Source: Siphonodentalium dalli (taxonomy: Eukaryota; Mollusca; Scaphopoda; Gadilida; Siphonodentaliidae). Taken from it: 64,000 nt of DNA. The notes under the pieces are model-generated. The model was not told the origin of the DNA. It ran no database searches and saw only the letters and a list, made by a program, of their open reading frames with translations. This document shows, in pieces, positions 1-64,000 of the stretch. The stretch's first letter is position 1. Each line of letters begins with the position of its first letter. The position numbers and the translations under genes are program-made. The stretch lies in contig CP136067.1 of assembly GCA_032622095.1 (NCBI GenBank), positions 61,700,893 to 61,764,892 of the forward strand, written 5' to 3'.

Positions 1-33
1 TTGGTTGCTCTATCGAGGAAATTATTGGCGCAG

Positions 34-521
34 TTAAAGGTACTCAACCCGTAAAGAGGGTCCCCATCTCAACAGATTCCAACAACAACAATCCGATCAG
101 AGGGTCCTATATTACTATTTCTTTGGCTTTGGGGGTAAAAAATATTTGATTCGAGTCGAGGAACCCATCAAACAAAGCTCAGAGTTATTAGATATTGATT
201 TTTGAAAATTCTAATGTTCTCGAGATGAGTACCAATAACTGCCGTCAATTTGGTAACCTGCTCGAGATATTACGCCAAAATTCTATTCAAACAGACAAGG
301 ATGGATAACTCTATAATCAAGTGGGTAAAAATAACGAATTTTTGACATTCTTCTGGGCCAGAAAGAATTCCCGATAATGAAAAATAATAGATTTCTAAAA
401 TCGATATCTAACAAATCTGAGCTTTGATGGGTGACTTCCTCGACTCGAATCAAATATTTTTGACCCCCGAAGCCATTGAAATAGTAATTGAGAGGAGTTT
501 TATCGGGTTGAGTACCTTTAA
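34..521. repeat. Foldback (inverted-repeat) element
   Basis: The ends match as inverted repeats: TTAAAGGTACTCAACCC at 34-50 and its reverse complement at 505-521. Inner parts of the arms also pair with divergence: the stretch around 120-200, with a run reading tttgggggtaaaaaatattt, is mirrored around 400-480. No transposase ORF lies inside, so a non-autonomous palindromic MITE or foldback element is the simplest reading. No target duplication was identified. Confidence 0.7.
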
Positions 522-569
522 TTAATGAGCTATCACACCTTTTTCGCGCGAATTCATTGTATTGTCATT

Positions 570-1120
570 CAGTAAATTGACTCCAACGAAGCAAGGTCTT
601 CCGATTTGAGAGCCCACAGGGCTAGTAAATTTTTTTTGATTTGATTTGAATTGATTTGATTGATTGCTCAAAAATCACCCATCACCGACAGAGGGCGCCA
701 TTCAAAATGGCCGCCAAACCCCCGTTTTCTAACGTTAAAATGCTTACTTTCATATCATTTTATAGCACTGTTAGTCCAACAAATTAGACTTTCGGATTAA
801 TAGGAATTTTAATATTTGGACGTTTATGGACATTTTAATCGTAAATGTCCAAATATGAAAATATATCTTAACCCGAATAGTCTAATTTGTTGGACTAAGG
901 CGCAATCAAACACAATTAATTATTAAATGTGAATTTGGCCTCCCATGTGTATTATGAAATACTCCACACTATATCACTTACACTATATTACTTCCATTTA
1001 TACTATCATATTTGGTTTAGAGTGTTTCCCCTTATATCATGGGTGTATGTTTTGACCAGTGGTCACATGGTCTCGAAGAACCTCGATCGAGTTTTTTTTA
1101 CACAAATCGAGGTTTAGTAC
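570..1120 (+). repeat. Left arm of 5.7-kb nested palindrome (element A)
   Basis: This arm is near-identical in reverse complement to 5704-6237. It begins CAGTAAATTGACTCC and ends with TTTAGTAC. The main arm difference is a short segment near 695-712 (attcaaaatggccgcc) missing from the right arm. The 62-codon ORF at 929-1117 is mirrored by an ORF on the other strand in the right arm, as expected of a palindrome, and is not a gene. The arm also contains the motif TTAAATGTGAATTTGGCCTC (near 924-943), which forms the terminus of a separate MITE at 16243-16680. Confidence 0.85.
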
Positions 1121-1323
1121 ATCGATTTTGGGTTCTCCCTGACCTGACTGAGTGATCGGCCTATATCAGTACATTGAATACATGATACTATGCGCAAAAA
1201 CATTTAATTATAGAAGATTAATTCGCTGATAACAAGTGCATGAAGTGGGAAACTGATATATCCGTTTCCCGTCCTGTAGGTAACAGGGTAATGTTTTGGA
1301 AAACGGATATTTTCCCGTCCTAA

Positions 1324-2235
1324 CGGGACTACCCGCCCCCGAGACAACCCGCCCCTATGCTATTTTGGGGGCGGGTTGTCCCGATAAATGAGGGCGGGTT
1401 GTCCCGAAATTGTTAATAGTTATTATGTTCTTTTATGTTCTTTGATGATATATTATTAAAGATTTTGATCAACAACACATGTGTTTATTCATGAATTATG
1501 TCAATGCGTGGACTGGGATAAAGAATGACACGATGTTTTGACAACTGAACGGCACTTAAGGTAAGTGAAGACTAATTAAAAGGGGTGCTTTCAAAACAAA
1601 CATTTGATGCAAATGGTTCATTATCACAGTGTGTTATCACTTCTACAGAAGGAGGCCCAGACGGTGACTACCCGGGTCACCTCGGTAGATCTCGACACAG
1701 AATCCCGATCACGTTACACTATCCAGGCCAGGAAGATTAGGGAGTTCTGGGATGATTACATGTCAGATCCACCGAGGTTAACAACAGCCAGCTTTCTGAA
1801 GAAGTGCTCAAACGTCTACGGAACGAAGAAGAGACCGGCACAGTGCAGACAGCAGCAGCAACAGCAACAGCCCCAAATTAATCATTGTTCGTTTGTTTAA
1901 CTTATTAAATTTTTGTTTTTAATTTTCGTTCATATTCATTCATTCCGTTTTAAAATTTCGTTCATTAAACTTAATAAATAAACATATTATCGTTGAGGCA
2001 TTTTTGTGTTCATAAGTTATATTATATTACATGTGTATTTATTGTTGTCCATGTTGTTAAATCAAATAAAAATCTATAAAAACAACCCAGTTTCGTTAAA
2101 CAAACATCTCATAATCCCCTCACACCTCCTAATTAGCCACTGATTACCGATAATTGATTTTTGGGGGCGGGTTGTCCGGGGGCGGGTTGTCTCAGAGTGA
2201 AAGGGGGCGGGTTGTCTTTGGGCGGGTAGTCACGG
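1324..2235. mobile_element. Element D: insertion with GGGCGGGTTGTC repeats at both ends
   Basis: The termini are inverted: CGGGACTACCCGCCC on the left, and GGGCGGGTAGT followed by cacgg on the right. Several copies of GGGCGGGTTGTC lie just inside (about 1340-1410 and 2160-2220). It interrupts an arm of element B and is flanked by an 18-bp direct repeat (gatattttcccgtcctaa) at 1306-1323 and 2240-2257. The interior carries a 98-codon ORF and AT-rich sequence with aataaa motifs near 1970. An 18-bp duplication is long for a classic DNA transposon, so class is left open. Confidence 0.65.
1604..1900 (+). CDS. Unrecognised 98-residue ORF inside element D
   Basis: The ORF is 98 codons from ATG to TAA, followed by AT-rich sequence with several aataaa motifs. 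The predicted peptide is hydrophilic, with a charged middle section (ARKIREFWDDYMSDPP near residues 42-57), a basic stretch, and a run of seven glutamines near residues 83-89. It has no signal peptide, membrane segment or catalytic motif that I can name. It sits between the inverted termini of element D and could be a remnant of that element's protein or a chance ORF. It is the longest ORF in the first 9 kb with non-repetitive, protein-like composition, but coding status is uncertain. Confidence 0.3.
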   Translation: MMQMVHYHSVLSLLQKEAQTVTTRVTSVDLDTESRSRYTIQARKIREFWDDYMSDPPRLTTASFLKKCSNVYGTKKRPAQCRQQQQQQQPQINHCSFV

Positions 2236-3724
2236 ACCCGATATTTTCCCGTCCTAAACGAGTTAATAGCCTACTCCGACAGTGGTAAAATACGGCACCT
2301 AGTAATAAATCAGCTTATCTCGCTTCTTTTGTCGACATACACGATATGAATTCACCATTGCTTTCAATTCAAAACTGACTATAATAGCCATGCAGGGAAT
2401 TGAGCTTGTTAAAAAAAATTGAATCTTATTTTATATGTAGCATATTTGTCACAACACCGGTTTTTAACACTTCCGTCTGAATGCGGAAGTAATGTTTCTC
2501 CGAGTCGGAAAACAAACTTTTACAAATTTCTGTTATTGTATCGGCCGATATGACCAACATTGTGATTATTGGAATATGAGCATAATATTCATATCGTGTA
2601 TGTCGACAAAAGAAGCGAGATAAGCTGATTTATTACTAGGTGCCGTATTTTACCACTGTCGTTTAGGACGGGAAAATATCCGTTTTCCAAAACATTACCC
2701 TGTTACAGGTTACAGGACGGGAAACGGATATATCAGTTTCCCACTTCATGCACTTGTTATCAGCGAATGAATCTTCTATAATTAAATGTTTTTGCGCATA
2801 GTATCATGTATTCAATATACTGATATAGGCCGATCACTCAGTCAGGTCAGGGAGAACCCAAAATCGATGTACCGTAAACCGGGGTAACTTGAGACAGTTT
2901 TTAGGGTATTTTAAAGCTAACTTGAAATAAATGTTTTGGACCCTAGCCACATCACTTGACACTTCTCAAACAACCTCTCAGCTATTGATTTCTAATAGTT
3001 CTAACCTGTTGTAGCATTGTAGGTGGCAAAAATTGTGGCCCGAACAGGTGTCTCAAGTCACCCCGGCAATGGGGTGACTTGAGACAGATGCCTCCTCAAC
3101 TCATATAACATCTTGTTCCACTGCCCCAATTCGACTCCAGTAGTAGGACAGACCGATAATGATGCAACAGAGACAGATTACTTTAATAAGAATTATAATT
3201 TAGATTTTAGCAATCTATATTTGCTATACACCACTATCCAGGCTTTACGTTAATAATCATGTGTCGATATTAGAATGCAATGCCATTGTATCATGTGATG
3301 CTGAAATTTAATGGATCGTCATGTTCGTACTAGTACTACTTGTCATCTTAGAAAACAAATAGTATACCTTACCTATTATTTCAGGATTATTATAAACACT
3401 TCAAGAAATATATAAGAGAACAAACTGGATGGCGCTTAAGTGGCTTTTAATAACACTTTCTTTATTGAATACTCATTGCCGAGTAGTGGCCAAAGAAAAT
3501 GCTCAGATAACTTCAACAAACAGACATAGACCATTTGTATAACTTATTGTCTGAACGCTTCCCCACCAATAAGCGAGATCACTGATTCGCTACCATATTA
3601 TACATGTATCCATGCATCCAGCCCGTTCCGTGCATTCAGTGCTACAGGTCAAAGTTCTGTCTGGAGTAATGGCATTCGATTAAATATTCATGAATTCCAT
3701 ATTGCTACATCAAATAATTTAGGC

Positions 3725-4300
3725 TTAGGGTTATAATATAGGGCTCACGTTGAACTAGTGAAAGGGTTATGGTGTTCTTTAGGGTTAGGGCACCCTTTAG
3801 GGTCAAATCTCACCCCCTCAATCACAGGTTTAGGGTTCATCCTTTATGGACAAAGCGTATCCCCTCGATCACATGTTTAGGGGGTAGAGCTCACACTTTA
3901 AGGGCAAATCCCACCCCCGCAATCACAGGTTTAGGGAAAGGGGCTCATCCAAAATTTATGTGCAAAGCCTATCCCCTCGATCACTGGTTTATGGTTAGGG
4001 CTCATGTTGATCTAGTGAAAGGGTTAGGGTTTGCTTTATGGTTAGGGCACCATTTAGCGTCAAATCCCATCCCCTCGATCACAGGTTTAGGGTTTGGATT
4101 CACCCCTTATGGGCAAATTCCACCCCTCGATTACAGGCTATGGCTCATCCTTTATGGGCAAAGCGTATCCCCTCTATCACAGGTTTAGGTTTAGGGCTCA
4201 TCTTGAACTAGGTAAAGGCTTAGGGTTTCCTTTTGGGTTAGGGCACCCTTTAGGGTCAATGCCCACCACCTCAATCACATGGTTAGGGTTAGGGTTATCG
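3725..4300 (+). repeat. Telomere-like TTAGGG-rich tandem repeats
   Basis: Units combine GGTTTAGGGTTTAGGG-type runs with 'cccctcgatcacaggtttag' and 'ttatgggcaaagcgtatcc'. They recur about a dozen times with variation. The ORFs at 3769-4188 and 4094-4450 are translations of these repeats and are not called as genes. The same units appear in reverse complement at 4990-5135, so the block is itself palindromic. Confidence 0.8.
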
Positions 4301-4985
4301 GAGATACGAGTCTTGGAGCCATGGACCCATGGCTACATAACGAAGATACGAGTCTTGTATCCGTGGAGCCATGGGTCCATAAAGGAAATACGAGTCTTGG
4401 AGCCATGTCTCCATAACGAAGATACGAGACTTGGAGCCATGGCTCCATAACGGAGATACAATTCTTGGAGCCATGGCTCCATAACGAAGATCTCGTTTGG
4501 AGCCATGACATACACTTAGGCTACATGGCTCCTAGACTCGTATCTTCATTATGGAGCCATGGCTAAAAAAACTTGTATCCTCGTTATGGAGCTATGGAGC
4601 CATATCGGAGACACAAGTCTTCGAGTCGTGGGGCCATGGCTCCATAACAAGTCTTGGGGTCATGTAGCCATAACGAAGATATGAGGTTTGGAACCATGAC
4701 ATACTTTCGTATGGCTCCATGGCTCAGAGACTCTATTGTATCTTCGTTATGGAGCCATGGCTCAAAGACTCGATTCTTCGTTGTGGACATATGGAGCCAT
4801 ATCGGAGCCACGAGTCTCAGAGCCATGGCTCCATAATGAAGATACGAGTCTTGGAGCCATACGAAAGTTTATGTAATGGCGCCATAATGGTGATGTATGT
4901 ATTCGTGTAGCTGTTGCTTCGTGGCTTTATGGCACCATGACACGTATCTCCGTTATGGGTCCATGGCTCAATGCAAGACTCGTAT
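4300..4985. repeat. Tandem CCATGG-centred palindromes
   Basis: The motif GGAGCCATGGCTCC, a 14-bp palindrome, and close variants recur through the block with 'ataacgaagatacgagtctt' between them, on both strands. Perfect copies are seen near 4434 and 4469, with near copies near 4552, 4630, 4749 and 4818. Short ORFs on both strands here reflect the repeat. Confidence 0.85.
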
Positions 4986-4989
4986 CTCT

Positions 4990-5135
4990 GTTATATCCTA
5001 ATCCTGTGATCGAGGGGATACGCTTTGCCCATAAAAGATGAGCCCTAACCCTAAACCTGTGATCGAGGGGGTGGGCTTTGATCCTAAAGGGTGCTCTAAC
5101 CCTAATTCAACATGAGCCCTAACCCTAAACATATG
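4990..5135 (-). repeat. Reverse-complement copy of telomere-like repeats
   Basis: CCCTAACCCTAAACCTGTGA and 'atcgaggggatacgctttgcc' mirror the plus-strand units at 3725-4300. The remainder to about 5290 is plain AT-rich sequence. Confidence 0.75.
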
Positions 5136-5703
5136 TGATCGTAGTACTTGCAGTCAGTCAGCTACATGTAGATTATCATTCAATTTTACTTGTGCAACTT
5201 ATCATGTGCATTAACTTAGATATACTGTAGTAGTTAGCAACTAAATAGCACATGTAGCCATATAGAGCATGTATGGGTCATATCCGGGGTGACTGTCTCA
5301 AGTCACCCCGAGTATGTCGAAAATCATGTTTTTCTTAGAAAGCATAAAATATGTAACTACATACATAAAATGACAATCTGTTGACACATCAGATATATAT
5401 TTCTGGAGTCTTGGTCATATTCATCTCCATATAGTCCACATGGTGTATGTGGTGCAGTGTAAGTTTGCAAGTGGTCAAATTTTTGGGAAAAAAAATCAAT
5501 GAAATTCTCAGACCAGTTGCTCCATTTTTATTCAATTGCATCTCATTATTTATAGATTATTATCAAATATATATACCTGTCATCAGAATAAATAAGATTT
5601 ATTTGAATGTAAGAACAATAGGGAATGATTATAGTGCCTGAAATATGGCACCATCCTGTTTTGTCTCAAGTCACCCCGTTGTCTCAAGTTACCCCGGTTT
5701 ACG

Positions 5704-6237
5704 GTACTAAACCTCGATTTGTGTAAAAAAACTCGATCGAGGTTCTTCGAGACCATGTGACCACTGGTCAAAACATACACCCATGATATAAGGGGAAACA
5801 CTCTAAACCAAATATGATAGTATAAATGGAAGTAATATAGTGTAAGTGATATAGTGTGGAGTATTTCATAATACACCTGGGAGGCCAAATTCACATTTAA
5901 TAATTAATTGTGTTTGATTGCGCCTTAGTCCAACAAATTAGACTATTCGGGTTAAGATATATTTTCATATTTGGACATTTACGATTAAAATGTCCATAAA
6001 CGTCCAAATATTAAAATTCCTATTAATCCGAAAGTCTAATTTGTTGGACTAACAGTGCTATAAAATGATATGAAAGTAAGCATTTTAACGTTAGAAAACG
6101 GGGGTTTGGCGCCCTCTGTCGGTGATGGGTGATTTTTGAGCAATCAATCAAATCAATTCAAATCAAATCAAAAAAAAATTACTAGCCCTGTGGGCTCTCA
6201 AATCGGAAGACCTTGCTTCGTTGGAGTCAATTTACTG
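5704..6237 (-). repeat. Right arm of 5.7-kb nested palindrome (element A)
   Basis: This is the reverse complement of 570-1120, running from GTACTAAACC to GTCAATTTACTG. No obvious target duplication flanks the outer ends. Confidence 0.85.
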
Positions 6238-6254
6238 AGCAAGGCTAGTTCCAG

Positions 6255-6622
6255 ATGTTGGCAAAATATTCCTGGATCATTTAACTTTGGAAATCATTTA
6301 TATTTTATTCCAAATGTCGCAATGGTATCGTCATGTAGCGAAATTACAGCCCCAAAGACATACATTTCCGAAAATATGTTGCTATGGTAACCGGTCACAA
6401 TTTGGTGGTATCTACCCAAAATTTGTAGAAAATTTCTAGACTACGGATGATCACTCATATTGTATGAGTTGTCACGCGGAGAATTTTGCCATGACAAATG
6501 GTGTGACCCAACATTGAATAAACGCATAAATTGCTATAAAATTATATAAAAGTGAGCATTTCTGCAAACAATCTCGTCTGTGAGTAATGTTTTCACAAAA
6601 GAATCAAGTCCCAAACGAGTTA
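6255..6622 (+). repeat. Dispersed repeat, copy 1
   Basis: This stretch matches 30208-30557 over about 350 bp with small differences, for example 'gaataaacgcataaattgct' and 'tatgagttgtcacgcggaga' in both. The ORF at 6136-6390 crosses the boundary of the palindrome and is not a gene. Confidence 0.8.
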
Positions 6623-6930
6623 ATATTATCAGATTTTTTTTTAATTATTATTTATTTTTATTTATATAAGTTATGTACATTATATACAGTGATGTCATAC
6701 AAACATATATGTAAGTATTACAAAAACAATCATGTTAATAATTAGAATGACATCACATGTGGGGCGGGTGGGGTCCTTGCACACTAACCACCCTTATAGT
6801 TTTGCAGTGTGTTTAACCCTTTGTCAGGCTTTGAACCCGTAACACCGATATTTAGGTGCAAACGAACCGTGACTATATTCCGTAACACCGATATTTTGGT
6901 GCAGCGCGACACGAGTCAGTAGAAAATTTA
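6623..6930. other. AT-rich spacer, no gene seen
   Basis: An AT-rich run is followed by sequence containing the 20-bp inverted repeat listed below. Nothing coding is visible. Confidence 0.6.
6791..6810 (+). repeat. 20-bp inverted repeat, left copy
   Basis: CCCTTATAGTTTTGCAGTGT here is matched exactly in reverse complement at 14721-14740. It may be a terminal repeat of a large element that spans the GGTGTG minisatellites and the LINE. Confidence 0.5.
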
Positions 6931-7910
6931 TATATAGTATAACGAGCATCAGACCCACTGATTTATATTTAAATGGCCCCCACATATGTCAGCGGAGCCC
7001 GTGGTGCGTATGGAATGGTTGGCCGCTAGTATTGGGTAGAAATATATGTGCATGCGAAGAGCATATAATCTACAAAAACATAAGATATTTTAAGCGAACA
7101 GTGCCACTATATTTACGGTAGAGGGGTAATGTCGCAAGAGCTATACTCGACCGTCACCTCAAAATTTGCAGTCACGTTATATTCAACTAATTAACGGGTT
7201 TTTTCGGGTGGTTTTTAGAACACCAAAGTGGGTGGAACATCTGGATATATAAGTCAAATTGCACGTGCGGGTGGAATGGAGTCAATTTGAGATTATAGAT
7301 ACGCGCCCTACGAGTATACCATTTATCGAGGTCAAGGACGAGTATAGCTCTTGCGACATTACCCCGCTACCGTACAGAGCAGACATAAGTTAGACACACA
7401 ATTTGAGTTTAAATTACCCTCGCGTATATTAATCAGTGTACTGTTACATATGGGGAAGTGTCTATCGCATATAAAGTTGATTTGTTCGTGCATGCGCAGA
7501 TCAGCGCAATAACAAATAAATGGTTTATAACGTACTTATACACAACATACCTGTACCCACTAATATATATATATTTAAATGGGCCTATTGAAGTCAGCGC
7601 TGGCAAAGGTGTGTATATGGATTGGCTGCCCGCTAGAAACGGATAGGAAAATATGCGCTTGCGCGCAGGCTATAATTCATTTTAAAAATGCGTTTAAGTG
7701 AAATGTTGCGCTATATATGACATATAGTTGAATGTTTCACATGTCAGTACCGTAGCCACAATCTAGACAGCTTACTTGTACAATGGGGCCACGATATGTT
7801 AAGGGAAATTACGTTGTTTCTGGTCTCTGTAATATAAGTTTCTGTTATGCCACATGCGGAAAAAAGTCTATCCCATATCAAGTTGACTTACTCGTGCATG
7901 GTCAGGTTTA
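6930..7910 (+). repeat. Old diverged direct duplication, about 600-bp offset
   Basis: Segments around 6950-7100 reappear diverged around 7550-7690: shared 'atttaaatggcc'/'atttaaatgggc', then a 'ggttggccgctag'/'gattggctgcccgctag' block, then 'gcatataatc'/'gctataattc'. Segments near 7400-7500 reappear near 7800-7900. The 62-codon ORF at 7458-7646 lies in this duplication and has no recognisable features. Confidence 0.55.
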
Positions 7911-7924
7911 AATTTTATATTAGG

Positions 7925-8560
7925 ATATTGGTTGCATCGAAATGCAATTCGCTGATGTATAATAACAACGTTATAAGCTAGAATTTGTTTATCGTGAAAA
8001 TTTCGGGTAGTTGCCTAGTAACCATTTCTAAGGAGAGATCGGGTGGCAAAGTCTCCCGATCTTACAATGATCAGTGGTCCATGCATAGCATGCCTGCACA
8101 GTTTCTCAGGTAGGTGTCCCCTTGGACATAACCAACACCATGCGACTAGACACTGTCTAAATTAAGGCAAAACATACCACTGAATGGTTAGTGCAATGAT
8201 GTCATTCAATCATTTGTGGTATTTGCTTAGCAACCATTGCTACCCTTAAATGGGATATTTGGTTCACTATTCCGGTCGGGTATATCTCAAATTTCACCTT
8301 AGGGTATTACCTGCATAAAAAAACGCAATCACTGGGGTTGAACTACGACGCTATAAGCTATATTTACATTTGCCAGTCAATTCCGGGTAGTTGCCTAGCA
8401 ACCGTTACCTAGGAGTTGCCGCGAGGTAAAGTCTCGCGATCTTATAATGATCGATGATCCACGGGGGACAAACCTGTAAAGTTTCAGACCTGTGTCACAA
8501 TTGAAACATAATCAACACCATGTGACTAGAAACTGTCTAATTTAAGCGGAAATAACACTG
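7925..8560 (+). repeat. Diverged tandem duplication, about 390-bp unit
   Basis: Two copies, about 7930-8200 and 8310-8560, share 'gggtagttgcctag', a 'gcaaagtctcccgatctta'-like block and 'caacaccatg.gactaga.actgtcta'. Confidence 0.6.
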
Positions 8561-8589
8561 GGAGCCCTGGGTCAGGGTGTCTATCACTG

Positions 8590-8955
8590 TGGGGCGTCAG
8601 GGTTCAAAGGGTTAAGGTGTGGATAGGGTGCTCCTGTGGTGTGGGCCTGTAAGATGGCTGAGGTTTTACACCTCACACGAGGTGTGGGGGCTGATGTGTG
8701 CCTAAGGTGTGGTTGAGGTGTGTCTGGGGTGTGGGGCCAAATATTTAAATGAGGCATGAGGTGTGGTTGATGTGTGCTTTTGAGTTGTGCCTAAGGTGTG
8801 CTTCTGAGGTGTGTTTAAGGTGTGGATGAGGTGTGCCTGAGGTGCACGGTCTGTTTGAGGTGTGCCCATGGAAGTGTGCTTACTGTGGTGTGACTGAGGT
8901 GTGGGTATAGGTGTGCCTGAGTTGTGGGTAGACGTGTGTCTGAGGTGTGGGTAGA
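8590..8955 (+). repeat. GGTGTG minisatellite, left block
   Basis: Degenerate units of GAGGTGTGG, TGAGGTGTGC and similar. The same motif reappears at 14465-14720 beyond the LINE-containing stretch. Confidence 0.85.
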
Positions 8956-9327
8956 GGTGACTAATTTTGTCTCAGTTTGTCTTGTCCACATGCATTCATT
9001 CTATATATTTTGAACAGGTTCCTGGTGACTTTCAACTATTTATATTGGTGTCATAGTAGTGTTCCTAGTGTTATTGGAAGATTAAGGTATATGTGTTCCC
9101 ATGAGTAGCTTCCGATCACTATTATAAGTGACTATAGTCTTGTTCAATAATTAGTACCGTATGAATTTGCTATATATATACATGTACATTTGTATAATAT
9201 TGAGATATAGCATACCATGCATGCAATTAACTGCAGCCCAAGTCATGTAGGGGCTTGGGTTGGGGCAAGAATTCAACAAAGCAAAGCTTATAATAAATTA
9301 GTTTTATATTAGCCTGACACGTGTACG
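8956..9327. other. Unassigned sequence upstream of LINE
   Basis: AT-rich sequence without recognisable genes. It may include the 5' untranslated part of the LINE, whose exact 5' end I cannot place. Confidence 0.5.
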
Positions 9328-12300
9328 TTGTACTCTGATACATGTATATGTAATGTTTATGACTGCAACACTGCCCATCAAAATCGGTCGATTTCCAGCA
9401 CGCCACTCCTCGCGGACCCGGGAAGTACTTCAGACAATGAAATAAATGAATACAATTCTACCCATTATATGATACTGAACTATGGCAAATCTAACCTTCC
9501 CCAATGGAATTATCCTGTTATAAATTCCAATGAGGCGGTTTCGACATTTGAACCCGAACTTCCCAATCAAAGTTTGACCCACGACATCGCTAATCTCAAC
9601 GAGGGCGTGTCTACGCGTCACGAGGTAACTCACACTAACAAATATCCTTTGGATTATGGTTTCCGCTTGGCAGATTTTAACAGCTATTCACTTGAGCCTC
9701 AATTGGAGTCCTTTATAAGCGCGAATAGTGTCGATCAACCCTCTATTGTTGATTCGTCGCATACTCTTAGCTGCATGATTGAGCATAATGCTAGTCTGTA
9801 TGATTTTAATAATGATAAACCTCGAGATTTTAATGATGTTTCCGACGTCCTTAGGAATGCACGCGAAACCATCTTCGATATCAGTGACATGCCTTCTGGC
9901 ACATGTGCATGTACTTCTACACTGACTGATGTTGACATTGATACCAGTGAAGATATTTCTTCGCATAAACTGAAAATACTTACACTGAACATGTGTGGTC
10001 TCCAAAAAAGACTTAACTATCCAGAGTTCCAAGACTTGTGCAATTCACATGACTTATTATGTCTCTGAGATGACTGCGATAAGCTGGAACTCCCTGGTTA
10101 CACCTTTTTCATGAAAAATAGAACGAATCTTAGCAAAATCAGATCCGGTGGAATTGTAATAGGAATAAGAAATGAATTGGTGCGCTTTTCCAAAAGCGTA
10201 AATACAAAATCGAAATTTGTTAATTGGATAGAGATTATAAAACAGAATCACTCATATAATCTACATGTTATTATAGGAGCAACATATGTACCACCGGCCG
10301 GAAGTAAATACACTTCCAAAGATGCATTCACCGAAATAGAGAGCGAATATATATCCCTCTCAAACCGAACATACTGATAACAGGTGATTTCAATGCACGA
10401 ACGTCGAACGGCATCCGAATTGGATGTTAGCATCGAGGATGCAGATGATGAATTATTCACTATTGATCAAGACATTTGTTTTAATTTGAATACAGAACAA
10501 TTATTCTTCCTTCAGCTTACAGGTACCCCCTTGCTTAGAAATAGCCAAGACCAGTCGCATAATAGCTACGGTAGTATGATGTTGAACTTCTGTAAGCTGA
10601 ATGGCTTTCTCATTCTTAATGGTCGAGTAGGTAGCGATAGAGGGGTTGGGGCACTAACATGCCGCGACTCCTCTGTGGTTGACTATACTGTTTGCTCGGC
10701 AGAAGCACTTCCTTTAGTCAGTCAATTCGAAGTACTCCAATTCAGCTATCTATTTTCAGATATCCACTCCCCAATCGTCACTGAGCTCAATTACCAGCGA
10801 CCTACATGAGCACACCATGATGATGCTATGCCCGTAAATAATAGTTACATAAGAAAATGGGACCAAAAGAAATGTTCGGATTTCTTAGCAAACATTGATT
10901 ATGATAACCTGTGTAAAATTAGTAATACTCTAGACTCATATAGTTCACCCACATGTACGACAGCGAGTCCTGATCAGATTAACTCAATAGTTCGTGCTAT
11001 AACTGACATATTAGTTACTGCAGCCAAAGTGGCTCTCGGAACACGTTCTCGCAAAGTTAAGACTGAACGAACTTCGACAAACAAGCCATGGTTCAATGAA
11101 ACATGTCGGACGGCGCGAAAAGCACACCGGAAAGCATCTCGTTTTTATAAATCGTGCCTAGATTATTACTCAAAAACTGAAATGAGACGCACATCGCGCG
11201 CATACAAACTAGAGATGGACAAAGCTATTACAATACACCGAGAGTTAATATCACGCGAAATGTCCCAAATGAAACATCGTAATCCCAGAGAATTTTGGAG
11301 AAAGCTTAGAGACCCCACCCATAGACCCAAACGAAGCGTTGACATAGATGCTCTCGCTGACCATTTCCGAATGATTAACTCCACCTCACACGAAGACGAC
11401 CCCTCCATAAGTATATTTATTTCTAACAATTTCGACGAAAACGAGAATACGGAAATTAATATGCCCATCACATGCGAAGAGATCACCCAAGCCATAAACA
11501 GTTTAAAAAATAATAAATCATCTGGCCATGACTTAATATTGAACTAATATATACCAAATTCAGCGTATACCACAAACTCTTTAATGTTATTTTAGATACT
11601 GGATTTATTCCTGAAGAATGGGTACTGGGAACGATTATTCCTATATTCAAAAATAAGGGAGACCCAAGTGACCCGAATAATTACAGACCGATTACAATAC
11701 TTAGCTGCTTGGGCAAATTATTCACGAAGATCCTTTCAAACCGACTGAATGTATTCGTAGAAAGTCACAGTATAATTTCTGAAAACCAAGCTGAATTTAG
11801 AAAGAACTATTCAACTGCTGATAACATGTTGATACTGACATTATTGTCAGAAATAAGCAGACATTTGAATAAGAAATTACTCTGTGCCTTCATTGACTTT
11901 AAAAAAGCGTTTGATACTGTGTGGAGACAGGGTTTATGGTACAGATTGTTACAATGTGGGATTAACAGCAAGATACTCAGAGTAATTGTTAATATGTACC
12001 AACACGTCAAATATTGTGTTCAATTTAACACCGCCACTACATCTTACTTCCCTTGTTTTGAGGGAGTTAGACAAGGTGAGAACTTATCTCCCTTCTGTTT
12101 TCATTATATGTTAATGACCTGCAACAATTCCTTGAAAAAGATAACTTGATCGGATTACGAAAATTGAAAGTAGACTGGATTGCTACTTGAAAATCTTTTT
12201 GATTCTTTATGCCGATGATACAATTATCATGACAGATACCCCCAAATCACTACAATCACAATTAGATCAATTTGAAAAATATTGCGACAAATGGAAATTA

Positions 12301-13405
12301 ACAATCAATGTGGAAAAAACTAAAATTCTTAACATATCAAAAAGCAGTCTCTCGAAGAAAACGAAATTTATATTCAAAGGACAAAAACTAGATGTGGTAA
12401 CCAACTTTAGCTACCTGAGCATACCATTTACTAAATCTGGCTCTTTCATGCCCGAGAAAAGAATGTTGGTTGACAAAGCCACAAGGGCCATGTATTCCAT
12501 CATTGGAAAATCCCGCAAACATTGCCTTTCAATACGAAATCAACTTGACTTATTTGATGCTCACGTTGTACCAATACTTCTATATGGCTGCGAAGTATGG
12601 GGATACGGTGATAACGATTTATTAGAAAGCGTTCAACGAAAATTCTTAAAGCACATACTTCGTCTTCGACCATCAACCCCAAATTGTATGATATATGGCG
12701 AAAGTGGGAAAGTGCCGTTAAGTATACTGATTAAAACCCGAATGTTCAAATACTGGTGCAAAGTCACAAATAGCGAACCTGAAAGATTCCCAAAAATTCT
12801 ACTGAATTTAATGCAGTCAATGATATGCGATACCGAAAAAGGTGAAAATATTTCCCCCTGGTTGAGTTGTATTCACGAGTTAATAACCAAATGTAATCAA
12901 CCGCATATATGGTGCGCAGGTCACGTTACCAACGTAGATCAGCTAGTATCATATCTAAAATGTTGCCTTATTTCCAAACAAAGAGATTCTTGGGAATATG
13001 ATATGAACAACACAAGTCGTGGTAATATATACCGGATTTTCAAACACGACTTTGATTTTGAAACTTATCTTGATGTACTTAGCGACCAAAACCGAACACT
13101 GTTATGCAAATTCCGAACCAGTAACCACAAGTTACCAATAGAAACGGGACGGTGGATCAATACCGACCGGGATGATCGCACTTGCGTCTTGCGTGTTATG
13201 TGATACAGGGTTAATTGGTGACGAATTTCACTACCTTCTCGTATGTAAAAAAATGACCAACGTCCGGCGCAGATTGTTACCAATATTAACTGGCCGACGC
13301 CCTAATACAATATTGATGAGTGATTTACTCAACGACGACAATGTAACACATCTCCGCAAGTTGTGCGAATTTATTAAGATTGTAAATCGAGAAATGACCG
13401 AATAA
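9328..13405 (+). pseudogene. Endonuclease/reverse transcriptase polyprotein of LINE, broken
   Basis: This is the remnant of the retrotransposon's replication protein, which nicks target DNA and copies element RNA at the nick. The first 210 or so residues from 9328 are acidic and low in recognisable motifs. The endonuclease starts near 9970 (KILTLNMCGL), with ITGDFNART near 10377-10403 in a different frame and SDIHSPI near 10759-10779. The RT follows: LKNNKSSGHD near 11500, NNYRPITIL near 11680, FIDFKKAFDTV at 11889-11921 (motif A), GVRQGENLSP near 12063-12092 (motif B) and YADD at 12208-12219 (motif C). A CxxC...H...C knuckle lies at 13190-13246. In-frame stops occur near 10066, 10375 and 10807. 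The reading frame changes around the GDFN motif, again between 11545 and 11580, between motifs B and C, and near 13190. Catalytic motifs are recognisable but scattered over three frames. Confidence 0.9.
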
Positions 13406-13707
13406 CTCAGCTAGACAATAAGTCGAACAAGCAATGTCAAAATTTATGCAAGAACAGTACCGATATACGCATACACATAGTTATTGATATATAATTATAA
13501 ATATGTATATGTAAGCATATACAATAAATATATTTAGTTGTGTGTGCTTATATATATTTACAATATGCATATACATGTTATAGTATTATACATCTATGTA
13601 ACGATGAAGGTTATGTAATATAATCCATGTATACAACTTTTGTCAACCGGAAGCTCACATGTTTATGTACATATTGTATATATTTAAATTGTTATTATCT
13701 CCATACC

Positions 13708-13923
13708 TACAGTAATGCTCTAAGTAATCGACTCCTTAACCACAGCAGAATTATGGGTATCTTTTCAGGATTTAGTCGGAAACATGGCTTGTTGCCATTC
13801 ATCGGAAAGCTCTCAGGGAGAGCTTCCCGATGAATGGCAACAAGCCATATTTCTGACTAAATCCTGAAAAGTTGCCCATAATTCTGCTGTGTTAAGGAGT
13901 CGATTACTTAGAGCATTACTGTA
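13708..13923. repeat. 216-bp near-perfect palindrome in LINE 3' region
   Basis: Two arms of about 105 bp pair around a loop of a few bases (aggg near 13817): the left arm contains 'ggcttgttgccattcatcgg' and the right arm its reverse complement. The arms differ at only a few positions, so this is much younger than, or maintained better than, the surrounding LINE remnant. The 68-codon ORF at 13627-13833 is a by-product. Confidence 0.9.
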
Positions 13924-13965
13924 TGTATGTATAGGTTCATGAGAAATAAACTGATTGATTTGACA

Positions 13966-14464
13966 TGATCACTGCTATATTTTAGAATTCATGCAGTCAA
14001 ATTATATAATGCTGAAAGAATTCAGCATACTTATGATTTACAATTTCCATTTCAATATTTTATTGTGTAGTATACACTTTACAAATGTAAGATAATAGCA
14101 TCACCACTTCTCTGTCCATTTAATTGTTTTGATACAAACACAGTGGTAATTAACAGACATCTTTATAGATAATATAATTTATTTGCGAAAATCAAATATT
14201 TTGAAAAATGATATGATATATTACTTACCTGCTTTCAAAGAGTATGTTAATGTTTCACATGCCTTTTATTCCATTTAATGACAACTTTTCAAATACTTGA
14301 GAGATACACAGCTCTATTTGGAGCAGCTCCACTCTTCTGAACAAAGGAATTCAAATAAAATATGGCGCAATTCTACCGCATGACCTAGCCAGCTCCATAT
14401 GTTATATGTTTATCAGATCATGAGATTCAGCTTGGCCAGCTTCCTCATTAAACCAGGAACTTTG
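13966..14464. other. AT-rich spacer, no gene seen
   Basis: Nothing coding or clearly repetitive was recognised. Confidence 0.5.
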
Positions 14465-14720
14465 ATAGAGACCATGTGGTGTGTTGTGGACCTGTGAGGT
14501 GTGTTTGTGGTGTGCCTGTGGCAGAAGGTTTTTTGTTAGAGTCCCTTAGGTGTGTTTGAGGTGGGCTTTGTTATAAGCTATGATATTTTATTATTTCTAT
14601 GAGGTGTGGATGAGGTGTGGTGTAGAAGTATGAGGTGTGGTTAAGGTGTGCATTGAAGATATTAGCATATCATGGACCACACCTCAACCACACCCCATCC
14701 ACACCTCACAGGGAGGTGTA
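14465..14720. repeat. GGTGTG minisatellite, right block
   Basis: Units like GAGGTGTGGTTAAGGTGTG run to about 14655. They then appear in reverse complement (CCACACCTCAACCACACCCC) at about 14679-14710, so the block ends in an inverted segment. Confidence 0.8.
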
Positions 14721-14740
14721 ACACTGCAAAACTATAAGGG
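14721..14740 (-). repeat. 20-bp inverted repeat, right copy
   Basis: Exact reverse complement of 6791-6810. Confidence 0.5.
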
Positions 14741-14979
14741 CATGCCCTCTTCTTGCATACCATACAGTACATGCATATCAATAAGACTAGTGTTTATATA
14801 ATAATATGATAGACAAAAAAACAAACAATAATACCTTTGGCTGTCAAAAACATGATATATGTTGGTATTTATGTGTGCTTGTGTGTACACCTTTATCAAT
14901 AAAACAACATATATGTTGGATTGATACCTGGTTTCAGTTCTTGTATTGATGGTATCTGGTTATATGTAAAAATAGTTTT

Positions 14980-15462
14980 TTATGGCTTATTGAGTATTTG
15001 TTTAACGCTTTTGTCAAAGTACCCCATTCCTCCTGAAAATTCAACAGTCTATCGCCTCTCAAAGCACTGATCTTTTCCATATGAGTTCGGTTAACTAATT
15101 CATTCAAAAAAGCTATTAAAGATAATTCAATGGGGTCGAATTTCGTTTTATAAATATAGTATTTTAAAATAATTAAAATAATGTTTCTTATATTGGCACC
15201 CTTTTCCGGCGAGACACCAAATAATATGTTACATATTCGTAAGTTGGATATCTAGTATGTTGGTGTTTATCCAGCATTGTACTGTTCTTAAGAAACATGA
15301 TACTATTGGACACTCCAAAAATATGTGGGAAATTGATTCTATCATATGACATCTGTTACAGTTACTATCGCTAGTAATTTTCATCTTCTGTAGTAATTGT
15401 TTGGTCGCCAGAATTCTAGTATTTACGTGGAACTGGAACCATCGCAACCTGTTGCCAGAGAG
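14980..15462 (-). pseudogene. LINE 3'-end remnant (zf-RVT-like tail) on minus strand
   Basis: On the minus strand, 15447-15229 translates to a peptide resembling the C-terminal zinc-binding tail found after reverse transcriptases: RWFQFHVNTRILATKQLL, then CNRC, then SHIFLECP. Beyond its stop, reading toward lower coordinates, fragments such as EFSGGMGYFDKSV continue the usual tail in other frames, with several stops. No RT catalytic motif remains, so it is a 5'-truncated and decayed copy. It is unrelated in sequence to the plus-strand LINE at 9.3-14.0 kb. Confidence 0.7.
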
Positions 15463-15784
15463 TGATTTATTTTTTATTTTATTATCAGATTATAATTTAT
15501 AGATCGATCGGTGGTTCGGGTCTGTGAAGATTCGGCCGATTGAAGATTCATCTGGGAAGCTTTGGCTGAGAAGATTCGGCTGGTTGTATTGGCCGAATCT
15601 TCGTAGGTTTAGACCTATTTTGGGGAGGAATTTTTTGTGTTCTGTGGTTTTTTTTTTTTTGGGGGTTATTTGATCAAATTATTTTATAATAAAGACAGTT
15701 TAATTTTATTTTTTATGAATTATGTTGACATATTTTTAAAATAGTTTTTACATGAATAAATCATTATTATGGGAATAGACCAAC
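15463..15784. other. AT-rich spacer with short GATTCGGC repeats
   Basis: The stretch 15525-15605 contains direct and inverted copies of AGATTCGGC and GCCGAATCTTCG. The rest is AT-rich, including a run of T near 15650. No gene is seen. Confidence 0.5.
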
Positions 15785-17019
15785 AGGAGAAGTTGGTCCC
15801 GCACGAATTCGGTCCCATATGAAGACGGCCCCAGAGAAGTCGGCCCCATATATAACAGCACCAAATGTTGTTTATAATTAGGCCTATATATTCTTTGTTT
15901 ATTTTATGATATGATATATGAAACTGTTAATAATAATCACAAAATAACATATATTACAAATGAAATTAATTGTTTTTGGTCCAATTTAACTTTTAAGTCG
16001 AATATTATCCAAATTACAGTCAAATGATTGGACTCAAATGGCCATCAGTTGGGGAAAAAAAATCAAATCAATGTCTCAGGTAGAGAGGTCTGATGAGGTG
16101 CTCTGTTGGTGGTTGTTGACTGGCTGGTTGCTCAAAGGAACATGACAGGGTTGAAGGAGGGAATGGCTGGTGTTGAGATTGTTTGTAGTGTTCTGTACGA
16201 AGTTTCCTAGGATCGTCTTGGATTGTCATCACATTACTATGGGAGGCAAAATTCACATTTAATAGCTAATTACGCTTAAGCGTAATGCGTAATAGCCTCA
16301 CTCACAACTCCATTACGCTTAAGCGTAATAGGTTTTCATAGCCTTACTACCTTACATATAATGGTATCATCTAAGATATAGATATATATTAAACGTTACT
16401 AGCATCAGTAATTGGCTGCATCCATTTCAGCTCCAGGGGAGTTTTGAAATATGGAATTTGAATTACGCTTAAGCGTAATGCTTAAGAGTACTGCCTTTAC
16501 GCTGTATCGTAATACAAATTCCATTACGTTTCATCGTAATGGCATTACGCTTAAGCGTAATGAAGCATAATGAAAATCTGAATTACACTTAAGGCTTAAG
16601 TGTAATTGAATTACACTTAAGCATAATGCATTACACTTTAAGCATAATTGGTTATTAATATTAAATGTGAATTTGGCCTCACATATGTTACATCATGTAC
16701 GGCATGTTGGAGAGACAGGTCGTATTTGAACGATCGAGTATGAAAGGCAATGTATGTTTCATCATGATCTACGTGTGTTTCTTTGTGTTGTTATAACTAA
16801 GAAAACATTGCAGACTTCACAATTAGCCTACATAAACACTACACTATTTCATTCAAATTAACTTGCTGACTTCACAATGCATTAGCCAACATAAACATTA
16901 ACTCAATCAAATTAAGCTGATTTAATCACTACTAATTAATGGGGCCGACTTCTCTGGGGCCATCTTAATGTGGGGCCTTCTTCGAATGGGGCCGACTTCG
17001 CGCGGGGCCGACTTCTCCA
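15785..17019. repeat. Inverted-repeat element with GGGGCCGACTTCT subterminal repeats
   Basis: The left end (15785-15855) and right end (16938-17019) pair as inverted repeats over about 70 bp. Each is built of several units such as GGGGCCGACTTC and its variants. The interior is AT-rich and contains the MITE below. No transposase ORF is seen; the minus-strand ORF at 16068-16256 is unremarkable. Confidence 0.75.
16243..16680. repeat. MITE with CTTAAG-centred palindromes, nested in element above
   Basis: Its ends are inverted: GAGGCAAAATTCACATTTAA on the left and TTAAATGTGAATTTGGCCTC on the right. The same terminal motif occurs inside the arms of element A (about 924-943 and 5880-5900). The interior contains the perfect 18-bp palindrome ATTACGCTTAAGCGTAAT four times (16269, 16312, 16462, 16544) plus degraded copies. 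Confidence 0.8.
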
Positions 17020-17694
17020 GATACCTATTACGGTACTTCGAGCACTATATAAGAAATTCTATTAATAAGCATGCAAGGCAATAATTATAATTATAAAAGA
17101 ATGTTTGATTGGTCATTCAGTTTTTCACAATCAGTTCATGTTGGCACTAAGTGTGTTTGCATAACTGGCGATGGAGTATACAGAATCGTCCTTTGGATGC
17201 TGATATGATATCATTGAGAAATGCATGTATGGTCATATGTAGTCGAAAATCTATGGGATAAAGATATCCATATCCATTCAATGTATAGTCAATTTTGGAC
17301 TACATGTAGGTCATATGTGATATGTATACATGTATAAGCCTATTAAATGTATTCATTGTTCCATTTGCAATGATCGACATGTACATATATTCCAACAGTT
17401 CTGTAGCTGACATTTATGGCAATATATTCGTACGTAGTATTTTAGTCCATACATTGGGAAACACAACCACACGACCGCTCCGTGCGATACACGTGTTCAT
17501 TGTACCTGTATATATCATAAAAAAAGCCAAACACCAGTCAAAAGCTGCAAATAAATTGCCTCATTTGGAACGAACGAATGGGTAGATATGTAATTTTAGG
17601 TTTTCGGAGAGTGGGGAAATGACACTAAATTAGTCATAGGTGATCGTAAATAAAACAAAAATTGAATGGTATAAAATCTACTTACGCGACTCAT
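17020..17694. other. Unassigned sequence
   Basis: No repeat or gene recognised. The 87-codon ORF at 17322-17585 lacks any recognisable feature. Confidence 0.4.
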
Positions 17695-17905
17695 CGTCTG
17701 TATACTTTCCGGAGCGGTGATTGTAATCTTCGCATATGCATTGGTCCTTAACGCAAGGCGTTTAACGTAAACGCGGTCTGCGTTAAACTTCAATACGGTC
17801 TGTTGATTTTCAACGCGGTCGTAGCGTACCACCAACGCGTTATCAACGCAACGACCGCGTTACGTTGACGTTACGACCGTGTTGTTAATGCATGATGACC
17901 GCGTT
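17695..17905. repeat. CpG-containing AACGCGGTC-type repeats
   Basis: Degenerate copies of AACGCGGTC, GACCGCGTTA and CGTTAACG-like sequence occur in both orientations. The local CpG density is far above that of the surroundings. Confidence 0.55.
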
Positions 17906-17929
17906 AAAAGGGACACTTATTTTGAGAAG

Positions 17930-18910
17930 GTCTGTATGTGTACCGGTACATATAATGATTGTATGGTCATTGTTCAAGTATACATGCATACCTGGAGTAG
18001 CTGGATGGTAATTGGCGGGGCGTATGGGTATATGGGGAGTGCTGTTTTGGTCATGAGTTGAGTGTATGTGTATATCTGACGTGGCTGTATGTGCACAGAG
18101 GGAGTGGATGTATGGCCATGAATGGGGTGTTTAGGAATTCATCAAGTGGCTGAATGGACATGGGTGATATATATGCAAGCCTGGAGTGGACGACTGGTTG
18201 TGGGTGTAGTGTATTGGTATATCTAGAAGGGCTGTATGGCCATTGGTGAGGTGTATATAAATGTATATACCGGTACCTGGATTGACTGAATGGTCATGGT
18301 GGGGTGTATATGTATATCTTGAGTGGCCATATGGTGTCGGTGAGGTGAATAGGTATACAGGGAATATTGCATGATGATAAATTATGAGAATAGGTATACA
18401 AGGAGTGACTATATGGTCATGTGTGGGGTGTATGTTCCTGGTGTGACATGCATGGCCGTGGTGAGGTGTATGGGCATACAAGGAGTGGCTGTGTGGTCAT
18501 GGCATGGGTGAGGTGAAGAGGATATATGAAATTACTTTATAGGCATGTGTCGGTTGTACATGTGGACCTTGGGTGGCTGTGTTGTCACCGGTGGGTGTAT
18601 ATATATACATGTGTTGGCTGTATGATCGTGGGTGGGTGTAAGGAAAAATATGGAATGGTTGTATAGTAATATGTTATGGGTAATGTGTATAGGTGTACAT
18701 GGCATGGCTGTATGGTCATGCATATGCAAACCTGGAGCATATGGGTGGTTATTGGTGAGGAGAATGGGTATATAGGTAGTGCCCTTGTGGTCATGGGTGG
18801 GATGTATTTGTATGTCTTTCGTGGCTGTTTCGCCATTGGTGTGTGTATAGGTATACAGGGAATGGCTGTGTGATCATGGATGGGGTGTATCAGTATACAA
18901 TGAGTGGCCT
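17930..18910 (+). repeat. Degenerate minisatellite, about 50-bp unit
   Basis: Units resemble AGTGGCTGTATGGTCATGG followed by TGGGGTGTATGGGTATACA and repeat about 18-20 times with heavy divergence. The minus-strand ORFs rich in H, T and P (18131-18836) are translations of this repeat. Confidence 0.8.
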
Positions 18911-20145
18911 CTTTGTTTTGTCAAATTAAAGAGCCACTGAAATAATTGGTGATTTTAGTAGGATTTAATGACGATCCAATGACCAGTGATCCAAAATTGC
19001 CTGCCAACACAACAATAATATGAGTATATTGCTTCAGTTTGACTACTGGTTTAACCATTTAACTATGTTTGATTCCTGGGGTTGGCGATATTTAAATTCT
19101 GCAAGATTATATTTGCTGTTGCTTGGACCACAACAATGTTCAACTTTCTGTATGTACCACCTTGGTAAAATGTGTGTCATCACTAAATGATTGTTTACTA
19201 TGTTTGGAGTTGTTCATAAACAGATTTGTTGGTTGTTAAGGTTCACATGTGATATGTACATACATGTTTGCATCATAGCAATTATGTGTCAATCGGAATG
19301 TTTTATAAGAGCGAAGTGTAATAATTGGGTTGGTTGAAAATCACTTCCTGATTGTTGGCCATTTTGGATGCCATCTTGATTCTGGAGGAAGACGGTTTCC
19401 TCGATTTTGATACTAGTGACAAGAGTTATAATTTGTGGCCGTTGTGAGATAACATGTGGCAATTTTATTCTTAAAATACTTAACCCTACTCCTACCATCA
19501 TTTGCGAATATTTGCCAATTTTGGGTCCCCACAATAAATATGCAATTGCGGAAAGTTGCACAAATATCTCATAGCGAACCTTTTATGTGTTCATTGCAAT
19601 TGTACACTACATTGAAAAAAGTTGAAACTATTTCTGTACAAATTTTGTCTAGGTCAAACCTTAGCATAACCCAGCATCATATTTCACAAAAAATGATTAA
19701 AGAATAGTGTCATACCGGTATATACTAAATCCGTAACATGTTTGTTTTAAGTTTGAATGATTAATCATATGTTGGCACATGATAAGAAAGTCAACTAACC
19801 TTCAAATAAAGGAGCAATTCAGCGATCATATTAATGTCATTTAGAAATTAAGACATCCTTGTATCATTATTAACTAAAACAAGCTGGCACAAAAGGTTGC
19901 AAAACAAATTCTATAAGGAGGCTGTTCATTTACTATACCGGTAATGTTGCTATGAGTGCAAATTAGCTTTGCACTGGGATGTTTGATGCAGGGAAATTGT
20001 GGATTTACTGACCACCCCAAGTGATCCTAGAAAAGCAGAAAAAAAGCATCGCTCTTGCCAAGTGTACGTGGCAGCAGCAGCAGGAGGGGACCATTTGCGT
20101 TTTCTTGTTTGTGCTAGCCTAGTAAGGCCGATTGCGACCAAATAA
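18911..20145. other. Unassigned sequence
   Basis: No gene or clear repeat family recognised. The ORFs at 19289-19561 and 19456-19707 overlap on opposite strands and show no recognisable protein features. Confidence 0.4.
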
Positions 20146-20149
20146 ATGG

Positions 20150-20490
20150 AACGTGATGGGTCAGGGTGGTCTCCCAACCCTAACCCTGGCCAGGATGGAG
20201 TGGCCATGGGGAAGGACAGGACGGGACGGGACGTTATAATAACCCTAACACTAATCGGGACAACCACTAACCATAACGATAACACTGACCCTAATCTGGA
20301 GGGGACAGATCGGGACCATATTGGCTAATGATAAGTTTCTAGCACTAAACCTGACTCTAACCACATTCGACGTCTGGGATTAGAAGTATGGGGCATAATT
20401 ACACAAACTCTAACCATCTCCCGATAATCGGGACAAGATGGGTCTGGACAGGACCATAAATCTAACCATAACCTTAACCCTTTGGAGAGT
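20150..20490 (+). repeat. Degenerate CCCTAA-like repeats
   Basis: Scattered CCCTAACCCTG, AACCCTAACACTAA and AACCATAACCTTAACCC mix with GGGACAGGACGGGACG-type runs. This may be decayed telomere-like sequence. The ORFs over it are not genes. Confidence 0.5.
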
Positions 20491-20719
20491 ATCTGTAATG
20501 TCAGTTACATGACGTCATGAGTAAATTTAACGTCAATGTCATAGCAATAATTACTAACAAGTTTGGGTCAAAAGGGTCCAATAATTCGTTTTAATTGATG
20601 TACATTTTTTGTTAACGTGTGTTATCATAATCAATTGCACTTATACATTTGGGACTATTATATTAATCAAAATAACTCTTATACAAAACATTTATAAATC
20701 AGATGATTTATTGAAGTTA

Positions 20720-21277
20720 TCTCATATATATTTTGAAGACCTCTGTTTGTCTGTCTGTCTGTCTGTATGTCTGTCATTTATACAAATCTACGATTCTCGA
20801 CCGATCGGGACGAAACTAGGTACGTGTGTGTAGTTTGACCAGGCGGTGGACGTTGTCGTATTGGCGAGCCCGTGCGGTATGTGAATGTATCTTGCCCCGG
20901 ATACAAATTTTATCGGGTCGCTTAACCCGTGCGACCCCAGCTTCGCGCATGCGCAGACGAGATCTCCGAAACGGGTGGAGCTATTGACTTGAAATTTGCT
21001 ATGTGAATGTATCTTGTCCCGGATACGAATTTTATCGGGTCGCCGAGCCCATGCGACGCCAACTTCGCGCATGCGCAGACCAGATCTGGGAAACGGGTGG
21101 AGCTATCGACTTGAAATTTGCTATGTGAATGTATCTTGCCCCGGATACGAATTTTATCGGGTCGCCGAGCCCGTGCGACGCCAGCTTTGCGCATGCGCAG
21201 ACCAGATCTCGGAAACGGGTGGAGCTATCGACTTGAAATTTGGTTTTTGAATAGCCCGGACAATGTCGGGCTCATCG
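20720..21277 (+). mobile_element. Helitron-like element, family X, copy X1
   Basis: It starts TCTCATATATATTTTGAAGA directly after an A, carries a TGTC microsatellite near 20744-20770, then three tandem 122-bp units (GCGCATGCGC at 20945, 21067 and 21189). Near the 3' end is a hairpin AGCCCGGACAATGTCGGGCT (21253-21272). The layout of a 5' TC, a 3' hairpin and no TIRs is that of non-autonomous Helitrons. The 3' terminus directly abuts copy Y1, so the last bases are uncertain. ORFs on either strand here come from the repeat. Confidence 0.7.
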
Positions 21278-22161
21278 TCTCCTATATATTTTGAGAACTA
21301 CGTATATATATATGTGTGTGTGTGTATATTTGTCCTCTATAGGATCAAAAAACGGCTGGCTCAATTGAGCTCAAACTTCCCATCTAAGGGTAAAAACCCA
21401 CGGGAATCGTCGTCGCGGCGTTTTGGAGAAGCTCTGAGCACTCATTATCCACTCCTAATCACAAAAAATGGCACTGCGGGGTTAATCACGTGATAATTTA
21501 ATGAGCGTTTGTATATGACGCGTCGCTATAAAAGAGCGTTTGTTTACAATTCAACGCAACGTTATCGCTCGAAATTTAGCATCGAAAAAATTTAATTTCT
21601 TTCATCAAAAACATAATTACGTGTTGGACTGTGTCGTTTTAAGAACATATAAGTATTACACGCAGACACACGAAGTCTCAGCTTTAAATTTTGAAAAATA
21701 ACAGTTTTATCGACATAAATCGATTTGAATGCGAAATCCTATGTTAAAATTTAAATATACGCCACTGGCGGCATTCGTCCCATGAAAATTCTCTGGAAGC
21801 AAAATGGTCAACTCGGGACGGGTCAACCGATTGAGCCCAAACTTGCTACCTATGGGTACTTTTGTCCCGAAAGTGTCACGGACGGGTCAAATCGTGACCC
21901 CGACGTGACATTGACCTTCAAACTGGTCAATTCAAGGTCAAATGGGGTAAAACTGGCGGATTTCTGTACCTTTGTCCGGGGAGTGTTTTGGACAGGTTAA
22001 ATCATGACCACGACCTGACCTTGACCTACAAAATTGTCAATTCAAGGTCAATTCGGGTAAAATTTGTTGCAGATCAGCACAAGTGTCTCGGAACCTGTTG
22101 CAATTGCTTTTTCGAACAAAGTCATGGGACGAATGCCGTCAGTGGCGGGCTAACCTGCTAG
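21278..22161 (+). mobile_element. Helitron-like element, family Y, copy Y1
   Basis: Starts TCTCCTATATATTTTGAGA. A hairpin (around 22135-22149, a variant of CCCGCCAGTGGCGGG) lies about nine bases before the terminal CTAG (22158-22161), which is followed by T. This matches the Helitron pattern of TC start, 3' hairpin and CTRR|T end. No Rep/helicase ORF, so non-autonomous. Confidence 0.75.
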
Positions 22162-23617
22162 TCAACTATATATTTTGAGACATACGTATATATGTATACT
22201 AGAAGGTGACCCGACTTCGTCCGGGCTTTGACCTTGAATTGACCATTTTGAAGGTCAGGTGGGGTCAAACACCAACACCCCAAAAATGGTGGAAATCGGC
22301 CCAGCGGATACCGGGAAATCGGCCCAGCGGATACCGAGATACCCTATGCATCAAATTTCGTTCGTAAAAATCCGCCAGTTTAACCCGATTTTATTTCCAC
22401 TCAAGTATATAAACGCGCCTCATATACACACGCTCATTAATTATCAAGTTTCAACGTAAAGATAAATTACCATCGGTGCCCGAGATATCGCCAAGACGTC
22501 TGAAACAGTCAAATGCATCGGCCGGTTAAGCGTTAACGTGATCTAACGTTATGACCTCTAACGACGTCATAGAAGTTACGCATTGTTTTTATCCTGATGG
22601 AAGATAGTACCACTTCTTCTTGATAATTGAGGCAGATAACTAAAACGGATACATACGCATTATATATCGTTGGAAAGAGGAAACACGAAAGATTCTCACA
22701 GTGTCATTATTATGACTATTCGCGCTGTTTCGAATCGATTTGTAAGCACCGAACTCAAATGAAAGTTCCGTAACACAGCGTAAAAACAGATTTGACCGCG
22801 GCACGTGAAAAGTTGACCTCGGATCTGAAAATTGATAGGCCCATGCCACCCCTGGCCGAAAATACCCCCACATACCAAGTTTCATCGGCTCGGTCGTTTT
22901 CGAGTCCATCGCGATCACACAGACACACACACACACACACACACAAACAGATCTTCCAAAATATATAATAGATATGTGTGTGTATATCCTTTATAGACTC
23001 GAAAACAGCTCGACCGATTGAGCCCAAACTTGCTATCTAAGGGTAAAAAGCCACGGGAAGTGTCATCGCACCGCTTCTGAGAACGTCCGAGCACTCCTTC
23101 ACCCTTCAACTGCCACCGTAATGGGGATTAAGGGGTTAATCTCGTGATAATTAATGAGCGTTTGTATATGAGGCGTCGCTATTAAAGAGCGTTTATCTAC
23201 TTTAATGAAAATACGGCATTTGACCGTCTCACTCGGAAACTGGGGATATCGAGACGAAATTTCCTACTTAGTGGTTCCAAGGGACGGGGGAGATTTTCGT
23301 CAGGTCAGTTTGTCCGCCCGAGGTGACCTTGACCTTGAAACAGGGTACCCACAAATGACCTTGGGTGATATCTCGGTAGTCAGCGGTGACATCGATGTGA
23401 AATTTGTTATGTATGGTCAACACGGGATGGGAAATATTTTTGTCGGGTTATTTTGTCCACCCAACATGACCTTGACACGGGTACCCGCAAATGACCTTGG
23501 GCGATATTTCGGGCATCAGCGGTGGCAGCGACGTACAGGGTTACCTTGAAAAACAAAAATTAATGGATCGACCAAAGCCATGGGACCAATCCCGCCAGTG
23601 GCGGGCTAATATGCTAG
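22162..23617 (+). mobile_element. Helitron-like element, family Y, copy Y2 (split by X2)
   Basis: It begins TCAACTATATATTTTGAGAC immediately after Y1 and ends with CCCGCCAGTGGCGGG (23591-23605), then CTAG at 23614-23617. Copy X2 (22199-22972) lies inside. Without it the element is 682 bp. The 114-codon ORF at 23205-23549 is inside Y2 and shows no known domain. Confidence 0.75.
22199..22972 (-). mobile_element. Helitron-like element, family X, copy X2, inserted in Y2
   Basis: On the minus strand it begins TCTATTATATATTTTGGAAG and ends with a GCCCGGACGAAGTCGGGT hairpin, then CACCTTCTAG. Removing it joins 'tatgtata' to 'tatgtgtg', restoring sequence like that of Y1, with insertion exactly between A and T and no target duplication. 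It contains an AC microsatellite (about 22919-22945). ORFs on the minus strand lack recognisable features. Confidence 0.8.
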
Positions 23618-24437
23618 TCTCCTATATATTTTGAGACTTCCTTATATATCCATATATCCTTTATAGACTCGAAAACGGATCGACCGATTGAGCCCAAACT
23701 TTCTATCTAAGGGTAAAAAGCCACGGGAAGTGTCATCGCACCGCTTCTGAGAACGTCCGAGCACTCCTTCACCCTTCGCCCTGCCACCGTCGTTGGAATT
23801 GATGGGTTAAATGGTCTCTTTGATGTGTGTGACCCGATGCAGGAAGGACAACTCTAAATTCACACAACGTATTGAACGTTAGGATATACGTATCACTTAC
23901 GAACATTTTGTCGTATCTGCTGAAAAAGTTACCAAGTTTTCTCCACTCGATTCTCTTAAAATGCACCCTAATCAGTCAAATTCTTTCGATATTTCTATCT
24001 AAATACATCTTAGCTATTTTTTTATTTGGATCAGCTCTCCCCGTCGAAAAAGTGATAGTTGGACCAAAACGACACATGAGAAAAGTTTGTTTACAATATC
24101 AACTCACAGTCCATGCTGGAAATTTAGCATCGAAAAAAATTATTTTCTTCCATCTAAAACATAATTACGTGTTAAGAATATATAAGTATTACACGTAGAC
24201 ACACAAAGTCGCAGCTTAAAATTTTGAAAAATAACAGTTTTATCGACATAAATCGATTTGAATGGGAAATCCTATGTTAATAAATTTTAGGGCTCTGCGA
24301 GTGTTTTCTGAGCTGCTACATATTGGGCACATAGCATGCTGTCGGCGTGCCTGTACGGGGTTACCTTGGAAAAAAAAAATTAATGGATCGACCAAAGCCA
24401 TGAGACCAATCCCGCCAGTGGTGGGCTAATCTGCTAG
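23618..24437 (+). mobile_element. Helitron-like element, family Y, copy Y3
   Basis: Starts TCTCCTATATATTTTGAGA directly after Y2 and ends with CCCGCCAGTGGTGGG, then CTAG at 24434-24437, followed by T. Interior sequence, for example 'gaccgattgagcccaaactt', is shared with Y1 and Y2. Confidence 0.75.
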
Positions 24438-24775
24438 TGTCTACATAAAATAACACTTCCTGAAATGACATATATGTCGTTCTACAACTTCTACTCCTCA
24501 ACCGATAGACGACATATATATCATTCTACTCGCCAAAGGGTTAATGAGACCGGACCTTAACTGTGACCCTGACGGAGGAGGAGTCGGGTCAGGACCGTAA
24601 TTCTAACTCTAATATATATACCCTGACTAAGACTTAAAATAGTTATTATTTGACTGTCTGACATATTGTCAGGCACTAAACAGACATGGTCTGACATTTC
24701 AAAATGAGGCCTGACATATCTTTTTATGTTTACCCATACCATAGTATGGTAAACATAGTGTCGTTGCCCGGATTG
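24438..24775. other. Spacer with short inverted motifs
   Basis: Contains repeated TGACATATATGTCG-like and TCTGACATATTGTCAGGC palindromic motifs. No gene seen. Confidence 0.45.
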
Positions 24776-24790
24776 ACCACTCGTCGTTGG

Positions 24791-24848
24791 TCCGTCTGTC
24801 TGTCTGTCCGTCTGTCTGTCCGTCTGTCTGTCCGTCTGTCTGTCCGTA
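24791..24848 (+). repeat. CCGTCTGTCTGT microsatellite
   Basis: Tandem CCGTCTGTCTGT units. It opens a repeat block with units such as 'ataactcaaacattttttat' and 'gagttatggccctttttc' that continues to about 25120. Confidence 0.9.
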
Positions 24849-24854
24849 GACACT

Positions 24855-25195
24855 TTACGAGTAATGCGATAACTCAAACATTTTTTATCTGATCGAAACC
24901 AAATTTTGTATATGGGTTTCTCAGCCCAAAATACAGATCGAGTTCGAATTTGGGTTTGATCCGAGATTTTGTTACAGAGTTATGGCCCTTTTTCAACTTA
25001 GAATTCACGCATTCTGCCATAACTCAAACATTTTTTATCTGACCCAAAATACAGATCGAGTTCGAATATGGGTTTGATCCGATTTATTTTAAAGGAGTTA
25101 TGACCCTTTTTCGAAGAAAAAAATTGGAGAAAAAAAATCGATTTCTTAAAAAAAAAATTACTTTTAACTTTTATAATAATAATAAAAAAAATGTC
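24855..25195 (+). repeat. 'ataactcaaacatttttt' repeat units
   Basis: Two or three diverged units of about 150 bp include 'acagatcgagttcgaat' and 'tgggtttgatccga'. Related units recur near 25410-25530 and 27490-27575. Confidence 0.7.
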
Positions 25196-25199
25196 ATTG

Positions 25200-27175
25200 A
25201 CATTGATTGGTTGATCGGTTTAGAAAATAATTAACCCTGCTCACAAATGCTATCTGATGCATCAAAGTCAAACAATTTTCTTCTGATCTGCCTCATATTT
25301 CTTACCTAGGTCTTTCTTAGCACGTTCTTCATCTGTATGGATTTTGGTATTGTTTAGTTAACCCTTTCCACTCTTGTTTTTAAATAGAATTCATCCAAGC
25401 CAGGATGACTCAAACATTTTTCATCTGATCGACACCAATTTTGGTATATGAATTTCTGACCCCTAAATACAGATCAAGTGCGAATATGGGTTTGATCCGG
25501 TATATATTAACAGAGTTATGGCCCTTTATAATTCATACATCTTTTCCATGCACTATTAAATTTGAATAGAACAGACACACCTGTGTTATTGGAAGGAGAT
25601 AATTTATTGCTTTGGACACAGTGACCTGATAGTTCCACTGGTGACTGCAGACTTAATATAAACATCTGTCAAACTTTGATTGATGTTAGACTCTTTATTC
25701 CAGTTCTGTTCTCTGTTGAAACCATGCAGTTCATGGCATTATTGTTTACAGAGACACTGTTGTTATAACTTAGAAAATAATTAATACAGCATTCCTTAGT
25801 TCCATCATATGATGTCATTGAAAATGATTAACCCTCTGCACACATCATGTGGTCTTCTGATGTTTTTTATTTGATCATTCTCCTATTCTATGTACATGTT
25901 GATGGTGATCCACTTTTAATTTGCATGAATTTGGGATTAAAATTAACCCATTCGATTGACTCATATTATCTGATAGACATATATTAAATTATCACTTTAA
26001 CTTTGAGCCAGGTTCAGTCAGTGTTTCAAGAAATGACCAATTGAAATTCATCATTAGAGGATATGTCTTATTTTGAAATTCCCTCAATTGCATTTGGGCT
26101 ACAGGATAATATTAACAGTGCTGGGATTCTTGAGACTGACTTATTGTATGGGTTTCTAAATCCAATGACATGCATTTTGTTGACTACTCTGTGTTTATCA
26201 GTTCATTAGTTTGGGTAAGATTAACCCCTTACTATCCAATTTGATAACTCAAATATTTCCATTGATTATGTTTATAGTTCTGGCACAGTTTATGATAACA
26301 CACCTCTAACCTGCATAGTGAGGGTCATTTGGTTTATTTGCTTAAATATATTAACATCCTTCACCAATCCTGTTGACACAATGTGATAGCTAAATATTTT
26401 TTGCATGATTACTCTATAAATAATCACATCTGTGATAATCATGACACATTCTTCACCTGTATAGATTTTGGTATCGATCGAATGGTTGTGATAATATTAT
26501 AAACCTTAACTTTAATTATATTTAAACTGTTCACAAACATATTTTTCTAATGATCAACTTACAAGAAAATTAACATTTATATCCAATCATTAGCAATCAT
26601 ATTTTATATCCAGGTCTATACATCCCTCACTTCTATAGTTGATCAGGTATTGATTGTTTTTTAGTGGTGAAATATTAATAGGTTGCTATGAATTTTTAAT
26701 ATGCAGCTGACACAAGATATTATGAACAAAAAAATAGCAATGATAATAAAAAAACCCACACAATATGTAATGTCTCATGTTCCAATGTAATAAATAGATA
26801 AATTGAGTTGCTATGATGTTTATCTACCTAATTTCTTAATTATTTGATATTTAACAGCTATGGTGCTTCTCTCCGACTATGGATTGAGCTTAATTAGACT
26901 TATAACTCTATAAGACATACATGTATCTGTGTTGGAGTCACTAATAGGTTCAGGTTGAAATCAAAGCCACGTCTGTTAACATTGTGTTAATGTGAGCAAT
27001 GTGCCCAATAAGTGTGATTTCACTTGTGAATTAATAGGAAGGTGTGAATTGTTTAAAGTTTTGCACTCATGAAAAGGATGGGGTAAGGATATATGAAAAT
27101 AGCTCATCGCTGTTGCCAAGGTATGGGTTAAACATCTGCCGATCGTGATCGGCCTCTCGTTTTCGAAAATAAAAT
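25200..27175 (+). repeat. Large direct duplication, copy 1
   Basis: Blocks at 25200-25520, 25799-26412 and 27065-27170 match, in order, 27285-27577, 28953-29575 and 29597-29705. The match includes the terminal hairpin GCCGATCGTGATCGGC followed by CTCTCGTTT. Copy 1 holds about 650 bp (26412-27060) absent from copy 2. No coding sequence is visible. Confidence 0.8.
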
Positions 27176-27284
27176 TAAAAAAACAAATATCCGATGCTAT
27201 AACCGAAGTATATTTTGTCCGATTGTGTTCATGTTTGATACGTAGGTTTATGATGACACGCCCCTCATCTGTATAGTTTTTGGT

Positions 27285-29710
27285 ATTGATTGGTTGATCG
27301 GTTTAGAAAATAATTAACCCTTTACACACATGCTATCCAATGCAATAAGTTGAACATATTTCTTCTGATCTGCCTCATATTTCTTACCTAGGTTTTTCTT
27401 AGCACGTTCTTCGTCTGTATGGTTTTTGGTATTGTTTAATTAACCCTTTTCACTCTTATGTTTACTTAGAATTCACCCAAGCGGCTATGACTCAAAACAT
27501 TTTTCATCTGATCAACACCAAATTTATCACCCCTAAATACAGATCGAGTTCGAATATGGGTTTGATCCGATATATTTACGTGCGCTCGCGCAACAGTATG
27601 GCGATCAGGCAGATTCGTAGGTTGGTGTCACTCCATGACGTCACAAAAAAACGACGTAAAACCTCGTGGGTTCTGACATTCTTACTGTGCCGCGTTTTTG
27701 CTATGTTTATTTTATGTGTTGTTTTCGATTATTTGTTTGTCGCCGATATCGCCATTTGTCGGGATTCGCTGTTTCTATATTTAAAACTGGCATGCTCGTA
27801 GTGAGCCTCGATTTCGATTTTTTTCTCCCAGGTCAAAATACGTCAGAGTTATGACAAAAATAGATCGACCTACATTTTATCCATCAGAACTCTACATCAA
27901 AGAGTCTATAGACTCCTTCGGGACCTACATAGACTCCTTCATTTGGGTATTTTTACTTATAATTGGGAAGTTTTATCATTTTTGGTTCGTGCGAAGACCT
28001 CTTTTTATCGTGCGGGGAAAGATAGACATTCAAAATGCGATTTCGTAATTCGACGCAACTGGCTGAATAGCCTAACCTTCAGCCGAGTTCCGGGTCAAAT
28101 ACTACGAATGACGTAACACAAAACAAAACGCATTTGTTGACACAAACACCGTTTGAAGAGTTTATTATTACATAAAATGATCGTTATTGATTAATTATTG
28201 ATTAATTATTTATATTTATTGTTGCATATTGGCTGCTATCAATATTTACACAAATAGTATTAATTATTTCTTATAATTGCTCCTTTGGTCAACTTTGACT
28301 ATCGGAAAATGAAAATGAAAATATGCCGCTGAAAAAAATGTAATCGATATTAAAGTCTCATCCTTTCGGCAACATGGAATTGGTTTTAATTACTTAAATG
28401 ATTAATATAGTAATTTGCATTTATCTGTGATGAAATGAGAAATGGTAATTTTTATAACATTAAATTAAATAAAATAAAATACAGTGAAATTATTTTTTAA
28501 ATTATTGTTTATTACATTTTTGCGCACGTTGGCATCTCTCTGAGTGCATTCTAGTTTAACAGAGTTATGACCCTTTATAATTCAAGTAATTTTAAGAGAA
28601 CATATCTCGCAGACCATGTGTGTTATTGAAATGAGTTAATTATCACTATGGACATAAGATATGACATGCTTTAAAGCCTGATAGTGGTACTGCTGGCTGG
28701 CATGATTTGTTTATCATAATGTCAAATTGATTGATGGCTATCTGGTGGAGTTCTGTTTTCTGTGCAATATTAAGTTAACCCCTTTGCTGAAACAGGTTCA
28801 TTACTAAAGTTTATGTACACACTATAGGACACCTATTCTAAAATATTAAATTGGAATAGTCCATTGATACTTTGTAGGGATGTTTTACAGACATTGTTGT
28901 TTACATGCACTGTTGTCTTTATATCTTAGACAAAAATTAATCCACACATTCCTCACTTCCATGATATGATGTCATTGCAAATGATTAACCCTCTCCACAC
29001 ATTATATGGTTTTGATGCTTTTCATTTGATCATTCTCCTATATTATGTCCAGGTTGATGGTGATCCACTTTTGATTTGCATGGATTTGGGATTAAAATTA
29101 AACCATTCCATAGACACATATTATGCGATAGACAGATATAATATTATCCCTTTCACTTTGATCCAGGTTCAGTAAGGGTTTCAATAAATCACCAATTGTA
29201 TATTCATCATTAGAGGAAATGTTTTATTTTGAAATTCCCTCAATTGCATTTGGGCTCCAGGGTAATATTAATGGTGCTGGTATTCTTGAGACTGACTTAT
29301 TGTATGGGTTTCTAAATCCAATGACATGCTTTGTATAGACTATTTTGTGTTTATCAGTTCATTAGTTTGGGTAAGATTAACCCTATTCTATCTGATTTGA
29401 TAACTCAAATATTTCCATTGATTATGTTTATACATTTAGTTCTTGGCATAGTTGACGAGAACACACCCCTAACCTGCATAGTGAGGGTCATTTGGTTTAT
29501 TTGCTTAAAAATATTAACATCCTCCGCCAATCCTGTTGACACAATGGGATAACTAAATATTTTTCACATGATCACTATATTAAGTGTGAATTGTTGAAAC
29601 TTTAGCACTCATGAAAAGGTTGATGTAAGGATTTATAAAATTTATAGCTAATCGCTATCGCCAAGGTATGGGTTAAACATCTGCCGATCGTGATCGGCCT
29701 CTCGTTTATC
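27285..29710 (+). repeat. Large direct duplication, copy 2
   Basis: Second copy, interrupted by the insertion at about 27578-28557. ORFs at 28966-29175 and 29331-29552 have near-homologous but frame-disrupted counterparts in copy 1, which argues against coding. Confidence 0.8.
27578..28557. mobile_element. Roughly 980-bp insertion into duplication copy 2
   Basis: Copy 1 reads 'gatccggtatatattaacagagttatgg' without a break (25497-25520). In copy 2 the equivalent is split after 'gatccgatatatt' and resumes at 'aacagagttatgaccc'. The insert contains CpG-bearing sequence, an ORF (27487-27801) with a hydrophobic stretch but no recognised family, and AT-rich sequence. No clear TIR or target duplication was identified. 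Confidence 0.65.
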
Positions 29711-29779
29711 ACCCAAAATAATGCCAAGTGAAACTAATAATGATGTATTATCCTCCAATTATGTTCCTCTTCTCACTTG

Positions 29780-30180
29780 TTACTTTTTGTCCCCCAATTT
29801 TTTGGGGGACTATAGAAACGGGCTCCGTCCGTCGAGCCGTTCGTTCGTCCGTCGAGCCATCCGTTTGTCCGTCACACTTTTGAGTACCTTCATGGTGTAA
29901 TCATCTCCTCCTACAGTTTTCATCGTAGAGATTTGAAACTTCAGAATATTGTTGCCGATATATTGAAGATGTGCAACATGTATATAGATGACGGAAAAAT
30001 TATTTTTTGACAAAGTTATTAACCCTTTTCGACATTTTTTTAATTTTCTGTATGAGGGTACCTTCATGGTGTAATCAACTCCTCCTACAGTTTTGATCGT
30101 AGATATTTGAAACTTCAGAGTATTGTTACCCACATATTAGAGATGTGCAACATGTATATAGATGACGGAGTTATTAACCC
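29780..30180 (+). repeat. Repeat with CCCCCAATTTTTTGGGGG hairpin and two ~177-bp units
   Basis: A hairpin CCCCCAATTTTTTGGGGG near 29790 and GTCCGTCGAGCC-type runs are followed by two units (about 29883-30005 and 30060-30180), both containing 'accttcatggtgtaatca' and 'gtgcaacatgtatatagatg'. The minus-strand ORF at 29810-30133 spans these units and is not a gene. Confidence 0.8.
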
Positions 30181-30207
30181 TTTTCGCTTAAAAAAGTTCA
30201 ACATATG

Positions 30208-30557
30208 CTGGAATATTTAACTTTGGAAATCATTTATATTTGATTCAAAATGTCGCAATCATATCGTCATATAGCGAAATTACAGCCCCAAACGGATAAA
30301 TTTCCGAAAATACGTTGCTATGGCAACCGGTCGCAATTGATGGTATCTATCCAAAATTTCTAGAAGATTTATAGACTACGGATGATCACCCATATAGTAT
30401 GAGTTGTCACGCGGAGAATTCTTCCATGGCAAATGGTCTGACCCAACATTGAATAAACGCATAAATTGCTATAAAATTATATAAAAGTAAGCATTTCTGC
30501 AAACAATCATGTCTGAGTAATGTTTTCTCAAAAGAATCACCTCCCAAACGAGTTAAA
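30208..30557 (+). repeat. Dispersed repeat, copy 2
   Basis: Matches 6255-6622. Confidence 0.8.
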
Positions 30558-31905
30558 ATGATTTCTTCTCAAGTACCATTGGGCCTATTTAGTTTATATT
30601 TGGTATGGAGGGTCCTTGTATGACTGGGGTTCAGATTTTTTCAAATAGGGCCACTGGGTCATATATTGGCGGAGCCAGGGACATAACTCTTTAAAAAAGA
30701 ATAAAAGATTGAAATCCTTGCTCAATTTAAAAAAAAAAATTCTAAACGAAAAAAAGAAATGAAAATACATATATTTTTCATTTACACTGTTTATCTTATT
30801 AGATTTAACTCTTTTTTAAAGACACACCACTACCCCCCTCCCCATCGCCCCTGCACACTAACACGCCATGCCCCTCCCATGAACCCCACCCCACACTGTA
30901 CAATCATTGTATCATTAAATGCCTTTTGAATACTTCTCATAATGGCTAAATTAAATTTGACACTGTCAATAGCACAACAAATTGGTAGCCCAGCTGTCTG
31001 GTAGTTATATAAAGTACTTAATAGTGATATCAGTGCTGACAGCCAGTTGATCTGGCAGATCCAGCAGAAACAATGCCTGGTCTACTGGTGGCATGAATAA
31101 AGTTTAATCCACTGTTTACTGCTATATGAAATACTTGTTTGACAGAGGTTACATGTGTAGTATTAACCCACATTCTAGTGTATTTGTTTTATTTTCAAAG
31201 TCTTTATTTATATGTCTATGTGTACTCATAATAGTGGTGCACACATGTACTTACTCAAATAGAACATGGAGGTGAGTGTTGAAATGCCTGTCAGAGTTAG
31301 TAGTCAGGCATCCAAATAAATCATCCCACATGTCATATTCTCGCAGGGATGTGCCAACAGAGGAGAGGAAGGGGATGGCGAGTTGGTTGCATATTTTTTC
31401 ACAGTCTTATTAAAACCAGACCTAATTTTCATTACTTTCAACTTACGAGAGTTGACTGTAAGGAAACCTTCGTCTAGTTATTAACTAGACTGATTTTTTC
31501 AATGACATTTTATTTTTTTTTCAAAACCAATTATAAATACCAAAATGAATATAAAATTATAGACCAATATAAATCAAGAGAAGGGGCTCCCAGTTGTAAT
31601 ATTTTACCCAATATTTATTATTTTATAACACAATATCATGGGGTGGGTTCGGCTTCTGATGAGGACAAAATTGAACAGTTTCATTAAGCTTACCTGACTG
31701 ATATGGTTATCTAAAACCTTTCATACCCTTTGTATCTTTTATCCAACTATTTTAACATTTAAATTTGACTATGAACTACCTGTAGAATTTAGTTCTTGAT
31801 ATATTAAATGTCAACATCTGAATCTCATATTAGGTTTGCTCAAATTATCATTTTCAGTAGGAATCCATTTTTCCCTCCTTTTTTCATTTGAAACTCATTG
31901 TGACA
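30558..31905. other. Unassigned sequence
   Basis: Contains a short repeat-like segment (30560-30700, with 'ggtatggagggtccttgtat') and AT-rich sequence. No gene recognised; the ORF at 31502-31687 is low complexity. Confidence 0.4.
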
Positions 31906-32866
31906 GCTAGATGTAAAATGTGAATTTCATTTCTAATTCTAAATAATTATGGATCCTGCTCAAATTGATAAAATTCTGACCACAATGAGTTGGATTGTCA
32001 GGAATTGTGAATGGTCTTTAATTCATGATGGAGGAAACAGGACTGATGCGTCAGCAAATGAAAGAGACTGTTTGGAGAAGATTAAACCTTCATTGAGACA
32101 GTCTCGATGATTTGAATGCTTCGTTCCAACTATTGAAGACATTTTTTCAAATGTAGCTGAAACAAGACTTGAATCAAGAACCTTAGTTAGTCTTGAGCCG
32201 GATCTATTAATAATATCGTATCAAACATCTCTGTAATAGAATTGAATAAATGTTCATGCTTAGAAAGCTGTCAATTAATCTCTGTGTATGTAAGGCTTTA
32301 TTTCCGCTTAAGCCAAATAATTTCTTTGCGCTTAAGTGCAAATACTAGGTATAAAATAAGTATTTGCACTTAAGCACAAATAGGTTGTTTGCGCTTAAGC
32401 ACAAATGGGTTATTTGTGCTTATGCGAAAATAAATTATTTGTGCAAATAAAGCCTTACATATACAGGTCAATCTTTATTAGACCAATCGGTCTTCCTGGC
32501 ACAGTGCTCACTAATGTAAGAGATGGAACTCTAAATTTCTTCTTTCTGGTTGTACAGTGTGAATTTCGCGTATCTAATTCTAAATAATCCGGCTCAAATT
32601 GATCAAATTCTGACCACAATGAATATGATTATCAGGAATTGAGTACAGTTTTTAATTTATGATTGAGGAAACAAGACTGTTTCATTACCAAATGAAAGAC
32701 ACTTATTAAAGTATGAATTGGACCAGTGTATTCCCAATTTGGAAAGGATTTAACCTTCATTGAGACACTATTAATACTAGTAAGATAAGTTGAATGCTTC
32801 ATGTCATCTATTTTAAGACATTACTTTCAATGAAGCTGAACCAAGACTTGAATCAAGAAAACTACT
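31905..32866 (+). repeat. Diverged direct repeats, about 640-bp offset
   Basis: 31910-32190 and 32553-32866 share 'aattctgaccacaatga', 'aaccttcattgagaca' and 'caagacttgaatcaagaa'. A CTTAAG MITE lies between them. Confidence 0.7.
32288..32456. repeat. CTTAAG-palindrome MITE, copy 1
   Basis: The ends TAAGGCTTTATTT and AAATAAAGCCTTA are inverted repeats. The interior repeats imperfect forms of ATTTGCGCTTAAGCGCAAAT. Confidence 0.8.
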
Positions 32867-33477
32867 AGATCATTTATTGTTGATACTTCCTTATCAGCAC
32901 AAATTTCGAAAAGGTATTGTGTAAATTGTGGATAGAGGCCTCCAGCATGATGATCCGAACGAATGCGAGCCACAAAATGTCTTCGATTGATTATAACTAT
33001 GGTAATATTAAGTGCCAATCTATTAGATAAGACCTAGATTGTATCATATGCTTATTTTCAAGGATTAAAATTTCTGAAAATACCAGAAAAATGCAAATAA
33101 AATAAATATTAATTGATAGAAACATTTCCGGACAGGGGTCTTCGATTCGTCTTTATTATGTCATACCCAGGAAACTATACAGATAATGTTGTGGAAGAGA
33201 TAATCCACCTTTAACGGATGTGAATAATTCAACAGTTATACCCACCGCCAATGCATATACCATATCTAGTTTAAAGAAAACAATGTTATCTTTTTGATTG
33301 ATACAAATTACACATATTTCAAGATAAGGCTGTACACAGAATAATAAAATTTATTTTATTAAAAAAATAAAAAAAATAAATTTATTTTATATTTTAAATT
33401 ATATTATACATCTCTGTTTTACAATTATTGAATACAGTTTCATGCTAAATTGCCAAAGCTGTCAATCTCTGTGTATG
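32867..33477. other. AT-rich sequence, no gene seen
   Basis: Includes an A/T-only run near 33340-33400. The 63-codon minus-strand ORF at 32827-33018 shows no recognisable features. Confidence 0.45.
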
Positions 33478-33605
33478 TATGGCTTAAATTATTTGCACTT
33501 AAGCGCAAATAGGAATGAAATAAGTATTTGTTCTCAAGTGCAAATACGTTATTTGCGCTTAAGCGCAAATTAATTATTTGCACTTAAGCGCAAATAAAGC
33601 CTTAC
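33478..33605. repeat. CTTAAG-palindrome MITE, copy 2
   Basis: Contains the perfect 20-bp palindrome ATTTGCGCTTAAGCGCAAAT (33551-33570) and ends AAATAAAGCCTTA. Flanks ('gctgtcaat' upstream, 'caggtc' and 'caatctttattaga' downstream) match those of copy 1, so the flank and MITE were duplicated together. Confidence 0.8.
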
Positions 33606-33611
33606 AAACAC

Positions 33612-33955
33612 AGGTCTGGGTGAACCACTGATCAATCTTTATTAGACTGACCGGTCTTCCTGGTACAGTACTCACTGGTGTAAGAGAAGGAAATCTAAAT
33701 TTCTTGAATATTGAAATTTTTGTTTGTTTTAAGATTTGTACATGTTTATTGAATATTCTCAGTAAATAATTATTCCATGTCTTTCAAAAGAAATCAGAAT
33801 TAATTTTTGTTTAAGTTTTGGTTGAATGATAATTATAGAACATTAGAGAGTAATTCCCCTTATCTCAGATGCATGCAGGCGGTGAAAGACTGATTGGTCT
33901 ATTTTTGACTGATCGGTCTGATAAAGATCGATCAGAGGTTCACCCAGACCTGATA
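33612..33955. repeat. Palindromic repeat
   Basis: AGGTCTGGGTGAACCACTGA at 33612 onward pairs in reverse complement with the sequence ending near 33955, including 'gatcaatctttattagac'. The middle is AT-rich. Confidence 0.65.
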
Positions 33956-34467
33956 CAAGTTTTCATTGCACACACATAGGCAATTTTTTCATTTTGTTGG
34001 CCTTTTTCGGGACCCACTACCCCAGTTTTCTTCTCAATTCTATAAGTTTTTTACTGCAGGTTTTTGGGTACCCTCCCTTTTATTTTTTTACTCATTATTT
34101 TCAGACTTTGAGGCATTCTTTTTCGAAGAACTTTTGATAGTATCTGTTGATAGCACAGCATTTCAATATATCACAGTTGTTCATTTCCATTTATTTTTTC
34201 TTAGAGAAGATATTTACAAAAATAATTTTGAGCTAAATATATATTCAGGGTTAGCTGACAAGTAGAATCACAGCAGTGACACAGTTTTTAACTCATATCC
34301 CTTATAAAGGTCAAATAGAAGGTGATTTGGCACCCATAAATAAAAAAATGTTGCAGATAGTGTGCAATAGCTTAACTAGTGCTCACACCAATCTCCTGTG
34401 AAGAGCAGATTTCATAGTATTTTATGACTATTGATATTTTGTGCAACCTTTTTATTAACTGGAAATC
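33956..34467. other. Unassigned sequence
   Basis: The 99-codon ORF at 33966-34265 is rich in F and lacks any recognised domain. Nothing supports a gene. Confidence 0.4.
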
Positions 34468-34756
34468 CTTCCCAATGGCGGATCCAATGGGGGCACCACT
34501 GGCGCGCGCCCCCCCCTATTTTCGCCAGAGCAAGGAATTTTTACGAGCTGTCCTGGCGCCATTTGTATCGGGCGCCCGAAGATTCCGCACTGAATATTGC
34601 TAACATGCATGCAAATATTATGCAGCGGTTTACATGTTTTACATTACTCAAACGTATATAGTTATTTTAACTGTGGGTTGAAATTACTTCAATTTGGTAT
34701 TCCATGCGATATGCATGTATAGCCATGCATGGGGCGAATCCAACATCCCGAGACGT

Positions 34757-35750
34757 TAGGGCCCGACGAAGCTTCGAGATTCGATTCGATTTCGAATCTT
34801 TCGTTCCGATTCGATTCGAAAGCGGTTGTGTGATTCGGGATATTTGGAATCGTTGTATGCAAGACTTTATCGCCGGGAATAGACTGCATTATATATACAA
34901 AACATTCATTATATCCCCAATACTTAACCTGAGGCTCCTTCCGCGACCATCTGTGATCTCCGTGGTCAAATGTGTATAGGGTAAGTTGTCCAATAGCCCA
35001 TGCACTGCTCATATATATTGGCCTCCCAGTCCCAGCGCTGGTTACTCATGGCAGGTCGGTGGGTTACTCGTGCAACCTGCTGGTGGGTCTGTGATCGTTC
35101 GCGTGTTCATCACGGTTGCACACGGGTTGCTTCCACCACATAAAAGCAGCAATTTCGCGATTTTACCCGTGGAAGCGAGTGAATTTCTTGTGGGACATAT
35201 TTGTATATCGGTATATGACATTCTTACCAGAAAACCCTATATTGCGTTACGCAGCTCAATTAAATATATATTTTTTTAATTTAAAACTTAACACGATATA
35301 AATATATTAAATAAACATTTTGGGCTCCAACATGTCGTGTCCAAATCCGATCAACATCTTTATACATAATATGTTATCCGGGAAATGTAATATGGTTGAC
35401 CATTTATCTTTCATGACAACTCAATTGATCCGATGGACAGGCCCAAGTTGGGATACTATACATAGTTCCTGTAATCCCGTTTGTGTATGCGCCATTCCCA
35501 AGTCACGATGCGCAATTTTGATATCGCGCGTGCCTGCTGTGCGCGACAGGGTGAAGCGTACATTCGCAGAAGAGTTTCCCTTTGCAATGATATTTGTCCC
35601 AATTTTTGCTCGTGCCTCCCACTGATCGGTACCGCAAATCTACTAAAGTGTTTTAAAAAGATTCGATTCGAGATTCGATTCGATTTCGAATCATTAGATC
35701 ATGATTCGAGATTCGATTCGATGTTGATATTGCCGATTCGTCGGGCCCTA
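34757..35750. mobile_element. hAT-like non-autonomous transposon, 994 bp
   Basis: A perfect 14-bp TIR, TAGGGCCCGACGAA at 34757-34770 and its complement at 35737-35750. It is flanked by a perfect 8-bp direct repeat CGAGACGT (34749-34756 and 35751-35758). TIR start and 8-bp duplication fit the hAT superfamily. Subterminal repeats of GATTCGATTCGA-like sequence lie inside both ends. ORFs at 34704-35301, 35320-35625 and 35481-35921 have no transposase motifs and lie partly across its boundary. Confidence 0.85.
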
Positions 35751-35758
35751 CGAGACGT

Positions 35759-37600
35759 TGGCCACGGCCTATTGTTCGCCATGCAGAGAAAACAATTTTT
35801 GCGACATTTTGTATCGGAGTGTCGGAAAATATCTCGCCCGGCGCCAAGTTTTGGGCGCCCGAAGTTTCAACACGAAGTTTCAAATAAATATAGCAATTCT
35901 AACAGTGGAGTCAAAATGTAGACAATGCCATCTATATATGTAAAGAACAAATGAATGATAAACATGAGTCGACTACAGTGCACTCTAGGTTATACAATAT
36001 AGTCCGATCAACGCTCAAACTATAAAGCGCACAGGCAGCAGTATCATGGTAAAGAGATTATCTAAAGGCACATATGCCATACTACTATGGTATACATGTA
36101 CCATATACATAGTATATTTTCAAATTATTATAGAAATACATTGATGGTTCATTTCCAATGGTATATATGGCATTTAAAATTGGTTATATCTTCCATCACA
36201 TGTTGTGCCACCATAATTGGAACAAATGTGTGATAATAAGACATCTTTAGGTCATGACAAATACGCGTCTGCCATTGCTTAAAGCCACATGGCGGTTTGC
36301 GCTCCAAAATACGCATAATATTATTTGATTTTGAATTTTTCTCAGTATCGATATAGCTCAATAAATATCTGAATTACCTTTCTATGAACATTATGTAATC
36401 CAAAAAACGCATTGAAGTAATGAAAAATATACCTGTGAACAAGGTGTTTGGGTCCCAAACACAAAACAGCCATTTGCACGACATGGAACAGAAAACAGCA
36501 TTCCGTTGTTGTCTATTCCTGATATGGTAGCGATAAAGAGCGTTTATCTTACTTCGGGCGAAAAATTGAAAACGGCTGGAAATGGCTGTGACTTTGGCAA
36601 AGTGTTTTCCGAGCATATGAAGCCGGTATACCAATAGCTTGTTTTTTTTTAATTGACCTGTCGTATCCGTCGCTCCAAATTACGTAGAAAAACTTTTGGA
36701 GGTTCCAATGAGCCATGTCCGTTTAATAAAAAAAAGTCACGAGTCCTTCAAAACATCGGTTTTCATGTGTCATTATCGTCATTAGTCAGTTGATTGACTG
36801 AACATATATTTATGCATAACCCAAATATTTACACAACAGATATTAATCTACAAACAATATTTTAATTAACATTATGGATGTAACCAGAATGTAGATGAAT
36901 AGGGGATTGGAATACTAGTTAATCAGTCCGGTGTCATATATTTTTGGGTGAAAAACTGTGTGTATACTAATAAAACGAGTACATGATTGGAGTGTGATCG
37001 GACCACCCATTTGGCTTGTATTGATGACTTATTTTGCTGGTGTATCATGAAGCTGATGGCTTTTAGAAGTAAAACTGAAAAAATCAGCATGGGCAATGGA
37101 GGAATTAAGTGGTTGGATAGATGCATTGTATTGCCAGCCGAAACACCTAGAGCTATATACTAGTACTGTCTAGAAGCTATGATTTTGCGACTATTCATTC
37201 CGAATCACAAAATATTCTCCCATGCACCAGCCCAAACCATAGGCAACCCGGGGATTCCGGGGGCTTATTTCATGGGCATGTCCAGCGCGCCAAAATCATA
37301 ATGTCGCCCAGATAATTCACTATCATTTGCACAGACTTTCAGAAAATAAGTTCACTGTTCAAAGAAGCTTTGATCTTCCATCAACAACCCTCCATAGTAT
37401 ACCGTAATTTTACTGAATGTTATTGTCACTTTTTCCATTTAGGCCTAATATAAAGCAATATAAACTGGTCCCAGAACACAGCAACACGCGTTATTTTGAA
37501 TGTAGTATACACAAAATTTCCCAGACCCCCACCTACAAGATGGGGGTTAATCCCACCTCCCGTGCTCTCCCCCACTCGCCGCTTCGCGGCTCAGATATGC
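35759..37600. other. Interior of outer transposon, no gene seen
   Basis: AT-rich with a few short minus-strand ORFs (36149-36634, 36923-37126) that show no recognisable domains. 'gggcgcccgaag' occurs both near 34570 and near 35855. Confidence 0.45.
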
Positions 37601-37734
37601 ATCATATATGCAACAATTTATAGCACCCCCCCCTTAAAAAATTTATGGATCCGCCACTGCTTCCCTTATGATCACATGATTGCAAGGCTTGAGCCATTGC
37701 TATGAGGGGGGTTTATCTGAAAAGGAACACACAA

Positions 37735-37910
37735 TTGATTTGCACTTAAGTGCAATTTGTTTCCATCTAAGACTTCTGATATTTGAATTGTGCTAAAGCA
37801 CTAATTATGAATTGTGCTTAAGAGCAAATGAATTTCGCTTATTAAAGCGCAAATGACAGGAATTATCTGCACTTAAGCACAAATAATAGTAAAGCGCAAA
37901 TAATAGGATT
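37735..37910. repeat. Degraded CTTAAG-palindrome MITE, copy 3
   Basis: Repeated 'gcacttaagtgcaa', 'gcttattaaagcgcaaat' and 'gcacttaagcacaaat', related to the 32.3 and 33.5 kb copies. It lies just upstream of the first recognised DRAM exon. Confidence 0.7.
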
Positions 37911-38050
37911 TATTTATGCTTTTATATATATAAAAGAGTAGGAAAATGCTTCCCCATGATATTGTTTTACAAGTGCAGTTTCATACTGATGAACCACGAT
38001 ATCCCCCCTGTGTATCTTCCCCCGGGTGTACTTTTTCTTTTTATTATCAG

Positions 38051-38204
38051 GAGACTTCATATTGACAGAAATGAGTATGTTGTGTGGACCAGGACTGGCA
38101 TACCTTCCAATCATTACTGGACTTCTACCATTTGCGACATTCGTCGCTAGTTACATCATTGCAGTCTTGAGAAACGATGTGTCTCCGGGTCTTCCATATA
38201 TAAG
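38051..38204 (+). CDS. DRAM: DRAM exon with start codon (coding from 38071)
   Basis: A pyrimidine-rich tract ending ttattatcag precedes 38051, so a 5' untranslated exon probably lies upstream and is not identified. The ATG at 38071 gives MSMLCGPGLAYLPIITGLLP, which aligns with the N-terminus of vertebrate DRAM proteins (short cap, then 'FLP' and the first membrane helix at about residues 12-33). The upstream in-frame ATG at 38026 lies in the presumed intron. After the helix comes the conserved loop SPGLPYI, split by the intron within the serine codon (AG|gtgagc at 38205). Coding part: 44 codons plus two bases. Confidence 0.9.
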
Positions 38205-38690
38205 GTGAGCGCTATCATACACATGTGTTACAGTAGACAATGAGTAGCAATCAGACACAGATTGGCCATCTATTGTTACAGCTCATTTCCTTTTGTCTCC
38301 CATGGATAATAGTTTCAAAAGAGGGGATGGTCCAATTTGCATTTAATTCAAAGCAAACTAGACATCTTTTCTGAACTATGGGTACTATTGAATTTCAAAG
38401 GGAGCAAGCCTGAGTTTAGTGTGCCTGTCATTTGCAGAATGAGGTCCCCAGAGGGTGAATTTAATGATGCTATCCCACATTGTGGGATCATCTGCTATGG
38501 GAGACATAGACTCAGATTGAAGTTCTCAATGGTAAATATTGTGATGTACACTGGGGATTGGAAACCTTGATTATGCCAATTTGGGGATATAGAGAAACTA
38601 AACTAAAAAAGAAATAGAATCTATGTGAAGACTTTTCAATATAAATCTGATAATAAAGAAACTTTCCAGAGATGATTAGGCCCAAGCAGA
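38205..38690. other. DRAM intron, unassigned part
   Basis: No gene or known repeat. The ORF at 38337-38570 shares the phrase 'agaatgaggtcccgagagggt' (with one change) with 38690, so it is repeat-derived. Confidence 0.5.
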
Positions 38691-39230
38691 ATGAGGTCCC
38701 GAGAGGGTGAATTTAGTGATGCAATTTGGATGCTGGTAGACCAGCATTGTGGAAAGGATCTCCACATAGTGCATGTTTTGTCTGCACTTTTTTGGCCTTT
38801 ACTGGACTTAGTGTAAAATGCTTCATCGTGTCAATAACAAAAATTATGCTGTGGATGTCTTTATTTTGGATTTTGTTGTCCTTTGGCATGGTGATAGCAC
38901 AGGTTGGGGGAAAGGATATCCACATACTGCGGATTTAGTCCATAAATTTTTACCATATTTATGGCCCTTGTTTTGTCTTGTCCGTCCATCCGTCCTTCCA
39001 TCCGTCTAACAAACATTTCACAACACAGCTCAAGTATTGATAGTCCAATTTGGATGTTCTTTGGTATGCCGGTAGACCAGTATTGTGGAAAGGATCTCCA
39101 CATAGTGCAGGTTTTGTCTGCACTTTTTTAGCACAGGTTTGGTGAAAGGATATCCACATACTACAGCTTCTGTCCATTAATTTTTACCAGAGTTTTGACT
39201 TTTGAATTTTGTGTCCAAAAAAACATTTCA
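38690..39230 (+). repeat. 'agcacaggttggggaaagga' repeat units
   Basis: Units at about 38725-38800 and 39045-39130 share 'gtggaaaggatctccacata', and units at 38885-38940 and 39130-39180 share 'ggatatccacatact'. 'ggcatggtgatagcacaggt' recurs at the right edge of the window (63981-64000). ORFs here are repeat translations. Confidence 0.75.
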
Positions 39231-41935
39231 GCTTGTAACTTAAAGGCAAGGATTTTCTTATTCAGTTGTGCTTTGGTTTGTTGATAGCACAGCAGCCATC
39301 TTGGATTTTACTCTTTGCATGACTAAATCCTTTGGCACTGGCTACAGGTCGTAGCTGTCGTCGGATCATCATGAAATGTGTCACGTATGTTAACAATGAC
39401 ATGTAGATGAGAACGAGGCATTTTGGGGTTATTCGGCAAAAAAACATGGCCACCAGTGGCCATCTTGGATTTCAAAATTCAATCCATTAGCACGTGCTAC
39501 AGGTCATACTGTTCGTCTGATCATCATGAAATCTGTCATGGATGTTAATATTGACATGTAGATGGGAACAATGTCATTTTAGGGTCATTTGGATAAGGCA
39601 GCAGCCATCTTGGAATTTACTCTTTGCATGACTAAATCCTTTGGCATGGGCTACAGGTCATACCTTTAATCAGATCATTATGAAATTTGTTATGGATGTT
39701 GACATTGACATATAGATGGGAACGAGTCATTTTGGGGTCATTCGACAAAAAAACATGGCCACCAGCAGCCATCTTGGATTTCAAAATTCAATCCATTAGC
39801 ACAGACAAACAGGCTGGAGTGTTCGTCTGATCATCATGAAATTTGTCGTGGAAGTTAATATTGACATGTATATGGGAACGAATCATTTTGGGGTCATTCG
39901 GCCATAAAACATGGCGCCAGTAACCATCTTGGATTTTACTCTTTGACACAGGCCACAGGTCGTATCTTTGGTTGGATCATCATGAAATTCGTCATGGATG
40001 TTAACATTGACATGTAAATGGGAAGGAGTCAGTTTGGGGTAACTCGGCAAATAAACATGGCTGCCAGCAGCCATCTTGGATTTCAAAACTCAATCCATTA
40101 GCATGGGCTACAGGCCGTACTGTTTGTCTGATCGTCATGAAATTTGCCAATTATGTTAATATTTACTCTTTCCATGACTAAATCCTTTGGTACGGGCTAC
40201 AGGTCGTACCTTTGGTCGGATCATCATGAAATTTGTCATGGTTGTTAACATTGAAATGTAGATGGGAATGAGTTATTTTCGGGGTCATTCTGCCATAAAA
40301 CATGTCCGCTGGCAGCCATCTTGGATTTTACTCTTTGCATGACTAAATCCTTTTCCCTTATCCGATCATCACCAAACTTCATATTAATCTTGATATTGAT
40401 CTACTAGATGGAAGCTATCAAATGATTTTAAATTTCATTGGAAAACATACTTAGACCTTTCAACTTTCCGCATTCCTAATTGCTCCATTGACTATAACAC
40501 ATGAAATTATTCCCTTTCAATGTTGAGCTACAGTGTCATTGACACTTTCATTATGAAATTTGTCGTGGCTGTTGATATTGACATGAATATGGGAGCAAGT
40601 CATTTTGGTGTCATTAGGCTCTAAAACATGGCCACCAGCAGCCATCTTGGATTCTACTCTTTGCATGACTAAATCCTTTGGCACGGGCTAAAAGTCATAC
40701 CTTAGGCGATCGCTCGTACCTTTGGTAAGATCATCCTGAAATTTGTCCTGGATGTTAATAATGACATGTAGATGGGAACGAATCATTTTGGGGTCATTCG
40801 GCTGTAAAACATGGCCGCCAGCAGCCATCTTGGATTCTACTCTTTGCATAACTAAATCCTTTGGCACCGGCTACAAGTCGTACCTTTGGGCGGTCGCTCA
40901 TACCTTTGGTAAGATCATCCTGAAATTTGTCATGGATGTTAACATTGACATGTAGATGGGAATGGGTCATTTTGGGGTCATTCGGGCTATAAGTCATACC
41001 TTTGGGCAGATCATTATGAAATTTGTCATGGCTGTTGATATTGACATGCAGATGAGAACTAGTCATTTTGCAGTCGTGAGGCAAAAAACATGGCTGCCAG
41101 TGGCTGTCTTGGATTTCAAATTCAATTCATTAGCATGGGATACAGGCTGGAGTGTTCATCAGATCATGCCATTTGTTGTGGATGTTAATATTGACATGTA
41201 GATGGGAACAAGTCATTTTGGGGTCATTCGGCCATAAAACCTCTAGATGGGAGATATCAAAGTTTGAACAATTTTCAATTAAAAACATGGCCACCAGCAG
41301 CCTTCTTGGAATTTACTCTTTGCATGACTAAATCCTTTGGCACAGTTCATACCTTTGGTCGGATCATCATGAAATTTGTCATGGATGTTAACATTTACAT
41401 GACTAAATCCTTGGGCACAACCTACAGCCCACATCTCTCATCTGATCATCACCAACCTTCATATGGATCATCGGGGTGACCTCTAGATGGGAGCCTTAAA
41501 AGTTTTCAGAATTTTGTTGAAACACATAGCCACCAGTGGTCATCTTGGATTTTACACTTTGTATGACTTAATCCTTTGGTACACCCTACAGACGACACCC
41601 TTCTTGTCAAATCTTCACTAAACTTCACATGGATCTTCTGGATGACCACAAGATGGGAGTAATTTAATTGTTTCTGAATTTCATTAAAAAACATGCTACT
41701 GGCAGCCATTTTGGATTTTACTATTTGCATGACTTAATCCTTTAGCACACCCTACAGTCCACTTCCCTCATCCGATCATCACCAAACTTCGTATTGATCT
41801 TTTTATTGATCTACTAGATGGGAGTTATCAAATGATTTTGAATTTCCTTGGAAAACGTGGCGTCCAGCACCCATCTTGGATTTTACTTTATATCTAGTAT
41901 TACTTAGAACATTTCCATGACATCATTCATTGTTT
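39231..41935 (+). repeat. Tandem array of TAGCTCAAC-family internal units
   Basis: About sixteen diverged units of 150-170 bp include 'ccagcagccatcttggattt', 'actaaatcctttggca', 'gatcatcatgaaatttgtc' and 'agatgggaacgagtcatttt'. A family 3' end (GAGCTACAGTGTCATTGACA) occurs near 40525. Many minus-strand ORFs here translate the repeat (for example NDPKMTHSHLHVNVNIHDK). Confidence 0.85.
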
Positions 41936-43385
41936 GTAGCAGATGTCTATCCTGACGAATAGACACAATGGGCTTGTTGTATTGATGTGTAATTGACACA
42001 AGCGTTGGATATCTGGGTGTTACAATTGGATATTACGGATATCCAACTGTTGGATATTACAAATATCCAATTGTTGAGATAATAGGTCAGACACTTGGTT
42101 CGATTCAAGTCGTCGCGACCAATATGGTGGGGCTGGGGTTGGAGGGGGGTCTTACACACAAACACACAGCAGTATCAATTTAGAAAATACATTATAACGC
42201 CAATGTAAGTAATTCATTGAGGTCCAGTGACTGACCGTTATTAACTGCAAAGATCTTTTGGTCATTGCATGTGTTGCGAAACGGTATGTCGTGATTAAAA
42301 TAATATATGCCTATATAGGCATTGTATTCCCGCAACACTCATTGATTGACCAACTATGCACTACCGAGCATTCAATCAAAAGATTGGTCCACTTATAAGC
42401 GTTACTGATATGCGCTGTCACACCAAGTTTTCTTACAACAAACAAATGCAGGGACGTATCGACATAAAATGCAGGGAGGCGACACACCATGCCAAATATT
42501 TAAATGTTGATAATCCAAATCAGTTTGTAATGCCGAGTACGCCACACGAGAAGTGGAATATTTACGTTGATTACATGGACTTTCATAAAATGTTAAGAAT
42601 CTGCAAGTCAAAATGCGGAAATTGAAGATCGTTTTACACAGGCAACGACTACTATATATTTACAGTAAATAAACCTCAATCGATAACTTACGTTGGTCAA
42701 GAACTGCTTGTAAATCCAACTTCAAATTCATGGAATAAATAAATCCGATAAGCAGTAATACGAAAATGGCTCCTCGAAAGAATTTCTATTCCAATATTAA
42801 CGGAAAACATCAGTTGGATCAGCGGCCGATCGTCATATACCTCCGGGTGCTAGTGATGTTTATTTCGCTTATAAAACGGACGCCATGCTGATAACATATT
42901 ACTATGTAATATCCATTTAGATAACGTCGACACAGAAAGTTTAGAAAATTATGCGTCACGTTTTCAACCAATGCCATATTCATGTTCACGTTCGTGTGTT
43001 TTCGGTCCACATTCTGAAATTTTTGGAGAAAAATTAGCAAACAAGTGCAACGTACGCCGGGTTGTATTTTGTGACATGCGCATACAGTAACTGTAACTGA
43101 GTTATACTCAGCCTATGATACTGGCAAAATTCACTCTTCTCACCCGTGCTGATATGGAAATGAGTAGCTAATTGGAGACATTCATTTATGCGCCCGACAA
43201 CAACGTGATAATTAATTAGATTAAAGCGCGGGGTAAGCTAATCGCCAACAAAGACAATATCATGTTTGGGGCTCGCGAAGGGGGTAATAGAAATATATAA
43301 ATTTCATTATTCAAAGTGTGTATATTCACAATCAATTAGCATGATTTGCTTCTTTCTGGTATCTGACATCTTGAACCACCATACG
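41936..43385. other. Mostly unique intron sequence
   Basis: An imperfect repeat of 'ggatattacaaatatccaa' occurs near 42005-42080. The 89-codon ORF at 42356-42625 has ordinary composition but no recognised domain, and no splice evidence links it to DRAM. Confidence 0.4.
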
Positions 43386-43840
43386 GTCAGATTTCATTGG
43401 AAAACATGGCCACCAGCAGCCATCTTTGATTTTACTTTATATCTCATCATATTGACATCTAGTATTACTTAGATATTTCAACTTTCCGTATTCCTAATCG
43501 CTCCTTTGGCTGTAATGCATGAAATTATCTCCCACCAAAGTTGAGCTACAGTGTTGTTGACACTGTCATTCTCAATTTTCTCATTCTTATCTGAAAATTA
43601 TGGTTTTTCTGTACGTCAGTGCATATATCTCAGCCATGGTTTAATGGATTTCAAAGGAATTTGGTATGGACGTTTGACAAAAGGTTGCCAAATAGTTGTT
43701 TTCTGTCCATAGCTTTCTCATTCTGAGCCATTTGTTATATGATCGCAATGAAAGTTGGTACAGATGTTCACCATCAGAAGGGCTTTCTATTAATTTTCTA
43801 AACTGGAAATCTTCACACTTCATCTTTTATTTGCTTTAAA
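43386..43840 (+). repeat. TAGCTCAAC-family 3' end and adjoining units
   Basis: 'aacatggccaccagcagcc' then the 3' end 'gagctacagtgttgttgaca' (to about 43577), followed by units with 'atatatctcagccatggttt' that also occur at 54170-54440. Confidence 0.7.
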
Positions 43841-44532
43841 ATGTGGGTTCCTTTCTGTTCATGTTACAATTTGGCACAACGGGGGCATGCCAGCACCTGG
43901 TTGCAACCTCTTGTGTTTCCAACTGTTACCCCATAAATTCTGATACCCACATTGTTGGTAGCCCTATATTTTTCTATATGAATTCTAGCTTTTCATTAAA
44001 ATTATTTAACTCTTTGTCTAAATTGTACACATTTTCACATTTATATACATGTATGCTGCTTGCAAAATCAAATTATCAGATTAGTCTTGACAATTTAAGT
44101 CTGAACTTTCTGATTATCCATTCAAAAATGATAGTACATGGACATGAAACTGTTGTAGGTTGGACTTGTCATACATTCAACCATATATGTATGTTTATTT
44201 CAAGAAATTGGGACCAAAACTGCTAAAAGAACCATACTGTTCTACAAAAAAAAAAATAGAAAAATAAAAATGAAATATCAATGTGAGAAATCGGACATAC
44301 TGCTTCAAATAGCCTCTCATTCCAATTAGCCTCACTATTATGTCACAAGTTCTCATTCGTTCGATTTCTCAAGCTTGATTATTTTGCTCACAATGCTATT
44401 TTCTATTCAGTAAAACAGTTTTGCTTCTGTGTGGGGATGGAAGATGACATATACCCCAATGCTAATGTTAATGATTATATGATTATAAAGTCCATTCCTA
44501 TAATCACTATAATAATCAATTATTATTTTCAG
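43841..44532. other. Unassigned intron sequence
   Basis: The 127-codon ORF at 43843-44226 is hydrophobic in part but matches no family I know and is followed by an A-rich run. Not called as a gene. Confidence 0.4.
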
Positions 44533-44600
44533 TGACACAGGGACAGACGCACCTGAAAGCTGTATTTTTGGACAGCTGCTGAACATGGTGGCTTTCTTAG
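44533..44600 (+). CDS. DRAM: DRAM exon 2 (recognised)
   Basis: The acceptor is tattattttcag. The first base completes serine 45, then DTGTDAPESCIFGQLLNMVA follows. The block PYIS-DTGT-x-x-P-E-x-x-x-F-G is the signature of DRAM proteins. It begins the second membrane segment. The donor is G|gtgagt, phase 1. The exon is only 68 bp, too short for an ORF scan, and was found by motif and splice signals. Confidence 0.9.
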
Positions 44601-45160
44601 GTGAGTGCTGATTTACGTTCCAGATAGCAGTGGAAATATTGATATTTTTTAATGCAATTATTACTTCCTACTTGTCGCCAGGTATGATACATGTATATCG
44701 AGGATCTACAACTCGTCCCCAGTTTATAGCAAATTTACAAATCAAGTGTTAGTCCAGTAAATTAGGTCTGCACCACTGGACGAGTTTTATAAATTTCTCT
44801 ATAATTGGGGACAAGTTGTTGATTCTATTTATTACTTGATCCAAAACCTCCTTAAAAAAACATTCATAAATCAATAAATGGGACTTGAAACTAACAGCGG
44901 CTTCTATAAGGCATGCGATGACGTCATCTTTGTTTATCTGGAAATGTTGGATTTTAGTCTGTCCGCCACCTATTGTCGGACCACGGATCACAATGAAATA
45001 TGGTATGGATGTTCACTACTATGAGAACATTCAATTGAGTGTATTTTTGGGTATAGAAAACACATGCATATAAATAGCAATTTTATGGTGTCAGAATCGG
45101 ATGTATCATTTCTGCAGTTGTTATTTTATCCAGGTGAAATATCAATTTCAACTGATTGAT
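44601..45160. other. Unassigned intron sequence
   Basis: Short overlapping ORFs on both strands near 44749-45073 show no recognisable features. Confidence 0.4.
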
Positions 45161-46362
45161 CACAGGGATAATCCTGGGTAGCACCATTGGCGGTTTTTCG
45201 GCCCATTCCCAGCTGGATATAGGCATGTTTTTTCCCCAATTTTTTACCCCAAAATTCCAATTCCAAATTATTTTTTTTAATATATATTTTTGGTCTCAAT
45301 GACCAGTTAAGGTCCTTTCGTATCTTATGCAGCCTATATACCCGGTAGCTTAATACACGTGTATGTACATGCATTCTTTCTTAGGTAGTCACTAAAATTC
45401 TTACAAATCTAGTAACTTTTAGTTACACGTGGCACAGATATTTAGTACCATGGGAACTTGTGCACCTGCGATTATGACGTCTGTCCGACATGTTTTGGTG
45501 GAGTTATCCCCCTTTTTCGACTTAGAAACTTTTTTGCAACATGCATAATTTTGTCCGAGCTTTTATTCCTACATTTTTCGGTCAATGTTTTTTAATCTTG
45601 GCACTGATATTTAGTACCATGGGAACCTGTGCACCTGCGATTATGACGTCTGTCCGACATGTTTTGTGTGGAGTTATTCCCCTTTTTCGACTTAGAATTT
45701 TTTTTGCAACATGCATAATTTTGTCCGAGCTTTTATTCCTACATTTTTCGGTCAATGTTTTTTAATCTTGGCACTGATATTTAGTACCATGGGAACCTGT
45801 GCACCTGCGATTATGACGTCTGTCCGACATGTTTTGTGTGGAGTTATTCCCCTTTTTCGCAACATATATAATTTTGTCCAAGCTTTTATTCCTACATGTT
45901 TTGGTCAATAGGTTTATTAGATTAGGGTTATGGTTGTACACCTGCAATGGGAACTGTTATTTTATTATTTTAACTAAATGTTTACTGACATGTGAAACAT
46001 CTTAGTATTTTAAAAACAGGGGGGTATCCGTAGTCCCATTAGGACATGCAGTCACACCTCTAGTTGTGTTAGCTGACAGTCAGCTAAATTGTAGAATATT
46101 TGTTTCAACTGATATTTGATCATTGTTCATTGTGAGAATAGACAATGTGAAATGTGTTAGCGTAAGTGTTGTTTCAAATTTTTAATGAAGCTATGCAAGC
46201 TTATAAGTGGTTTATTTGCACTCATTTACACAATAACATTGCTTGTTCATATATTGTTTACTGTTATAGGAATTCCCAATTTTAGCCTCTGCCACATAAT
46301 TTTTTCCCCAATTGCAGCGTCCCTGGACCCTTTCCCAAAATACCCAGGATTATCCCTGGATA
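45161..46362. repeat. Element with inverted ends (CAGGGATAATCCTGGGTA)
   Basis: CAGGGATAATCCTGGGTA at about 45164-45181 is mirrored by TACCCAGGATTATCCCTG at about 46340-46357. A 170-bp tandem array lies inside. Confidence 0.6.
45430..45915 (+). repeat. Tandem repeat, three units of about 170 bp
   Basis: 'gatatttagtaccatgggaa' occurs at 45437, 45606 and 45776. The first two units are nearly identical, the third is truncated. ORFs at 45541-45765 and 45711-45911 are the same peptide repeated from the array. Confidence 0.9.
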
Positions 46363-47381
46363 AAGCCATGCAGTCCCCTTTTACTTAAAAAATATAATAT
46401 TTTGCATTCATCTGGCTGTCTGATTTAATACAATTTTAGCAAAAATTTTATTAGTATGTGCTAAATTATTAACTTTGTAAGTCAAAATATGACCATGCAA
46501 GCTCCGTATTCAACATATAAATCTAGAGTAATTCTATATTTGCAAATTCACATTTCTCAAATATCCAACACTAATATTTTTTGCCCCCCCCTTTATTCAC
46601 AGCCACTGTCAATAGATTTACTATGTAAGACATGAAAGGAACTACTATTAAACATCCTTTACCCAATAAGCTAGAAATCTCCCCCTCCACAAATTTGAAC
46701 GTTCTTGGCAGAAAAATTGTTTGTGCACTTGCTTTTAGGAGAATTGTAATGAAAGGAATCTTGTACCCTTCGCGTAAAACATTTATTGCAAATTCTTAAC
46801 AAAACCCCAATTCTATCCAAAATTGTATGTGTCTTTTCAAGCTTCCTTTAACTGAATTATAAATTTTTTACTCTTGTTCTACAAAAATTGCACCTCAAGG
46901 GCATGTTTGTGAAATGGCTCCATGCACACACTTTCCCATATACTGATATTAGCAGGCAGTACCCCACCCCAATTTGGTCCTAGTTATCTTCACTGGTTGG
47001 AAATTGGCAGACTCAACTTATCGAAAGTTGTAGAAAATGTATATTCTGAATACATAGCCCAAAGTTATAGGTTTAGTCAGACTAATCTTAGAAAACATAG
47101 GCATAAAAACCGAGCATGTATACAAATGGCGTCTACCAAGAGCTCCAGTGGAAAATCTACACAACCCTAGACCAGGGGTGGTACTCAATTTTTCAACTAT
47201 AGTTGTGTGGAAATCGAAATGAGATAAGGTCGTTTCTCTCCATTTGAGTTATTTAAAATTTTTAGAAGTTATTTAATTTTTTTTAGAAGTTATCTAAACA
47301 TTTTGATATACAACCAGACCTCGGCTGACCAACTTAGCTGAAGACCCCCATGGACACATTGCTGTGCATCACACACCAATT
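46363..47381. other. Unassigned intron sequence
   Basis: AT-rich. The 82-codon ORF at 46922-47170 has no recognised domain. Confidence 0.4.
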
Positions 47382-47815
47382 GAAATGAGAGTGTCATTGA
47401 CACTGTAGCTCAACTTGGAGAGGGGATAATTTCGTGTGCTACAGTCAATGGAGCAGAAAGTTGAAATGTCTATGTAATACGTACTAGATATCAATATGAT
47501 GAGATATATATAAAGTTAAATTCAATAACACTGGCGGCCATGTTTTCCAATGAAATTCAAAAACATTTGATAGCTCCCATCTAGTAGATTAATATCATGA
47601 TCAATATGAACTTTGGTGATGATCAGAAGAGGGAAGTGACTGTAGGGAGTGCTTAGAAGGATATAGCATGCAAAGAGTAAATCCAAAATGGCTGATGGAG
47701 GCATGTTTTTTAACGAAATTTGGAAAAATTAGATTACTCCCATCTTGTGGTCATCCCGAAGATCCATGTGAAGTTTAGTGACGATCAGAAAAGTAGAGTG
47801 TCGTCTGTGGGGTAT
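47382..47815 (-). repeat. TAGCTCAAC-family fragment, reverse orientation
   Basis: It begins with the reverse complement of the family 3' end (AGTGTCATTGACACTGTAGC then tcaactt) and continues with reversed internal units. Confidence 0.8.
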
Positions 47816-47912
47816 ACACTGTACATCCTCTAATTGATGATTATGGTATAAATGCATTGAAATCTTCACTTACACATCAACACATCTCTATATGATATAC
47901 TTTGTTTTGTAG

Positions 47913-48055
47913 GTTTTCTTACAATGTATGTCAGATACAAGATGATACAAGACTTCGATCAGGATGAAGATAGGAAGCTGAAGAACATGAATAAGACTGG
48001 ACTTGTCCTGGGATTTATCACTTCAATTGGGCTCAGCCTTGTAGCAAACTTCCAA
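47913..48055 (+). CDS. DRAM: DRAM exon 3 (recognised)
   Basis: The acceptor is tttgttttgtag. It completes glycine 68 and continues FLTMYVRYKMIQ, an acidic/basic loop (DFDQDEDRKLK), then the third membrane segment TGLVLGFITSIGLSLVANFQ (residues 96-115). The VANFQ end is a conserved family motif. Donor CAA|gtatta is weaker than the others but ends in phase 0, matching the next exon. Confidence 0.9.
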
Positions 48056-48118
48056 GTATTAATATTTTAAGTCAGCAGTAGCTAATTAAATATACGGGTA
48101 TAGTCACAGGTCAAGATG

Positions 48119-48119
48119 A

Positions 48120-48157
<38 letters not shown>

Positions 48158-48160
48158 GAT
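48119..48160 (+). repeat. (TC)n(TA)n microsatellite
   Basis: A run of CT dinucleotides followed by TA dinucleotides, 60 bp after the exon 3 donor. Confidence 0.95.
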
Positions 48161-49640
48161 ATATGCAAATTTCAAGAAAAAAAACTCCTTAGTTAAGAAA
48201 AATCTTAGTTTGCTTGATTGATTTTATGCATTCTGAAGCCAATGTCAGGGTCAATAACAGCTGGGATTCTGTGAAAGCCTGGGTCCATATCAGCCAGGCT
48301 AATATAAGCCACCTAACAGTATTAATAATAGCCAAGGATCCATAAATGCCAATGTCTGTATCAGCTGCAGTGCTGTAATAAGCTAGGTTCCATAAGAGAC
48401 GGTGGATCATATCAGCCCGAATGGGAGAATCCATTATCCATTATCCAATCCAAGGGTTATAAAGAGATTATCTACACCCTTATACTAATGCATTGCAATA
48501 TTCAAGTTTGCTTAGGTGTGATCTAATTACTCTTATGTTTTCCCATTGATGATATGCATCCATGAGCATCAATGTGGTGACAAATAATCATATAACACAT
48601 GCACCAGACTCAACTGTTGTTGACAGAGAAATAACAGTGCCAACAATAAGAATTTCATATTCCACAAAATTACGCAGCTGATGATTTGAACCAATAGCCT
48701 TGTTATGAACGTCGGAACATTTTGTCAAACTCAGAGCTGATATTACTGTTATCCAACAACTGTATCCAAGCTATTGAATTGCTGTTGGCTAATCCCAACT
48801 AAAATACTCCTGTCTGCACATCCTAAGTGCATGATCCAATTTAAAATATATTAATAGTATCTATTAATAGAAGGGAACGACATTAAATGTTTTTGGTTAG
48901 ATACTCATTCTGATTGGTCGAGAACTGCTAACTTTTCGATTCACAGGCATCAGCCGCAGATGGGTGAACAATTTGATTGGAGCATGTTGCAATTGACGTC
49001 ATTCGTCAAATACGTCACTGCACAGCCTGGAGTCGTGTAACCTGTAACCTGCAAGTTATTTACAGATGATACTGTTGACATCAATAAACAAGTTGTTCCG
49101 TGCTGTTCCGAGTAACTACATAGAACATGCCCTGAAACTTGATGCAAAAAGGAGATCTCACTTCATGGCTTGTAAAAGTATTTTGGTGAATTAAATTACA
49201 ATGTAGGCCTATACCCTTATTCAAGTCTGTGGACTCGCCAGCAAACTGTTTTCATTCATTCCGAGAATGATTATTTTCAAAATGTAATCAGCCAATTTGC
49301 CGGCACTTTGTTAAGTATGCAACTGATACAGCTTTTATGGTCCACCGGCTCTTATAATGTGATAGAAAATCTTTCACTTTGATATTTAGTATACCCCCCC
49401 CCCCCCCCCCTTTAATAACAAAGAACATTTATTGTTAGCCTTTTTGTGATACAAAAAGAATTAAGAGCATTGTCACACTTCTTTGAACAGTTGATAAAAC
49501 CTGATGAGTTACTATATGACTTCGGTAAAACTGTTCATGTTATCCAAAGTATGTTCATAGGTATATCAAGTATCTCTCAATCTATTTTGATCACTGGTAT
49601 GTCACAAAGGTGACACATTACTAGAAGACCGCTTACTAGT
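48161..49640. other. Unassigned intron sequence
   Basis: Includes repeated 'aagccaggctaatat'/'aagctaggttccat' phrases near 48230-48410, a CRE-like TGACGTCA-type cluster near 48994-49017 and a C run at about 49396-49413. No gene recognised. Confidence 0.4.
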
Positions 49641-49669
49641 AGTGGCTTTTTCAGAAAGACAAAATTTGG

Positions 49670-50220
49670 TCTGGGAACAATGAAGTTTTCATTCGGAAAC
49701 CAAGATAATCTGCAAATTATGAGTCAACAAGGACCATACCTCCCTTTTCTCAAATTTGTCCTATATGTGAGTAATCCATATACCTAATTTGAAAATAATC
49801 AGATAACTATTACTAAAGTTACCATCCGGAAACCAAAATAATTGTCAACAATGGTAAAATGTGTGGACCAAACCCCAATTTGAACCTGACCTGTATTTTC
49901 ATATGAGCAATCCATATACCGATACAAAATACGAAAACAATCGGATAACTACTAAAGTTATCATTCGGAAAACAAAATGATTTGCAAATTATAGAAGTTG
50001 ACATGAACCATAACTCTGGTAAAACATGGCCCGACTGCACCCATATTCTATCTTGACCTGTATTTTCATATGGGTAATCCACATACAAAATTTGAATACA
50101 GTCAGATAACTAAAACTAAAGTTATCATTTGGAATATAGTCTGCAAAATCTAAGTCAACAAGGACCATATTAAACTGGGCAGACCTCTCCATATTCTAAC
50201 TTGACCTGTGCTCCTAACCA
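49670..50220 (-). repeat. Tandem repeat of about 150-165 bp
   Basis: Three to four units carry 'taaagttatcattcggaa' and 'tgacctgtattttcatatg'. A unit in the opposite orientation lies at about 50560-50645, ending 'tcatatgaaaatacaggtca'. ORFs on the minus strand are repeat translations. Confidence 0.75.
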
Positions 50221-50328
50221 ATATGCTCACATACCAAATAGTGTTTAATTTGATTAAACATTCAATCAATCTTTTATTGGAAAAAGCCCATGTTAAAACA
50301 TGTTTGCATAATTCAAATATAGAAAATA

Positions 50329-50420
50329 ATTTTTAGCTCAACTTGACAATCAAGTTTGAGCTATTGCCATGGATTGGCATCCATTGACCATCCGTGCATC
50401 AAGCCGGATGTCTGCTTGCA
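50329..50420 (+). repeat. TAGCTCAAC-family 5' end fragment
   Basis: Begins TTTTTAGCTCAACTTGACAA with the hairpin partner 'caagtttgagcta', then diverges. Confidence 0.65.
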
Positions 50421-50666
50421 GCAGCACCATTTATGTGGCTACATTTTAGTACAATTGATATTTGTGTGGCTAATTTCTGTTACGTGGATAGCCACACAAC
50501 ATATTTTCAATAGACTGTTTAACATGCTCTATATGTTTAAAGAAGGCTATTTGTTTTCCGAATGATAACTTTAGTAATAGTTATCCAATTGTTTTCATAT
50601 TTTGTAACGTTATATTGATTGCTCATATGAAAATACAGGTCATGACCTCTTCATGGGAGCTTGCCA

Positions 50667-50726
50667 TTTTTAGCTCAACTTTACTTTGTAAAGTTTTAGC
50701 TATTGCCATGGCTTTGTCATCCATCG

Positions 50727-50768
<42 letters not shown>

Positions 50769-52370
50769 ATTCATCAACAATACAGGCTACAGGTCGTACC
50801 TTTGGTCGGATCATTATGAAATTTGTCATAGCTGTTGACTTCAACATTTAGACCGGAACAATTCATTTTGGGGTCCTTCGGAAAAAAAACATGGCTGCCA
50901 TCTTGGATTTCAAAATTTAATCCATTAGCACAGGCTACAGGTCGTACTGTTCGTCTGATCATCATGAAATTTGTCATGGATGTTAATATTGACATGTAGA
51001 TGGGAACGAGTCATTTTGGGGTCATTCGGACAAAAAACATGGCTGCCAGCAGCCATCTTTGATTTCAAAATTCAATCCATTAGCACGGGCTACAGGTGGT
51101 ACTGTTAGTCTGATCATCATGAAATTTGTCATGGATGTTAATATTGACATGTAGATGGGAACGAGTAATTTTGGGGTCATTCGGCCAAAAAACATGGCCG
51201 CCGGCAACCATCTTGGATTTTACTCTTTGCATGACTAAATCCTTTGGCACGGGCTCATCATGAAATTTGTCATGGATGTTAACAATGGCATGTAGATGGG
51301 AACGAGCCATTTTTAGGTCATTCGGCCAAAAATCCTGGCAGCTAGCAGCTATCTTCGATTTTACTCTTTGTATGACTAAATCCTTTGGCACAGGATCATA
51401 ATGAAATTCGTCATGGCTGTTGACATTGGGACGTAGATAGGAAACGAGTCATTTTAGGGTCATTTGGCCTTAAAACGTATCCACTGTCAGCCATCTTGGA
51501 TTTTACTCATTGCATGACTAAATCCTTTGGCACACCCTACAGTCCACTTCCCTCATCCGATCATCTCCAGACTTCATATTAATCTTTATATTGATCTTAC
51601 TAGATGGAAGCTGTCAAATGTTTTTGAATTTTATTGGAAAACATAGCCGCCAGCAACCATCTTGGATTTTACTGTTATATATATATATAGCCGATGAGCC
51701 CGACGTTGTCCGGGCTATTCGACCCGATAAAATTCGTATCCGGGGCAAGATACATTCACATACCAAATTTCAAGTCGATAGCTCCACCAGTTTCCGAGAT
51801 CTCGTCTGCGCATGCGCGAAGCTGGCGTCGCACGGGCTCGGCGACCCGATAAAATTCGTATCCGGGGCAAGATACATTCACACCCCAAATTTCAAGTCGA
51901 TAGCTCCACCCGTTTCCGAGATCTGGTCTGCGCATGCGCGAAGCTGGCGTCGCACGGGCTCGGCGACCCGATACAATTTGTACCCGGCGCAAGATACATT
52001 CACATAGCATATTTCAAGTCGATAGCTCCACCCGTTCCCGAGATCTCGTCTGCGCATGCGCGAAGCGGGCGCCGCACGGGCTCGCCGATACGACAACGTC
52101 CACCGCCTGGTCAAACTACACACACGTACCAAGTTTCGTCCCGATCGGTCGAGAATCGTAGATTTGTATTAATGACAGACAAACAAACAAACAAACAAAC
52201 ATACATACATACAGACAGAGGTCTTCAAAATATATATGAGATATCTCTTCATGTTAATCTAGTATTAATTAGAAATTTCAACTTTCTGTATTCCTAATCG
52301 CTCCATTGAGTGTAATACATTAAATTATTCCCTTTCCAAGTTGAGCTACAGTGTCATTGACACTTTCATT
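50667..52370 (+). mobile_element. TAGCTCAAC-family element, copy with Helitron inside
   Basis: The 5' end is TTTTTAGCTCAACTTTACTT, a hairpin with 'gtaaagttttagct'. A GT microsatellite follows (50733-50764), then internal units from 50889. The 3' end is GAGCTACAGTGTCATTGACA followed by ctttcatt. Helitron X3 (51687-52241) interrupts it. ORFs on the minus strand are translations of the units. Confidence 0.75.
51687..52241 (-). mobile_element. Helitron-like element, family X, copy X3
   Basis: Inverted relative to X1 and of the same structure: three 122-bp units (GCGCATGCGC at 51808, 51930 and 52052), a terminal hairpin AGCCCGACGTTGTCCGGGCT (51697-51716) and a tetranucleotide microsatellite near the other end. 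Removing it joins 'ttttactgttatatatat' to 'tatctcttcatgtt', as in the uninterrupted sequence at 55155. ORFs over it are repeat-derived. Confidence 0.8.
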
Positions 52371-53165
52371 TCTTAATTCTGTTGAATAACATGGCTACCT
52401 GTGGCCGTCTCAGGCCTTCGATTCTGTAAAATGCAGGAGTGTGGTTGGTCACTCGCCTAACCTGAAACCCAGGCGTGTGATTTTGGTGGATATTTCGGGG
52501 GTATAAAATGACAAACGAAGACTCAAAATTAAATCAATTTTATCACCATTGTGATTCATCTTGTACACATGTATTCTCCACATTGAAGTAATTAAAACTC
52601 CATTCTCGAATTGCGTCGTAATGCTTCCGTTGGATGTAAGTTGTTATGAAATGCGGTCAGAGACCAGTAACCACGTGAGAGTTTCCTGTTGTGTGAACTC
52701 TATCGATATTTTTAAAAATAATGTTTGATTGCCCCGAACTCAAGTTTCAATTTCTATTCATCGGGGCGGCTTCATTTAGAACGCAACACAATCATGGTAC
52801 CAAAATTACGTTGCATTGGTGTGGGGTGCACAGTGGGATTAATTTAAATATGTCATGTTGGTAACAATATCTAGCCGAGAATTACTCAGACCTACATACG
52901 AATGCGACGACATCGCTAAACGCACCTGACTATAATAATGTTCTAGCGCATGCGCAAAACTTAAAACAATTACTTCCGTCGTATACGGCATGTCTGTCAG
53001 TCTTCTCCAGCAAACAAGGTTGATCGTTATTATAAACCCTTTTTCAATCGTGCGCCTAATATCGCCGAGGAGTGTGATTAATTACTCGCCAAGATTTAAT
53101 TTCAGGCGTGCTATGGTGCGCGAGCGTGATCGCACGCCTCATAATCGAAGGCCTGCCGTCTTATT
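52371..53165. other. Unassigned intron sequence
   Basis: Higher CpG content than the neighbours and a 112-codon ORF (52990-53328) that runs into a repeat. No domain recognised. Confidence 0.4.
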
Positions 53166-54165
53166 GATCTTCGGGGTGACCACTAGATGGGAGCTATCAA
53201 TTTTTAGTTCAACTCCGAACTTTTGCCATCGACAAGAATATCTGATTTTTCAAAAGATTCTGATGGAGCTTTCAAAGCTAATTTATGGTGTTTCCAGGAG
53301 AATTTCGGACCAGTTTTTTTTTTCCTGACAGTTCGATGCGCACAACTGTTTTATGCTGTGTGTGCGATAATTATTTCATAACATATTATACATGTAGCTG
53401 TCTGTAGACATACATTATTACCATCCGACAAGAATGAAATCATGTAATAGTTTGTACTGTCCTTACCTGCTTTCTTCTATCACAATTCAAAGGCCTGTTT
53501 AATAAAATCACAGATATGTTTTGCTTCCCAATATGTTGTCAGATTTAAAATAGATTCAATTGATATTTCTTCCGTGCTCTCAAATATAGATTGAAAATGT
53601 TCTTTTTTTCACATTTCGGACAATAACATTCATCATAATCATAATAGACTATAATATCTTCCTACCTCGCTCATAAGTGATCATAAGTGGATATCTACTT
53701 ATACAGATTTTAGTCAATGCTGAACGTTTATAAATTATCATGTCGCATGGATGGATGCATGCACACACATGGACACCTATGATTTATGTAGTCCCCCAGG
53801 GGAAATTATCTGCAGTCATTTATCAATGTGCTTTTCGATAACAATATTACAGAAACAACGTTGCATCTGATTGCAACACAGTTTTACCTACTTATCAAAA
53901 CAGCGCTAATTAGTCGGTATTGCTATGTATATATGTATGGCCTTTCTCACTCAATACTCAACTGATTTATGGCTTCAAAATGATATTGATCAGTCTTTCA
54001 ATCAGGGCCAATTTTAAATGCTGATCAAATATCAAGTTGGCTCATTTTACTGTATATGCATAACTCACAATGATACAAACTTTCAATGCCAACTTTCTCA
54101 TTCAAAATATTCTCAGAGTTCATCACACTTACTCATCTTTGTATTTTATTAGTTCAAAGAAAATT
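53166..54165. other. Repeat scraps and AT-rich sequence
   Basis: 53166-53230 carries family phrases ('ggggtgaccactagatggga'). The rest has no recognised content. Confidence 0.45.
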
Positions 54166-54169
54166 GGAT

Positions 54170-55298
54170 TTACTCTATTTCCTTTGTCTCTCCATTCATC
54201 CATGCGTATATCTCAGCCATGTGTTATCATGTATGAAATGACATAACTGGTATGTAGGTTTGAAAGTTCCAATGACACTGTTCGTGTTTACCATTCTAGA
54301 GTTATCCATCTTTGTTCAACTGGAAATAGCGGTTTTCTGTCCGTCCAGGCATATTTCTCATCCATGGATTATTGTATTTGAATGAAATTTGGTATGGGGG
54401 TTTTCCATCAGGAGTGCTTTCGAAAGAGGGCACAACAAAGTTCTTTGCATTTCCCATTTTGGAAATAATGGATATATGTCCATCTGCACAATTTAATATG
54501 TCAGCCATATTTTGTCAGCTGTCAATCGATTTGGTATTAGAGTTTGTCACTAGGATTGCTTTCAAAAGAGTGCCTAATTACATTGTTTGCATTTGCCTTT
54601 CTAAAGTTATCATTCTATACTTATCAGTATACTTATCGGGAAATAATGTTTTTCTGTCTCTCAGAGCATCTCAGCCATGGGTTATATAGGATCTCAGTTG
54701 TTACCGTCAATACAAGGGCTTTCAATGGAGTGTTGGTATATGTTATTCACTTTTTCCCTTTTAGATTTATTCTCCTTTGTTATCCCATGCCAGAAAAATA
54801 TATTTGTGGGGGATATAGGAATGGGTTCCATCATAACAATACTCAGCAGCCATTTTGGATTTCACAGTTGAATCCATCAACACACCCTGCAGCCCTCATT
54901 TATTGGAGAATTGTTTTTAAATTTACAGTCATGTTTAGGATCACTTCTAGATGGGAGTTATCAAAGTTGAACAATTTTCAATTAAAAACATGGCCACCGG
55001 CAGCCATCTTGGATGACTAAATCCTTTGGAACACCCTACAGATCACATCCCTCATCCGATCTTCACCAAACTTCATATGAATCTTCAAGATGGGAGCCAT
55101 CAAATTTTTCCAAATTTGAAAAAACATGACCGCCAGCAACCATCTTGGATTTTACTTTATATATACATCTCTTCATGTTGACATCTAGTATTAAATAGAC
55201 ATTTAAACTTTCCATATTCCTAATTGCACTATTGACTGTAACACATGAAATTATCCCTCATCAAAGTTGAGCTACAGTGTCATTGGCACTTTCATTTA
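54170..55298 (+). repeat. TAGCTCAAC-family relative with 'tctcagccatg' units
   Basis: Units with 'tatctcagccatg' and 'gaaatttggtatggggg' (54170-54740) are followed by the standard units and a 3' end GAGCTACAGTGTCATTGGCA at about 55270. The 158-codon ORF at 54544-55020 lies across these units and is not called as a gene. Confidence 0.7.
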
Positions 55299-55434
55299 AA
55301 TTCAAAATTATGTAAAACTAATGCTGTTCTAACATCTGTCAGGGTACCCTGAGTCACCACACCAAATTTGGTTGAAATTGGTCAAGGGGTCTCGGAGAAA
55401 AATTAAAATAGACAGACAGATCCTACTTTTTAGC

Positions 55435-57068
55435 TCAACTTTACTTTGTAAAGTTTGAGCTATTGTCGTCTGTGTGTGTGCGCATGTGTGATGCGTTAAC
55501 AATTTCCTTTAGCACGGGCTACAGGTCGTACCTTTGGTCGGATCATTATAAAATTTGTCATAGCTGTTGACATTGACATGTAGATGGGAACGAGTCATTT
55601 TGGGGTTATTCGGGAAAAAAACATGGCCTCCAGTGGCCATCTTGGATTTCAAAATTCAATCCATTAGCACGGGCTACAGGTCGTATCATTCGTCTGATCA
55701 TCATGAAATTTGTCATGGATGTTAACAATGACATGTAGATGGGAACGAGTCATTTTTGGGTCATTCGGGCAAAAAACATGGCCGCCAGCAGCCATCTTGG
55801 ATTCTACTCTTTGTATGACTAAATCCTTTAGCACGGGCTACAGGTCGTACCTTTAGTCTGATCAGCATGAAATTTGTCATGGATGTTGAAATTGGAATGT
55901 AGATGGGAACGAGTCATTTTGGGGTCATTCGGACAAAAAATATGGCTGCCAGCGGCCATCTTTGATTTCATAATTCAATCCATTAGCACGGGCCACAGGT
56001 CGTACTGTTCGTCTGATCATCATGAAATTTGTCATGGATGTTAATATTGACATGTAGATGGGAACGATTAATTTTGGGGTCATTCCGCCAAAAAACATTG
56101 CCACCAGCAGCCATCTTGGATTTTACTCTTTGTATGACTAGATCCTTTAGCACGGGCTACAGGTCGTACCTTTAGTCTGATCAGCATGAAATTTGTCATG
56201 GATATTAATATTGACATGTAGATGGGAACGAGTCATTTTGGGATCATTCAGACAAAAAACATGGCTGCCAGTGGCCATCTTTGATTTCAAAATTCAATCC
56301 ATTAGCACCGGCTACAGGTCGTACTGTTCGTCTGATCATCATGAAATTTATCATGGATGTTAATATTGACAAGTAGATGGGAACGAGTATTTTGGGGTCA
56401 TTCGGCCCAAAAACATGGCCACCAGCAGCCATCTTGGATTTTACTCTTTGTATGACTAAATCCTTTAGCACGGGCTACAGGTCGTACTTTTAGTCTGATC
56501 ATCATAAAATTTGTCATGGATGTTAATATTGACATGTAGATGGGAACGAGTCATTTTGGGGTCATTCGGTTAAAAAAACATGGCCACCAGCAGCCATCTT
56601 GGATTTTACTCTTTGTATGACTAACTCCTTTAGCACGGGCTACAGGCCGTACCTTTAGTCTGATCATCATGAAATGTTTCATGGCTGTTGAAATTGGAAC
56701 GTAGATGGGAAAGAGTCATTTTGGGGTCATTGCGATAAAAAACATGGCTGCCAGCGGCCATCGTTGATTTCAAAATTCAATGCATTAGCACGGGCTACAG
56801 GTCGTACCTTTAGTTTGATCATCATAAAATTTGTATTGGATGTTAATAATGACATATAGATGGGAAGTTCCCATTGGGAATGAGTCATTTTGGGGTCATT
56901 CGGCCAAAAAACATGGCCGCCAGCAGCCATCTTGGATTTTGCTCTGTGTATGACTAAATCCTTTACTGCTCGTTTTGTACACTCCTTTTTAATCTCTCTA
57001 TTCATTGCTCATAAAAAAAAAATTACCTTCTTTACAAAGTTGAGCTACAGTGTCATTGACACTTTCAT
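55435..57068 (+). mobile_element. TAGCTCAAC-family element, most complete copy
   Basis: The 5' end TTTTTAGCTCAACTTTACTT forms a hairpin with 'gtaaagtttgagcta'. The 3' end is GAGCTACAGTGTCATTGACA followed by ctttcatt, where AGTGTCATTGACACT is a hairpin. Between them lie nine units whose 'acatgg' marks fall at 55621, 55776, 55940, 56095, 56259, 56413, 56578, 56742 and 56911. Spacing alternates 155, 164, 155, 164, 154, 165, giving a dimeric period of about 319 bp. No transposase or RT is seen. Confidence 0.8.
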
Positions 57069-57469
57069 TTATTTATGTAGTTACCTCTGGTCTCAGTCCC
57101 TTCTGATCCCTCAAAACTTTGATCCTAAAGAGTGAATTATAAAATTTGACTGAACAATCACTTTCAGCCAGCTTTTAAGGTGAAATGAAGATTAGTTATT
57201 AGCTATATAATCCAATTTCATTGAGGCCTGAACTGGTCACTATGGCCTATGATGGCAGCCAATATGGTGGAAAATGTATAGAAATATGTCCCAATTTGCT
57301 CATTTTAGTCTGGGATCATAAGAGAATAAGTAAAATGTCTCTGTTTTTTATTTGTGATTCTTTTATATGTCACAGATGCTATTTAGTATCTACATGTAAT
57401 TGTTTTTTTCAGTAGTGGACATGGTTGGGGTACCAATCTGTTTCATGTCAGTTCACTTTTATTTTTCAG
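57069..57469. other. Intron sequence before exon 4
   Basis: Not obviously repetitive; ends in the polypyrimidine tract of exon 4. Confidence 0.5.
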
Positions 57470-57647
57470 GAGACCTCTGTAGAAGTTATGCATATAATTG
57501 GAGCCACGATGTGCTTTGGGTGCGGATTGATATATGCTGCTGTGCAGACAGTGATCTCTTACCATATGCACCCTATGTATAATGGCCGTGTCATATGTTG
57601 GGTACGCTTTGTTATCACAGCTGTCAGCTTTGTGGCATTAATACTTT
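57470..57647 (+). CDS. DRAM: DRAM exon 4 (recognised)
   Basis: The acceptor is acttttatttttcag. The 59 codons encode ETSVEVMHIIGATMCFGCGL, the fourth membrane segment, QTVISY, a short loop and the fifth segment (VICWVRFVITAVSF). The proposed donor T|gtatcc at 57648 is weak but its phase 1 matches exon 5. Without splicing, the frame continues only five more codons (CILSL) to a stop at 57662-57664, giving a shortened protein. Confidence 0.88.
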
Positions 57648-57748
57648 GTATCCTTTCACTTTAAAGCATGGATGACCTTGGTTGTAGGTTATAATTTAGA
57701 AATAAAAGTTACCAAATTATGAAAATTTCCTCAAAAATATACTAATTA

Positions 57749-58252
57749 TCTATATATATAAATCCTTGGTTGTGTATCTGTGTGTGTGTGTATATCTGGA
57801 AGACAGCAAATTGATATGTATAAAATAATGTTTATACAATATAAAAATGGGCGCGAAGTGCGTAAAGGGCATGTGGCCCTATACATATGCTGCTGAATAA
57901 AAGCTCCCAAAGGGAGCCTGCTCAAGATCATAATGGAGTGCACGAAGCATCAGACGGGCTGCAGGCCAATCTGTCGCTGAATAAAGGCTCTGTTTCAGTT
58001 ACTGTAGTATATATAGTAATATAGTATGTGTGTGTGAATGGGAAGCTTTTGGCACATTTATAACTTTTCAACAATGCGTCCAATGTAGCCCAAATTTGGA
58101 AAATGGCCTACAGTGTGTCATAGAAGACAACTCACCAACTTTCACCACGATCGATTAAAGAAAACATGATATCAAACATGGTCCCCAAATGCCGTTTTTG
58201 CACTCAAGTAGACACATTTATATACCCGTAATTTTGATGGGCAATCCCCTAG
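57749..58252 (+). mobile_element. Possible Helitron-like element, family W
   Basis: It starts TCTATATATATAAATCCTTG after an A and ends GGGCAATCCCCTAG before a T. A 3' CTAG|T with a very short GGG-caat-CCC stem fits a Helitron end, but the hairpin is weak. It contains a GTGT run near the start, like families X and Y. It lies 101 bp after exon 4. Confidence 0.5.
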
Positions 58253-59120
58253 TAGTATAGTATAATGATAAACACACTTTGTGTGAACTGAACATTTGTT
58301 TATAAACAGCATGTAAACAAATTTTTGGGAGAGTGATTCGCAGTGACCCATTCAATACCCAACCAAGGATTAGTGAGCACTATATCGGTACCGGTATGTT
58401 GTAAACAATATGGTGGCAATTTTATCCAAAGTTTAAATAGTTCGATCTCCCCAGTGTTGAGTGTTTTGCGTATCACACACTCTTTATATACTGTACTGTA
58501 TTATAATATGGGTTTTGACTAACAGAGTGTACGATCTTGACAATAACATCATATTTATGCGAATACTTAAGAACAAAATCTGTCTATATATTAATATTCT
58601 TTCTGTTTATGGCGGTTTTAACGTATGTGACTATTTTAACAGCAATACCCATTGCGAAGGCCATCCGTATCTTTAATTATATTTTCCAGAAGAAAAATCA
58701 CACACTCTCCACGCTTGGAGTAGGGCTGTATGTCCCTCCATATACATGAACATGAAACTTGGGACCAACGCTAACTGCTCGTACATAGTGAATTGGCTCT
58801 GGCAGAGTTATGTTCACGTCCATTTTTAATCGGAACTTCTCATGCACTTTGCTCGGGTTGTATGTGTCTGAATCATTATCTCGTTCGTACTTTTCTCAAT
58901 ACTCTCTCAATACCGCCTTCAGTCTGAGTGGTCGCTGTTGTCACCGAATACTTCTTACCCAACAAATGAATACCTCCTATAAGTTAACCTTGCCAATCAC
59001 GTCAGTCCAGGGCCTGATCGGTCGGTGAGTTGCAGGTGGCTGCTAGACAGCTTGTCCAGCCCTGGATCTGCTACTCATCCACAGGTTACTTTGTCACAGC
59101 TGTTAAGTTGGCTTATCAGG
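58253..59120. other. Unassigned intron sequence
   Basis: ORFs at 58461-58676 and 58537-58749 overlap in different frames. The second has a hydrophobic stretch (LIFFLFMAVLTYVTILTAIP) but no family match or splice context I can support. Confidence 0.4.
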
Positions 59121-59664
59121 CTTTTTAGCTCAACTTGACAAAGCTGTGGGATGGTGTGCATCCGTGCATGCATCTGTACATGCACCCGTGCTTCTGTCCA
59201 TCAACAATTTCTTTTAGCACCCCCACTGTTCACATCACTGGATGGGCACTATCAAATTTGAACGATTTTCAATGAATTTTTACTCTTTGCATGACTAAAT
59301 CCTTTGGCGCACCCTACAGACCACATCCCTCCTTCGATCATCACCAAACTCCATATGGATCTTGTGAGTGAATACTAGATGGGAGCCATCATTTTATTCC
59401 AAATTTCGTCAAAAAACATAGATGCCAGTGGCCATCTTGGATTTTACTCTTTGCTTGACTAAATCCCTCATCACATGCACAGGTCACATCTCTAATCCGA
59501 TTGTCATTAAACTTCATATGGATCTTGTGGTGATCTCTAGATGGGAGTCATCAATTTTTTCCAAAATTTGTTAAAAAATGCCGTCAGCAGCCACCTTGGA
59601 TTTCAAATTTGAATCCATCAGCACACCCTGCAGCCTACATTTATCAGAGAATTTATTGGACAAT

Positions 59665-60570
59665 TTACTAGACCCCACCACCCCAAAGACATATATATAA
59701 GACAAGGTACCTTGTAACTATCGATCAGATGACCCACATTCCACCACCCATTGTTATCAAGCTGTGGCTAAATATTTATGTTATGTTATTCAGACTATAA
59801 TGTCTATTTTGTTCAAGAAGGGATATGGTTCAGTTTGGCACATCACCACTCAACTGGTTGATTGTATCAAAAGTTACAGGCATCGGAACAGAAAAATTCT
59901 GGACAAAAGTTCTGGTCAGACATTTATTGGGCACACTGACTAAAGGAATTTTCTGAGGGACAGCCATTTTTCGTCGGTTACATTCATCAATACTAACATT
60001 TCAGGTAAATTTTTATTCATTTCAAACCATAAAAGATATTTCTTATGGCTCTTATGCGGTTAAATAGCTCTCAAGAAAGTGCAAAGTGTAATTGGTACCA
60101 CGGTTGCCAAAATGGAAGACAAATTATGTCTCACACTTTCGTGAAAGCTATTTAACTATATATCTCTGTCTTGGTTGCAAGAGGAGATTCTTTTATGAGC
60201 TGAAATGAATTGAAATTTATCAGATATTGATCAATTGTAAGTCTTGACGAATGTCACTGACAAAAAATTGGCTATGCTCTCTGGTTTTCAGCCAGTGTAC
60301 CCAGTAAATGTCCGACCAGAAATTTTAGCCAGAATTGTTCTGTTCTGATGCCTGTAACTTTTGATACAATCAACTGATCTTGTCGGGATATGGTAAAATG
60401 AAGTAGAGTCTTTTGGGAACAGAACGTGTGTTTAGTTTGAATACAATTTTTTAAAATATGTTAGCTACAGCTTGAAAACGCCAGGTGGTTGGAAAAATAT
60501 GGCCATCTGATAGATAGTTACCTTGTCTTATATATATGTCTTTATGTGGTTGGGTCTATTGTTCCAAATA
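59665..60570. repeat. Foldback element, about 900 bp
   Basis: Long arms pair across most of the length: the left terminal part contains CATATATATAAGACAAGGTA and the right part its complement. 'caaaagttacaggcatcgga' pairs with 'ctgatgcctgtaacttttga', and near the centre 'ggttaaatagct' pairs with 'agctatttaact'. No ORF of note. Confidence 0.8.
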
Positions 60571-60669
60571 CCTGTGTTTATGAACTCTAGATTGGAGCTA
60601 TCAAATCTGAACGATTTTTGCCAGCAGCCATCGTGGATTTTACTCTTTGCATGACTAAATACTTTGGCA

Positions 60670-62094
60670 CAGGCCTCAGGCTAGGGGTTCAGAACAGGGA
60701 GACTTGAAGTCTCCCTCCAGGAAATTTAGGGAGACTTCAGGGAGAAATATTCAAAATTTGCTTTATTTATGACATTAATAAATAAGATAAAACAACAAGA
60801 TAAAACGTATTTTGCAAGATACAACACAAGTATAGCACCTGTATAGATCGATAATCTGAAATTTTAACTAAATTTATAACTTTAATTTGTTTTAAACTGT
60901 TGTCAGTGTTGACTTTATCTGAAGAAATTAATTGTTGACTTCATAACTTTTAATATCTGAATTGTTATTATAAATTTAAATTTTTTGGAAATGGCTTTTG
61001 GCCACTGCTGTAATGTGTTTATTAAAATAAACAATAAGGACTAATTAAGGAGGTGTAAAAGCTTTTAATTTTGTTTCGAACAAGTTTATTGTTGAGTAGC
61101 ATCATCAGGACCGTATGCCATCAGTGATGTCTGATGATAATCCGATTAAAGCAATAAACTTGACGAGCTTGATAGTTGTGTCACAAAAGGTATTGATTAC
61201 TAGTAATGTGTTCTTAACAGAGATCAGTTGAGCTTATAATATACACCAGCAGGTTATTTAAATACCTGCATTGTAACAAAGTAGGCCTACATGCAATTAA
61301 TTTGCAACCGTTGACAGACGTATATTGCGCACGTGGCCCGAGCGATAGATTGATGTCAATATTATTGTAATTTGCAAACACAAAGTTTTGACACAAATTA
61401 ATCCTTTTAAATGAGTTTGGATAGTAATAGTTTATTATGTAGATGTTTGATTTAACTAAAAACATTAAAAGTACTTCCAATGCACATTCAAACATCTGTG
61501 TTTAATAGTAAGCAAGCATGTGTTCTTGTTTGTAAACATATTAAATATGCAATTCCAAAAAGTAAAAAAGTTGGATTGGGAAACGGAGTCCGACACAAAC
61601 TACTTTTGTAAAATTGAAAATTCATAGATATGTTTTAGTTTAAATTCAAAGACTATTATTTGTTCACATTGGCTACTGCATGAGCGGTGGTGACCATGTA
61701 TGGCTATACAATTTGCGGTTATAAAATGACCAGACGGAACAAAGTAAGGTCTAAATTCCAATTTCCTTAAAACAAACCAGTAGCTCATCATAAACTTCGT
61801 TGGTCAGAGCAATTTGCCATTTCCAAAAGCACACAACCTGATTAGAATATGTGGATAGGGTACACCATGTATAATTGATAAATAAAATGCCTCGTTGGCA
61901 CGGTTGAGTCTATATAGATATATTTTTTTTTTGCAAAACGAGTCAGATTTTCACCTGTAAAATTACTGTAAATCCTAAGCTAGTTTTGTCAAATTTGGAA
62001 GGCGACTTCGTTTTCGCCTTGCGGACATCCGAGGGCGACTTCGCCAGCCCAAGGGCGAGAATTTTGCCCGAGTCGCCTCCTAGCGTGGGGCCTG
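60670..62094. mobile_element. hAT-like non-autonomous transposon, 1425 bp
   Basis: The ends are CAGGCCTCAGGCTAGGGG and, inverted, CAGGCCCCACGCTAGGAGG. Flanked by a perfect 8-bp duplication CTTTGGCA (60662-60669 and 62095-62102). Removing the element restores the unit phrase 'cctttggcacaccctacag' seen elsewhere in the family. TIRs starting CAGG and an 8-bp duplication fit hAT. Subterminal GGGAGACTTCAGGGAGA and GGCGACTTCGCC runs lie inside the ends. No transposase is seen; ORFs at 61214-61495 and 61600-61791 are unremarkable. Confidence 0.85.
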
Positions 62095-62278
62095 CTTTGG
62101 CATGCCCTACAGCCAACATTTTTCATCCAATTGATCCAAAACTTCATATGGCTCTTCGGGTTGACCTCTGTTTCACTTAAACATTTTAATTTTCCGCATT
62201 CATTATCACTCCATTGACTGTAATGTATGACATTATCACCTTTCCATGTTAGGCTGCAGTGTCACTGACACTTTTATT

Positions 62279-62940
62279 TGTTTTCACTAACATAATCTAT
62301 GTTGTGATGGTGCACTCCACTGTCTTGGGTTCCTCTTGTATCGTCTCGGTTGACGCATTTCTTATTTCCTTAACTTTGGCCATTGCTACTCGAACCTGAG
62401 ACTTTCTCTTAGGTATTGGAATGCCAGGACTCTCTGCCCCTGTTTCTCTTTACATCCCTATTGTCCAGTGCCCTCTCATGATAGATCACCTTTCAAGTGA
62501 TGTTATGTTGTTTTTCCAGGTGTATGGCCATATTGTATCGCCGCCCCCTTCACAACATTTTATGACACCCAACAGTCCCCATGGGCATTAAGGTAGTGAC
62601 GGCTCTGCTGTTTCATTGTGACAAATTGTGATTTATAGAATTCCAGCGGGAATAGGCTTCATCAGGTTTTGCTCATGCTAAAATCTGTGAAATAAAAATA
62701 TGGTTCTGTTAAGTATTAGTGCCTAATTCTGCTTAACCTTACAGAATTATCGATTTAGAGTTTATTTGGATCAAGCTACTGCTTATAAACCATCTCTTTA
62801 CATACAATTATCATCACAAACCAGAAGTTAAGGTCCCGGGTTGTGAGTCACCAGTAAATAAATGTTCCAGAAATTCACAATGAATAAAATCATGAATAAT
62901 GTTAACCCTTCCATGACTGTAGCTTCCTGAAATTTTGCAA
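62279..62940. other. Unassigned intron sequence
   Basis: No repeat or gene recognised. Confidence 0.4.
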
Positions 62941-62954
62941 AAATCCTATGCCAA

Positions 62955-63090
62955 TGCATTCTCTTATATATGCGAGTCTCCCATAGGGAGCCTATATAAG
63001 AGAATACATTGTTCTAACAATATTTACATTGACCTTGTAAGCCAGGCATTCTCTTATATTGGGAGACTCACATATTTAAGAGAATGCACT
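62955..63090. repeat. Paired ATTCTCTTATAT hairpins
   Basis: ATTCTCTTATATATGCGAGT at about 62959 pairs with 'tatataagagaat' near 62993-63005, and a second set ATTCTCTTATATTGGGAGAC near 63049 pairs with 'tttaagagaat' near 63077-63087. CTCCCATAGGGAG and GGGAGACTC sit in the loops. Confidence 0.7.
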
Positions 63091-63721
63091 GGCACAGCGT
63101 TTAGTGCTGCAGCAGCGCAGTTCCCATCATGAAAGGATTTACTGTGCACATAAAATAATGATCTACTATGAACCAAAGTTTCCCATTGGACGATTTTATG
63201 AATTTGGTGCATTCAGATGATGGGTGAACAAGCGCAAAATGAGAGGAATTGTGAATACATGTACCTAACTTTGGTACAGTATATCCACCACTTGTATTTG
63301 ACTGGTCAAACAATATCTGTTTCTAGATGTCCAGCTAAATCTACCTAATTAGCTCTATTCTCAAGTCTTCTGCAAAATGAGCAGAAATTTTCTTTGAGTG
63401 TAACAAGGGCGTCATTCTTTTATTTTTTGTGTGTCAACTTGGAATTATGTGAACAGTATAGCATGTAGATTTTATTATTTGACCAATGTTCACATAATTT
63501 CATGTTGATACTTCAATAAAAACCAATTATGTTGACAATAATGAGTCCTGGTTTGGAATAAACAGAATGTAATATTAAGTAATATTTCATGTCACTTTAT
63601 GTGACGCATGCTAATATCTGAGAAAAAATATCCATACTCTAATATAAAGTTATCCACATATTACATATATTATGTATTATATTTTAGAAATCATTCACAT
63701 TTATCCCTTGACCTATTTAAG
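63091..63721. other. Intron sequence before exon 5
   Basis: AT-rich with nothing recognised apart from the exon 5 acceptor region. Confidence 0.5.
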
Positions 63722-63807
63722 CATTCACATTTACTGGTATATCAAGGTATCAGCTTGAACACTCCAAATCAATCATTGACCGATTCCACTGGAAACCAGG
63801 AGAGGAC
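63722..63807 (+). CDS. DRAM: DRAM exon 5 (recognised)
   Basis: A pyrimidine-rich tract ends at ctatttaag. The first two bases complete a serine, and 28 codons follow ending in DRFHWKPGED, which aligns with the conserved HWNP/EWNP loop of vertebrate DRAMs. Phase and length fit exon 4, and the donor gtaagt at 63808 is a strong consensus. A stop in the same frame just upstream (63718-63720) rules out the earlier AG at 63687. The last exon or exons are off the window. Confidence 0.8.
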
Positions 63808-63869
63808 GTAAGTATATAAGTTTCTAAATCAATGAAATGAACTTGTGAAGGACATAAGAACTATTATGC

Positions 63870-64000
63870 CCCCGACCCCCACAGGAGGTTCGAGGCAAAA
63901 AGCCAAGGGTTCCGCCTGTCTGTCTACCCATCTGAATATATCACCATGTGACTCGGGTGTTATTTATATGATTCCACTTTGGCATGGTGATAGCACAGGT
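63870..64000 (+). repeat. Start of repeat related to 38690-39230
   Basis: Opens 'gcccccgacccccacaggag' and 'gcctgtctgtctaccca', and ends with 'ggcatggtgatagcacaggt', shared with 38885-38904. It continues beyond the window. Confidence 0.65.

Follow-up and report, generated by a model that had tools for sequence, protein, structure and literature searches.

Canonical Helitrons start with TC, end with CTRR, carry a palindrome about 11 bp from their 3' end and insert between A and T (PMC4067079), and elements of the Helentron/HINE type are described as having subterminal inverted repeats and inserting between two T residues (PMC4067079, PMC7492417). Tandem Helitrons of bats, plants and fungi are already in print, as is a maize pair of unlike elements in the same arrangement as the one described below, and the formation of such arrays has been explained variously by rolling-circle copying, by circles or by serial insertion. 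In the r1 region of maize B73, two unlike Helitrons are adjacent, the CTAG of one being directly followed by the TC of the other, and consecutive insertion was inferred (PMC2267711). Insertion at A^T at the 5' end and at G^T at the 3' end (carets mark the joint between neighbouring bases) are both discussed there as models, and the presence/absence data of maize lines fit the G^T order without an excision. According to an argument of Pritham and Feschotte that the same paper reports, elements inserted independently ought to be separated by an A. In Metarhizium acridum, three Helitrons lie in tandem, and two insertions into the 5' end are one of the two options offered (PMC5148889). For an Arabidopsis tRNA-Cys cluster, presented as a possible array of short Helitrons, three Helitron finders are reported to have given no reliable prediction over the tRNA genes (PMC10701932).

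The window analysed here, the whole stretch of 64 kb of DNA, contains an array of four unlike, non-coding Helitron-like members on the same strand, in the order Y0^Y1^Y2^Y3, with a further element, Yi, nested in Y2 (Table 1). Y1 and Y2 meet without any spacer at 22161/22162 (...GGGCTAACCTGCTAG^TCAACTATATATTTTGAGAC...), as do Y2 and Y3 at 23617/23618 (...GGGCTAATATGCTAG^TCTCCTATATATTTTGAGAC...). The first-pass annotation had placed CTAG^TC joints at exactly these two points, and family ends do lie on both sides of each. It had described the locus as three Helitron-like elements joined head-to-tail from position 21278 onwards. The Helitron-like identity and the head-to-tail order are borne out by the TC starts, the CTAG ends, the hairpins near the ends, the A^T target of Yi and the lack of Helentron-type subterminal inverted repeats in all six elements, that is, the five of the array and a free-standing second copy of the Y0 type, C2. 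Y1 and Y3 and the abutment from Y1 to Y3 also stand; Y2, however, is not a single element of 1456 bp but one of 682 bp with a 774-bp insert, and a fourth member, Y0, had been missed, with which the array begins at 20720.

Table 1. Positions of the elements, their flanking bases, hairpins and internal repeats in the window.
Feature	Positions	Strand	Remarks
A	20719..20719	+	directly left of the array; left half of the presumed A^T target
Y0	20720..21277	+	non-autonomous, Helitron-like, 558 bp; 5' end A^TCTCATATATATTTTGAAG; adjoins Y1; without final CTAG
122-bp tandem repeats in Y0	20878..21242	+	
Y0 3' hairpin	21253..21272	+	6-bp stem, 8-nt loop
Y1	21278..22161	+	non-autonomous Helitron, 884 bp; TC...CTAG
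Inverted copy of Y1's own 3' hairpin region	21760..21785	-	25/26 identical
Y1 3' hairpin	22136..22148	+	5 pairs, one G-T; absent from the minimum-energy fold of the 50-nt end
Y2	22162..23617	+	Helitron, 682 bp without Yi (22162-22198 plus 22973-23617), split by Yi
Yi	22199..22972	-	complete 774-bp Helitron nested in Y2; A^TC...CTAG^T
Yi 3' hairpin	22209..22226	-	5 pairs, one G-T, 8-nt loop; within a longer stem in the best fold
Y2 3' hairpin	23591..23605	+	6 pairs, loop AGT
Y3	23618..24437	+	non-autonomous Helitron, 820 bp; TC...CTAG
Y3 3' hairpin	24411..24425	+	6 pairs, one G-T; absent from the minimum-energy fold of the 50-nt end
T	24438..24438	+	directly right of the array; right half of the presumed A^T target
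C2	51688..52241	-	free-standing second copy of the Y0 type; 5' end A^TC

Four of the six elements (Y1, Y2, Y3 and Yi) have both the TC start and the CTAG end. All three free 5' ends (Y0, Yi and C2) are preceded by A, and all six 3' ends are followed by T, which for Y0, Y1 and Y2 is the first base of the next element; among these six, Y0 and C2 are without CTAG and the end of C2 is uncertain. Because the array has A and T as its outer flanks, A before the free 5' ends and T after the 3' ends, the whole stack resembles what a single ordinary A^T site would contain. The nested element gives a direct view of such a target. Yi lies 37 bp inside Y2 and in its own direction reads ACACATA^TCTATTATATATTTTGG ... 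CCCGGACGAAGTCGGGTCACCTTCTAG^TATACAT. When it is removed, Y2 reads GTATATATGTATA^TATGTGTGTGTATA and aligns ungapped with Y1 across the joint, whereas Y3 has a gap there. The joint is in a TA/TG-rich stretch, so that its exact base could not be placed from the alignment by itself, but all four of TC, CTAG, A and T are positioned as in a canonical insertion. Since Y2 without Yi aligns with Y1 and these four motifs are in their canonical places, the sequence supports Yi being a relative that entered at A^T, its outermost bases being TC and CTAG, without target duplication. Y1, Y2, Y3 and Yi thus have the ends and hairpins of canonical Helitrons, the A^T insertion being taken from the single case of Yi in Y2, judged against Y1, with which the outer A and T of the array agree. 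Insertion between two T residues was not found: the target was A^T for Yi, and both Y0 and C2 have an A in front of their free 5' ends. No subterminal inverted repeats were detected in any of the six elements, the best inverted match between the first 60 and the last 150 nt being 5-6 bp, which was equalled by 38 to 60 of 60 shuffles.

The array shares with the maize r1 pair the CTAG^TC joint between unlike sequences, but there two elements carrying gene sequence are involved and their presence or absence in different lines is known (PMC2267711), whereas the present locus has four members and a nested one, with no coding sequence found and nothing comparable to the line data. Precise head-to-tail joints are also a feature of the tandem Helitrons of bats and plants, which PMC5876387, PMC2267711 and PMC5148889 cite as tandem copies or as truncated Helitrons inserted in tandem; here the members are unlike. 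The row of three, the proposed insertion into the 5' end of a resident and the nested or composite copies recall the elements of Metarhizium acridum and the self-inserted FoHelis of Fusarium, which are non-canonical fungal Helitrons, some of them coding (PMC5148889). In the Arabidopsis cluster, repeating units, CTAG followed by T or C and a proposed origin as tandem Helitron copies are similar, but the units are near-identical and contain tRNA genes (PMC10701932). A search of open-licence papers found no report of a stack of four unlike Helitrons with a nested one. With four unlike members, of which three are intact at both ends, and a nested insertion showing ends and target, the array separates serial insertion or joining from the copying of a single unit. 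Its value is that of a clean test case which shows what to count genome-wide.

The letters CTAGTC are in themselves no evidence for the joints, with eight matches on both strands of the 64-kb window versus 13.15 expected in shuffles; the evidence is that family ends flank each joint. The 3'-end profile made from Y1-Y3 recovered these three with E below 1e-16, together with a partial inverted copy inside Y1 (E 6e-6) and a weak match (E 2.1). A 5'-end profile built from the six ends recovered all six at E 6e-6 or better. Input sequences match by construction, and the information in these searches lies in the absence of further clear copies of the family ends from the 64 kb with either profile. 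The next 5' matches, at 17918 (E 0.025) and 9001 (E 0.23), were inspected and look unrelated; five more had E above 4. Exact matches to the core TATATATTTTGAGA number three, one close to the start of each of Y1, Y2 and Y3; with up to two mismatches allowed there are 10, versus 1.90 expected. When CTAG sites on both strands were screened for a G+C-rich hairpin 5-10 nt upstream, by criteria set after the family ends had been seen, only 7 of 222 had one and all four family CTAG ends were among the seven (Fisher's test, 3.6e-7); such a hairpin was found at 225 of 20000 random positions. The window holds 6823 A-T sites. If the six elements were placed at random among them, about 0.002 same-strand abutments would be expected versus the three seen (with the decayed Y0^Y1 joint included), and the probability of two exact abutments would be about 2e-6, according to a rough model of uniform site choice that was built after the array had been seen.

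Short 3' palindromes, as in canonical Helitrons, are present in Y1, Y2, Y3 and Yi as stems of 5-6 pairs with G-T pairs allowed. In the best fold, the hairpin is plain in Y2, Y0 and C2, part of a longer stem in Yi and not found in Y1 or Y3, and the four fold z-scores for the ends of Y1, Y2, Y3 and Yi (-0.76, -0.89, 0.02 and -1.27) are weak. Within Y1, positions 21760-21785 and 22122-22147 form a 26-bp inverted repeat around the last 400 bp of the element; this inverted hairpin copy may be a fold-back copying error.

The 5' end of Y0, A^TCTCATATATATTTTGAAGACC, is of the same kind as in the rest of the family, and its interior consists of a TCTG microsatellite and three copies of a 122-bp repeat. 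C2 shares with Y0 the 5' end, the kind of repeat and the hairpin, and the similarity of the two extends to within a few bases of both ends. The 3' end of C2, CATCGGCTA followed by a TA run, contains no CTAG and its exact position is uncertain. Y0 ends in CATCG directly before the TC of Y1, the final CTAG being missing. A deletion may have removed it: if the original end is modelled on that of Yi (CACCTTCTAG), removal of TCTAG between two TCT triplets would turn the expected CATCGTCTAG^TCTCC into the CATCGTCTCC observed at Y0^Y1. Since they have a TC start but no CTAG, Y0 and C2 are Helitron-like only. Their layout is that of the non-autonomous Cg_HINE of the Pacific oyster, with flanks, a microsatellite and short satellite-like repeats, although Cg_HINE is of the Helentron type, with subterminal inverted repeats and a T-T preference (PMC7492417), and the present elements have TC, CTAG (in four), A^T and no such repeats. 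Another GTCT/GTCC microsatellite, at 24790-24847, lies about 350 bp to the right of the stack; it resembles that of Y0 and has no recognised element ends.

Identities between the members were counted module by module, with gap columns set aside. Y2 and Y3 agree at 175 of 194 positions in the 5' module and at 79 of 85 in the 3' module, and have no common middle. Y1 and Y3 share a middle module that is absent from Y2, in which they agree at 181 of 200 positions versus 137 of 186 in the 5' module (Fisher's test, 1.5e-5); the corresponding BLAST identities, with gaps counted, are 83.5% and 71.6%. The 3' ends of the same two elements (42/50) are not significantly different from their middle (p 0.20). 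A short module is common to Y1, Y2 and Yi and has no match in Y3. Homology over the whole length, as in satellite DNA, was not found, Y1-Y3 sharing their ends without a middle common to all three. Because they are mosaics with unlike middles, the members are not repeats of one rolling-circle unit.

We consider it somewhat probable (roughly 0.55) that the locus holds at least four different non-autonomous Helitrons of canonical type, stacked leftward by serial insertion at A^T, and that a fifth one, Yi, inserted in the opposite orientation in the second (Y2). Once a resident lies between A and T of the host, its first T and the A before it would make up a new A^T site. A newcomer placed there would create ...CTAG^TC... 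without a spacer and leave the A outermost on the left; repeated rounds would give Y0^Y1^Y2^Y3, with Y3 as the oldest. Left A^T insertion leaves no A between the elements, unlike the expectation of Pritham and Feschotte. Since three such events would be hard to get from a random choice of A-T sites, the resident's 5' end may have been favoured as target, perhaps because a Rep protein, which would have to be supplied from elsewhere, cuts there to start transposition. For Helraiser, both ends are reported to be cleaved on plus-strand oligonucleotides in vitro, and a left-end nick starts the proposed pathway (PMC5876387). We infer that left-end cleavage could play a role in targeting. CpG decay does not settle the order of insertion: for Y1 versus Y2 and Y3, the count was 10 against 4 for a younger Y1, as left growth predicts (p 0.18, not significant, with overlapping comparisons), and for Y2 versus Y3, over the 5' module and the 85-bp 3' module, it was 1 against 3 for a younger Y2, an opposite lean with too few differences to count. 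It also counts against left growth that the Y0^Y1 joint without CTAG requires a deletion that we infer, and that the Yi joint is TA/TG-rich, with Y3 gapped there.

The first-pass annotation had noted that the copies differ in sequence and length, which holds, part of the length difference being due to the insertion of Yi in Y2. Its conclusion that the array is not a recent duplication of a single unit agrees with middles that are unrelated or shared criss-cross. Two mechanisms had been offered, of which insertion next to an existing end is favoured. The other, rolling-circle read-through or multi-round copying of one element into identical tandem units that later diverged, is very improbable here: tandem arrays of plants and bats and their head-to-tail joints have been taken as support for rolling-circle transposition (PMC5876387), but the criss-cross or unrelated middles, the lengths of 558, 884, 682 and 820 bp and the different type of Y0 speak against such copying. 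The strongest rival, in itself rather unlikely, is one in which the ends of different elements were joined before or during insertion, Rep linking one element's 3' end to another's 5' start, or in which a circle recombined with a resident through shared modules, the array then arising in a single step or a few and its members turning into mosaics. Precise end-to-start joints are described as normal in circles (PMC5876387, PMC13286980), the outer A and T are compatible with a single insertion event, and Y3 is itself a mosaic of Y2-like ends (175/194 and 79/85) and a Y1-like middle (181/200). However, such mosaics could predate the stack and stem from other places in the genome, the 3' ends of Y1 and Y3 do not differ significantly from their middle, and no pattern peculiar to circle recombination was seen.

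The same final joints would also result if each newcomer had inserted to the right of its predecessor, at the G^T where CTAG meets the following T, with Y0 as the oldest member. Insertion at a noncanonical G^T is one of the two readings of the maize pair (PMC2267711), and the CpG decay of Y2 and Y3 leans this way (3 against 1, too few to count); but G^T is unlike the A^T target of Yi and three noncanonical insertions would be required, which makes growth on the right doubtful. An assembly artefact or a chance placement of CTAG and TC motifs, to which the missing enrichment of CTAGTC could be thought to point, is scarcely credible with family ends flanking each joint, consistent A and T flanks and joint sequences that are all different. 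Serial insertion at the left edge might even reflect a general habit: it is possible, at odds well below even, that Helitrons in this genome prefer the 5' ends of resident relatives, cut or cuttable, as insertion sites and that unlike elements are thereby stacked leftwards one at a time, a preference drawn here from a single array at one locus. If true, the 5' end of a resident would be a self-targeting landing site instead of a random A-T.

A Pfam scan of the 20 stop-to-stop ORFs of at least 120 aa in the window (the longest of 352 aa) revealed no Rep or helicase domain. Matches were obtained for two of the 20, both to RVT_1, in a LINE at 9.3-13.2 kb; at 9313-13203 this non-LTR retrotransposon-like sequence has its reverse transcriptase domain split over two reading frames. 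Together with the repeat content, this LINE points to a eukaryotic source of the DNA. Exact-pattern searches of viral and prokaryote collections (four patterns in viral_contigs, two in genome_contigs) gave zero matches, which is unsurprising for a eukaryotic element, and zero matches were likewise returned by Rfam at the gathering threshold and by a text search of the literature for the 5'-end letters. A fifth element to the right of Y3 was considered: the 40 nt after Y3 lack the TATATATTTTGAGA core and match the ends of Y1 and Y2 only as well as 287 and 297 of 4000 random 40-mers. The weak alignment of the same stretch (24438-24477) with the 5' end of Y3 itself was equalled by 13 of 4000 random 40-mers, and it is perhaps a decayed stub of another element, or chance. 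Tandem arrays at 39289-40146, 40554-40985, 50782-51534 and 55505-56965 have units (basic periods of about 141 to 183 bp) that look similar in consensus, and the one at 50782, preceded by a GT microsatellite, is arranged like the core of rolling-circle elements. The local GC skew of 18001-20000 is 0.332, the next highest value for a 2-kb segment of the window being 0.109.
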